A stretch of DNA of 64,000 bases from Terfezia claveryi (lineage: Eukaryota > Ascomycota > Pezizomycetes > Pezizales > Pezizaceae): the NCBI GenBank assembly GCA_015179025.1, contig WHUX01000158.1:1-64000 (forward strand), read 5' to 3'. The first letter of the stretch is position 1. The number at the start of each line of letters is the position of its first letter. The position numbers were made by a program, and so were the translations under genes. Below, in pieces: positions 1 to 64,000 of this stretch. The notes under the pieces were generated by a model. The model was not told the DNA's origin, did no database searches, and saw nothing but the letters and a program-made list of their open reading frames with translations.

Positions 1-1518
1 GGAATCTACTGCTGCAATGATGTTTTTGGTCCGGAGATCGTCCTAATATACCTTTTTACCTGTTGTTAGAGGTCGACTTCTATGGCTGCCTCAGCTTCCA
101 CCTCAGCCTCAACATCAACTCCAGTAAAGATGTTGGCTACTAGATCTAAGTTTTCGAGCTTCAATACTACCTGATTTTGGTATTTTAGCCTTTCATTCTC
201 TCCTTTAGGGAGGTCTCCTAACCTCCTGATTAGTACATTCGGCTTGCCCCAAGCTTTTCCAGGCTAATACCTAATCTTGAAGTTAAAGTAGAACAGGAAT
301 TCTAACTATCTAGGCTGTCGATGATTCAGCAACTTAGAAGTTGTGAAGTATTCTAGGTTCTTGTGGTCAGAAAGGACCTTAATAACCCCCTTTACTAATT
401 GTAAGTAAGGTCTCTATTTCTTGAATCCTCATACAATGGCCATTAACTCTTTGTCATAGATTTTATAATTATATTCTGTTGGGGAATACTTTTTAGAGAA
501 ATATACTACTAGGTAGAGAATACTATTCACATGCTAGGACAGGATTCCAGCAGAGACATAGTCAGAGGCATCTATTTCTATAATACATTCACTATCAGAA
601 TCGAAGTGGGCTAGTATCAGGGTAAATCAGAAGGCTTCCTTGAGCTTCTCGAAGGCCAACTGGGCTTTTGAACTCCACTGGAAGTACTGGCCTCTTTCTA
701 TGCCCTTGGTCTTGGTTAATGCTGTTAGCAGTACTACAATCTTCAAATATCCTAAAATAAACTGGTAATAAAAGTTGTCGAATCCTAGGAAGGCCTATAT
801 ATCTTTGAGGTTGGCTAGAGTTTCCCACTTCTAGGTTATAGTAACTTTTGTAAGGTCTATCTAAATACCCTCCATAGTGATAATTAGCTATAGATACTTG
901 GCCTTCTGCATATGGAACTCATACTTTTTGGGCTTCAAATATAGTCTAGCTCCTTCTAGTTTTTCCTGCACTTGTTGGATATGGATCTTGTATTCTACTA
1001 GAGAATCCAAGTAAATAAGGATATCGTCAAGGTAAGCTATACAGAATATGTCCAAGAAGTCCTGTAGAGTGTTATTAATATAGTGTTAGAAAGAGGCTGG
1101 TGTATTGGTTAGGCCAAAAGATATCATATTATACTCAAAATAGCCATATCATATCTAGAAGGCGGTTTTCTATTCCTCTCCCTTGGCGATTCATACCAGA
1201 TTGTATGTCCCTCTCAAATCTAATTTGGTGAACTATTTTGCCTTGGAAAGCCTGGCTAATGTCTCCTAGATTAGTAGTAGAGGGTACCTATTTCTTACTG
1301 TTATCTCGTTCAGGCCATGATAATCAATGTACAACTGAAGGGAGGTATTCAATTTCTTTATGAATAGTACTAGAGTACCTACTAGTGAAGAGTAATGGCG
1401 AATGAAGCTCTTGCTGAGATTTTCTTCCAAGTACTTCTTCAAGGCTTCTAACTCTATACAGGACATTCCATAGAGGGGCCCATAGGGGGGGGTTTTACCT
1501 TCTATCAGTGGAATAGTA
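1..1518 (-). pseudogene. pol: gypsy copy A, pol fragment (RNase H to RT), decayed
   Basis: Reverse-strand counterpart of the young chromovirus pol at 58490-60010. Position 1 corresponds to the spacer between RNase H and integrase, so the element continues left of the window. The RNase H region lies at about 200-560. The RT catalytic motif YLDDI is still encoded near 1019-1036. The segment ending at 1518 reads into the conserved TIPLIEGK stretch ahead of the RT fingers. Many in-frame stops are present, mostly from C-to-T or G-to-A changes. The reading resumes in the same frame at 3767, beyond the pogo insertion. It is a dead copy of the same family as 55766-62229; family assignment is secure, age is inferred from the mutation load. 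Confidence 0.9.
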
Positions 1519-3764
1519 CCATACATTACGGGGTAGTGCATCATCATCGGGAAATGCATCAATTTACGCACTCAACTTCTAGCAGCCCGAGACCTAGTTA
1601 CATGATACACAGGTGATCCAACGCTTCTTCCAACAACAATAGGAGATACATGACGAGGCCTGACAGGTGTTTGGGGCAATGAGGGTGCTTGCCGCCTCAT
1701 GGGTAGGGGGGTAGCCACCATAATAACCGACTCAATTGAGGTGTCCTCATTGAATGGAGCCTCCAAATCAGACTCCCAATCTTCCATCTCCAATCCGAAC
1801 TCATCTAGTGATTCCTCAGTTGTACTAGATCCCTCCGACTCTTCAAAATGGACCGATACCTTGTGTGGTTGTATTGCTTTGCCTTTATTCTTCCGAGACA
1901 GTGGCTGAGACATGCGTTGTGCACGGGCCTCCCGCGCAGCTTCTTTCTTCTTCTCAGCACGATCTCTTTGCAAATAGAGCTGATGGAGGACAGTACCATC
2001 AAGTACTGTACCCTCCTCAGTTGATAGTTCCTTCCTATTAACTGGAGCTGCTAATTTTTGTGCTTGTTGCCACTTTCTGAGGGTATCTCGTTCAAGTTGT
2101 AAGTCTTGATCAGCATTGAGAGCGAACCTCTCTAGGGAGTTAATCAACTCTGCCAATTCAACTCGATTAATTTCCTGATCCTTTTGTTGAAGTAATAGCT
2201 TGGCTTGCCTGGCTTTGCGTAGCATTGCAGCAGAATTTCGAGGTGTAGGAGGTACTGGTGGTGGGGATACCGGTTTCAATTCCTTCTCCGGGTCTCGATA
2301 GGTTGGTAATTTGGTTAAAACCTTTCGTGGATTAAATGGAATTAGTCCACTACCCCTCCATGCACCTAGAATATTTTCCTTCGTATAAGCCTGACCTCGA
2401 GCCTTTACCAACAGTGGTAGAAAATTTCCCTTGTTGATCGCTACATTACCAAAACGAGTTAGCCGATCAACCTCCTTCCCATATACCTTCTGTAGTGGCG
2501 AAAATATACCAACATCCAACGGTTGAAGGAGATGTGTTGTATGAGAAGGAAGACAATATGCAACAATTCGATGATCTATACAATATTCAATGAAATCAAT
2601 ATGAATATGAATCTCACAACCATCAAGAATAAGAAATCGGTATTGTTGTGGTGATACTAAGCGCCCTTTAGTAATATTATCGAAATGCTTCAACCATGCA
2701 ATGCTCAAAAAGCTATTATTCCATCCAGTCCTGCTATAAGTAAACTTCCAATCCTTGCAGATATTAATTAATGAATCCAAGTGCTGATACCATCCCATAT
2801 AATGTTCAACACCCTTATATATAATAAGGGGAGAAAGAACAATACCATCTCCAGAAATAGTCTCCACTACAGTAATCAACTCCCTTGTACCATCAGTAGC
2901 CATCTTTCCAGTCATACCACGTACACGGCGTTGACATATAACCTTAGCCCTATCAGATATCCCCTGTCGAAATCCCTTTTCATCCATGTTGTAGGTATTG
3001 CTCTCGGTTATCGAATATTTCTTCTGTACTCACTCAACCTTAGTAAAATGACACTGGATAACTCCTGGATCACTCTGTTTGATACGCCGCTTGTCAAAGT
3101 TACTGCTGAGCTTAGATACTATATTCGGATGTCGATCTAGAAAGCGGGTTAAATAATTTGTGCCGAGTGTCTTATCAAAATATGTCTCAATAGCTTTCTC
3201 CGCTAAACCAAGCTCTGGATACTTTAATAGTACAATTGCTTCCTTGACATGGTTGACCCGAGGTGGGAATCCAAACTCCTGAAGTCGCACTATCCACCTG
3301 ACAATTGATCTCTCTTCTGCCGGCGTCAATAGCTGTTGATGCGTATGTGCTAATTTCCGTGGTTTTGCTCCTTTTAGACGCCTCCGTACAGTAGAATAAT
3401 GAACTCCATATGCTTCCGCTGCCTTTCGCATTGATTTAAACCGTCCTTGTTGTACTCCGGCACATGCGTTCTTAATGGCTTTCTCTCGATCGGCCTTCTC
3501 TTTAGCCACCTGAAGTTGGCGTTGCTTTAGCTTGCCTATTGCGATAACTAGCACTTTATTAGCACCAAACTTAATTATATATAGCCAGAATTCGCATACC
3601 GTCAGATCTATTGCATTCTCTGAGTTGTATTTGACCAAAGATCGATCGCACCAGTGGGGATTTGGTTGATATTTACCCCGCATGCATGCTTACAATTCCG
3701 AGATAGGCATAGCGTGGGGGCTGATGCACATCCCGGTGATGATGCACTACCCCGTGATGGATGG
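1519..3764 (-). mobile_element. Fot1/pogo-like DNA transposon, copy 1 (2246 bp)
   Basis: The ends are CCAT...ATGG and are flanked by a TA duplication (1517-1518 and 3765-3766). About 43 bp at each end form terminal inverted repeats (1519-1561 and 3722-3764) with a handful of mismatches. Removing the element and one TA restores the gypsy pol frame exactly (YTIPLIEG across the junction). TA duplication, TIRs and a DD35D transposase place it in the Tc1/mariner-pogo group. It has exactly the length of the copy at 24861-27106 but far fewer mutations, so it is the younger or better preserved of the two. Confidence 0.95.
1572..3683 (-). pseudogene. pogo/Fot1-type transposase, one premature TGA
   Basis: A single reading frame of 703 codons from ATG 3683-3681 to the stop at 1572-1574, broken only by TGA at 3030-3032. 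In order: a psq-type helix-turn-helix around residues 68-110 (SMRKAAEAYGVHYSTVRRRL), a CENP-B-like second DNA-binding region around 120-200, and a DDE_1 catalytic domain. Its three acidic residues fall in NMDEKGF, LILDGCEIH and LLQPLDVG; the last two are 35 residues apart (DD35D). A charged, Arg/Lys-rich tail follows the catalytic core. Family members cut and paste DNA at TA sites in the nucleus. Copy 2 has CAA at the codon that is TGA here, so the ancestor was probably CGA. The frame ends only about 10 bp before the TIR. It is very nearly intact but not translatable as one protein without suppression. Confidence 0.93.
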
Positions 3765-3766
3765 TA

Positions 3767-5068
3767 TAGTTGTATGGTCAATGGGGTATAAGCTTTCCTG
3801 CAGCCTTTTCTAAGAACTGGTCAATGAACTCATAGTATTCGTTTAGAACTATAAATTTCCACTTTTTCTTAGATATTGTCTTATTGATTTCTACGTTTAT
3901 ATTATATATTGAGAGGGCATGTGCCTTTAGCTTGTGCCCCCTAGTAAAGTAGGTGAAAGCTCTAGCTCTAATGAAGTTAATATTGAGGAGTTTTGGTGAG
4001 AGGGTTTTAGCAACCATCTAGCTAGGGTCTTCTACTGGAGGTGGTAGAGCATACTGCCCTTTAATAGCAGTCCTTGGCACACTACAGTACTTCTTACAAT
4101 ATCTACTATTGAAATTCAAGGTGTAAGAGCCAAAGTTAATGGAGACATTATGCATTCGGAGCTACAGGATCCCTAGAACAATAGGGTATTTGAGTCAATA
4201 GTACTATGCAAGTATGCAAAGTTGATAATAGTCCCAGAAGAGATAGGGTGGCTATTAATGATATTGAGAAAGTGAGAGATCTTTAACTTGGAGGTTGGTA
4301 TAGAATTTTTATTGACAAAGGTTTGATCAATAAATACAATTCTCGAAGTACTATAATCTATGAGAGCTAATATTACCACTGTTTTACTATTGAATTTAAC
4401 AGTTATTAGTACTATAAAATGCCTACTAAATAAGCGAGATTCATCAATAGATATAGATGCAGGTAAAGAAAATGCAGATAAAGATAACCCATTGTGATGG
4501 TGATATTCCCTCTCTTCTTTTGTCAGGCAGGGCCTTCCTGATGATAAATCCATGGAGGTGGTGCCGCCAGCTACCAGAGATGAGTAGACTGCCTTATTAG
4601 CTATAGCTTGGATTTGAGGGTTAGGGTTCTGGGGTTGAGGTTGATGCTGGGGGTATTGGGTTCTAATAGGAGGCTGATAGGTACTGAAGGCACTGGTCTG
4701 GGCTCTCAACCTAGCCAATTTTTGTTCCATTTTAGATGCCTGATTAATGTATTTGTTGAGGGTCTTAATATCTGAAGATTGTAGAAGGGCCTTTTTAAGC
4801 TCAATATTGAGGCCTTCTTCGAATTGTTCCCACTTCACCTGATCATTCCACTCCACCTCTGCTGCCAACTTTAAGAATTTGGCCATATATGCTGAGAGAT
4901 CATGACCTTTCTATTTTAGTTCTCAGAGAGCACGAGTAGCTGTACCTATGGGATCTGGATCTCCAAAAGTGCAGTCAAGGATTATGAATAAAACAGCAAT
5001 ATTAGGGAGGTTGAAATGGTCATTGAGTATATAGGGTTGGACTTAATCTAAAGCTATACTCTTCAGTA
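3767..5068 (-). pseudogene. gag-pol: gypsy copy A, protease and gag fragment, truncated
   Basis: Continues copy A after the pogo insertion. On the minus strand, 4886-4173 is open for 237 codons: the C-terminal part of Gag runs directly into the retropepsin segment, with ALIDY in place of the usual DSG motif. Compared with the young element, about 180 bp holding the CCHC zinc knuckle are missing, which fuses Gag and protease. Between protease and RT an AGC TAG pair (about 4017) matches the same in-frame amber of the young element. Gag is truncated at about 5068, where a plus-strand LTR begins without a target duplication, so this junction is a rearrangement rather than the natural 5' end. Confidence 0.85.
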
Positions 5069-5504
5069 TATCACAACCGTGTTCTTAGTCTTGATTTGAC
5101 ACACGAACAGGCTTGTTCGTGTGTCATACTGTTTTGACACTCAAATAGGCTTATTCAGGTGTTGTGCTGTTTTGATACTCGAACAGGCTTGTTCAGGTAT
5201 TGTTAATGGGTGATTGTCATCTTAGCTTCTAAGATAGGAATCTCGAAAAGCTTATTCCTTTCATAGCCTTGGTCCCAGCCTTCCCCTGGTCACATACGTA
5301 GCATTCCTTCTTGTGTCTTACTCTAGCCTCTGCCTTCTAAACATCCTGTCCCCCATGACATCGTCCGTGACATATGTGACAGGTGTCCATGACAAGCCTA
5401 GTTTTTCTAGTCATACACGTAGTACTCCTATGTGTATCTCACCTCATTCCTGTCCTCGCCCCAGCGTATCCCTTAGTCGCCTTGTCCCTAGAGCCCATGT
5501 TATA
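5069..5504 (+). repeat. gypsy LTR, internally deleted (436 bp)
   Basis: Starts TATCACAACC (from TGTCACAACC) and ends GTTATA (from GTTACA). It holds three hairpin motifs of the type GACACTCGAACA...TGTTCGGGTGTC but lacks the palindromic CACCTGCG array and the TATA-like centre of the full 706-bp LTR. It lies between truncated gag of copy A and the minisatellite, in the opposite orientation to copy A. No target duplication is seen. Confidence 0.85.
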
Positions 5505-6544
5505 CTAGTATATAGAATATTTGGCAGCCAGCGAGTTTCTCATGTATTCAGCTATTTTTCCTTAGTATATTGGATGTCCACCCGCCAGTAAGTTCTATAT
5601 ATATTACCTTGAATTGGCATCTCTGCTAGCTACTGAGTTTCTCATATATTCAGCTGTTTTTGCTTGCTATATAGCATCCTGGCTAAAAGCGAGTTTCTCA
5701 TATATTCAGCTGTTTTTGCATAGTATATAGGGTGTTGGCCCACTAGCAAGTTTCTCATATATTTAGCTGTTTTTGCTTGCTATATAGCATCCTGGCTAAA
5801 AGCGAGTTTCTTATATATTCAGCTGTTTTTACATAGTATATAGGGTGTTGGCCCACTAGCGAGTTTCTTATATATTTAGCTGTTTTTGCTTGCTATATAG
5901 CATCCTGGCTAAAAGCGAGTTTCTTATATATTCAGCTGTTTTTACATAGTATATAGGGTGTTGGCCCACTAGCGAGTTTCTTATATATTTAGCTGTTTTT
6001 GCTTGCTATATAGGGTCTGCGCTCTAAGCCAATTTTCCATATCTTTAGTAGTTTTTGCTTTATACATAGGATGTCCGCCTGCTACCGAGTTGTTCATATA
6101 TTACCCTGAATTGTTATCTCTGCCCGCCAGTGAGTTTCTTATGTATTTAGCTGTTTTTGCCTGGTATATAGGATATCTGGCAGCCAGCGAGTTTCTCATA
6201 TATTCAGCTATTTTTCCTTAGTATATTGGATGTTCGCCTACCAGCGAGTTCTATATATATTACTCTGAATTGGCATTTCCGTCAGCTACTAAGTTTCTCA
6301 TATGTTCCGTAGTTTTTGCTTGCTATATAGCATCCTCGCTTTAAGTGAGTTTCACATATATTCAGCTGTTTTTGCTTACTATATAGAGTCCATGTCCTAA
6401 GCCAGTTTCTCATATATTCAGCAGTTTTTGCTTGGTATACAGGATGTCTGCCTGCCAGTGGGTTATTCATATATTACCCTAAATTGTCATCTCTGCCTGC
6501 CAGCGAGTTTCTTATATATTCAGCTGTTTTTGCTTAGTATATAT
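5505..6544 (+). repeat. minisatellite, 56-58 bp units
   Basis: Tandem units built on GAGTTTCTCATATATTCAGC followed by TGTTTTTGCTTGCTATATAG and a variable 12-16 bp spacer such as CATCCTGGCTAAAAGC. About 18 units. A larger alternation of two unit types is visible between 5640 and 6000. The same family occurs at 7083-7883, 39665-39867 and 48908-52225. Confidence 0.9.
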
Positions 6545-7077
6545 TATGACATGGGCTTTGGGGACAAGGTGACCAAGGGGTACGCCAGGAAGAAGGCAGA
6601 GGCTAGGGCAAGACATACGTAAGAACGCTACGTATGTGACTAGGGGAAGGCTGGGATAGGGGGGGGTAAGGGCAAGAGGCAAGAGGGGCAGAGGGCAAGG
6701 GGCACAAGACATGCGGAGGCAGTTACCGTATATGTCGGAGGGGGGGGCAGCTATGCTGCAGAGTTATTCACGGGACAAGGCAAGATGAAGGGGTGTATAA
6801 GGGAGGTACACCTTCGCGAAGAGACAAGGTCCTGTATTAGGTATACAAGACATTGGATGGGGATCCAACAAGAGGGTGGAGAAGTGAAGATATATATACA
6901 TGATTCTAGACCAAAGCCATGGAAGGAATAAGCTTTTCGAGATTCCTATCTCAGAAGCTAAGATAACAATCACCTATCGATGACACCCGAACAAGTCTGT
7001 TCGAGTGTCAAAAACAGCACGACACCCGAACAAGCCTGTTCGAGTGTCAAATCAAGACTAAGAACATGGTTGTGACA
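6545..7077 (-). repeat. gypsy solo LTR (533 bp) in the minisatellite
   Basis: Reverse-strand LTR starting TGTCACAACC at 7077 and ending GTCATA at 6545, flanked by a TATAT duplication (6540-6544 and 7078-7082). Two hairpin motifs lie at 6985-7050. No internal sequence remains, so it probably formed by LTR-LTR recombination after insertion in the minisatellite. Confidence 0.9.
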
Positions 7078-7082
7078 TATAT

Positions 7083-7883
7083 GATATTGGCTAGCTAGTG
7101 AGTTTGTTATATATTTAGCTGTTTTTGCTTCATATATAGCATCCTCACCCTCAGCCCAGTTCTCATATATTCAACTATTTTCACTTAGTACATAGGATGT
7201 CAGCCTGCCAGCAAGTTCTTCATATATTACCCTGAATTGTCATCTCCGCTCGCCAGTGAGTTTCTCATGTATTCAGCTGTTTTTGCTTAGTATATTGGAT
7301 GTTGGCCAGCTAGCGAGTTTTTCATATATTCAGCTATTTTTGCTTGGTATATAAGATATTGGCCAGCTAGCATATTCTCATATATTCAGCTGTTTTTGCT
7401 TCATATATAGGATTCTCGCTCTACGCGAGTTTTTCATATATTCAGCTGTTTTTGGTTGCTATATAGCAGCCTAGCCCTGAGCTTGTTTCTCATATATTCA
7501 ACTGTTTTTGGTTGCTATATAGCAGCCTAGCCCGAAGCGAGTTTCTCATATATTCAGCTGTTTTTGCTTCATATATAGGATTCTCGCTCTACGCGAGTTT
7601 TTCATATATTCAGCTGTTTTTGGTTACTATATAGCAGCCTAGCCCTGAGCTTGTTTCTCATATATTCAACTGTTTTTGGTTGCTATATAGCAGCCTAGCC
7701 CGAAGCGAGTTTCTCATATATTCAGCTGTTTTTGCTTGGCATATTAGATATTCGCCTGCCAGTAAGTTCTTCATATATTACCCTGAATTGGTATCACCAC
7801 CAGCTACTGAGTTTCTTATATAGTTAGCTGTTTTTACTTGCTATATAGCATCCTCGCCCTAAGCGGGTTTCTTATATATTCAG
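7083..7883 (+). repeat. minisatellite, 56-58 bp units (continued)
   Basis: Same unit as at 5505-6544. A higher-order block of three units (about 170 bp, starting GATTCTCGCTCTACGCGAG) is repeated almost identically at 7402-7570 and 7571-7738. The array breaks off at 7883; 7884-7971 is unrelated AT-rich sequence without recognisable content. Confidence 0.88.
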
Positions 7884-7971
7884 TGAATAGCTATATCTTG
7901 TATGATATGTATAATCCTTCTATATCACATAAGTTTAGGCTTAGTATTGCTCAGGCATTATGGAGTACTAT

Positions 7972-8553
7972 TGTCACAACCTTGTTCTTAGTCTTGATTT
8001 GATACTTGAACAGGCTTGTTCGGGTGTCGTACTGTTTTGACATTCGAATAGGCTTGTTCGGGTATCGTTGATGGGTTATTGTTATTGTTGCCCTCGGCAT
8101 CACCTATGACGCAGGTGATGTGTTATTGACATTGTTGCCCTCAGCATCACCTGCGACGCAGGTAATGGGTTATTGACATTGTTGCCTTTATTATCACCTG
8201 CAATTGCAGCTGATGGGTTATCGTTACCTTGCTTGGCTTCTGAGATAAGGGATCTTGGAAAGCTTATTCCTTCTGTTGCCCTGGCCCGGAATTATGTATA
8301 TATAGCCCCTGCCCCTCGTACTGTCATTGGATCCTTATCCAACATCTTGTATATCCAATACCGGACCTTGCTTCTTCCAACGCTTCTGCACCTCCCTTAT
8401 GTACCCCCTTGTCTCGTAAACAGCTCTATAGCACAGCTGCCTCTCTCTGACACATGTGGCAACTGCCTCCACGTGTTTCGTGCCCCTTGCCCTCTGCCTC
8501 TCTTGCCTTGCCCCAGTCCTAGGCTTTTCCCCTAGTCACATACGTAGCAAAAT
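7972..8553 (+). repeat. gypsy LTR, 3' truncated (about 582 bp)
   Basis: Starts TGTCACAACC and follows the young LTR through the hairpins, three CACCTGCG palindrome units (8090-8215) and the TATATATAG stretch near 8297. It stops at CACATACGTAG, about 110 bp short of the normal LTR end, where the gene-like island begins. No target duplication. The truncation marks a breakpoint or recombination junction. Confidence 0.88.
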
Positions 8554-8560
8554 TTGAGAG

Positions 8561-9787
8561 ACCCACAAGAAACTGCTTGGCCCCCCTTTGTCGTGGGAGC
8601 GTGCTAAGGACTGGAAAAGACAAAAAGTCAACAGGGTACTCAAAGCAGGGATTAAGGAGGTGGAACACGCTATAATAACCTAAAGGGCAATTGGCACTCG
8701 GAGAAACCAGTTAAACGATATTGAACTAGGAAACTTCGAAAGAGTTGTCCAAAGGACGTAGGACCTGATGTTCATCTGCAAAAGGGCATATATTCTCTAC
8801 CAGTGGTATCAACTCTCGGATGACCAGAAGAGATTTTACTTGGAATTAGAGGAGCAACAAGAGCTCCCTAATTTCCAAATTCCAAATGGGGAATTGGAAG
8901 CAATAGGGGTCAAGCCAGTACAGCAGTTCGCAGTTGTCATTAACCTTGTGCCGATAAACCGCCGAGCTTATGCCCGATTCCAAGAGCCAACTCCACTAGT
9001 CTCGACACTCGACCCTGGAGCTACGCGTGACACAGGTACCAACCTAACTAGTGATATAGGTGCCAATAAAACTAGTGACAAAGGCCCTAACGTACCCGAG
9101 GGTCGGATACTGACCATTCAAGAGGAATTAGCTGAGGGGGGTGCCGACGATTGCTTAAGTGATGAGGACATTGGGACGGATATTAAGGAGGTAGGTGCAT
9201 CCTCACGCTTGATCCATCTTGCGCTTGATGTAAAGAACATTACTCACCAGTGGATAGCATTGCAATAACAAACCCAACAAGCAAGATGATGATGAAGATA
9301 CAGGACTATGGGGCAGATGGGAAGCTTCAGAGGGTCCTACTGAAGAAGAAGAAGCTCAACTAACTGAATCTGACTCCAGCAAATGGGGAAAGGGGTTGTT
9401 GGTACCTGGTGGAGATAGGCCCACCAAATTTCTTCCAAGAGGTATGGAAGATGAGGATTATAGTGACTCCACCGATGAGGACTATACCGAGGTCAATAAA
9501 TGAGTATTTCGGCGGATTTTGCGTCGAGGTACTGCAATGACAACCACCCACAACAATCAAGAGGACAAAGGCGAAAAGCAAGTCGCAGGCGATAATAGGG
9601 GGAAAGATGAGCGAGAAGATGTAGATAAGGAAGAGGGTGAGGATGAGGATAAAGCTGACTAGGGAGCAAGAAGCAAAATGGGAAATATTTTGAATTTGTT
9701 TTTACTGTCACGGATGAAGGACTTGTCATGGATAGGAAACTTATTATGGATGCCGTGAATAGTCGTTATCAACTTTCTGAGGTGTAA
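8561..9787 (+). pseudogene. unknown pseudogene with acidic C-terminal half
   Basis: I do not recognise this gene. One frame runs from about 8561 to 9268 with two stops (TAA about 8679, TAG about 8760), both explicable as C-to-T changes of CAA/CAG. The segment 8768-9268 is 166 codons. It contains WYQLSDDQKRFYLELEEQ, which resembles the third helix of an HMG box; this is weak evidence only. The reading then shifts by one base near 9260 and continues to 9662 (single TGA at 9501), becoming strongly acidic (EDEDYSDSTDEDYTEV, EEGEDEDKAD). A last open piece ending ...SRYQLSEV at 9785-9787 is again in the first frame. The truncated LTR directly upstream may have removed its 5' end. Lower mutation load than the surrounding repeats suggests a host-derived or recently duplicated sequence. 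Confidence 0.5.
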
Positions 9788-10330
9788 TTGTACTACTATT
9801 TTTGTGTCTTTGATTGTATATTTTATTGTGTCTTTTGTTGCGTATGTGTTGGATGTCTACGGGCTGATGCAAGTTTTTTTTTTGGATGTTTATAGGGTGG
9901 GGTAATGCAATAGTTTTTATCTTTGTATATTTTTTTGATGTCTACTCCGGACTGATGGTATTTTCTTTGTATGTCTTTTTGATGTCTATAGGCTTTGTTT
10001 TGGGCTTATGCTAGAGGTATTTTGTTTCTGTTTTTATTTTGTCCAATGCTAGTATTTGTTCTGTCTGAAACATTAGAAGGTATGTTTTTTGTTTCCTCCC
10101 TTTGTTACTAGTGAGCTAACTGATGACAGCCAACACAAATTAGTGAGGATAGAGAGAAACAATGAATTATATTTTATTCTAGAGCTCATTGGTCTATTTG
10201 TGGTCCCCTGCGTACCCTTGGGAACATACATTTACAAGCAAACTTACTATCCCAAATCTCAGATTCTTTGAACCTCCGACTTCTGCAACCTTCAGGTGTG
10301 GAATAACACTTACCCCCAAATACAGATATA
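9788..10330. other. gene-free, T/G-rich low-complexity spacer
   Basis: Contains loosely repeated GATGTCTAYRGGNTGATG phrases between 9850 and 9990 and long T runs, then about 250 bp of ordinary sequence leading to the start codon at 10331. No credible coding frame. It may hold the 3' UTR of the upstream pseudogene and the promoter of the histone-like one, but no defined motif supports that. Confidence 0.5.
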
Positions 10331-10401
10331 ATGGCGCGAACAAAACAGAAACCCAGAAATATCAAGACCATAGTGCCTCCAACGACGGTCCCACCCTCCC
10401 A

Positions 10402-10525
10402 GGTGCCCCTGCCCCAAGTGGCTGCACCCCAAGTGGCCACACCACAAGTGGCCACATCCCAAGTGGCAGCACTCCAAGTAGCCACACCCGAAGTGGCCCT
10501 AGCGATAGTCCCCCTCCCCAAGTGG
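10402..10525 (+). repeat. 15-bp tandem repeat encoding PQVAT/PQVAA
   Basis: Seven degenerate copies of a 15-bp unit (CCAAGTGGCCACACC) in exon 1 of the histone-like pseudogene. The first six keep the MARTKQ reading frame. The last copy, near 10518, is one base out of phase with them, which locates the frameshift inside or just before it. Confidence 0.85.
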
Positions 10526-10585
10526 CCTCCACTATAGGCTCACAGGCTAGAGCAGTTCCTAGAAGAAGAAGGGTCAATCGAGGAC

Positions 10586-10647
10586 GTAAGAACTCCTAAG
10601 CTCAATGCCAGTTCAATTTGACCTTGGAATGCTAAGTGTGCTGTCAG
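10586..10647 (+). other. predicted intron 1 of histone-like pseudogene (62 bp)
   Basis: GTAAGA donor, TGCTAAG as a plausible branch site at about 10630, and TGTCAG acceptor. Splicing joins GGA-C to TG-GCC and brings the basic exon 1 end in frame with the H3-like alpha-N segment, giving GLAIFR where H3 has TVALRE. Confidence 0.7.
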
Positions 10648-10872
10648 TGGCCATTTTCAGATAGATACGGAGACAACAGGGCAGCACAATGCTGATAATA
10701 CCGAAGACTGCGTTCCAACGGTTGTGCAGAGAAATTGTATAAGACTAGAACAATGAATACAACGCTATGCAGAGGATTCTCAGGGGACGGACCGATGTTG
10801 AAAGAATTGGAATTCTTGCGACAAATACTCTCCAAGAGTCTACGGAGGCATATATGCATGAATTTTTTACAG

Positions 10873-10936
10873 GTAATAAGACATAGATGGTGAGTAGAAA
10901 ATTGTCAGAATAATACTAACATGGCTGATACAATAG
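10873..10936 (+). other. predicted intron 2 of histone-like pseudogene (64 bp)
   Basis: GTAATA donor, a canonical TACTAAC branch site at about 10914-10920, and CAATAG acceptor. Splicing joins the end of the alpha-2 helix segment (HEFFT) to AINLLATQSG, matching the H3 loop 2 region. Confidence 0.78.
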
Positions 10937-11089
10937 CGATCAACCTTTTGGCAACTCAGAGTGGGGAGTGAAACCTACCACGCCAAACAATTCTTCGTAG
11001 GGATGTGAGGTTGTGGCATCAAGTGAAAGAGAATTAGCTATTCGGGGGTAATGTGACCCATATACACGCACCGTTTCTTCACTCACCAC

Positions 11090-11452
11090 CAGCAACACCA
11101 GAACCAGCAGACGCACAAAAACAAGCACCAGCACTAGTACCAGAACTAGCACTGGTACTAGCACAAGTACAAGCACCAGAACCAGTACCAGAACCAGCAC
11201 CAGAACTAGCACCAGCACTAGCACAAGCACCAGCACCAGCACTAGGACCAGCACTAGCACTAGCACAAGCACCAGCACCAGTACCAGGAATAGCACCAGC
11301 ACCAGAACCAGCACTAGCACCAGCACCAGCACGAGCACGAGCACGAGCATGAGCACCTGCACGAGCATGAGTACGAGCTCGAGCACCAGCACTAGCACTA
11401 GCACCAGAACTAGCACCAACACTAGAACCAGCGCCAGCACCAGAACCAGGAC
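11090..11452 (+). repeat. hexamer-type minisatellite (AGCACC/AGTACC)
   Basis: About 60 degenerate 6-bp units. In the plus frame shared with the histone exon 3 they encode Ala-Pro, Val-Pro and Leu-Ala runs; the other frames give Ser-Thr or stops. Two TGA codons (11350-11352, 11368-11370) sit where neighbouring units have CGA. The frame exits the repeat into SSLSSRRSIRTRT, an eight-serine run and a charged end, closing at TAG 11596-11598. The reverse strand is also open here because of the repeat composition. Confidence 0.8.
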
Positions 11453-11598
11453 CAGCAGCTCCTATTGGGGTGGATACTTCTTCGTTATCATCTAGAAGAA
11501 GTATTAGAACAAGAACCTTGTCATCGTCTTCTTCTTCATCTTCTGACAAGGAAGGAGAACAATCAGAGGAACGGGGACGACAAGGAGAAGAACAATAG

Positions 11599-12182
11599 TA
11601 GGTAATTGAAGGATCACCTCGAACACAAAATTCCATATTACAGCTCTAGGAAGATCATCGAAGTTGTTTTCTTAATTAAGCTTTGTATATTTTTTGTGCC
11701 CCGAGTTGATTGGGGGTAATGAATGATCTGATAAGGGCAGGAACAAGGTTACAGAAACTAATTCGTTTATATGTAGGCTTGAGAATAGCTCATGTTATTC
11801 AGATTGATATGGGACTGAATATGCAGACACACAAGGAAGAGAAAGGAGGTAGAAAGGGAAGAGTGAAAAGGGTAGAGTTATCAGTGGTATTATTTTTTGG
11901 CTTGTATTATATTTTAGGGAAAAGAGTGTAGGCTTATTGGTAGCATTTTTTTTTAGTTGTGTTTTCTGTTTATTTTTAATTATGTTATCAATTGGGGAAG
12001 AAGGAAGTTGGAATGAAGGAAGTTGGAATAGGATTCATTTGTATTTTTAATGTAGTTGTTTTATGAGTTGTAATTGGGTCATGAGATTTTCAGAAGTAAA
12101 GGGAGTTCGTGAATGAGTTTATGATTAGGAATGGCAGATGGCATGCAGGAACTATTACAATTTTCGAGTTAGTAGGGTTGTG
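11599..12182. other. no recognisable gene
   Basis: Moderately AT-rich sequence without credible coding frames or repeats. A short open stretch at 11710-11931 (73 codons) shows no known motif and is not supported as a gene. Could include the 3' flank of the histone-like pseudogene. Confidence 0.5.
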
Positions 12183-12600
12183 TTACAAAATAGGAGAATT
12201 CCATGACAAGTTGAATTCCATAACAACTTGAGAGAATTCCGTGACAAGAAGCATTTCATGACAACTAAGGAATCTGTGACAACTTGAGAGAATTCCGTGA
12301 CAAGAAGCAATTCGTGATACCAAAGGAATCTGTGACAACTTGAGTTGATTCCGTGACAACTTGAGTTGATTCTGTGACAACTTGAGTTGATTCTGTGACA
12401 ACTTGAGTTGATTCCGTGACAACTTGAGTTGATTCCGTGACAACTTGAGTTGATTCCATGACAACTTTAGACAATTCCATGACAACTACAGGACTGTGAG
12501 AAATGGCGACAATTCCATAACAGTACAAGCAATCCATAACAGTGGAGGTAATCCGTAACGTGCAAGAAATCCGTGACGTGCAAGAAATCCGTGACAGTGA
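12183..12600 (+). repeat. 21-bp minisatellite
   Basis: Core unit GTGACAACTTGAGTTGATTCC; six nearly perfect copies at 12330-12460, flanked on both sides by diverged units (TTCCGTGACAAGAAGCAATTC, AATCCGTGACGTGCAAGA). Both strands are open across it only because 21 is a multiple of three. Confidence 0.88.
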
Positions 12601-12960
12601 CGGTGTGCTAAGTTAAATTTGACCCGAATTATATATAGTAAGTATAAGAACTCGTCTAGAGTCAGGCACCAGCACAAGTACTAGATCAATAACACTAAGG
12701 CATGGCGAGTACTCGTTGGCTACTCGGCGCTGGCCTGAGTAATCCAGAGCAGCGAATAACCGACTCGCCGGTTAGAAGAGTAGAGAAAAACCGACTCGCC
12801 GGTGCGAGTCTTAGCTAGGCAGTTTAAGAAAAAATCGTCTCACGGCGCACACTATACATTCTTCAATTGCTTATGTGAGGTCTTGCAAACCTCCATTGAA
12901 AATTAGGGCAAGCTGCTATAGTGGGAGATTTGATCAGCCCAATATATTAATATTTGTATC
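12601..12960. other. spacer with a short direct repeat
   Basis: No gene seen. AACCGACTCGCCGGT occurs twice (about 12756 and 12788) in a comparatively GC-rich, unmutated stretch that includes several CGAGT words. It may be the outer flank or terminus of an element; nothing further supports that. Confidence 0.4.
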
Positions 12961-12969
12961 TTTAGAAAA

Positions 12970-15298
12970 TTGAAATATGAATCCTCCACCAGAACCTAAT
13001 TCACTAAGTATGCCCATTCCTGTCTATCTTCCACTACAATATGAGCCCTTTGTGCTACAGTATGTCTATTTGTGTCCCTTTTAAGGTTTCAGCTCTAATT
13101 CCATTCTATTAGCTCTTTTAATATGTTATCCACTCTGGCTTTTACACCCTTGCTAGCTCAATATCTTCAAACAATGTCCTTTATAGCATGGAAGCATTAC
13201 AGATATTCCCTTATATATCCTATAGTACTGTTAGTATAACTTCAATATATGGAGAGGAGTGCAAAATTAGTCAAGTATTATACACAAGTGATTGTTTTAT
13301 TGAAATCTCAATCTTAAGCACCTGTCAGATGTAGTATATCTATTTGGAAGCATAGAGAAGCCTTGAAAACCTACAAAATAACTCTTAGAATTGATTGTAT
13401 TTCCATACTAGAGAGTTGATTTAAAAGCCTATATAATTCTTATAGGATATGATTGCTAGGGTAATAAGGTAGTAAACTCCAAATATTATCAAATGCAGGG
13501 AGTCTATTATAGCTTTCCATAAACCTCTTGATCTATTCCATCAAATATTATAGGTTCCCCAATAGTATAGTATGAAGGATATGTGATCAAATAACTTCTT
13601 ATAGAACCATACTTTATAGGGTCCATAGAGTATTTTTAACAGCTTTCACTCCCTTATTGTGAAGACTTATAGCATCTGATTTGTTAATTCATTCCTAATA
13701 TTTTTCAGTATTGCATATAAGATTTTCCTACAACTGGACTAGTTGGTCCTAAGGATATTCACATATTAGACACCTTATAGTATAAATCTTATATATTGTT
13801 ATATTTTCTATATGGTCTACAAGCTAGCCAGCAACTTGAAAATAATATTTCCTAATTACCTTATCTGCATACTTTATTTTCTACCTATCCTATGTAGCAT
13901 CTGATAAGGGATACAAGATAAACCTAAGTAGATTATGTAAAACTTAAATTGTTTCTTGCTCCTGTTTCTCTTTCAACTAGTCAGTGATCTTTTTGACTCC
14001 CTTGGGACTATGAGGCAGTAAGGCAACCAGTATCTATGCATGAGATATAGGTTTATTCTAAAACCTTGAGTTGATATTGCTAATACTTATATATATAAGC
14101 CAAACTTTTCCATCATCTGAAAAGTTTATAAAGTGGATAGCATTGGATACAAAGAATATAGGAACCAACATAGTACCCACTAGAAGTATCATTTAAGATT
14201 TGAAATCAATAACTAAATCATTGCCAAATGTAGTATTTATAAGTCATCAATAGGGCAATTGCATACCTATGTATCCCACTACCATAATGCAGTATTCATC
14301 TCTATATAAACTCTCTTCTACTGTGTATCCAAGTTCTTGACTGGGGTCTAGCACATATATGCTACAAATGATTTCCTATATAGCAAGTACTTTAATGATA
14401 CCAAAATGTCCCAGTACTAGAACTCTATATTTTTTGCCAAATTGAAGTCTATAAACCCATTCTTGCACAGTAGATTAGTAACTATTTAGTCAATTTTCTA
14501 ATATAAAGTAAAAGCAGATTGAAATAAGAACCTTGAACTACCAACTATCCTATACCTTTGTCTATCTAAATATTAGCCGAAGAGGCCATCTTTGAAGAAT
14601 ATATCAATCTGGGCCTTCAGTATATGCGTTTTATATAGAAATCTTACAAGTTTAAAATTTAGGGCATTTTGGAAAGGTTAAAAAAAATTGTATATTAGTT
14701 GCCTCTATACAACTGCAGGGTATACTGAAATAACCTTACCTGCTTCATAGTCAGCAGAGAAATATAAAGCGTTTCTAGTAGGAATGACTATATCTATTTA
14801 TTGACCCACCGAATTGGAATTCTTACTACTATCATAGGCAATTTCTTCTTCCTATTCTTCTTGATACTTCATCTCATTTTATAGTGTAAAGTCAGAAAGA
14901 TCGAAAAAGAGATGGCTCAACTTATCCTGAAAGTTATTGTTATTTCTAGACTATATTGTCTCTATTAGTTGTTCTACTATATTTGATTATTTGTTGCTTG
15001 TCCTAGTCTCCACTTATTTTTATGAGTACTAAAGTTTGAAATATTATTTCTCCAAATAATTTATAAAGGCAATAGGCAATTTGAAAGCCTAGTTGCAAAC
15101 TGGGTACGCACTACTATCATATTGTACTGTATCCATTAACACCTGTATTATATACCAAAAATTATCATTTATAATTGTATTCACTTATTTTTGTTTAGAT
15201 AGTTAGTACTGCTCATTAAAATAGTTTGTTTCTAAATGAATTGTAAGCCTACCAGCTATTTTAAAGGGCTGGCTACAAAAAGGGCATGTACCAATCAT
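12970..15298 (-). pseudogene. Plavaka-like transposase relic (CACTA/KDZ-type), decayed
   Basis: The minus strand starts at 15298 with a C2H2-like finger (CPFCSQPFKIAGRLTIHLE) and a second one about 60 residues on (PVCN-AFKLPIAFINYLEK). Further along it reads SADYEAGKVISVYP, PFQNALNFKLVRFLYKTH and DIFFKDG, then FINFSDDGKVWLIYISISNI, NKPISHAQILVALLP and YADKVIRKYYFQVAG. From memory this order matches fungal Plavaka transposases (zinc finger; PFRN-LDFELA; SGDK-VWPVYMTIGNL; HA-LLAYLP; CADG-RK-FP). Dozens of stops, chiefly TAG and TAA, interrupt it, but the frame is held over long distances, as expected from point mutation without indels. No TIRs or target duplication were identified, so element ends are unknown. 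Confidence 0.7.
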
Positions 15299-15811
15299 TG
15301 AACTTAGACTCAAGAAATTCATCGATAATAGAAAGAGCAGTTTGGTAGTACTAGACTAGTTTGGTAGGCTTAGAGCAAATATCTATTTGGGTAAGTTGCC
15401 AACTAAACTAAAAGAAAAGCTAGCCTAATCTAGTCTAATTTATATTACTTATTGCCACTACATATCCCTTTCAAACTCACAAGTACTTTTAAACAAATCC
15501 GGATTATTAATTAGTTAACTCTAGCTCAATTTAGTTTATAATATCTTTATACCTTAGAATATAGTTGCCAAAGATTCCTTGACTTCTTTGTCTATTCTAC
15601 TCTAATAAGAATTATCCATTCTTGATAATATATAGTCTAGTTAGTATAAGCCTCTGGTAGGGTAATATCAACCAGACTAGAGTAATATAGAGGTCTAGTT
15701 CTAGTTTCCAATCTCTACTAAACTATATACTAGTTATCTTGTTTAGCATCTTTATACTACCACTTTACTATACCATTTGAAGACTATTATCCAAATACAA
15801 TGATATATAAA
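15299..15811. other. AT-rich spacer, no gene seen
   Basis: Only short mutated frames. Could contain the 5' part of the Plavaka-like relic. The left target duplication (CAACT) of the miniature LTR element follows at 15812-15816. Confidence 0.5.
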
Positions 15812-15816
15812 CAACT

Positions 15817-16449
15817 TGTAAAGTAAGGCGGCGTGCTTCATAACTAACTCTCTACTGCCGGGCGGCAGTATTAGAGTTTACTACAGCAAACAATAGGTGC
15901 ACGGAACCTATAGCTTCTGTTTAAGTATTTCTTGCTGGCATATATTCTATTGTCGCTCTAGTTGTAGAAGATAGGCCTGACCAGCCTACTACTTGTTATT
16001 GGAACATAGAGGGAGATGAGCCCAAACGGGCCCAGAATATAATAGCTCAATCCTTTATTATTGGTAGATATCTACTACTGTGTTTCTGTCTCTATCTCTG
16101 GCTTGAACGCTCCTCCAACTGAGGGGAATTCAGGGGACTATATACTGTCCACAGTGGAGCAGTGCTGGGGCAGTGCTGGGGCAGTGCACCATTATCTGAC
16201 CCATTATATGATTTGAAATCAATATAATAAAAACTTCCAGAAACTACAAGGAAATATAACTACAAGTATCACGTGACTCACTAATTGGGTCACGCTCATT
16301 ATTGTAATGAAATACATGAGTTACTATACCTATTATTATCATCTGCCGACCGACGCTGGCGGCCTGATAATATCTTATTCCACCAGGTTAAAAGTTGGTA
16401 TGTAACAGGAGTTACATTTCATTGGGAAATGGAATGTGACTTCCTTATA
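15817..16449 (+). repeat. left LTR of miniature element
   Basis: 633 bp. Contains three copies of an 11-bp GCAGTGCTGGG unit near 16160-16190 and GC-rich islands (GCCGGGCGGCAG) in an otherwise AT-rich repeat. Confidence 0.85.
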
Positions 16450-16957
16450 TGGCTCCCTCAAAAAAGAGAGTCCTACTCTTAAATATTAAAGTTTTACCTT
16501 GTCACAAGTTGTTGTTTAAATATATGTTATTATACTGATAAGATTTGTTGATACTACACAATAATAAATAACTGTTCGGTCAGGCCTCTAACCTTTCCAA
16601 CACAAGTTATTAAGTTTGTCGCATATTACCAGCAAATGTGGGACCTTACAATTGAGTAACTAATTCAATTGTACTGACTTTGGTGAATAGGAACCAAGTC
16701 TGACTTTGGCAAAGAGGAACCAAGTCTTTAAATATATATCTAAATCTTGAAGTATAAGTTGTATACTTAATAACTTTCTATTGACAAGTACTTTTTACTG
16801 TAACCTTTAGCTATTATAATAAACTCTTTGTCTCGAGTTTAGTTATAACACTTCATACTATTGTAATAGAGGTAGATACGTCTATTACTTTTTATAGAAG
16901 CTTGCTATTGTTACCACTTGAGACTTAAATAATAAAGTACTATATCCTATTAAAAAA

Positions 16958-17590
16958 TGTAAAGTAAGGCGGCATGCTTTATAACCAACTCCCTATTGCC
17001 AAGCGGCAGTACTAGAGTTTACTACAGCAAACAATAAGGGCACGGAACCTATAGCTTCTATTTAAGTATTTCTTGGTGGCATATATTCTATTGTCACTCT
17101 AGTTGTAGAAGATAGGCCCGACTGGCCTACTACTTGTTATTGGAACATAGAGGGAGATGGGCCCAAATGGGCCCAGAATATAATAGCTCAATCCTTTATT
17201 ATTGGTAGATATCTACTGCTGTGTTTCTGTCTCTATCTCTGGCTTGAACGCTCCTCCAACTGAGGGGAATTCAGGGGACTATATACTGTCCACAGTGGGG
17301 CAGTGCTAGGGCAGTGCTGGGGTAGTGCACCATTATCTGACCCATTATATGATTTGAAATCAACATGATAGAAACTTCCAGAAACTACTAGGAAATATAA
17401 CTACAAGTATCGTGTGACTCACTAATTGGGTCATGCTTATTATTGTAATGAAATACATGAGTTACTATACCTATTATTATCATCTGCCGGCCGGTGCTGG
17501 CGGCCTGATAATATCTTATTCTACCAGGTTAAAAGTTGGTATCTAATGGGAGTTACATTTCATTGGGAAATGGAATGTGACTTCCTCACA
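16958..17590 (+). repeat. right LTR of miniature element
   Basis: 633 bp, the same length as the left LTR with no net indel. Ends CTCACA followed by the CAACT duplication. Confidence 0.85.
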
Positions 17591-17759
17591 CAACTGGCTA
17601 TTGGACTTGTTAAGTTATGAAATGAACTGGCATAGTCTAGGAAAGCTATAGTTATATTATTCATAGTATAGTAAATACTATAAAGGAGCTTTGTATATAT
17701 ATAAAGAGCCTCTACCATATATTAGGATACTCAATCTAGTATATTGTAATCTATATCAC

Positions 17760-18330
17760 TTCTAAATTCTATATACAGGAACTTTGAATCATAAAATTTT
17801 CTCACTTCTGAATTCTATGTAGGGGAATTTAAATCATGAGATTTTCTCACTTCTGAATGGGAACTTTGAATTATGAGATTTTCTCACTTTTGAATTCTAT
17901 ATAGGGGAATTTAAATCATGAGATTTTCTCACTTCTGAATTCTATATAGGGGAATTTAAATTATGAGATTTTCTCACTTCTGAATGGGAACTTTGAATTA
18001 TAAGATTTTCTCACTTTTGAATTCTATATAGGGGAATTTAAATCATGAGATTTTCTCACTTTTGAATTCTATATAGGGGAATTTAAATCATGAGATTTTC
18101 TCACTTCTGAATGGGAACTTTGAATTATGAGATTTTCTCACTTCAGAATTCTATATAGGGGAATTTAAATTATGAGATTTTCTCACTTCTAAACAGGAAC
18201 TTTAAATCATAAGATTTTCTCACTTCTGAATAGGAACTTTGAATTATGAGATTTTCTCACTTCTGAATAGGAACTTTGAATTATGAGATTTTCTTACTTC
18301 TGAATTCTACATACAGGAATTTTGAATTAT
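17760..18330 (+). repeat. composite minisatellite (about 37 and 46 bp units)
   Basis: Alternating units that share TGAGATTTTCTCACTTCTGAA. One continues GGGAACTTTGAATTA, the other TTCTATATAGGGGAATTTAA. About 13 units in total. The span 17591-17759 before it is AT-rich without content. Confidence 0.85.
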
Positions 18331-18429
18331 AAGACTTTTACATAGTTGTTAATTTAACAGCTAGCTAGTTACACTACATTACAAATCAAATATCAAACAA
18401 ACAGGTTTAACTAATTCAGATATTACTAT

Positions 18430-18575
18430 ATTAAGTAGTAGCAACAACAACAATAATAGTAGCAACAGCTGTAATAGTAGCAACAGTAGCAACAATAGTA
18501 ACAATAGGAACAATAACAACAACAATAATAATAGTAGCAGTAATAGCAGTAACAATAACAATAATAATATTAGAA
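18430..18575 (+). repeat. AAC/AGT-type trinucleotide repeat
   Basis: Imperfect run of AAC, AAT, AGC and AGT triplets. The poly-leucine frame on the reverse strand is a by-product of the repeat. Confidence 0.85.
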
Positions 18576-19229
18576 ACAATTATAGTTTGTCTTTACAGCT
18601 TCCAATACCTATAATGTTCTAAAGGCAAACTGATAGTTAATAGTACAGCATAGAAACCTATTGATGCCCGAGTGCTACTCCCTTGCAGTGCATGCCTCAT
18701 GGCCAGTTCTTAATGCAATCCATGCTATGATGCTCTACTTTAGGGCTTTATGCACTAGGGTTCAGCATTGTAGAATAGTGCTCTGGAACAAATCTATAGT
18801 TGTACAATATTTAGGTGCCAGAAGAGCATAGTATGCCTCAGTAATGCAGGTGTATGCCCTGGCAAAACTACCTGACAGACAATATTTCCAAGCTATATAG
18901 CACATGTGGAGAATAACGATAATAGTAGCTAGGCAAACACAGCTAGGCAGAGAGAGGCAGTCAGGCAAATGTAGTCAAGTATAAGTAATACATTGTATGC
19001 ACTAGGTAAACTTGAACTTCTATATATACTAATAAGCCATATTTGTACTTCTAGAAAACTATTCCATTATAGATTCCAGGAGAACTCTGTCTTATGCATA
19101 TGTCTGCCATAATCCAGCTGTTCCTAGACCTCAGCAATCTCCAAAGAAGTAACTACCCTCGTTGATGTAGTTATCCACTGCTATGAGCAACCCTTAGTAG
19201 TAGAGCAATTAGCTAAGCAGGCCCATGGA

Positions 19230-20690
19230 GTCTACGGATTTGCTAGCGAGTCTATATATCTTGCTATATATATGCATATTGATAGGGGATATCTCGGAAG
19301 TATCCTAAAAGCAATTAGCTAGGTAGTCCTATAGTGGATTTGCTAGTGAGTCTACATACCTAGCTATGTCTGTGTATATTGATTGGAAATATCTCAAGAG
19401 TGCACTTGCAAAGTTCTAAGAGTAATTAGCAATACTTCCACATTGAGTCCACTAGCTTTCTACCGAGTTTACATACCTAGCTATGTCTATGAATATTGAT
19501 AGGGGATATGTCAGCAGAGTTCTAAGAGAAATTAGTAATGCTTCTATATAGAGTCCACTAGCTTGCTAGAAAGTTCATATACCTGGCTATATCTATGAAT
19601 ATTGATAGGGAATATATCAGTAGAGTTCTAAGAGAAATTAGTAATACCTCCATATAGAGTCTACTAGCTTTCTAGCAAGTTCACATACCTAGCTATATCT
19701 ATGAATATTGATAGAGAATATCTTAGTAAAGTCTTAAGAGAAATTAGGATTGGCTTCACATAGAGTCTGCTAGTTTCTAGCGAGTTCACATACCTAGCTA
19801 TACCTATGTCTATGCATATAGATTGGAGATATCTTACAACTAGACTTTAGATATCCTAAGAGTAATTAGAAATACCTTTATATAGAGTCTACTAGTTTCT
19901 GGCGAGTTCAGTACCTAGCTATACCTGTATCTGTGCATATAGAGAGTGGATATCTCACAACTACAGTTTTAGTATCTCTAAGAGCAATTAGCAATTCCTT
20001 CACATAGAGTCTACTGGTTTCTGGTGAGTTTACATACTTAACTATGCCTGTCTCTACAGAAATAGATTGGGGATATCTTACAACTATACTTTGGGCATCC
20101 TAAGAGCAATTAGTAATACTTTTATATAGAGTCCACTAGTTTCTGGCAAGTTCAGTAGCTAGCTATGCCTGTATCTGCATATATAGATTGGGAATATCTT
20201 GCAACTACAGTTTAGGCATCCCTAAGAGCAATTAGTAGTGCCTTCATATAGAGTCTGCTAGTTTCTAGCATGTTCACATACCTAGCTATACCTATATCTA
20301 TATATATAGATTCGAAATATCTCGCAACTACACTTTGTGCATCCTAAAAGCAATTAATAATGCCTTCATATAAAGTCTGCTAGTTTCTAGCCAGTTCAGT
20401 ACCTAGCTATGCCTATGTCTGCGTACATAGATTGGGAATATCTCACAACTGTACTTTAGACATCCCTAAGAGCAATTAGCAGTACCTTCCCATAGAGTCC
20501 ACTAGTTTTTGGCGAGTTCACATAGTACCTAGCTATGCCTGTATCTATGCATATAGATTAAGGATATCTTGCAACTGCACTTTAGGCATCCTAAGAGTAA
20601 TTAACTAAGCCTTCACATAGAGTCCACACATTGTCTGGTGAGTTCATGCACCTAGCTATGTCTGTGTATATAGATAGGGAATATCTCGAG
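19230..20690 (+). repeat. 122-bp satellite, left arm
   Basis: About 12 units. The phrase AGAGCAATTAG recurs at 19981, 20103, 20225, 20347 and 20469, a period of exactly 122 bp. Units contain TAGAGTCYRCTAGTTTCTRG, ACCTAGCTATGCCTGT and GGATATCTCGCAACT. Confidence 0.88.
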
Positions 20691-20979
20691 AGTGTAGTAG
20701 AAGAGTTCTAACCTCAGCACTAGCTACTTAACCTTCTACCAACTATATTATATGTCATACTTATGAAAAGAGAGAGTATATATACTCTCATATTCTATTG
20801 ATTTGTATAGCCCTAGAAATATGTGTCACTTGACATGGCCAGGAAATATGTATTGATTAGTCTGGCTGCAGATTTAACATACACTGGTATGACAGATCAG
20901 CACATATATGTTTTAGGCTACATATGCCTGCTAGCTATAGGTTTACTGAAGTAGGTAATAGGAGTATTGATGGTAGGCT

Positions 20980-23400
20980 TGTTCATATGGACTTAGGCAT
21001 ACGAGAAACTAATGCTTTTGGACACTTATATATATGTATATGAGAAACTCATGCTATTCAGACTTGTATATATATATGCGAGAAAGTCATACTTTTGATG
21101 CTTATTAGTATATATATAAGAAATCCATATATTCGCAAGCATACATATATATATATATGAGAAACTCAGGCATTTGGAGACATATATATATATATGTGAG
21201 AAATCTATAAATTCATGAGCATATATATATATATACATGAGAAACTCATTCTTTTGGACACTAATATATATATATGTGAGAAACTCATGCTTTTGAGACT
21301 TATATATATATATGCGAGAAACTCATACTTTTGAGAATTATTAGTATATATATGAGAAATCTATGCATTGGTAAGCATATATATATATATATATGAGAAA
21401 CTCATGCTTTTAGAGATATATATATATATATGAGCAATGTATGTATTTGCAGGCTTATATATATATATATGCGAGAAACTCATGCTTGTGGAGACATATA
21501 GAGAAATATGTCTTGATAGACATATATATATATATGTATCAGAAACTTATACTTTTGGAGACTTATATATATATATGTGAGAATCTCGTACTTTTGGAGA
21601 GATATATATATATATGTGAGAAATCTATAGAGTCATGAGCTTATGTATATATATATAAGAAATCTATGTATTCGCAGGCTTAAATACATATATATACGAG
21701 AAACTTTTGCTTTTCGAGACATATAGAGATATTTATATATTTGGAGGCATATATATATATATGTATAAGAAACTCATGCTTTTGGAGCTATAGAGAAATG
21801 TAGGCAAGACTAATATATATGCATAGGTAAGAAAGTTATGCATTGGCAGCCTCTAAATCTATATAGAATCAATCTATAAGCCTTATCCGCACAAGATTCT
21901 CGCAGAGATATATATATATATATGAGCAATGTATGTATTTGCAGGCTTATATATATATATATGCGAGAAACTCATGCTTGTAGAGACATATAGAGAAATA
22001 TGTCTTGATAGACATATATATATATATGTATCAGAAACTTATACTTTTGGAGACTTATATATATATATGTGAGAATCTCGTACTTTTGGAGAGATATATA
22101 TATATATGTGAGAAATCTATAGAGTCATGAGCTTATGTATATATATATAAGAAATCTATGTATTCGCAGGCTTAAATACATATATATACGAGAAACTTTT
22201 GCTTTTCGAGACATATAGAGATATTTATATATTTGGAGGCATATATATATATATGTATAAGAAACTCATGCTTTTGGAGCTATAGAGAAATGTAGGCAAG
22301 ACTAATATATATGCATAGGTAAGAAAGTTATGCATTGGCAGCCTCTAAATCTATATAGAATCAATCTATAAGCCTTATCCGCACAAGATTCTCGCAGAGA
22401 TATATATATATATATGAGCAATGTATGTATTTGCAGGCTTATATATATATATATGCGAGAAACTCATGCTTGTAGAGACATATAGAGAAATATGTCTTGA
22501 TAGACATATATATATATATGTATCAGAAACTTATACTTTTGGAGACTTATATATATATATGTGAGAATCTCGTACTTTTGGAGAGATATATATATATATG
22601 TGAGAAATCTATGGAGTCATGAGCTTATATATATATATAGAAGAAATCTATGTATTCGCAGGCTTAAATACATATATATACGAGAAACTTTTGCTTTTCG
22701 AGACATATAGAGATATTTATATATTTGCAGGCATATATATATATATGTGTAAGAAACTCATGCTTTTGGAGCTATAGAGAAATGTAGGCAATACTAATAT
22801 ATATGCATAGGTAAGAAAGTTATGTATTGGCAGCCTCTAAATCTATATAGAATCAATCTATAAGCCTCATCCGCACAAGATTCTCGCATATATACTAATA
22901 AGCCTCAAATGCATGAGATTCTTATATATATATATATATATCTCTAAAAGCATAAGTTTCTTGCATATATACAAATAAGCCTCAAAAGTATGAGTTTCTC
23001 ATATATATATATATCAATCTCAAAAGTATGAGTTTCTTGCATATATATATATATGTCTCCAAAAGCATGAGTTTCTAATACATATATATATATATACCTG
23101 CAAATATATACATTTCTTGCATAGATATATACATATCTCCAAAGGTACGAGTTTCTTGTACATATATATATATATGCTTACGAATACATAGATTTCTCGT
23201 ATATATATATATATATATCTCTAAAAGCCCAAGTTTCTTGTACATATATATATATATGCTTGTGAATGTATAGATTTCTTACATATATACTAATAAGCTT
23301 CAAAAGTATAAGTTTCTCGTATATATATATATAAGTCTCAAAGGCATGAGTTTCTCGCATATATATATATAAGTGTCAAAAAGCATGAGTTTCTCATATA
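20980..23400 (+). repeat. AT-rich core array of the palindrome
   Basis: Short units (about 35-45 bp) of (TA)n followed by GAGAAACTCATGCTTTTGGAG. Left of about 22890 they read in this orientation; right of it they appear as reverse complements (GCATGAGTTTCTC), so the centre of symmetry lies inside this array. Confidence 0.88.
21413..22888 (+). repeat. 492-bp unit triplicated in tandem
   Basis: Three almost identical copies begin at about 21413, 21905 and 22397; GAGCAATGTATG recurs at 21432, 21924 and 22416, exactly 492 bp apart. The copies differ at only a few positions. Each unit is itself made of the core array and ends CACAAGATTCTCGC. This part is present on one side only, so it shifts the centre of the palindrome. 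Confidence 0.9.
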
Positions 23401-23699
23401 CCTAAGTCCATATGAACAAGCCCACCCTTAATACTCCTATTATTTACTTCCGTAAACCCATAGCTAGCAGGCATATATAGCCTAAAATATGTATGTGCTG
23501 ATCTGTTACACTAGTATATGTCAAATCTGCCTTCCAATAAATCAACACATATTTCCTAGCTATATCAACTGACACATATTTCTAGGGCTGTATAAACCAA
23601 CAGAACATGAGAGTATATGTACCTCCTCTTATCACAAGTATGATATATAATGCAGTCAGTAGAAGGTCAAGCATCTAGCACTGAGGTTAGGACTCCCCC

Positions 23700-24860
23700 A
23701 GTGCACTTTCGAGATATCCCCTATCTATATGTGCAGACATAGCCAGGTATATGAACTCACTAGACAACTTATAGACTCTATGTGAAAGCCTAGCTAATTG
23801 CTTTTAGGACGCCCAAAGTACAGTTGTGAGATATCCCCAATCTATGTGTACAGATACAGGTATAGCTAGGTACATAAACTCACTAGAAACTAGCAGACTC
23901 TATATGAAGGTACTGCTTATTGCTCTTAGGGATATCCAAACTACAGTTACAATATATCTCCAATCTATATGTATAGATACAGGCATTGCTAGGTATTGAA
24001 CTCGCCAGAAACTAGCAGACTCTATATGAAGGTATTACTAATTGCTCTTAGAATACCCAAAGTACAGTTACGAGATATCCCCAATCTATATGCACAGATA
24101 CAAGTATAGCTAAGTACTAAACTTGCCAGAAACTAGTAGACTCTATATAAAGGTATTGCTAATTGCTCTTAGTATATCCAAAGTACAGTTGCGAGATATT
24201 CCTAATGTATGTATGCAGACACAGATATAGCTAGATATATGAACTTGCCAGAAACTAGCAGACTCTATATAAAGGTATTGCTAATTACTCTTAGTATGCC
24301 CAATGTACAGTTGCAAGATATTCCTAATATATGTATGCAGACACAGATATAGCTAGGTATATGAACTTGCCAGAAACTAGCAGACTCTATGTGAAGGCAT
24401 TGCTAATTGCTCTTAGAGATGCCCAAACTGTAGTTGCGATATATCCTTAATCTATGTATATAGATACAAGCATAGCTAGGTACAGAACTCACTAGAAACT
24501 AGTGCACTCTATATGAAGACATTACTAATTACTTTTAGGGATACCCAAACTGCAGTTGTGAGATATTTCTAATCTATATGTATTGATACAGGCATAGCTA
24601 GGTACTGAACTTGCTAGAAACCAGTGGACTCTATATAAAAGCCTGGCTAATTGCTATTAGGACACCCAAAGTATAGTTGTAAGATATCTCCAATCTATAT
24701 GCATCGACACAGGCATGGCTAGGTACGTGAACTCACCAAAAACAAGGGACTCTATGTGAAAGTAATACTAATTTCTTTTAGGACTCCGATAAAATATTCT
24801 CTATTTATATTCATAGACATAGCTAGGTATATAAACTTGCTAGAAAGTTAGTAGACTCTA
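23700..24860 (-). repeat. 122-bp satellite, right arm (inverted), first part
   Basis: Reverse complement of the left-arm satellite. TGCTCTTAG recurs at 23921, 24043 and 24165 (122-bp period). It is interrupted at 24861 by pogo copy 2, with the TA duplication at 24859-24860, and resumes at 27107. Confidence 0.88.
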
Positions 24861-27106
24861 CCATCTATCATAGAGTAGTGCATCATCAACGGGATATGCA
24901 TCAGCCCCTGTGCTATGCCTAGCTTAGAAATGTAAGCATGCATGTGGGGTAAATATCAACTAAATCTCCACCAGTGCAATCAATCTTTGGTCAAATACAA
25001 CTTAGAGAATGTAATAGAACTAATGGTATACGAATTCTGGCCATATATAATCGAGTTTGGTACTAATAAAGTGTTTGTTATTATGATGGGCAAGCTAAAG
25101 CAACGTCAACTTCAGGTGGCCAAAGAGGAGGCCAATCGAAAGAAAGCTATTAAGAACATATACACTGGAGTACAATAAGGACAGTTTAAATTAATGCAAA
25201 ATGCAGTGGAAGTATATGGAGTTTATTATTCTACTGTATGGAGGTATCTAAAAGGAGCAAAACTATGGAAATTAGCATATACGTATTAACAGCTATTGAT
25301 GCCAGCAGAAGAGAGATCAATTGTCAGGTGGATAGTATTATTTGAGGAGTTTGGATTCCCACCTCGAGTCAACCATATCAAGGAAGCAATTGTACTATTG
25401 AAGCATCCAGAGCTTGGTTTAGTAGAAAAAGCTATTGAGATATATTTTGATAAGATACATGGCAAAAATTATTTAACTCACTTTCTAGATCAATATCTAA
25501 ATCTAGTATCTAAGCTCAGTAGTAACTTTGACAAGTGGTGTATCAAACAGAGTAATCCAGGAGTTATTCAGCATTATTTTAGTAAGGTTAAGCAAGTACA
25601 GAAGAAATATTCTATAACCAAGAGCAATACCTATAACATAGATGAAAAGGGGTTTTGACAGGGGATATCTGATAGAGCTAAGGTTATATATTAATGCCGT
25701 GAATGTGGTATGACTGAAAAGATGGCTACTGATGGTACAAGGGAGTTAATTACTGTGGTGGAAACTATTTCTAGAGATGGTATTATTCTTTCTCCCCTTA
25801 TTATTTATAAGGGTGTTGCACATTATATAGAATAGTATCAGTACTTGGATTCATTAATTAATATCTGCAAGGATTGGAAGTTTACTTATATCAAGACTGG
25901 GTGGAATAATAGCTTTTTAAGTGTTGCAAGGTTGAAGCATTTCGATAATATTACTAAAGGGCGCTTAGTGTCACCACACTAATACCGATTTCTTATTCTT
26001 GATGGTTGTGAGATTTATATTCATATTGATTTCATTGAATATTATATAGATTATTGATTTGTTGCATATTGTCTTCCTTTTCATATAATACATCTCTTTC
26101 AACTGTTGAATATTGGTATATTTTCACTACTACAGAAGATATATAGGAAGGAGGTTAATTGGCTAACTCATTTTGGTAATGTAGTGATCAACAAGAGAAA
26201 TTTTCTACTACTATTAGTAAAGGCTCAAGGTTAGGCATATGCAAAAGAAAATATTCTAGGTGCATAGAGGAGTAGTGGACTAATTCCATATAATTCCCGA
26301 AAGGTTTTAACCAAATTACCAACCTATTAAGATCCGGAGAAGGAATTGAAACTGGCATCCCCACCACTAGTAACTCCTACACCTCGAAATTCTACTGCAA
26401 TGCTACACAATGCCAGGCAAGCCAAGCTATTACTTCAACAAAAGGATCAGGAAATTAATCAAGTTGAATTAGCAAAGTTAATCAACTTTTTAGAGAGGTT
26501 CGCTCTCAATACTGATCCCGACCTACAACTCGAACGAAATACATTCAGAAAGTAGCAACAAGCATAAAAATTAGCAGTCCCAGTTAATAGGAAAGAACTA
26601 TCAACTGAGAAGGATATGGTACTTGATGGCACTATACTCTATCAGCTCTATTTACAAAGAAATTATGCTGAGAAGAAGAAAGAAGCTGCACGGGAGGCCT
26701 ATGCATATTGCATGTCTCAGCCACTATCTCAGAAGAATACAGGCAAAGCAATGCAATCATGCAAGGTATCAGTCTACTTTGAAGAGTCAGAGGGATCTAG
26801 AACAACTGAGGAATCACTAAATGAGTTCAGATTGGAGATAGAAGATTAGGAGTCTGATCTAGAGGCTCCATTCAATAAGGACACCTCAATTGAGTCAGTT
26901 ATTATAGTGGCTACCCTCCTACCTATGAGGTAGCAAGTACCCTCATTACCTCAAACTCCTATCAGGCCTCGTCATATATCTACTATTGTTGTTAGAAGAA
27001 GTATTGGATCACCTGTATATCATGTAACTAGATCTCAGGCTGCTAGAAGTTTAGTGCATAAATTGATACATTTCCCAGTAATGAGGTACTACCCTGTAAT
27101 ATATGG
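24861..27106 (+). mobile_element. Fot1/pogo-like DNA transposon, copy 2 (2246 bp)
   Basis: Same length and ends (CCAT...ATGG) as copy 1, in the opposite orientation, with TA at 24859-24860 and 27107-27108. Removing it rejoins the satellite phrase GACTCTATGTGGAAGCATTG. No net length change relative to copy 1, but dense C-to-T and G-to-A changes. Confidence 0.95.
24942..27053 (+). pseudogene. pogo/Fot1-type transposase, decayed copy
   Basis: Colinear with the transposase at 1572-3683: start codon and stop lie at the same distance from the element ends. Recognisable pieces are 24942-25178 (N-terminus), 25296-25658 (CENP-B-like region ending in NIDEKGF, the first catalytic Asp), the second Asp in LILDGCEI near 26000, and a C-terminal piece at 26346-26850. 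It carries more than a dozen stops. The third motif reads LFQLLNIG where copy 1 has LLQPLDVG, so that catalytic Asp is lost. Codons that are CGA-derived in copy 1 appear as CAA or TGA here. It is a dead copy that cannot encode an active enzyme; its TIRs could still be recognised by an active relative. Confidence 0.92.
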
Positions 27107-27945
27107 TATGTGGAAGCATTGCTAATTGCTCTTAGGACTCTGTAAGTGCACTCACAAGATATTTCCAATCAATATGCATAGACATAACTAGGTATGTGAA
27201 CTTAGCAGATAACTAGCGGACTCTATATAGAGGCATTGCTAATTGCTCTTAGAACTTCGTAAGTGCACTCTCAAGATATCTTCTATCAATATGCACAGAC
27301 ATAGCTAGGTATGTGGACCCTCCAGCAAATTCACAGACTTCGTGGGACTGCCTAGCTAATTGCTCTACTACTAAGGGTTGCTCATAGCAGTGGATAACTA
27401 TATTAGCAAGGGCGGTTACTACTTTAGAGATAGCTGAAGTCTGGGAAGGGCTAGATTATGGAAGGTATATATACAGGACAGAGTCCTAGTAGGATCTATG
27501 ATAGAATAGTTCAGTAGAAGTACAAATATAGCTTATTAGTATATATAGAAGCTCAAGTTCACCTAGTGCATATAATGTATTACATATACCTAGCTGCCTT
27601 TGCCTGACTGCCCCTCTCTGCCTGGCTGCGTTTGCCTGGCTGCTATTACTCTTATTCTCCATGTGCGCCAAGTAGAGTGGACATGTTACCTGTCGGATTG
27701 TTGTGCCAGGGCGCACACCTGCGTTACAGAGGCATACTGTGGTCTTATAGCGCCTAGACATTGGATGAGTGTGGATTGGCGCCTAGGGGCAGAAATAGTA
27801 TAGGGCTTAAGGGCGCGGATGCACAAGATAGGGTGCCAGGGCGCTGTTGCACAATACTGAACCCTAGGGCGCCAACCTTCTAAGTACAACATCAGGGCGT
27901 GGCCCGCATCAACAGGTAGCCATTATAGTGCATGGGGTGACCAGG
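27107..27945 (-). repeat. right arm end: 122-bp satellite remainder and tip
   Basis: 27109-27360 finishes the inverted satellite (units at 27121 and 27240). 27360-27945 is the reverse complement of the left tip at 18640-19230. It contains a CTGCCTTTGCCTGACTGCCC-like pyrimidine-rich stretch and GGGCGC words. It looks almost free of RIP-like changes compared with its left partner. Open frames here (27486-27892) have no known motif and are not called as genes. Confidence 0.75.
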
Positions 27946-28123
27946 CATCCAAGGAGTTGGTATAGTCCGTCAGGAGGCCTAGAGGGGTGTTGAGATGAGG
28001 AAAAATCTTTCGTGATGTATTATTATAGACCTGACTAACAATAGATATATCAATCCCCTTAATAGAGACTACTACAGGGCTAATACCTAAAATAAGTAAC
28101 TCATAGCTTTAAAGAAAGTCATA

Positions 28124-28407
28124 ATGGCCGAATTAATTGAAGAGATCTATTTCCAGATCCCTAACTATTGAACAGTAAGAGTAAACTATAGTGCACTAAT
28201 AAAGCCACCATTGAATGGCACAGCAACAGATGACATAGAACATATGATAATAGACAATAATTTGGTCAATTTTCTAATAGTGACAGTTAATACATATAAG
28301 CTACTGCTATTTTAGGTGTAACTTTCCAGGGTCAACAAAGCCAATCAAAGCCCTGGACTTGATAATCAGCCCTATTTTTAGGATAATGAGTTTAATATGC
28401 AGGTAGA
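28124..28407 (+). pseudogene. unknown reading frame, 5' part, split by copia
   Basis: Starts MAELIEEIYFQIPN and runs 94 codons to the copia target duplication GTAGA (28403-28407). It resumes in frame at 34924 after the element. Internal stops (TGA, TAG, TAA) look like mutated CGA, CAG or TGG codons. No family recognised; see 34924-35512. The stretch 27946-28123 before it holds nothing recognisable. Confidence 0.5.
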
Positions 28408-29048
28408 TATTAAAAGGTTATTATGAGTGGAGGTATCATGGTAGTAATTACAGAGGTAGTAGTAGTGGGTAGTAGTGCTGTTAAGTAGAGAGTACAAGCT
28501 AGCAGAAGTACAAGAGAGCTGATAGTAGAACTAAGTCGAGAGCAGACAGTCTTATTGAGTCTAATTGAGAAGTATATAGAACTACATACAGGAGTAGGAA
28601 AGCTCATATATAATAGTATAGGTTGAGAGTAAAGATCTAGTAAGAAAGTCTAAGTTATATAATCTAAGAATGGTATATCTTACATATGTGAATAAAAAAA
28701 TATATAGAGGTGTACAACTGAGATAGTAATATAAGTCAATGAATATAACAGAGAGTCATAGAAGAGATGATCATTAAGTCATAACCATTGAGACAAGTAA
28801 GTAGGAACCTTAAGTAATAAAGTAGCATCATATAACGATGATAGATACTAAGTTAGGAAAGTAAGCAAAGATACTAGGAATATATAAATGACATATAAAT
28901 ACATGTGAAAAAAATAATATAGAAGTCTTTAATCAGGTAGAAAGTATCTATATTGGGTATTAGCATGATGTAGAAGCAATCATAAGAAAGAACAATATAT
29001 TGTATAGAAATACTTAACTATATTGAAAGGAAATAATTATTTTCAATA
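28408..29048 (-). repeat. copia 3' LTR (641 bp)
   Basis: Left LTR of the minus-strand copia element. A solo copy of the same LTR occurs in opposite orientation at 52396-53037. The LTR start contains a small inverted repeat, TATTGAAA...TTTCAATA. Confidence 0.93.
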
Positions 29049-29089
29049 CTCCTTCTCACTTGTTATCCTATAATTAATGCTTTAAGATA

Positions 29090-32000
29090 GAAGAACCATA
29101 GACTAGGAAAGGCCTTTGAACATATGTCTGCTGGATTGTATTCACTAAGAATGTGCAATAGTATGATAGTGCTAGAGTTCACAAGTTCACAGATGAAGTA
29201 GTAAGTAACATCAATATGCTTTAACTTATTGGAGATTTGAGGATTATGAGATAGGTCAATAGAGTCATTATTGTTATAAGAGATGGCAGAAGGAATATTT
29301 TTAATAAAAAGCTTACTTAGTGCATTCTAAAGCCAAATTTATTGTTTAGCAGCAGTAGAACCAGCAGTATATTCTACTTCAATAGTGGAGGTTATCATAT
29401 ATTTTTGTTTTTATGATCTCCAGCAGATAGTACAAAAGGTGAGCTTAAAGATATATTCTAAGATTAACCATCAAGTGTCATGATATCCAGCAAAATCTGA
29501 ATCAGTAAACCCTTTGAGTGATAGAGGTTGTCCAAGTTTGTAAGTCAAGGTAAGGTCATGAGTACTCTTAAGGTAGCATGAGACTTATTTAACTACTCTA
29601 AAGTGATCCTTCAATAGTTTATAAGAAAATTGTGAGAGAACAGTTACAGAGTAAGCCAAGTAAGGACATATTCTAATAACTGCATATATGAGTGATCCCA
29701 GAATTTGTTGATAGAGGAAGATGTCAGTAACCTTATCTTCATCTATGTATTGTCAAAGAGTATAGTTCGAGTCAAGAGGAAGAGTGATGGGGTTGCAGTC
29801 TATCATACTGAAACGTTCGAGGATTTTGTTAATATAGGAGGATTGGGATAGTATGATACTATGCTTAGAGTACTTAATTCGAATTCCTAGAAGCCAATGT
29901 AAGTTACTTATATCAGTTAACTTAAACTCTTGTTTGAGTAACGATTTGGTAGACTTCATAATGGCTAAGTCTTTGTATCCTAATAAAGTAATATTATTGA
30001 TATAAGGGGCAAGTATAATTATGCCAGACTTATGGATAAAGACATAGGAGTCAAAGGCAGATGCAGAGAAACCTATTATTAGAAGGAAAGATGTTAATTG
30101 TCCATACCACTAATGAGGAGACTGCTTTAATCCATAAATAGATCGGTTAAGTTTAGTATACATGCCGTCAATCTAGGTACCTTCCAGGAGTTGTATGTAA
30201 ATAATTTCATTCAAAGAGCTGTAAAAGAAGGCTACTTTGATATCCATTTATTGAGGTTCCTATTGGAAGTGGGTAGATAAAGTGATAAGGAGGTGAAGAG
30301 AGTTATATTAGACAACAGGAGAAAAAATTTCATCAAAGTCTATGCTGGGTTATTGAGAGGAATCTTGAGCAACTAGATGAGCCTTGTACTGATCGATATT
30401 CCTATTAGCATCTCACTTAATCTTAAATACTTACTTGCTTCCAATAATATTCCTATCTCATAGTGTCAGAACTACTTTTCAAACATCTTAATCCTTTATA
30501 GCTTCCAACTCATTGTTCATAGCCTTTCTCTATTTTTCTATATTAGGTGAATTAACAGCCTGTTTAAATGTTCGAGGTTTATCACCATATTATAAGACTA
30601 AAGCGATCAATACTTTATCTTCTTCATTATTCAGATCAAAGACTTTAGAGGGGTTTTCGATTAATCTAGATCAACTATCAAACTTATCTTTGTACTGATT
30701 ATAGGCACAATGGGAGCTTGTGCAGTTCCAAATTTAATTGGCTTAAAAACAGCTCGACCTGCCTTAGTGATGGTTATAGGTCTAACTATTTTTCTGCTAA
30801 TGATTTAGGTAAAGTTGCCATTATTAGAGTTATTAGGCAAAGATTGTAGAAAGTTTTGAAGAAATAAGGTAAGTAGTGAATATTTATCTCAATTCTGAGG
30901 TGGAGGAGGTAAGTGAATTTGTAGAGTTATTTTGGATATAGGTCCAAAAGCTAGTGGAAAAGAAGATAATGTTGCAGTTGATGTTGGAGGAATAGGTAGT
31001 GAGAAAGTAATTATGTCCAATATTATTTTAGTCAGATGGGAAAGAGTCATACCAGGGAACAATGCTTTATTAAAGAGCAAGTATCCCTTAAAATACTATT
31101 CTTCTACTTGTTTTGAATTTCATATACACTATTGTTGCCAGAGATATTTGTTTAGGAATTCTGAGCTAGTGTGTAGAATTACTTCAAGTGGAGAAGCAAG
31201 AGAAGAAGCAGTATTTATAGTTTATAACTATGATGAATTAGTCGAGTTAGATATAGATGGAAGTACCCCTTCTGGATTTGTACTCAGTCTAAAAGAGATA
31301 TCTTGTACTCGAACTGTATATATATGCTTTCTAGAAGGTACATGGACCTTATAAATAGCTGTGCTATTAGTATAACCAATGAATATACCTTTTTCAGCTC
31401 ATGGTAGGAGTTTAGTGCCAGCAAGTCATCATTCCTCAGGTATATGTATATAATATTCCTTACTGAAGGGTTGAAGGTGAGAGATGGTAGGTTTATTGCC
31501 ATGAAGACCTCATAGGGAGTCTTCCCTTTGACAGCACTATAAGGTAACTAATTTCGGAGATAGGTTGAAGTTGAGTATACTTTAGCCCAGAATCTTTTAT
31601 TCATATTCATTAACATAGCCCTTATTATATTCTGTATTATTCAATTGAAGCGTTTAGCTATACCATTAGATTCATGAGAGTAAGGGGGCATAAGTTTATG
31701 CACGATACCTTTTGACTTAAAGCACTGTTCAAGATCTTTATTAATATACTGTCCACCATTATCAGTATGGAACCCTTTAACATAGTATAATGTTTGCTTT
31801 TCAACTAAGATAACAAAGACTTGGATTGATTTAGTTGAGTCAGATTTCTGTTTAAGGAAGTAGACCTAAGAAGTACGAGAATAGTTATTAATATGTGTAA
31901 TAAAGTAGCTTGCTCTACCAAAAGAGGGTGTGAGGAGTTTACTACTAAGATCTGAATGAATAAGTTCAAGAATGTTAGAGGTATAAGACATTGAAGACTT

Positions 32001-32880
32001 AGAGACAGAGTGAGTAGATTTGGTGAGTATGTATGGCTCGTAATAATAATTATCAGGGGGTGTTGAGAGAATATCACCATCAGAGTAGAGTTCTTTATGC
32101 TTGAGGATAGTAATAGCTTAATGACTGAATGACTGATGCCAGTAATCAATTATTTTTTGAGAAGAGGAGACCAATGCTTTTTCATTTGACTCAATAATAA
32201 ACAGGAGACTTCTAACAAATTCTACTATAAATAACACAGAATCATTGCCTTTCTTCGTAATATAAAACCTAGAGTTTGTAGAGAAAGTGGAAAGATGAGA
32301 TCAAATAGTATTCTAAGAAAACAGTGAGTGACCAAGAGAAGGAATATATTGAATATTGATAAGACGAACAGTAGAAGTAGAGCCATTAGGGAGTAGACAG
32401 TTAAGAAGAACTGTCCCTTTTCCTTCAGCTTTAAGGAGATTATTACCAGCTCCTTCTACAGTTCTACTATCCTCTGAAGAGTTCTCGAAGTGTTCTATAT
32501 TGTTAGTCATATAAGTACTATATGCTGTATCGAGTTTCCAGATAGTTTTTCGTGATAGGTTACTAACACTAAGAGCCTCATCTTTGGAACTACCAGAGCT
32601 GCCAACAATAAGTACCTGTTCTTTCTTGTCTTCTTTCTTTTTATTGTTCTTCTTATCTTCATTTGACTTCTTTAACTTTTGGCATTTATACCATATGTGA
32701 CTAGTATATTTACCGAGTTGATGCTTCTTACAATAGATGCATTCCATATCGGAGTCTTTTTTCTGTTGTTGTGATTGCTGCTGTTGAGGGTTACCTTTCT
32801 TCTTGAACGAGGCAGAAAGAGCAGTATTCTATTTTTAGATTTCAGAACCAATAAAAAGAAGACGTAGTTTTGTATTAGCA
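29090..32880 (-). pseudogene. pol: copia pol: protease, integrase, RT, RNase H, decayed
   Basis: Reading leftwards on the minus strand: a CCHC-like knuckle (CIYCKKHQLGKYTSHIWYKC, 32740-32690) with an enlarged spacing, and the protease-like segment WKLDTAYSTYMTN (32540-32500). The integrase core has FHTDNGGQYIN and PYSHESNGIAKRFN (31790-31640). RT (about 30700-29750) contains KVAFFY and LNRSIYGLKQSP. RNase H (29600-29090) ends in a copia-type ADMCSKAFPSLW. The RT active site, normally YVDD, reads YINN at about 30010, consistent with two G-to-A changes. Numerous stops. The whole would be one polyprotein in a functional copy, acting in cytoplasmic particles and then at the integration site. Confidence 0.88.
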
Positions 32881-34277
32881 TAGGTAAGGTCGGACTTGGT
32901 TGGGAGATTGTTAACTATATTAGAGTGATGCTCAATAAGGAAGGAGAGGAGGATATCCCTTTTGGCTTCATCCTTGTCAAAGAAAGTATAGAGAGATTTA
33001 CGATATTTATCTGATGAGCCAGTGAGAGAGTAAAGTTGAGACTACTTAGTCTCATATTACTCAATGAAATCAGAGAAGGAGGTAGTAGAAGTGTAGGTTG
33101 CAGCTAAGCTGAAGAGTATATATAGTTGATATATAAAAGAGAATGGAGTATCATAGTAATACTGGTCTTTAAGATAAGTCTAGATTTCATATGGTGAATC
33201 AAACTTAGAGATGACCTTTAGTATAGGTTTACTGATAACCTGTATTAGCATGAGGATAGCTAGATTTTCTATAGCTGTAAAGAGTTTTTTCTCTTTTTGT
33301 ATCACATCTGTCAAAGGTTTAAGTCCTTTAATAATGAGTTCTTTACAACCTATACCTCTTATAATTATTTGGACAGTATTAGCCTATTATAACTATGTAC
33401 TCAGTTGTCCTTGCCATTACTTATGATCGCAGGTGATGGGTTATTGTCATTGTTGTCTTTATTATTACCTACAATCGCAGGTAATGGGTTATCCTTATTG
33501 TTGCCCTTGGCATTACCTGTAACGCAGGTGATAGGTTATTGTTATTGTTGTCTTTATCATTACCTGTGATCGCAGGTGATAGATCATCATTATTGTTGTA
33601 CTCGGCATTACCTGTGATACAGGAGATGGGTTATTGTTATCATTACCTTGCTTAGCTTTCGAGATAGGGATCTTAGAAAGCTTATTTCTCCCATACTCTA
33701 ACAGAGTTATGTATATATAGATCCTGTACCTCGTACTGTCATTGGATCCCTATCCAATATCTTGTATACCCAATACAGGACCTTGCTTCTCCCAGCACTT
33801 GTGTATTTCCCTTGTGTATATCCTTGTCTCATACAAACAACTCTGCAGTACAGCTGCCTCCCTTGATACATACGGTAACTGCTTTTGTGTATCTCGTATG
33901 CCTTGCCCTTTGCCTCTCTTATTTCTTACTCTTACCTCCCATCTCAGCCTTCCCCTGGTCATACATGTAGTGTTCCTATATATATATTACTCTAGCCTTG
34001 CCCTTGCCTCAGCATACCTCTTGGTTGCCTTACCTCCAGAGCCCTCGTTACATAGCCCAGTCTTCATAGTTGTCTTTGCTGGTAAGTAACTTGATATTGT
34101 TGAGTTTGACTGGAATATGCTTGATGTCTTTCGGTAGTCAGAAGATAGAAGGTATAGCTTTACCTTTACTGCCAGAACCAGATCCTGAACCAGATGCCAT
34201 TATATAGATATATGTGGGAGGGAAGGTGAATGCAAGAAAGTTATTGAGTTGTCCTGACTTATTTTGGGCTTATAACC
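32881..34277 (-). pseudogene. gag: copia gag region, split by a gypsy solo LTR
   Basis: The segments 32881-33379 and 34058-34277 form the Gag part of the copia polyprotein, starting MASGSGS near 34200 on the minus strand. Both are mutated. The solo LTR between them is flanked by TAGCC copies, so the two parts were once contiguous. Confidence 0.75.
33385..34052 (+). repeat. gypsy solo LTR, variant start (668 bp), TSD TAGCC
   Basis: Flanked by TAGCC at 33380-33384 and 34053-34057. It ends GTTACA like the young LTR but starts TATTATAACTATGTACTCAG (ancestrally TGTCATAACC), a variant start shared with the LTR at 52226-53443. It holds five palindrome units of the CACCTGCGATCGCAGGTG type between 33425 and 33630. 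It was inserted after the copia element. Confidence 0.92.
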
Positions 34278-34918
34278 TATTAAAAGGTTACTATGAGCGG
34301 AGATATTGTAGTAGTAATTACAGAGGTAGTAGTAGTGAACAGTAGTGCTGTTAAGCAGAGAATACGGGTGAGCAAAAGTACAAGAGAACTGATAGTAAAA
34401 CTATATCGAGAGTATATAGTCTTATTAAGTCTAATCGAGAAGTATATAGAACTAGACACAGGAGTAGGAAAGCTCATATATTATAGTACAAGTTGAGGGT
34501 AAAGATCTAGTAAGAAAGTCTAAGTTACATAATCTAAGAATAAAATATCATGCACATATAAATAAAGAAATACATAGAGGTATGTGACTGAGACAGTAAT
34601 ATAAATCAATAAATATAACAAAAAGTTATATAAGTGATGATCATTAAGTTATGACAACTGAGACAAGTAAGTGGTAACCCTAAGTAGTAAAGTAGTATCA
34701 TGTAATGCTAATAGATGCTAAGTTAGGAAAGTAAGTAAAGATAATAGGAATATATAAATGATATGTAAACACATGAAAAAGAAATAATATATAAGTCTTT
34801 AATTAGGTAGAATGTGTCCATATTGCATATTAGCATAATATGGAAGTAATCATGAAAAAGAACAATGTATTGTATAGAAATACTTAACTATATTGAAAGG
34901 AAATAATTATTTTCAATA
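34278..34918 (-). repeat. copia 5' LTR (641 bp)
   Basis: Right LTR of the minus-strand copia element; same length as the left one, differing mainly by transitions. Confidence 0.93.
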
Positions 34919-34923
34919 GTAGA

Positions 34924-35512
34924 CTCCTATGACTCTATATCGTCTAATTCTGAAAATGAGCTATACTTAATTAAGTTTAGGAGAAAAAAGCCAAAGGTTT
35001 GGCCCTAGACTGATTATGACTTTAAGTATACAAAAGCTAGATGCCAGAAGAAGATGGATTAGTTTAAAGGACAGCTTGTAGAATATAAGAGATATTACTA
35101 GGTATTTATGGGACCCAACAAGAACGAAATCCTAGATTTGAACTATAAAGATGGCTTCAGCTAGCTTAAGTAGTAAAATATATAGCATAAAAAGTCTTAT
35201 GTGAGGATATATGCTCTAGTACATACAGCAGCCAGGGTATTTAAGCATTCCAATGATGAGAAAGCTACAGAAGGGCTTGTAATAGCCACATTCAGAAGCC
35301 TACCTTAGGAGAGGGAGTTTAATAAGTAGTTTTACTCTTATAGAGAAGAGTAAGAGGTAAAGGTAGATATAAAGCTAAAGGTAGAGGCAGATGAAAAGAT
35401 AGAGGCAGAGGTAGAAGGAGAGCTAGAAGTAAAAGAGGAGCAGCTAGAGGCAAAGCCTGAATTGGAAAATAATTCCTTAGGGGATAACAATGTTGACAAT
35501 AATTCTATTTAG
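34924..35512 (+). pseudogene. unknown reading frame, 3' part, split by copia
   Basis: Continues the frame that starts at 28124. Removing the copia element and one GTAGA restores an uninterrupted codon phase, 290 codons in all, with stops but no indel. Readable parts include TDYDFKYTKARCQKKMD, FMGPNKNEILDLNYKDGF, SYVRIYALVHTAARVFKHSN and a Glu/Lys-rich end (EVKVDIKLKVEADEKIEAEV). Most internal stops are TAG where Trp (TGG) would fit. I recognise no domain. A repeat-derived ORF such as a transposon accessory protein is possible, as is a mutated host gene. Confidence 0.5.
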
Positions 35513-37560
35513 AAGTAGACAGTTGACATTTAATTTGGTTATTGGCTATTTGGTAGCATAGGTATAAGATGCATGTATAGCTTATTTTAAGGTTCATAGT
35601 ACAGAATGAATATATTTTAGTCTTATAAATAGGTTACACATGCCCTAAGGTCCTGATAATGGCTTAGATAGAGCTACTTTGTAGAGCTAAAGAGGTTAGT
35701 CTGGGTTGATATATATAATAAGGTTACCAGAAATTATGGTTAAAGATAATTATTTAGTAATTCTTGTAGTCTAGTTGTAAATTGTTCAGATAGTAAGAAG
35801 TTGGTAAGGCCTAAGGATCTGATTAGTGTCACCAATCGTCTAATAAGGGCCTTTACAAGAGGCTTGTGCCAACCAGACTAGATAAGGGGGTCTATAACGA
35901 GGGTTTAATCGAGACTAGTCTGTAATATATAATTGAGAGCCAGAACAGGTTCAGTAAGATTGATCATCTCATACTATTCACATGATTCATTCTAAATATC
36001 AATGCAATACAATATAGAGGTGCAAAAAGTGGGTATATAGAATGGAGTGCCATATATTCAAGCAAAAAAGCATATAAAGGCTATCTGATAATATTTTACT
36101 CTACTAAACTATTCTCTTCTGTCTACTTACTATCATTACTGCTATGTACTACTATTACTGCTACCTACTGCTACCTATAACTGATCAGTTATATCTAATG
36201 TATTATGTGGCTAAACTTACTGGGCCAACCCTTAACTATAGAAAACCCTCTACAATGCACCTAACATGTAGGACGTTCAATAGTAGCCTGAGATAGAAGA
36301 TTAGAGACCAGCTATATAAGCTAGAGGGTAATAAATGCCTACAGTTCCAAGAAGCCTTATAGGTTAGTTGGAATTATTAAAAAGTTTATTTATGATTGAC
36401 CAGAAGCTGATACAATTGAAAAGCAGAATGAGAGTACTACAATAGAGGATGGTAAAAAAATTATTGAAATATCATATAATGAGTATAAGTAAGAAGAAGA
36501 AGCAGGAAACTTTGGAAATAGCTTAGATTCAAATATAGAGGAGGTAAAATGACTAGTTAATAGTAGTAAAAAGACTTATTTATTTGCAGCAATTCTCTAC
36601 AAGCTGCAAGACCTGTATTATATAGCCCAAAACTGGGTTATGGACTACACATTTTTTAAGCAGCTATTTAAGAATGTATTAGATGTTCTCTACTTAATTG
36701 ACGAAGTTTGGGAATAGGCCTAAGATTACGAAAAGAGCTACTTGAGGCAAACTAAGGCCTATAGTGCATTGGTAGGTAGTTCATAACCTTGCTGCATCTG
36801 ATTAATAATAAAAATTAGCTGAAGAGTATACATTTACAGCATAGCTCTTATATCATACATGAGTACTGCCCAAAAATCTGACAGTTATACAGACAAGATT
36901 ATCAGAGTAAAGAGGAGGTAGCGAAGAAGGTGGACTGGTTGTTACATAAAGATCGATTTATTTATAGGAAAGAACAATAGGAGGTTAGTATATTTCTGAA
37001 ATTAGGTAATGGACTCTAATGGACTAGGAATAGAGAATAGGCTACTGATTTTGAGATACTCAAATTGTAATAGTTATCTATGAATATTTCTTTTGGCAGG
37101 TTAAGATAAGAGGGAAAAGAAATAGCAAATTCTTCAACTATATCAATCCCATCTTTATTTGTTTAGTGGTAGCTGCAATATAGAATTACTTGAAAGAGTT
37201 AAAAACTGGGGAAGCCATTGAGGCTATTGACTTCAAGTTCGAAATAGCAGCAAGTAAGTGTAAATTCTAATATCAAAAGTAGGAATACTGACCTACTATA
37301 GCTTCATTCTATTGACTTCAAAATACTTGGGGACTATATGATAAGAAGGTTAGAATGCTCATATTGGCTAATATTAAGACAACTTGAGAACCCACATTGG
37401 GAGGTTTGACAAGAAAGCCAAAGTGGAGGTAAGTGACCCATATGCTGTGATGGAGAATAAGGAAGAGTAGGGAAAAGTTTGATTTTTTGAGTTTTTTTAG
37501 TTTTTTTTATTATTTTATTTTTATTATTTACTTTATGGGTTTTCATTTGTCAAGGGATTT
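35513..37560 (+). pseudogene. mutated coding-like sequence, unknown
   Basis: No intact frame, but long stretches read like protein once TAG and TGA are ignored, for example FAAILYKLQDLYYIAQNW and VMDYTFFKQLFKNVLDVLYL at about 36590-36710, and FRQQ-like polar segments later. The even spread of TAG at probable Trp and Gln codons suggests a RIP-mutated gene or element on the plus strand. The relation to the frame ending at 35512 is unclear. 37490-37550 is a T-rich run. Confidence 0.35.
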
Positions 37561-37608
37561 AGTTAGTTAAATGAATGGCATTGTTTTTGGTGATTTGCTT
37601 GTTAATGC

Positions 37609-37945
37609 TGACACCTGAACAGACTTTGTTCAAGTGTCAAATTAAAGAGGCTGATATGCTAGAAAAGCAAGAAATTTGACAGTCGAACAGAGTTGTTCAG
37701 GTGTCAAATAAGGTGAAGATTTGACAGTCGAACAGAGTTGTTCGAGTATCGAATAAGCAAGAGATTTGACAGTCGAACAGAGTTGTTCGGGTGTCAAATA
37801 AGCAAAAGATTTGACAGTCGAATAGAGTTGTTCGGGTGTCGAATAAACAAGAGATTTGACAGTCGAACAGAGTTGTTTAGATGTTGAATAAGGGAAAGGT
37901 GAAGAAATGACAGTCGAACAAGCTTGTTTGGGTGTCAAAAGAGAT
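37609..37945 (+). repeat. 45-bp tandem array of an LTR-type hairpin motif
   Basis: GACAGTCGAACAGAGTTGTT followed by CGGGTGTC recurs at 37681, 37726, 37771, 37816, 37861 and 37912, i.e. a 45-bp period, with a diverged first unit at 37609-37639. Each unit is an imperfect inverted repeat (GACANTCGAACA...TGTTCGGGTGTC). The same hairpin occurs once to three times at the start of the gypsy LTRs in this window, but no other LTR sequence is present here. Confidence 0.88.
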
Positions 37946-38929
37946 GGGTGTCAGTATAATAGTTAGTTCGAGGCAGAATTACACAGAAGTTAGTCTTGTT
38001 GGTTGATAATGATATTATTGTGACCGAAAGCAGAAGGATACAGTCGTTATAGTATTTTTTATAGAAAAACTCAAAGGCGGTAATAAGAGTGATTTTGTGA
38101 TATATGATTCTACTTTTGTGATCTCTCTATCTTTTCTTCTTTTCTAAGTTAGCAATACTATTGAAGCTCTCACCTGGTCCTTCAGTGCATATTCTTCCGT
38201 TAGGAACGAAGTGCCTTCATAATGCAGTAGTGAAAGGGGAATCATATATCTCTGAACTATAGGAGGAGTTAAAGAATACCATGGTAGTACAAAACATAGC
38301 AGGATCGGATGCTATGGATAAAGAAATCAAAAGGAAGAGTGCTATAAGTACGGAAGAGGTTATTGAGAACATCTATAAAAAAGGAGGTAGTTAATGCAAG
38401 GGGAGCCAAACTGACATAGATGAACCTATAAAAGTCAAGAACGATGAAAACTATTAGGAATCGCAGCTAGCCTTCTAGAAACTTAGTTAAAATAGACTTT
38501 AGAGGGTCTAATATAGGCTGAGTAAAGGATGGTAAAAGTTTAGAGGCTTATCTTACTAGTTGGGATATATTTTCTACTTTATTTTCTTGTTTTTTAATTG
38601 ACTTATCTCCGTTTCTTGAGTAATTGTTTTTTCTACTCTGTTCTTTATTATTCTATTCTCTTATCTCTATGTTTTGAGTGATTGTATTTCTTAGATAGTT
38701 TGGTTTAATAGTATGGATTGATGATTTATTTTTCCTATATACATTGGCTACATAATTGTAATTCATATTAATTTTATTGGTGAGAATGAATTTAGGGTAA
38801 GAAGTATCTGATAGAGTGGTTTAATGCAGAAATTTAATCTTTCGTATAAATATCTACCTATATTATAGTGATTTGGAAAAGAAGAAACAATTATATACTT
38901 GTTAAAAACAGAAGCACCTATATACTATC
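37946..38929. other. no recognisable gene
   Basis: Low-complexity T-rich segments (38540-38720) and short mutated frames. Nothing supportable. Confidence 0.5.
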
Positions 38930-39260
38930 TAATATAGCTGGAGTACGATAGCAATTAACAAGCAAGGGAGGGCAGCCTACCAACATACTTACATCATGAT
39001 TGTGACATGGAAGGAGACAAACAATAGAGTATGTGTTGCAAATAGAAGTGCCTCTATTATATCCAATAAGAGTGAGGAACATATGACAGCAAGTTACAGG
39101 TAAATATGAGCAGCCTAGAAACATACCTATATCATAGATGTGATATGGAAGGAGACAAATAATAGAGTATGCATTGCAAACAGAAGCACCTGATTCGTAT
39201 CCAATAAGGGTAAAAAACATGCAATAGCAAGTTATAAGTAAGGGAGTATTATATATGAAT
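38930..39260 (+). repeat. about 119-bp tandem repeat, 2.5 copies
   Basis: The block GACATGGAAGGAGACAAACA...GTATCCAATAAGRGTRARRAAC...CAAGTTAYARGTAA is repeated, with GATATGGAAGGAGACAAATA at the second copy. The reverse strand is open for 139 codons because of the repeat (SICLLPYHIYDIGMFLGC phrases); no family is recognised. 39261-39664 holds nothing clear. Confidence 0.7.
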
Positions 39261-39664
39261 AGTAACAGAGATTGAATTATATTGTCACCATGGAAGTTGG
39301 AAGAACAGACATTACAAAGGCAAATAAGTAGATACAAACAATAGTAGTAAAAGAATCATATGAAGTAACATTAGGAGAGAGAGCACTCAGTAGCGTACTT
39401 AGAAAGTATCAAGCAAGCATTGATAATGATAGGATAAGTAGAGAATAATGAGTAATATTACTGAAGTTAGGAGAAAGGTGAGCAACGTTGGTAGGTGGGT
39501 ACAAAGTGGCTGATTGCAAATCTAGCAAGTATGAAGTAAAAATGAGTTGTAAACAAGAGTGTCATGATAATAGCATTACAAGCAAGAGATCATGTGGTAA
39601 TGTGCAGTTTTGAAAACTGGCATTATATGTATAGCATACACACAATACAAGCTAAAATCTTTCT

Positions 39665-39867
39665 GATATTAGTAGATTTCTTATATATTCAGGAGTTTTT
39701 ACTTAGTATATAGGACATCTGCTTTAAGCAAGTTTCTCATATATTCAGGAGTTTTTACTTAGTACATAGGATATTTGCTCTAAGCGAGTTTTTTATGTAT
39801 TCAGCTGTTTTTGCTCAGTATATAGGACCCTTACCTTAAGTGAGTTTCTTATATATTTAGCTGTCTT
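39665..39867 (+). repeat. minisatellite, 56-58 bp units (left of gypsy B)
   Basis: Three to four units of the family seen at 5505. It is interrupted at TTCAGCTGTCTT by gypsy copy B and continues at 48908 with TGCTTCCTATATA, so the pre-insertion unit is restored by removing the element. Confidence 0.9.
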
Positions 39868-40540
39868 TGTAATGGAAAACGTTTTATTGATTATATAATT
39901 ACTTATATACTTTTGTATTTCCTATATTACTACTATATTATGTAACTAAGCCTCTCGGTTGAAGGACTAGCCTTCTACCATTTCTTACTATATTATAAGT
40001 ATCCATAGCATATGGAATTTGCCATGGAAAATTCCATGGAACTTGCCATATGAGTACACTCTTAGTATGGCCGCATGACCTTTATTTTTAAATGTGTAAG
40101 TCACTACTATGGCCACATGACCTTTATTCCAGCCATATGACTCATTACTATGACTATATGATATCTTTTGTATAGCATACTACCTCTTAGTGTACCACCC
40201 TTTATTGTATTTATTTCCTTAGTTATCAAATCTCAGAGGAGTACAAATAGGTGCTGGATTCCTTCTGGAATCCATCAGAGAGAGAACAAGCAAGCAGCAC
40301 ACAGTAGTAAGCAAGCCTATATACTGATAAGATCAAGATCATATAGTATAAATAGTATAAATCATATAAGATATATTACACTAGTTAATTCCTGTTTCCT
40401 TTAGAAATGTTCCACATAGTAATCTCCCTACCCTTCTGATGTCATATCTCAGCAGAACTAAAATACACAAATATCCATACCTACAGATATAGATTGTATA
40501 AATGGTACTGAATAAATACTATCTAGTAGCATTCATTACA
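39868..40540 (+). repeat. 5' LTR of gypsy B (673 bp)
   Basis: Contains an inverted-repeat block CATATGGAATTTGCCATGGA...TCCATGGAACTTGCCATATG (about 40018-40060) and four spaced copies of a TATGGCCACATGACCTTTAT phrase (40065-40170). Confidence 0.93.
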
Positions 40541-43500
40541 TTTTTTTTAACTTACTTACCTAATCTTTACTTTAAATCCAAGGCCTGATCAACCTTTGGA
40601 TACTTTATTACACTTAAACAAGTATATATAATTCGACATATATATCTATAAACATGAACATACATATATAAAACAATATCAATATTCAACTAGCTAGTAA
40701 ATCATCCAACACTAAGGTATCAGACTCTCAACTACAGTACATTAATAAAAGACTTAGAAAGCAAGCTAAGTAGAGCTCTAATAGGGTATAGTACCTCATA
40801 TTAAATAATCCTACCCTTATTTACAACACTTTTCTCAATAAGATCAACAAACTATCTTGCACTCTTAGCAATCACTATTACAGTTGTACTTGTAGTACTA
40901 GTATATCATGGAAAAACTGGTCCTCTAGATCCCAGGAATAATTGGTCTAAACAACCAAGTATTACTATCACAAGGCTCAAATCTTGCTACCTCTACTACA
41001 GCCATTTCCTCTAGAAAAGAATTACCTTTATTAGAACCTTCTTTAGGCCCAAATATTTCTACCAAGACCTCTGCACCTCCAATGTCTACCTTAATATACC
41101 AATCAGAAAAAGTAACACTCTTGTCGGAAGAACTAGAACTAGATTCTTACCTAGTAGATGAAGAAAAACTAGGACTATAAGACACATTAGGATCCTGACA
41201 TCCTACCTCACTAATCGAGTAACTCACTGAGCTAACTGAACTATCAGTTGAATGAAGATGAAAAGGATTATTAGCCACCACACCATTAGCATAGTAAGGT
41301 GCTAAAGAGAAAAAGCAACTCAATGATTGTATCATATAACTAGCTCCATTTAGTTGTAGACAGATAATGAAATCAGACATTAATAGTCTCTGAACTTAGT
41401 AAGAAGACTGAGAGGTAGAGGCGGTTAACTATGTTACTTAAAGAGATTAAGAAATTAGTACAAGATACTTCCAGAAAATCAAGATTTATAGTTCCTAATA
41501 TAGAAGGGGAAATAAATCTGCCTATGGATATAGAAATAGGAGAACCAGAGGGAATAAGAAGCAAACTATATTTTAGTATAGTATTGTCTCTCACATCTGC
41601 AGAATTTTAGGATAGACATTTTTCAACAATTGAGGAGATTTTGAAATATACTTACTTAATGGGACATGCCCAATAGTATTATCCTGATAATACTCGACTT
41701 TTAATGGAAGCCATAGTGAAACACTATTTATAGCTAACCCTGTACCTATTCAAGGAAAAGGACTTAGAAATGAATGCATTTTTAAGTAAGGAATTAAAGA
41801 AGCCTCTTGTTTCTCTTTTAAGGAAACTGAATTAGGTAATAAATAACTGGGAAAAAATAATCGTATTTATAATAAGTAGTACTCATTTAGAAGAATCAGT
41901 ATATACTGTAGAGGATTTTTTCAATCCTAGCAGAGAACTTCTAGGAGCGTTCCTGAGAACACTGAAACATCAATTGAAAGGTAAAGGTCGAGCACCTAAG
42001 ACACCAGAAAAGAGGATTAGGTCAGCCAAAGAACCCAATGATAAAGACCAACTACCAGAAAATATACAACTACCAGAAGACGATGATGATTTGAATATAG
42101 GACCAGATCTACAAAAATAGAAATCTTAAGGAGGAGGATGAGATCCTAATAACAGTAGAGATAATAGCTCAGACTCTAATAGAGCATTATCAGTTGCTAG
42201 TTAACCTTTAGTTAGAAAGCTCCAATGAGAAAAATTAGTTGAATACTAATAATGGAAATCTACTACAGGAATAGTTACAACAGGTAACTACAAGGCAACA
42301 AACCTTTTAAAAGGGATAAAGATTGATCTACCAAAAAAATCAAAGGAGAAGATAAAAAATAGTAAGACTCACAATATTTTGACTTTGGGGCTATAGCAAT
42401 ACAATGTTAATTAGTTATCAAAGGGAGAGATTTAGAAGGTGCTTTAGCTTTGGAAATTGTTGGATTTAGAATGGAAGGAAGCACACTTACTACTTATAAA
42501 CAATTCCTAAGAAAGAAAGAGAAGGATATAAAATTCTTTAGCTTCATGCTAGTACTAAGGGATTTTTTGATACCCTCCACTAGCAAAGATATTTTATGGA
42601 AACAATGGGAGACAGCCACACTATATAAGGACAGATATCATATGGGGATTAAATAGTTTGGCAATTAGCTTAATGAAATACAAATCAAATTAATTGACAA
42701 GAATAGTAAATAGTCAATATCGCAGGAAGTAAAAAGAAAAAGGTTTCTTAATCACCTACCACTATACATATCGGCAATATTAATTCCTTTAATTAAAGAA
42801 AAATGGTCATATAATTAGCTCATATATCAAGCGGAGTCATATGAAGCTTCAAAAGAGGATATTGCCCTACTATCCACACCAAATACATTCCAACGACAAT
42901 ACTCTTGAAATGAAAATCAGAGTCATAGTCCATGCAGAGACCAGAATCAATGACAAAAAACAGGATTTAATTCTAATAGCAATCCCAGTAGTAAACCCAA
43001 TACAGAAAAACGGAAGGACTCAAATCGGGACACCATTATAAAAAAATTAGATCAGAAGATGAAGATGCAATTAATTAGAGACAAAAAATATCTATAATGT
43101 TGGAACCCTAGACACTTCTATAAAGACTGTAGGAAATGATAAAATAAGGTACTCATGCATAGAGCCGCACAGGATATAGCTATGCCGATAGCTACTAAGA
43201 AGCAAACCAATAAGGATAAAATCTAGGAATAACCTTTATCAGGACAGGTACTAGATTTTAGCAAAGTATTTATTAAAGATAACGAACACCCTGCACTAGC
43301 TTTAATTGATCTCCAAATAAAGGGAAGAGACTTAATTAATTCTTAATTTATATGTTTATATAAAATACTAACTAGAAGTATTAAAAAGAAATCATTAAGT
43401 ACAGCAATTAAAGGCTCAAAAGGAATGATAGACAAAGCCTGTACTACCAAACTAGATTGAATAGGTAATATAGAAGAATGAATATTCTATGTAGCTCATT

Positions 43501-46500
43501 TAACTAGATGGGATATAATTTTAGAGGAACCCACTCTCAGCAACGTAAAAGTAATAATCTCAGTCTATTAGGAACCAGTTACTATCTAACTAGAAAATAT
43601 TCCTAGATTCTAGCTTTATATATGGAAAGGATCTAGAACCACAGTGAATGGTATAAGATCAGTATAAACTTAGGTCAGCTGTAAATCAGTTATATATTAT
43701 AGTGAACCAGATAATTGGGAAATTATCAGTAATATAGAAGATACTGATTTAGACAGAGAACTCGTAACAGCTGTTTCTACTATACAGAAACAATTCAACC
43801 CTGTAATGGAGTTTCCCTTATTATTTCTAAAGATAATTCTATAGAAATTGCTGCCACTTAGAAAAATTAATCACTTTATCAAACCAAAACTCAGAGCTAC
43901 TTGGATATTAAAATAGTAACTCTTAGGATATTGATTTAGACAATAAATCTATGACAAATTAATTGAGGAAGAAGCATCAGGTCGTATATATAGGGTAGAA
44001 AATAATACAAATACTGTAGTCATGTTCACTATTCCTAAATGAGACAAACTGGAAAAAGCTAGACATGTTAATGACTATCAAGACTGCAATGTAGCTGTTA
44101 AACCAGGCCATACCCCACCACCAGATATTAATGAAGCTATTGAACTAGTAGCTGAGAATCCCATTTGAACTAAGCTTAATTTAGCTGACAGATTCTTTAA
44201 TATCAAAAACAATAAGAAATCAGAACAATACTCTACCTTACTATATTACCTAGGATATTCTAAGAGTAGAGTTATAAAATAAGAGAATTATAATACACTA
44301 GCTATCATGGTTTACATTATATATGAAATTTTTAAAGATATGGTCTATAAGGATTTAATCATCTATATTGATGATATTATTATTTTTTCCAAAATGTATA
44401 AGAAACATGTAAATTCATTAAAAAAAGTACTTTAACATTTGTAGGATGAGAAATTCTATCTCAAAGAAAGCAAATACCAGTTTTTCACTATAAGATTGGA
44501 AATCCTAGGATACGTTTTGACATCAAATGGATTGTATGTAGATCCAAAGAAGAGAACTACTATATTAACATTTCTAACTCCTACTTAGAAAAAGGACCTC
44601 AAAGGATTCCTTGGAATTATTAATTATCTCAGCAGATTCATTTCCGACTTGGCATCATATGCAAGTACCCTATCGGAACTGCAAGGAGAAACAAAGAAAT
44701 AGGAATAGACAGATACTCATAATATACCACTTGAAAAACTAAAGGAACTTATAAATTCCACACATGTTTTAAAACCCTAAAATGATGAGTCTACTAAACC
44801 CAAATATTTAGTCTGTAATACTAGTAATATAGGAGTAGGATGTAAATAGGTCAAGGACCGCTAACATATATCAGACTATTATGCTTCTACTTAAGAAAAT
44901 TTAATCTAGCACAACTCAATTATTCTACCTTCCAAAAAGAATTATTGGCAATTATTGACTCATTAAAATTTTTTGAAGCACAATTAAGAGGTCATAAGTT
45001 CACTATCTTTACTGACCATAAACTATTAGTAACCTTCCATACTTAAACACCAACAAGTCAGAAATTAAGATGCTGGCAAGATTATCTAATGGAATTTGAT
45101 ACAGATATTTAGTATACTATAGGAAAGGAAAATTTGATAGCAGATACTCTATCAAGAAAGTATAAATACCTCGATACTCCCACTACCAAAGATGACTATA
45201 TTTCCAACAGCATTGATCCTCCTAATCATACCTAAAACTGCAATATCTCTACCAATGCTTTAAGAACTTTCTACTTACTAAAAACCTGTACTCAGAACGA
45301 AATGGTTTCTCATGGAGCTATCAATTTTAAGCATGTCGACTGTGACCTTAATAAATATTATAGATGAGCCGAAGAACTTGGATACCATATCTTCTGTCCA
45401 TACTTTGAAGGCATCTAGGATGAGGACAGTGAATATGACATAATCATAGAAGAAGAGTCCTCAGACAATAAGACTCTATCTACTATACCAGAAGAGGTTT
45501 TTACTGGGTATGACCAAGTACCTAATATAAACAAGAACAAATCTTTAACAGTTCTTGGACTGAGATATAGGCCTCTCTCTTCTGAAAATACACAACAAAA
45601 TGTCCTTGCTTCAGAAGAAGTAAAAGAAATTGCTATTAACCTAGCTCATAGCAATTGGCAATAATATAAGAGGATGTACTGGTCCTTTTGTCAAGACTTT
45701 TACTGTCTTACTCATGGCAGCTACTACGCCATGAACAACTACATGTTCATCAATGAGATATATGTAATCTGCAACTACCATAGACATAGTAGTATAAATT
45801 GTAACCTATTAGCCTTAGTTCTTGAGAAGGAGAAGGAATTTTATAAGAGTCATATTAAGCACCTCTTAGCTGTAAATAACTCTTATAAGGAACTAGCACC
45901 AGTATAATAAACACTAGGATATCTACCTCCACAACCTCTCAGCTACCAAGAAGCTATCTATAAAATTAAAGAATAGGCAAAATAATGGAACAAGCCAATA
46001 CACCCAACTCTCTAATATGGCATTTAGTTCAGTAAGCCTACCGAATAGATGAGTACTCAACAAATGGAACAGGAGATTAAAGATACTCCTGTTGCCTTTT
46101 AATACCTATGGAATACATCTCAATAGCCAGCTACAACTACTAGCAGCAGTAACGTGACTCCAATCAATACCACCGCCATTACTACTCATTCTTAAAAGTA
46201 AGTAGCCATTAACAAAGACCCTGAACCCTCCAATCAACACCACTGCTATTACTACTCATTCTTAAAAGTAAGTAGCCATTAACAAAGACCCTGAACCCTC
46301 CTTTATTTAATATACCAAAACCCCTAGATAGCATTGTAATTTCTGTAAGTTTTTAGGATATAATGCTTCTACTTGTATGGAGAAGAAACCTACTATTAAT
46401 GACTTCAACCAAAGGATTGAACTGACCCTCAATAAGCTCCTTGAAGAGAAATATATCAGTGACGGATAGGCAGACTATAAGGACTATTTCATTACCCATT

Positions 46501-48234
46501 AGCTAGATCAAGGTATAGGAATGAAAGCTACATACCAGATGTGTATGAGAGTATATCCTATCTGGAAGAACTATTATGATACCTTTGTCCGCTATGAGGA
46601 TCATAGAAGAAAAGACAGATTTTTGTATGTCAAAAACTGACAAGGACAATAGAAATTAGTTTTGCCCTCTACTTTTAATATTGAAGGTAAGAACTATCTT
46701 GAATTGGTTATTAAAGATATATATGAAGCAACTACTTATAGTAGTATTGAAAAAACAATGAAATATCTTATTGACCAATATAATTACCAGTCCTTTGCAG
46801 AACCAACTAAGGACTACATTAGAAGTAGTAATACTTGTTAATGAATAAAGTATTCTAACAACGTGCCACTTGGACTTGTAAGTCTATTATATGTACTAAA
46901 AAGCTTATAGACAGATATATCAATGGATTTTCTTAAGTTAGTACCTGTTTTTAGTAAGTATTCAATTTTGTACCTAAATATTCCTGTTAAAGAAGATTAT
47001 GTTGTTTGTATTTCATAACTTTGGACAATTATCGATAGATAATCAGGATTCAAGTTTCTTATTTCTGTCTTAGATAATTTCATTGCAGAACAATATACTG
47101 CTACCTTTGATACTCATGTAGTCCCAACTATGGGATATCCTTTTTGTATTGCTTTTGATGGAGATACTCTTTTTATATTATTGCATTTTCAAGATTGGGC
47201 TAGGAATAAAGGAATCAAGTTGGAACTGTCTACCACATATCATCCACATGTAGATAGACAATCGAAAATTGTGAACAAAGAAATTCTCCAAGTAGCAAAA
47301 GTCTATAAAATTGAAGGATTTGATTGGCTATAGAAACTACTAGAGATATAGTTAAAACCTAACTCTAGGTATAATGCCACTAGATAGAATAGCTCTTATT
47401 CTATGCTGTTTGGATTTAATGCACACCTTGGTATATTAATACTTGTATACCCTATTAATACATATATACTAGTAAATGAATATCATAAGGTAATGTCTAA
47501 AAAACTTTATGATGCCAAAAAGACTTAAGCATTTCAAGTGAACAAATGACTACCCAATACAACCAAATTTTCAGTCGAACAACAAGTCATACTTTCTTCA
47601 GAAAATATCAATATATCCAATATCTTATCTAAACTCAAACCAAGATAACTAGGCCCATGTCCCATTATTTCTAGTAATTGGAAACGCAATAATTATAGCC
47701 TAGACCTGTCCAGCCAACCCAACTTACAACTCATATATAATATTTTTCATGTTAGTAAACTCAAACTATATTATAAAAACAATTCTACTTAGTTCTCTTA
47801 TAAACAAATCCAAGAACTAGGACCAATTCAAGATGATCATTATGAAGTTGAAAAGGTATTAGAATTTAGAACAGCTCCCCGAACTAGAGAAAGACAATAT
47901 AAGGTTAGATGGCTAGGATACTCTCCTAAATATAATTCCTGAGTAAACCACAAGGATATCACTACTGAATTTCTCCAAGATTTCTGGACAACTGGAAGTG
48001 TAGGAAATACATTTAAGAGATGATGAAAAACTTGAGGAAAACAAGGACCACGAACTAGAGACGAAACTAGAGCTCTCATTTAATAAGAATGAGATTGAAT
48101 TATGAGTGAAGAAACTACTAAGGATATTTATATTAATGCAAATATATTAACAATACATCGAATTTTAGAACATATAGAAATCAATTTAGCAGAATCAGAG
48201 AAGTAAGGGCAGGAAATCCTTCTATATGGATAAG
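40541..48234 (+). pseudogene. gag-pol: gypsy B gag-pol with chromodomain, decayed
   Basis: Gag spans about 41400-43140. Its knuckle reads CWNPRHFYKDC (43098-43130), with the first Cys apparently mutated. The protease region is at about 43260-43560. RT runs about 43950-44720; its active site IIYIDDIIIF is intact at 44361-44385. RNase H follows (about 44760-45170, with TDHKLLVTF). An unusual 1.5-kb segment (45200-46640) separates RNase H and integrase and holds a second knuckle, CNFCKFLGYNASTC (46335-46376), where Tyr replaces the zinc-binding His. Integrase covers about 46690-47400 (IEKTMKYLIDQY; SMDFLKLVPVF; TTYHPHVDRQSKIVN). A chromodomain (YEVEKVLEFR...QYKVRWLGYSP) lies at 47836-47990 and would bind modified histone H3. 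A 77-bp direct duplication is at about 46150-46300. Stops throughout. Confidence 0.88.
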
Positions 48235-48907
48235 TGTAATAGAGAATATTTCATTGCTTATATAATTGCTTATATACTTTTGTATTTCCTATATTACTAC
48301 TATATTATATAACTAAGCCTCTTGGTTGAAAGACTGACTTTCTACCATTTCCTACTACTTTATAAGCATTCATAGTATATGAAATTTACCATGGCAAATT
48401 CTATGGAACTTGCTATATAAGCACACCCTTAGTATGGCTGCATGACCTTTAGTTTTGAATATATAATTCACTACTATGGCTACATAACCTTTATTCCAGC
48501 TGTGTAACTTATTACTATAACCACATGACCTCTTTTCTACAGCATACCACATTCTAGTGTGCTACCCTTTATTGTATTTATTTCCTTAGTTATTAGATCT
48601 TAGAGGAGTATAAATAGGTACTAGATTCCCTCTGGAATCTATTAGAGAGAGAACAAGTAAGTAGTACATAGCAGCAAGTAAGCCTATATACCGATTATAT
48701 CAAGATCATATAGCTTAGATAGCACAAATTATATAAGATAGATTATACCAGTTAATTACTGTTCTCTTTGGAAACGTCCTATATAGTAATCTCCCTACCC
48801 TTCTAAGGTCATACCTCAGTAGAACTGAAATACACAAATATCTATACTTACAGATATAGATTGTAGAAACGGTACTAAACGAATACTGCCTAGTAGTATT
48901 CATTACA
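48235..48907 (+). repeat. 3' LTR of gypsy B (673 bp)
   Basis: Equal in length to the 5' LTR; differences are almost all transitions. Followed by the GTCTT duplication. Confidence 0.93.
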
Positions 48908-51900
48908 GTCTTTGCTTCCTATATAATATCCTTGTCTTTAGTAGGTTTCTGATATATTCAGGAGTTTTTACTTGGTCTATAGGATATCTATCCTAAGTGA
49001 GTTTCTTATATATTCAGCTGTTTTTGCTTGGTATATAAGATCCTTGCCTTAAGTAAGTTTTTCATATATTTAGCTGTTTTTACTTGCTATATAGTATTCT
49101 GGCCCTGAGTGAGTTTCTCATATATTCAACTGTTTTTATTTAGGATATAGAATGTCAGCCACCTAGTGAGTTTCTCATATCTAGCTATTTTTGCTTACTA
49201 TATAGGGTCTGTACCCTAAGCTAGTTTCTCATATATTCAGTTGTTTTTACTTCGTACATAGAATGTCTACCTGCTAGTGAGTTCTTCATATATTACCCTC
49301 AATTGTTATCTCTATTCATTAGTGATTTTTTCATATATTCAATAGTTTTTATTTACTCTATAATACCCTGGCCCTAAGTGAGTTTCTTATATCTTGAACT
49401 ATTTTTGCTTGCTATATAGTATCTTCACCTCAAGTAGGTTTCTCATATATTTAACTATTTTTGCTTGCTATATAGAGTCTATGCCCTAAGCCCATTTCTA
49501 ATATATTTAGCTGTTTTCACTTGATATATAGGATGTTCATCTTAAGAAAGTTTTATATATATTCAACTATTTTTGGTTGGCATATTAGATGTTGGCTTAC
49601 TAGCAAGTTGTTTATATATTACTCTGAATTGGCATCTCTACCAGCTACCGAGTTTCTTATAGAGGCAGCTATTTTTACTTGCTATATAGGGTCTGTACCC
49701 TAAGCTAGTTTTTTATATATTCAGCTATTTTCCTTAGTATATAGGATAGCAGCCAGCTAAAGAGTTTCTTATATATTTAGCTGCTTTTGCTAGGTATATA
49801 GGATATCTAGTAGCTAGCAAGTTTCTTATATATTGAGCTATTTTTGCTTGCTATATAGCATCCTCACCTTAAGCGAGTTTCTCATATATTTAGCTCTTTT
49901 TACTTACTATATAGCATCTTCACCCTAAGTGAGTTTCTTATGTCTTCAACTGTTTTTACTTATGATATAGCGTCTATGCCCTAAGCTAGTTTCTCATATA
50001 TTCAGATGTTTTCACTTGGTATATAGGATGTCTATCTACTAGTGAGTTCTTCATATATTACTTTGAATTATCATCTCTGCTTGCCAGCAAGGTTCTTATA
50101 TATTCAGCTATTTATACTTAGTATATAGGATATCAGCTAGCTAGTGAGTTTCTTATATATTCAGTGGTTTTTAATTACTATATAGTATCCTTACCCTAAG
50201 TAAATTTCTTATATATTTAGCTGTTTTGCTTACTATATAGTATCCTCACCCTAAAGGAGTTTCTTATATATTTAGCTATTTTTATTTACTATATAGAGTC
50301 TATACCCTAAGCCAGTTTCCCATATCTTTAGTACTTTTTACTTTGTATATAAGATGTCTGCCTACCAGTGAGTTATTCATATATTACCTTGAATTGTCAT
50401 CTCTACTAGCTACTAAGTTTCTTATGTATTCAGTTGTTTTTGCTTGGTATATAAAATATTGGCTAGCTACTGAGTTGCTCTTATATTCAGTAGTTTTTAC
50501 TTGCTACATATGGTCTACACCCTAAGCCCGTTTCTCATATATTGAGCTATTTTTGCTTAGTATATAGGATGTTCACCTGCCATTGAGTTCTTTATATATT
50601 TAGCTATTTTTGCTTGGTATATAAGATGTCCACCTGCCAGCAAATTCTTCATATATTACTCTAAATTGTCATCTCTACCTACCACTAAGTTTCTCATATA
50701 TTCAGCTGTTTTTGCTAGGTATATGAGATGTCAGTCCACTAGCATAGTCTCATATATTTAGCTATTTTTGCTTGCTATATAATATCCACGCTTTGAGTGA
50801 GGTTTTAATATATTCAGCTGTTTTTGCTTAGTATATAGAATGTCCACCCTCTAGTGAGTTCTTTATGTATTACTCTGAATTAACAACTCTACCAGTAACT
50901 ACATTTCCTATATATTTAGGTATTTTTACTTAGTATATAGGATATCAGCCAGCTACTATATTTTTTATATATTCAGCTGTTTTTGCTTAGTACATAAGTT
51001 GTCTACAGGCTAGCATGTTCTCATATATTTATCTATTTTTACTTTGTATATAGGATCTTGGCCTTAAGTGAGTTTCTTATATATTCAGCTATTTTTCCTT
51101 GGTATATAGGATAGCACCTAGCTAGCAAGTTTCTTATATATTCAGCTGCTTTTACTTAGTATATAGGATATCTAGCAGCTAGTGAGTTTCTCAAATATTA
51201 AGCTGCTTTTACTTACTATATAGCATCCTTACCCTAAGCAGGTTTCTCATATATTCAGCTATTTTTGCTTAGTATATAGAATGTCCACCCTCTAGCGAGT
51301 TCTTTATATATTACCCTGAATTAACAACTCCACCAGTAACTGCATTTCCTATATATTTAGGTATTTTTACTTAGTATATAGGATATCGGCCAGCTACTAA
51401 GTTTGTTATATATTCAACTGTTTTTACTTGGTACATAAGTTGTCTGCCAGCTAGTATATTCTCATATATTCATCTATTTTTGCTTGGTATATAGGATCTT
51501 CGCCCTTAATGAGTTTCTCATATATTCAGCTATTTTTTCTTGGTATATAGGATAGTACCTAGCTAGCGAGTTTCTTATATATTCAGTTGCTTTTACCTAG
51601 TATATAGGATATTTAGCAGCTAGTGAGTTTCTCATATATTGAGCTGTTTTTGCTTACTATATAGCATCCTTACTCTAAGTAGGTTTCTCATATATTCAGC
51701 TATTTTTGCTTAGTATATAGGGTGTCTGTCTACCAGCAAGTTTTTTATATATTCAACCATTTTTGATTACTATATAGAGTTTATGCCCTAAGCTAGTTTC
51801 TCATATATTCAGGTGTTTTTCCTTAGTATATAAGATAGCAGCTAGCTAGCGAGTTTTTCATATATTCACCTATTTTTGCTTGGTATATAGGATATCTGGC

Positions 51901-52225
51901 AGCCAGCAAGTTTCTTATATATTTAACTATTTTTCCTTAGTATATTGAATATTCACATGCCAGCAAGTTCTGTATATATTACTCTGAATTGACATCTCTG
52001 CCAGCTACTAAGTTTCTTATATGTTCAGCTGTTTTTGCTTGCTATGTAGCATCCTTGCCCTAAGTAAGTTTCGAATATATTCAGCTGTTTTTACTTACTA
52101 CATAGAGTCTATACCCTAGCCTATTTCTTATATATTCAGTTATTTTTACTTAGTACATAAGATGTTTGTATGCTAGCAAGTTCTTCATATATTACCCAGA
52201 ATTGTCATCTCTGCCTACTAGCAAG
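48908..52225 (+). repeat. minisatellite, 56-58 bp units (main block, about 58 units)
   Basis: Continuous array of the same unit as at 5505. Some higher-order repetition is visible: the stretch from 50820 to 51240 recurs at about 51260-51690. It ends exactly where the minus-strand gypsy LTR ends. Small open frames inside it follow the repeat and are not genes. Confidence 0.92.
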
Positions 52226-53443
52226 TATAATGAGGGCTGCAAAGGATAAAGTGACTAAGAGGTATGCCAGAGCAGTAGCAAGGGGGAATTGTATATGTAA
52301 AAGTGCTATATATATAATTAAGGGAAAGGCTAGGGGCAAGGCAAGGGTAGGGCTAGGGCAATATATATGTAGGAATGCTATATTTATGACTAGGGGTATT
52401 GAAAATAATCATTTCCTTTCAATATAATTAAGTATTTCTATACAATATATTGTTCTTTCTTATGATTACTTCCATATCATACTGATACCCAATATAGACT
52501 CTTTCTACTTGATTAAGAACTTCTGTATTATTTTTTTTACATGTGTTCATATGTCGTTCACATATTCCTATTATCTTTACTTACTTTCCTAACTTAGTAT
52601 CTATTATCATTATATGATACTGCTTTACTACTTAAGGTTACTACTTACTTGTCTCAGTTGTCATGACTTAACAATCATCTCTTCTATGACTTTTTATTAT
52701 ATTTATTGACTTATATTACTATCTCCCTCATACACCTCTATATATTTGTTTATTCACATATGCACGATATACTATTCTTAGGTTATGTAACTTAGACTTT
52801 CTTACTAGATCTTTACCCTCAACTTATACTATTATATATGAGCTTTTCTACTCCTGTATCTAATTTTATATACCTCTCAATTAGACTCAATAAGACTGTC
52901 TACTCTTAATATAGTTCTATTATCAGCTTCCTTGTACTTCTGCTCACTCGTACTCTTTACTTAATAGCACTACTGTCTACCACTACTACTTTCTTAATTA
53001 CTACTATGATACCTCTGCTCATAGTAACCTTTTAATAAGGAGAAGGCTAGGACAGGGGACAAAGACAAGGGACAAGAGACATATGGAAGAAGTTGCCATA
53101 TATGTTAGAAGGAGGTAGCTGTTGCTGTAAAGTTGTTCATAGGATAAGAGGTATATATAGAGGAGGTATACTAGTACAAGGGAAGTAAGGTTCTATATCA
53201 GGTATACAAGATATTAGACAGGGATCGAATGACAGTACGAGGGATAGAGGCTATATATATATATAATTTCGGGCCAGGACAATGGAAGGAATAAGTTTCC
53301 TAAAGTCTCTATCTCAGAAGCTAAGCTAAGTAGTGATAACCCATTACATACGATTATAAGTGATGACAAAGGCAACAATGACAATAACCTATCACTTATG
53401 ATTGTAGATGATGACAAAGACAACTGAGCATATGGTTATGATT
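52226..53443 (-). repeat. 3' LTR of gypsy C, interrupted by a copia solo LTR
   Basis: Reverse-strand LTR: starts at 53443 with AATCATAACCATATGCTCAG (variant start shared with 33385) and ends TTATA at 52226. The two parts are 52226-52395 and 53038-53443. To the right, the sequence just before its start (TCTAGCCTAAACAACGAATA on the minus strand) corresponds to the polypurine tract region of the young element (CTCCAGCCTAAAGGGGGGAT), so this is a true 3' LTR. Confidence 0.85.
52396..53037 (+). repeat. copia solo LTR (642 bp)
   Basis: Starts TATTGAAAATAATCATTTCC and ends CTTTTAATA, the same LTR as the copia element at 28408-34918 in opposite orientation. It is flanked by AGGGG (52391-52395) and AGGAG (53038-53042), a target duplication with one G-to-A change. 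It is inserted in the gypsy C LTR. Confidence 0.9.
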
Positions 53444-54280
53444 GTATTCGTTGTTTAGGCTAGAGCTATAGTAACTAGAAGACCTTGGTATGACAACTAG
53501 CACATTTAATATAGGAAACAATATCAAAGGTAATGACAAAGACCCCAACTCTAAACAACAAGAAGAACAAGAAAAACAAGAAGAATAAAAGCTGAATGGG
53601 CCCTATCTTATGACTCTCAAAAGGTATGACATCATTCTATTAGGCAAAGCTTCTTTAAGTATTGCTAGTGGAATAGGATGACTAAGTCCTGTATGTTTTC
53701 CAAGTCTTCCACAGGTTACCAGGTAGTCTCTTCATCCCCTAACTATTTAACCTTATACTGAGCTCATCTATAGTGCTTCCTGGAGTCTAGTACCTCCTCA
53801 ACCTCCCACTTCTCTTCACCTGTGATTACCATGGGAGGGGGTGGGGGGTGCTTTTACCTTGGGAGGGGATTGTATACAGCTGGCTCAATCTCCAAGACAT
53901 AGACTACAGGATGACACTTAATGTCCTTGGGAAACCTTAGTTGGTAAGCGTGAGTATCTACAGCTACTAACACCTCATAGGGTCCTAGGAACTTATAGTC
54001 TAGCTTATAGAAGAGGCATTCTGTCTAGAAGTGTCTGCTAGATAGCCATACTTTATTTTTAGGCTTATACTTCGGTACAGGCAGTCTTGACCTATTAGCA
54101 TACTGAGATTGTCTAGGTTATGCATATCCTAACTCGGTTTTTAAAGTGGAGTGCAACTCAGCAATTTCCATAGCAAACTCCTTAGCTAGGGTATTTTCCT
54201 TAGCTTTGTGTAGAGGTGCCAACATGTCTATAAAATAAGGGTCGTATTGTTAAGGCTCAGGTAAGAGACCTACCTCTTTG
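53444..54280 (-). pseudogene. pol: gypsy C, integrase C-terminus and chromodomain, truncated
   Basis: Minus-strand match to 60790-61500 of the young element. It includes the proline-rich linker, seen on the plus strand as the G-rich GGGAGGGGGTGGGGGG run near 53830. It also has the chromodomain region (about 53690-53820) and the GPY/F-type end of integrase (about 53960-54060). The match fades at about 54280, inside integrase, so the rest of the element is missing. 54281-54378 has no recognisable content. Confidence 0.82.
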
Positions 54281-54378
54281 AGGGCTAATACCAATACTTT
54301 ACTACAATACTAACTAATATAGCTAGATCAACCATGCAGATAGGGTAGTGCAGATAAAGAGATTAGTGTATTGAAGTA

Positions 54379-54864
54379 TGTAGCCTCTGACATCAGATCT
54401 CATATATGTTTCTCTCTTCTCGTTTCCATTATATTCTATTGTATATCATTTATATATCATTATTAGATGTATTTAAGTTATTTCCTATTTGTTAGCCTGA
54501 CTGCAAAGCATTGTAGTTTGGGCTGCCTAATTAATATATATTAGACTACAACGTTACTAATTGGGAAGCATCTTCCCCTTTAGGTAACAACCTAATATCA
54601 ATACTAGTAAGCTGTTATAGGAAGCTTTATCTGAATCTGATTACTCATTATCAGATCTAAGTATCTATATAACCCACCACCTTTATATAGTTAATACAAT
54701 AAGACCCAAGCTGTAGTCTAAGTCTCATATAGCTTTACTCTTATCGAGTCTACAATACACTCAAGTTGTTACTACGTTTATATCTATACCTATTACAGAT
54801 AACCTCTTTATACCTTTACTACCGACTTGTATATTCATAGTTACAGCCCGCTTATAACATTACA
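54379..54864 (+). repeat. probable 5' LTR of gypsy D (about 486 bp)
   Basis: Begins TGTAGCCTCTGACATC and ends AACATTACA, directly before a CTAC leader like that after the young LTR. A gag start codon follows 53 bp later. The right LTR is outside the window, so the ends are tentative. Confidence 0.6.
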
Positions 54865-54916
54865 CTACTTGTCTATACAACTCTATAGACACCAACCCCT
54901 ACAATCTCCTACAACT

Positions 54917-55765
54917 ATGTTGATGTTGAGAGAATTACTTGGTAAAGCCTCTAATGAGCTCATAGCTGATACTAATAATGATAGTGTTCTCTAGGCACAG
55001 CAACGAGATGAACAATTTATCGAGCAATACTATACTACCTCATCTTAGGTTCCATAGTTTTAGGAATGCTAGGGCACCCCTTATCAACAAATAAGCCTCA
55101 AATCAATATTCTTCTCCTCTCTAAAACCTATCATATAATCAGTCACTCTGTCGGTAGCTCTATCTATCAATTCAAGACCCTCTACTAAAGGCAAGCAACT
55201 AGCAGCTTATTACCAAACTCTAGTAGATCCTGGATATACTACTATGAAGGTACAGGTTTAGCAATTAAAAGCAGAAAAGCAAGTTGCTCTTGTATAGGTA
55301 TAGCAGCTAAAACAAATATAAACAGTATATACTGAATTTATTCAATGAAGTATAGCAGATATCTAGAACACAGCTAATATGGCTGCCAACAAACACACAT
55401 AACTATCAAATGATATGTAAAGTACACTTTCACAAATCCAGAACCTTATTATTTCTAGACAAGAAAATCAGATAAAAGAGTTTCAGATGATTCACTATAA
55501 CCTCTAACATCTTAAAGGACAAGCTGACTTCTACAATGATTAATACCAGCAATGGTTTGCTAGTATTGAAAGACAAATCTATAGTATAAAAGGACAATTC
55601 ACTAACTTAAAAAGGTAGAACATCGAGTACAGGCTCCTCAGCCTATACACTCTCCAGTGAACATAGTACAAAGACTTAAGTAAGTAGCAGGAGGTATACT
55701 ACTACCTCTTCCACTACTAGTTGAACAAAGATGACCCAAAGACCCTACTCCTCGACTACCACCTC
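54917..55765 (+). pseudogene. gag: gypsy D gag, 5' half
   Basis: Starts MLMLRELLGKASNELIADTN and continues with Gln-rich, helix-prone sequence and many TAG/TGA stops. The frame is cut at 55765 by the young chromovirus and resumes at 62230 (or 62235 without the duplication). It is a different family from both A and B as judged by sequence. Confidence 0.7.
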
Positions 55766-56471
55766 TAGTGTCACAACCGTGTTCTTAGTCTTGATTTGAC
55801 ACTCGAACAGGCTTGTTCGGGTGTCGTTGATGGGTTATTGTTATTGTTGCCCTCGGCATCACCTGCAACGCAGGTGATGGGTTATTGTTATTGTTATTGT
55901 CGCCCTCGGCATCACCTGCGATGCAGGTGATAGGTTATTGTTATTGTTGCCCTCGCCATCACCTGCGACGCAGGTGATGGGTTATTGACATTGTTGCCTT
56001 TATCATTACCTACGATCGCAGGTGATGGGTTATCGTTACCTTGCTTGGCTTCCGAGATAAGGGATCTTGGGAAGCTTATTCCTTCTGTTGCCCTGGCCCG
56101 GAATTATGTATATATATAGCCCCTGTCCCTCGTACTGTCATTGGATCCCTATCCAACGTCTTGTATATCCAATACAGGGCCTTGCTTCTCTCCACGTCGG
56201 TGCATCTCCCTTGTGCACCTCCTTGTCTCGCTTCAATTTTGCAGCCCTGCTGCCTACCCTGCGAACCTCCTATCCTTGCCTCGCTTTGCCTTGTCTCTGC
56301 AGCCCTGCTGCCTCCTACTACTCCCGTGTGCCTCTCTCGCCCTCGCCCTTGCCTCCGTCCTAGCCTTTCCCCTAGTCACACACGTAGTGTTCCTACGTGT
56401 GTGTGTTACTCTAGCCTTGCCCTTGCCCCGGCGTACCTCTGGGTCGCCTTGTCCCCAGAGCCGTCGTTACA
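55766..56471 (+). repeat. 5' LTR of young chromovirus (706 bp)
   Basis: TAG-TGTCACAACC...GTTACA. Features in order: a hairpin (GACACTCGAACA...GGGTGTC, 55799-55826); four palindromic units of the CACCTGCGACGCAGGTG type between 55858 and 56030; a TATATATAG promoter-like box at 56109-56117; then pyrimidine-rich U5-like sequence. The primer-binding site must lie just after 56471 (CTACGTTGGATCC...); the matching tRNA was not identified. Confidence 0.93.
56109..56117 (+). promoter_or_regulatory. TATA-like box in the 5' LTR
   Basis: TATATATAG downstream of the palindrome array, a plausible start region for the element transcript. The same box is present in the 3' LTR (about 61867-61875) and as TATATATAG at about 8297 in the truncated LTR. 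Inferred from position and sequence only. Confidence 0.5.
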
Positions 56472-56507
56472 CTACGTTGGATCCTTTGGACCAACTGGTA
56501 CGCAGTC

Positions 56508-57701
56508 ATGTCAGGAACAGCTCTCCCACCACCCGCTGTCAGGTGTCAAACCTAGAGGAGCTCCCCCATACCCTCAGGCTTGAACGAGTTAAATGCCTAC
56601 CATCGAGAAATCATCTACATCTTCGAGGCCATGGATGCCATCGGGGCCGAACTCGGCAACAGCCTGGCCATGGCTGAACAAAAATTGAGATCCGCCGACG
56701 AGGAGATCACGGTCCTCCAGACCAATCTCGACCATCTGAACCTTGCCCTGGCCAACGAACGGACTACGGTCCAAAACCTCAGCCGCGCCCTAGAGAACCT
56801 TGTAATACCAGCAGCAGCCAGTAGCAACAAGACCGAAAGCATTCCAATACCCCCCAAGTTCAATGGGGACCGGGTTCGCCTACGAGCCTGGAAAAATGCT
56901 GTCAATCTCAAGCTGAACGGGGATTCTGCCAGATTCCCGTCAGAACAACATCGACTGGCATACGTTTTCGCCTTGCTGGAGGGGAAAGCTTGTGACCAGA
57001 TCCAGCCGTATGTCCTCGAAACCGGGATCAAGCTTGACGATATCTCGGCCCTTTTTACAATCCTGGATAGGGCGTTCGGGGACCCCGATGCCGTTGGCAC
57101 TGCCAGTAGGGCCCTCCGAGCCCTCAGGCAGAAAAACACTGATCTGTCCACTTATATGGCAGAATTCTCGAGACTGGCAGCGGAGGTCCGATGGAACAAC
57201 CAGTCAAAGCTCGAGCAGTTCCAAGAGGGACTGAATGACGAGCTTCAACAAGCCATGGTCACCCTCCCAGAGACCAAGAGTCTCGATGAATTAATCGACC
57301 AGGCATCCAGGGTGGAACAATGGATGGCTAGGTGGAGATACCGCCCTACCTTCCGCCCTGCCACCCGCTCACCTCAGCAACCACCACAACAGCCCCAGCA
57401 ACAGCAACCAATCCCCAAGCCTGCCCAAGTCCCGGCCTCGGCTAACAAACCTGCGCACACATCAATGGTTGCAGGAGGGGCTACCCCTATGGATCTCTCG
57501 GCTGGGAGACCCCGCCTTGCCCAGGAGGAAAGGGACCGCCGCTGCACTAACGGTCTGTGCATTGCGTGCGGAAAGGGGACCACTTCATTGCGGCATGTCC
57601 CCTCCGCAAGAACCGCTCCCTGGCCGCCCATGCCATATCCGAATTACGGATCGAAGAGGTTGAAGAGTCGAGAAAAGGAGAGTCCCTTGCCTAGTTATTG
57701 A
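56508..57701 (+). pseudogene. gag: Gag of young chromovirus
   Basis: The most likely start is ATG 56508 (MSGTALPPPAVRCQT). It is followed at codon 16 by TAG (56553-56555), after which the frame is open to 57701; the next ATG is 56631. Residues from about 40 onward form a coiled-coil-like stretch (LRSADEEITVLQTNLDHLN). Then comes the Retrotrans_gag domain (RVRLRAWKNAVNLKLNGD, YMAEFSRLAAEVRWN), a Gln/Pro-rich linker and MDLSAGRPRL. The CCHC knuckle is broken: CIACGKG is followed by a one-base loss in AAAGGGG (57572-57578). Reading one base back restores DHFIAAC and a stop at 57692-57694. Gag would form the cytoplasmic particle and bind element RNA. Confidence 0.88.
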
Positions 57702-60700
57702 CACTAGCAAGGGACCTGCTCCAGGTCATTTATCTTTGTCTGCGTTTTCTGTTCCTACATCTATGTCTGTTGATGAATCTCGCCTGTTTGGCGAGTATTT
57801 TGTAGTACCAATAACTGTTAAATTCAATGGTAAAACAGTGGTAAAGTCAGCTCTCATAGATTATGGTGCTTCAGGAATAGCCTTCATTGATCCGACCTTT
57901 GTCAGTAAAAATTCGATACCAACAGCCAAGCTAAAAACCCCCCGCCTTCTTGATGTCATTGATGGCTGCCCTATCTCTTCCGGGGCTATTACCGACCTCG
58001 CATGCCTACCTAGTGCCATTGGAGACCATTCCGAAAGCCTCCCCATGTTTGTAACCAAGCTCAAATACCCCATTGTCCTGGGGATCCTCTGGCTTCGAAT
58101 GCATGATGTCTCGGTTAACTTTGGCTCTTACACCTTGAACTTCAACAGCGGGTATTGCGAGAAACACTGCGGTGCCCCACAGACTGCCGTTAAAGGATTA
58201 TGTGCGCTACCACCCCTGGTAGAGGATCCTAGCTAGGTGATGGCAGAAGCCCCCTCACTAAAACCCCTCGATATCAACTTCATTGGGGCAGGGGCCTTTG
58301 CTTACCTTATCAGAAGGCACAAGCTGAAAGCCCACACTCTATCAATCTGCGAAGTTCACCTGGAAATCAATAAGCTGCAGTCCAAGGAAGAATGGAAGTC
58401 CATGGTCCCGGATGAATATCACAAGTTCATTGATCTATTCTCGGAAAAAGCCGCGGAGAAGCTAGCGCCCCACCGACTATATGACCACACAATTCCGCTG
58501 GTAGAGGGTAAGACCCCCCCCTATGGGCCCCTTTACGGAATGTCCCGGGTGGAGCTGGAGGCCCTGAAGAAATACCTGGAGGAAAACCTCAACAAGAGCT
58601 TCATTTGCCATAGCTCTTCTCCAGCGGGTGCCCCTATACTGTTTGTGAAAAAATCGGACGGTTCTCTGCGGTTGTGTGTGGATTACCGGGGGCTGAACGA
58701 GATAACAGTCAAGAACAGGTATCCCCTGCTTCTAATTCAGGAGACATTAGCCAGGCTTTCCAAGGCCAAATGGTTCACCAAACTGGATTTGAGGGGGGCA
58801 TACAACTTGGTACGGATTGCCGAGGGGGAGGAGTGGAAAACGGCCTTTCGAACTCGCTATGGCCATTTCAAGTACAATGTCATGCTCTTCGGCTTAACCC
58901 ATGCCTCGGCCTCTTTCCAACACTTTATTAATGACACCCTGCGAGACTTCTTGGATGTGTTCTGCATGGCTTACCTCGACGATATCTTGATTTATTCGGA
59001 TACCCTAGCAGAACACAAGATTCATGTCCGGCAGGTGTTGGAAAAGCTGGAGCAAGCCGGATTGTACCTTAAGCCTGAAAAATGCGAATTCCACGTCCAA
59101 GAGGTGAAGTACCTGGGCTTGATCATAACTACGGAAGGTATTAGGATGGACCCCACCAAAGTTGCTGCAATCCAAGAGTGGGAAACCCCAGCCAATTTGA
59201 AGGATGTGCAAGTCTTCCTAGGATTTGCCAACTTCTACCACCGATTTATCCTGGGATACTCAAGAATCGCGGCACCCCTGACGGCCTTGACAAAAACGAA
59301 GGTAGAAGCTGGCTCACACCTGACAAAAAGGGCCTTCCACTGGAATCCAGAAGCCCAATCCGCCTTCCAGAACCTCAAGGAAGCCTTCTGCTCAGCCCCA
59401 ATCCTGGCTCATTTTGACCCTGATAGCGAGTGCATCATGGAAACGGACGCCTCCGACTATGTCTCCGCCGGAATCCTGTCCCAGTATGTCGATAGAGTCC
59501 TCCACCCCATGGCCTATTTCTCAAAGAAGCATTCCCCAGCTGAGTGCAACTACGAGATCTACGACAAGGAGCTGATGGCCATCGTGCGGGCATTCGAGGA
59601 ATGGAGGCCACACCTGGAGTCAGCCAAGGGGATTATCGAAGTACTTTCCGACCATAAAAATCTTGAGTACTTTACCACCACTAAGCTGTTAAACCGCCGA
59701 CAGGCTAGGTGGTCGGAATTCCTCTCTCGGTTTAACTTCAAGATCAGATACCGCCCCGGGAAGGCTGGTGGCAAGCCGGATGCATTGACCAGGAGATCAG
59801 GAGACCTCCCTAAAGGAGGGGATGAAAGGCTGAAATACTAGAATCAGGTGGTACTGAAGCCGGAAAATCTCGATTTGGCAGCCAATGGTCTGGCTGATCC
59901 TGATACTGTTGCTGACGCCGAAGCTGGTCTCCAGCAACAGGTGCGACAAGCATATGAGGAGGACCCCCTGGCTAAGGACATCATTGCCGCATTGGAATCT
60001 GGACAACGTCGTCATACCAAGATTTCCCTAGCCGAATGCACCACTCAGGACGGCCTCCTATACCACCTGGACCGTCTTTATGTACCGGACAGTGAACTGC
60101 GGTTACGGCTTATTAAAGAACACCATGACACCCTGGCTGCTGGGCACCCTGTAGTGGCTAAGATGTTAGAGCTCTTGAGTAGGCAATACACCTGGATCGA
60201 TCAGCGAAAAGACGTGGAAAGGTATGTGCGGAACTGCCATACCTGTAAACGATCAAAGCCTATACGCCATGCCCCCTACGGAACCTTGAAGCCCCTGGAG
60301 ATCCAGGATCGACCCTGGCAACATCTGACTATGGACTTCGTAACTGGGCTGCCGGAGGACTCGTGATTCAATGCCATCCTGATGGTGGTGGATCGGCTGA
60401 CGAAAATGAGACATGTGATACCTTGCCGGGATACCTGCTCCGCCCCGGAGCTAGCCAATCTCTACCTCAACAACGTGTTCCGGTATCACGGCCTCCCCGA
60501 ATCTATTGTATCTGACCGAGGGCCTCAGTTCACCTCGGAATTCTGGAAAGCATTCTGCGAGCTCTTGGGGATCAGGATAAGCCTCTCGACAGCCTACCAC
60601 CCCCAGACTGATGGCCAGTCAGAAAGGATGAATACTATCATGGAACAATATCTACGGGCCTATGTCAACCACCAGCAGAATAATTGGGTGTCCTTGTTGG

Positions 60701-61383
60701 CAACCTGCGAGTTCGCCGCAAACGACCAATTCTTAGAGTCCTTGAAAACCTCCCCCTTTCTGGCCAATTACGGTTGGCACCCCAGATTCATGGATGCCCT
60801 GGCGCACCTGCAGAGAGTCCACCCCCCGGCCAAGCAGTTTGCAGCTGGAATTGCAGAGCTCCACTCCACCTTAAAAGCCGAGCTGGGATATGCGCAAGCC
60901 AGGCAAACCAAGTACGCCAACGGCTCACGGTTGCCAGCCCCCAGGTATCAGCCAGGGGATAAGGTGTGGCTCTCCAGCCGGCACTTCCGTACAGAACGAC
61001 CTTCTCGTAAGCTGGATCATAAGTTCCTGGGGCCATATGAGATATTGGGGAATGTGGGCACTCACGCCTACCGGTTGAAGTTCCCTAAAGACATCAAACG
61101 CCACCCGGTCGTTCACGTCTCGGAGATCGAACCAGCCGCCAACGATCCCCTCCCCGGGCAAAAGCACCCCCCACCTCCTCCCGTTGTGATTGCAGGTGAA
61201 GAGGAGTGGGAGGTTGGGGAGGTACTGGACTCTAAGAAGTGCTATGGGCGAGTTCAGTACAAGGTCAAATGGTTAGGGGACGAGAAGGCTACCTGGCAAC
61301 CTGCAGAGGACTTGGAGAATGCACAGGATCAGGTCACCCTGTTTCACCAGCGATACTCGAGGAAGCCTCGCCCAGTTGAATGA
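57664..61383 (+). pseudogene. pol: Pol of young chromovirus (PR-RT-RH-IN-chromodomain)
   Basis: One frame overlaps gag from 57664 and runs to TGA 61381-61383 with three internal stops: TAG 58234, TAG 59839, TGA 60364. Protease: ALIDYGASGIAFID (57852-57893), with Tyr where DSG/DTG is usual. [19 protein letters not shown] from about 58489, the YLDDILIYS active site at 58972-58998. RNase [15 protein letters not shown] (59439-59480) to about 59790. Integrase: an HHCC finger (HHDTLAAGHP...CHTCKRSK, 60121-60258), catalytic DFVTGL (60334) and SDRGPQFTSEFW (60511-60546), and the GPYEI motif (61031). A chromodomain (WEVGEVLDSK...YKVKWLGDE, 61207-61340) would steer insertion to H3K9-methylated chromatin. 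Copy A has CAA where 59839 is TAG, but shares the 58234 amber. Confidence 0.92.
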
Positions 61384-61510
61384 TGTCAAACCTTTTGCGT
61401 CCTTGTTGTTTTTCGGAGTTGGGGTTCTTGTTCTTACCTTTGTTGTTGTTGTTTCCTGTATTGATTTTGCGGGTTATCGTGCCCAGGCCTCCTAGTCGCT
61501 GGAGCTCCAG

Positions 61511-61523
61511 CCTAAAGGGGGGA
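61511..61523 (+). promoter_or_regulatory. polypurine tract of young chromovirus
   Basis: CCTAAAGGGGGGA immediately before the 3' LTR; the purine run primes plus-strand DNA synthesis in this family. The span 61384-61510 is the non-coding 3' leader to it. Confidence 0.8.
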
Positions 61524-62229
61524 TAGTATCACAACCGTGTTCTTAGTCTTGATTTGACACTCGAACAGGCTTGTTCGGGTGTTGTTGATGAGTTATTGTT
61601 ATTGTTGCCCTCGGCATCACCTGCGACGCAGGTGATAGGTTATTGTTATTGTTATTGTCGCCCTCGGCATCACCTGCGATGCAGGTGATGGGTTATTGTT
61701 ATTGTTGCCCTCGGCATCACCTGCGACGCAGGTGATAGGTTATTGACATTGTTGCCTTTATCATCACCTGCGATCGCAGGTGATGGGTTATCGTTACCTT
61801 GCTTGGCTTCCGAGATAAGGGATCTTGGGAAGCTTATTCCTTCCGTTGCCCTGGCCCGGAATTATGTATATATATAGCCCCTGTCCCTCGTACTGTCGTT
61901 GGATCACTATCCAACGTCTTGTATATCCAATACAGGGCCTTGCTTCTCTCCACGTCAGTGCATCTCCCTTGTGCACCTCCTTGTCTCGCCTCGATTCTGC
62001 AGCTCTGCTGCCTACCCTGTGAACCTCCTGTCCTTGCCTCGCCTTACCTTATCTCTGCAGCCCTGCTGCCTCCTACTACTCCCGTGTGCCTCTCTCGCCC
62101 TCGCCCTTGCCCCCATCCTAGCCTTTCCCCTAGTCACACACGTAGCGTTCCTATGTGTGTGTGTTACCCTAGCCTTGCCCTTGCCCTGGCGTACCCCTTG
62201 GTCGCCTTGTCCCCAGAGCCGTCGTTACA
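61524..62229 (+). repeat. 3' LTR of young chromovirus (706 bp)
   Basis: Same length as the 5' LTR. Starts TAG-TATCACAACC (G-to-A relative to the 5' copy). It contains four palindrome units; the last, ATCACCTGCGATCGCAGGTG plus AT at 61763-61784, is a perfect 22-bp palindrome. Followed by ACCTC. Confidence 0.93.
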
Positions 62230-64000
62230 ACCTCTGGTAGGACTTGGGATCTCTAAAGATAAACAAATAGTAGATAAAGTACTACTCTCAAATAAATTTA
62301 AGGTAGACCGAATGTATCTCAAAAGCTAGATCCTTTAAATGGATGATTATTTTCTAATCACTCTTACTCGAAATGAAGACTAGAAGCTGGCATATATCAA
62401 GTTATCAATAGATGGAAAAGCATTGGATTGGTAGAAGGCTAACCGAGTTAAATATTATAATTGGAAAGAAGTTAAGCAGGCTATGGAACTATGTTATAGG
62501 GATTACTACTAGGCAGACTAAGCATACCATGACTTAGTAGGACTAAAAAAGACTGGTTCTGTTTTAGACTACCTAATGGAGGTAGATAGGCTTAATAATT
62601 ATACCAAATTATCTAATATGCAAGTCATTAATATCATTATCTCCAATCTTCCCCATGATCTCTACAAATCAATAGCCCAATGCGAAAACATCTATACCTT
62701 TCCGCATTAATAGAGACAAAAACTCATCAAAATGGATATTATCAATACTAAGTTCTAGAGTCATAACTGCCACACTACTGCATCTCAACCAGCATCAAAG
62801 AAATGAAAATTTAATAATCGAGTACAGTTTCCAGGAAGAAACTCTACTACAACTACTACTAGCTTATCAAGAACAGAATACCTGCCAAGTCCCATCTTTA
62901 AGAAATAACAAAAAGAAGGGAGATGTACTAACTGTAGAAGAAGTACTAATAAATATTATGAGTATAGAAGTCAGAGAACTACTAAAACCCCTCCTCTATT
63001 TAATATCTTTACTACTTATACTACTAGTTAGGCACTAGTACCTGCCAATAAAAAAGTATGAATGGATAAGAGAAAACTAAGAATTATAGAGCTGGACTCT
63101 AATGAAGAAGAATAGTTGGAAAATAAGTAAGAAGTACATCACCTACTATCAGATGAACTTCCAGATACTCTCCTCTTTTGATAGTCTAAATTTTTATTAT
63201 TACAGAAGAGGTTGAAGCAGTGGTAGACTGTAGAACTAGTACTCCAGATGTTAGAAAAAGATTAGTAATTAAGTTAGGAATTTGGAAAAGAACTAGGAAA
63301 GTTAAGGTTAGACAAGGAGATAGATCTCGAATTTCTAGAGGAAAATACGTAGTTAATACTAGGTTTGATATGTTGGATTCCTTCTCTTATTTTTGGGGTA
63401 AGTTCCAAATAGATGCTGAAATTTTGAATATTGAAAAAAAGGATATTATTTTAGGTTTATCTTGATTGACAGAGAATAGATATTTAGTAGATACTCAGGA
63501 CAGGTGCCTGAAACAGGTCTCTATAGGTTTGATTATTCCGTGTTCTATTAGATAGATTCCTACTGTTTCTGTTTTTGAAGTTGAAGAGCTACTAAAGGAT
63601 AGTGAAATTATACTTATTATTGATGTAAGTGAATGATACTCTCATTATATATATTGCTTTACTACAGAACAGGCAGCTAGACTCCTTGAACACAAGCCAT
63701 GGGGCCACGAAATCCCTCTCCAAGACCCAAACGTAAAGATACCATTTGGGGCTATCTATAAGACCATATAGGAAGAAGAAGAAGCTCTCCAGAAGTACTT
63801 TGATGAAAATCTTCCTACAACTAAAGTTTGATACTCACGCTCCTCTACTGGTGCTCTTATTCTCTTTGTTCAAAAGAGAGATGGATCCTTAAGGCTTTAT
63901 ATTAATTATCGTGCCCTCAAGCATCTTATAATCCTAAATAAATACCTACTCCCTCTTATCTCAGAATTACTTGATAAAACTCATAGAGGTAAATAGTTCA
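62230..64000 (+). pseudogene. gag-pol: gypsy D gag 3' half, protease and RT start, window edge
   Basis: Continues element D. Gag-like sequence (YFLITLTRNED, KLSIDGKALDW, NNYTKLSNMQVINIIISNLP) lies at 62340-62700. A degenerate knuckle RCTNCRRSTNKYYEYR at about 62924-62970 has lost His and the last Cys. The protease-like segment AVVDCRTSTPDVRKRLVIKL starts at about 63217 and the frame 63220-63465 is open. RT begins near 63690: GHEIPLQDPNVKIPFGAIYK, then TGALILFVQKRDGSLRLYIN. It runs off the window in the RT fingers. Multiple stops; inactive. Confidence 0.82.

Follow-up and report, generated by a model that had tools for sequence, protein, structure and literature searches.

A decayed histone H3-like gene of Terfezia claveryi, very probably belonging to a lineage of large hAT transposons

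Published H3-like genes in fungal hAT elements

The closest described systems are two fungal groups of hAT elements that carry histone H3-like (H3L) genes. In Pyrenophora tritici-repentis, the available passages of Manning et al. (2013, PMC3538342) describe a hAT transposase, an open reading frame of unassigned function and an H3L gene lying between terminal inverted repeats (TIRs). The H3L genes fitted neither H3 nor CenH3, occurred in many copies and were represented by ESTs. The elements measured 5.6 kb (10 copies) or 2.3 kb (16 copies) and held 26 almost identical H3L genes, whose drift was put forward as possible. In Pseudocercospora fijiensis and five relatives, the excerpts at hand of Dhillon et al. 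(2019, PMC6710886) report hAT elements of 9.5–9.9 kb with 8-bp target site duplications (TSDs) and hundreds of H3-like copies, which were intronless, all inactivated and decayed by C-to-T changes. Their origin was read as a captured housekeeping H3 transcript, and a second H3-like copy carried a 16-residue insertion. A literature search on transposon-borne histones returned these two H3L-hAT papers; no truffle or Pezizales report was among the matches listed, which does not prove absence, and the passages available from the truffle literature (PMC7550596) hold nothing on the subject. TET/JBP dioxygenase-carrying transposons, including hAT7, are likewise fungal DNA transposons with a gene thought to aid escape from silencing, although their enzyme acts on methylcytosine rather than on a histone and the TSD of hAT7 is 7 bp, according to the sections available of Kojima (2025, PMC12730594).

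The gene considered here lies in a stretch of 64,000 nucleotides of Terfezia claveryi (contig WHUX01000158.1, positions 1 to 64,000), hereafter the window. It is very likely a decayed copy of an H3-like gene that travels within large hAT DNA transposons of one lineage, and that H3L belongs to a hAT transposon at all is close to certain. The present elements are of the same kind as the published ones, namely hATs with an H3-like gene between their ends. Set beside the Pyrenophora element by its partial description, they share the hAT and the H3-like gene between TIRs but differ in being at least 12.5 kb long and in having several divergent subfamilies, more reading frames and measurable selection. 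The Pseudocercospora element, likewise compared through the description available, has the same 8-bp TSD, H3-like copies and C-to-T decay, whereas the present H3L has introns and its elements are 12.5 kb and longer. What is new here is a further fungal lineage, shared introns, selection, an old linkage to the transposase, and relatives with the loop insert.

The hAT element and its remnant in the window

Rather than a solitary centromeric paralogue, the histone-like feature of the window is one of many dispersed repeat copies. A 70-residue exon-2 query gave at least 102 matches in the species' own assembly (72.56 Mb, 794 contigs), one of them the exon 2 of the window itself (C66:10665-10871); 35 of the 102 were free of stops by a hand count of rows covering at least 61 of the 70 residues. 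With a 1.4-kb DNA query, at least 67 matches were found, the window copy included, and nearly the whole query was present at 8 further places at 84–89% identity. From the exon-2 copies inspected, we labelled subfamilies A (that of the window), B, C and E for this analysis. A deeper group, D, comprises the weaker matches C27, C143 and C572 (E about 0.0105, 0.0155 and 0.155), of which C27 scores 32.3 bits against PF00125. The contig of the window bears a second H3L element remnant at G000:C66:122811-126484, on the minus strand.

Element boundaries were recovered at multiple loci. The left end TAGTGTGCGCC occurs at C45, C23 and C32, and with one or two changes at C131, C226, C350 and C355; the right end GGCGCACACTA is found in the window and at C45, C23, C62 and C773, with variant right ends at C131, C165, C219, C226, C253, C350 and C355. 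Among six two-ended elements, the target duplication is perfect over 8 bp at C131 (GACTTCTC/GACTTCTC) and matches at 7 of 8 positions at C45, C226 and C350, and the flanks mismatch at C23 and C355. Complete elements span 12,474 bp (C226) and 12,766 bp (C131); longer ones reach 17,861 bp (C45, which contains a satellite array) and 26,934 bp (C350). In the common layout, a hAT transposase on the minus strand occupies the left, followed on the plus strand by gene 1, gene 2 and, rightmost, H3L. The predicted transposase of the C45 copy is assigned to the hAT superfamily by its dimerisation domain (PF05699, E 2e-20); its DUF659 match lies below that family's cut-off. Four transposase pieces are 73–92% identical in protein to subfamily B, and two further left-part frames 66% and 39%. 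Between A and C, gene 2 is 66% identical, a value obtained by joining two C pieces across a guessed splice. No Pfam match above cut-off was obtained for parts of genes 1 and 2, and none from NCBIfam for H3L and gene 2 beyond one meaningless sub-threshold row. In subfamily C, gene 2 ends in a long Glu/Asp tail (L044:4250-4473) reminiscent of the acidic tails of histone chaperones. Upstream of the subfamily C H3L at C62, and apparently within the element, are open frames that resemble a Ty1/copia retrotransposon by reading of their translations (L054:3136-8060, G000:C62).

The window retains the right end alone (Table 1). Over long blocks, the remnant is 82–90% identical to the copies at C45, C219 and C131, and gene 2 is recognised by tblastn in three blocks (8537-8857, 8924-9247 and 9360-9596) at 89–90% to the C45 copy. 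No transposase was found in the window by tblastn with six left-part pieces, four of them from the transposase (E 1e-3).

Table 1. Features of the element remnant and its H3L gene in the window
Feature	Position	Strand	Remarks
Right-hand remnant of a subfamily A hAT element	8549..12854	+	5' part lost
Gene 2, broken 3' part	8549..9596	+	Function unassigned; conserved between subfamilies
H3L exon 1	10331..10585	+	MARTKQKPRNIKTIV... tail; frame-shifted; one stop in the start frame; donor GTAAGA
Intron 1	10586..10647	+	GT...AG; position identical in 12 copies inspected, 3 with a mutated donor
H3L exon 2	10648..10872	+	alpha-N, alpha-1, extended loop 1, alpha-2; 3 in-frame stops
Intron 2	10873..10936	+	GT donor in each of the 12 copies inspected
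H3L exon 3	10937..~11598	+	Loop 2 and alpha-3 to ~11035, then low-complexity tail
Subterminal direct repeats	12223..12657	+	Full elements have them close to the left end too
Right terminal inverted repeat GGCGCACACTA	12844..12854	+	Partner of TAGTGTGCGCC at left ends elsewhere

The pairing of H3L with the transposase extends well beyond single elements. Of 101 transposases at least 55% identical to the query, 42 have an H3L sequence no more than 20 kb away and arranged as in the element (far side, opposite strand), versus none of 49 more distant hATs (Fisher p = 2.4e-9), the 55% and 20-kb limits having been chosen after the list was viewed. The set comprised 150 hAT dimerisation-domain matches, a lower bound, and the 102 exon-2 matches together with four weak ones (C572, C245 at E 0.178, C143 and C27). 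H3L was nearby in another arrangement for 12 of the 101 close and 5 of the 49 distant transposases. At 55–59% identity, three of four transposases were paired with a divergent H3-like sequence 6.7–7.2 kb away. Because H3L accompanies transposases down to 56% identity, its association with them is old. A stand-alone host H3 variant is ruled out by the element ends, TSDs and this linkage. Outside the genome, a search with the first 719 of 846 joined transposase residues gave 82 proteins at 25–40% identity; the named matches belong to Penicillium, Aspergillus, Talaromyces, Venustampulla and Rhizophagus, and the published H3L elements are absent from them.

The surroundings of the remnant are rich in repeats. 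Three arrays, at 5635-6445, 7251-7738 and 48911-52159, are built of a related satellite of roughly 56 bp whose unit contains CATATATTCAGCTGTTTTT, and possibly mark a centromere or subtelomere. At 21412-22888 a 492-bp unit occurs three times, at 99% match, between two 122-bp arrays (19735-20665 and 23734-24783), which match, in opposite orientations, the satellite inside the C45 element. A dispersed repeat at 57648-61449 and 88-1517 is related to sequences that adjoin the H3L copies at C219 and C253. Rfam gave no matches over the window at gathering score.

Gene structure, histone fold and selection

The initial annotation proposed a pseudogene of three exons, and its exon and splice coordinates hold, with GT at 10586, AG before 10648, GT at 10873 and AG before 10937. 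Among 12 H3L copies surveyed, donor 1 is GT in 9, acceptor 1 is AG in all 12 and donor 2 is GT in all 12. The further proposal that two introns restore the reading phase stands for exons 2 and 3, in which the frame LAIFR*IRRQQGSTMLIIPKTAFQRLCREIV*D*NNEYNAMQ...TNTLQESTEAYMHEFFT continues as AINLLATQSGE*NLPRQTILRRDVRLWHQVKEN* (asterisks, stops); it fails across exon 1, which contains a stop and is 255 nt long (0 mod 3), compared with 1 mod 3 in 10 of 12 H3L copies checked. The two stops of exon 3 both fall in its fold part, and an (AGCACC)n run occupies 11124-11457 within its low-complexity tail. The window copy is dead, with five stops in exons 2 and 3 and, in exon 1, a stop and a shifted length, as its description as a pseudogene had anticipated. 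Stop-free H3L genes were obtained elsewhere by inferred splicing, with predicted products of 261 aa at C62 (C), 168 aa at C773 (C) and 333 aa at C355 (B); the C773 gene ends earlier through a one-base difference, and that of C355 ends in a low-complexity stretch.

The helix-by-helix resemblance of exons 2 and 3 to H3, first noticed from the sequence alone, was borne out by profile searches. Joined with X at the stops, the two exons match PF00125 at 34.5 bits against a cut-off of 26.4 (E 2.8e-8, residues 5-101 on profile positions 40-117), and representatives of C, B and A score 44.7, 45.7 and 34.7 bits, all above the cut-off. A profile built from four H3L copies aligns along positions 1-152 with H3 chains of solved structure (best E 4.9e-16), H3.3C being the best match among them. 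Aligned with host H3, the fold is complete, with alpha-N, alpha-1 (FRRLCREI), alpha-2 (ALQEATEAYLHEF) and alpha-3; both loops are extended, loop 1 by 14 residues and loop 2 by five. These extensions and the two introns agree with the earlier reading of a variant H3 rather than a processed housekeeping copy. AlphaFold was applied to exon 2 alone, a fragment without alpha-3, and predicted helices at 2-11, 14-40 and 47-74 with a mean pLDDT of 72. Foldseek with this fragment model gave 59 matches, none at E<=0.001, and no histone in the best 50; the predicted model and the fold search thus neither support nor refute a histone fold.

Members of the H3 family carry a tail with conserved ARTKQ, plus ARKS at K9 and K27. 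The ARTKQ start is kept in A and in the C copy L045, but reads AGTKQ in B and ATTKT in E, and ARKS is absent from all four H3L tails checked (C, B, A and the database protein P0002). The tail instead carries a private motif, RNIKTIV in A, RNVKTIV in B, RNIKSVV in C and RNIKTMG in E. H3L is an H3 family member by its fold and not by the conserved ARTKQ/ARKS tail.

Database relatives share the extended loop 1. A profile search with A, B, C and E, of which the best 120 of 535 proteins were considered, placed six proteins that read as H3L-like at the top (P0001-P0006); the remaining rows read or named among these 120 were ordinary H3 in appearance (8 sequences read). P0004, from Terfezia claveryi, is close to subfamily E by eye in its tail and last exon. 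The best 120 of 364 proteins in a second profile search added P0203-P0208, P0221 and fragments (12 further sequences read). Each of the 12 database relatives aligned has residues where the loop 1 insert falls, a stretch at which host H3 is gapped. The tail motif reads KSIKTIV in P0002 and P0203, KSIQTIV in P0206 and MKMIV in P0204, and is absent from the predicted N-terminus of P0001. No Pyrenophora-named protein was found among the best 120 of 535 or the best 120 of 364. The 16-residue insertion of the Pseudocercospora copy may be a lead toward the loop 1 insert seen here.

Exon 2 was likely under purifying selection between subfamilies, because dN/dS between them is about 0.1–0.3. For the least-damaged copies, dN/dS was 0.10–0.11 (A/B), 0.10–0.11 (A/E) and 0.20–0.22 (B/E); all A/B/E pairs with finite dS, window pairs included, gave 0.09–0.27. 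Comparisons with C were largely saturated, with finite values of 0.13–0.24. Values ranged from 0.16 to 1.16 within B and from 0.05 to 0.43 within C. These estimates (NG86, 75 codons) cover 16 chosen copies in non-independent pairs, pairs with F_L035 being skipped for its other length. Differences in exon 2 were in excess at third positions (p = 9.0e-6 for A/B, 9.6e-6 for A/E and 1.1e-3 for B/E, in non-independent pairs). The excess persisted for transversions alone (p = 0.013, 0.0075 and 0.0082), which C-to-T decay cannot cause. In exon 3, 13 of 19, 13 of 22 and 15 of 25 differences were at third positions, and three transposase pieces compared between A and B gave dN/dS of 0.13, 0.18 and 0.22.

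Single copies follow a different course. Against two close A copies, the window gave dN/dS of 2.5 and 3.5, and against a third, 0.49. From C45 to the window, C-to-T changes affected 38 of 194 CpG, 33 of 340 CpA, 5 of 309 CpT and 11 of 318 CpC sites; the reverse direction was lower (CpG 5/128, CpA 12/347), and against C219 the rate was raised in both directions. Individual H3L copies thus decay by C-to-T changes at CpG and CpA, a RIP-like pattern with an added CpG component.

Origin and possible role of H3L

The window gene had been described as CENP-A-like, a centromere-type paralogue unusual in lying among satellites, and a host CENP-A paralogue pseudogenised in such a setting would account for its satellite-rich surroundings and for a loop 1 that exceeds that of H3, as the loop of host CENP-A does. 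Like H3L, cenH3s combine the H3 fold with a longer loop 1. However, host CENP-A has an open frame of its own at C773:158050-158358, whose product shares 73% identity with S. pombe Cnp1, and canonical host H3 is at C153, with apparent introns, read from the frames, after ARTKQTAR, before GVKKPHRY and after IHAK. In a 21-row tree that included both, H3L was not nested in host H3 but formed one clade (100/99), and four cenH3s and host CENP-A formed another (99/95). A tryptophan after loop 1 is present in all five cenH3 rows of the tree and missing from the H3L rows. The AU test did not reject a joint H3L and cenH3 clade (p = 0.30), which leaves room for a very old common origin of the two. At least 102 dispersed matches, the pairing of H3L with 42 hAT transposase copies and the hAT element boundaries also speak against a CENP-A paralogue. 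As the best reading it is set aside by the host CENP-A frame and the separate clades, and we consider it highly improbable. The hAT transposon explains the setting that had suggested a centromeric gene.

Passive carriage would mean that a hAT picked up a host H3 gene or its transcript and multiplied it, after which the copies drifted or were inactivated; this reading has a precedent in the excerpts of PMC6710886 and, as possible drift, in those of PMC3538342. Many copies are broken, the window copy decays freely relative to A copies (2.5, 3.5 and 0.49), and some pairs within B reach a dN/dS of 1.16. Against it stand the low A/B/E values (0.09–0.27) with their third-position excess, the introns co-located in divergent copies and unlike the apparent intron places of host H3, and a tree that places H3L outside host H3. 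The selection tests disfavour passive capture, which we regard as improbable. Alternatively, H3L may serve target choice or a transposition complex, tethering it to nucleosomes, rather than counter silencing; this account rivals the proposed function of H3L alone and not its membership of the element. The conserved fold, the private tail motif and the position of H3L near the right end of the element would fit such a role, and the acidic gene 2 tail of subfamily C could act as a histone chaperone. We consider this account rather unlikely, if worth keeping in view.

The likeliest role is that of a silencing-resistant histone, because ARKS, the context of K9 and K27, is missing from the tail; a role based on K4 is weakened because B and E alter the ARTKQ start. 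Judged from the tails, an anti-silencing function is a realistic possibility that falls short of probable. The H3L protein would pair with host H4 and make or alter nucleosomes on or near the element. Such nucleosomes may resist H3K9/K27-type silencing, since those tail contexts are missing, and the resulting open chromatin could favour transposase expression or transposition.

Some transposons are known to carry enzymes that act against silencing; one with a core histone of its own, maintained by selection, would act on host chromatin in a different way. We tentatively propose that these transposons own a dedicated histone: H3L would be an ancient H3 branch that evolves independently and belongs to the hAT lineage rather than to hosts, with its own tail code and silencing-resistant nucleosomes on transposon DNA. 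If so, its tail would be a natural example of H3 evolution shaped by the needs of a mobile element, and the Dothideomycetes cases read as captured housekeeping H3 would belong to the same old branch. The finding is also relevant to the published H3-hAT elements, which could stem from separate captures or belong to one old lineage. A histone-like pseudogene found among fungal repeats should not be called centromeric until hAT ends have been looked for.
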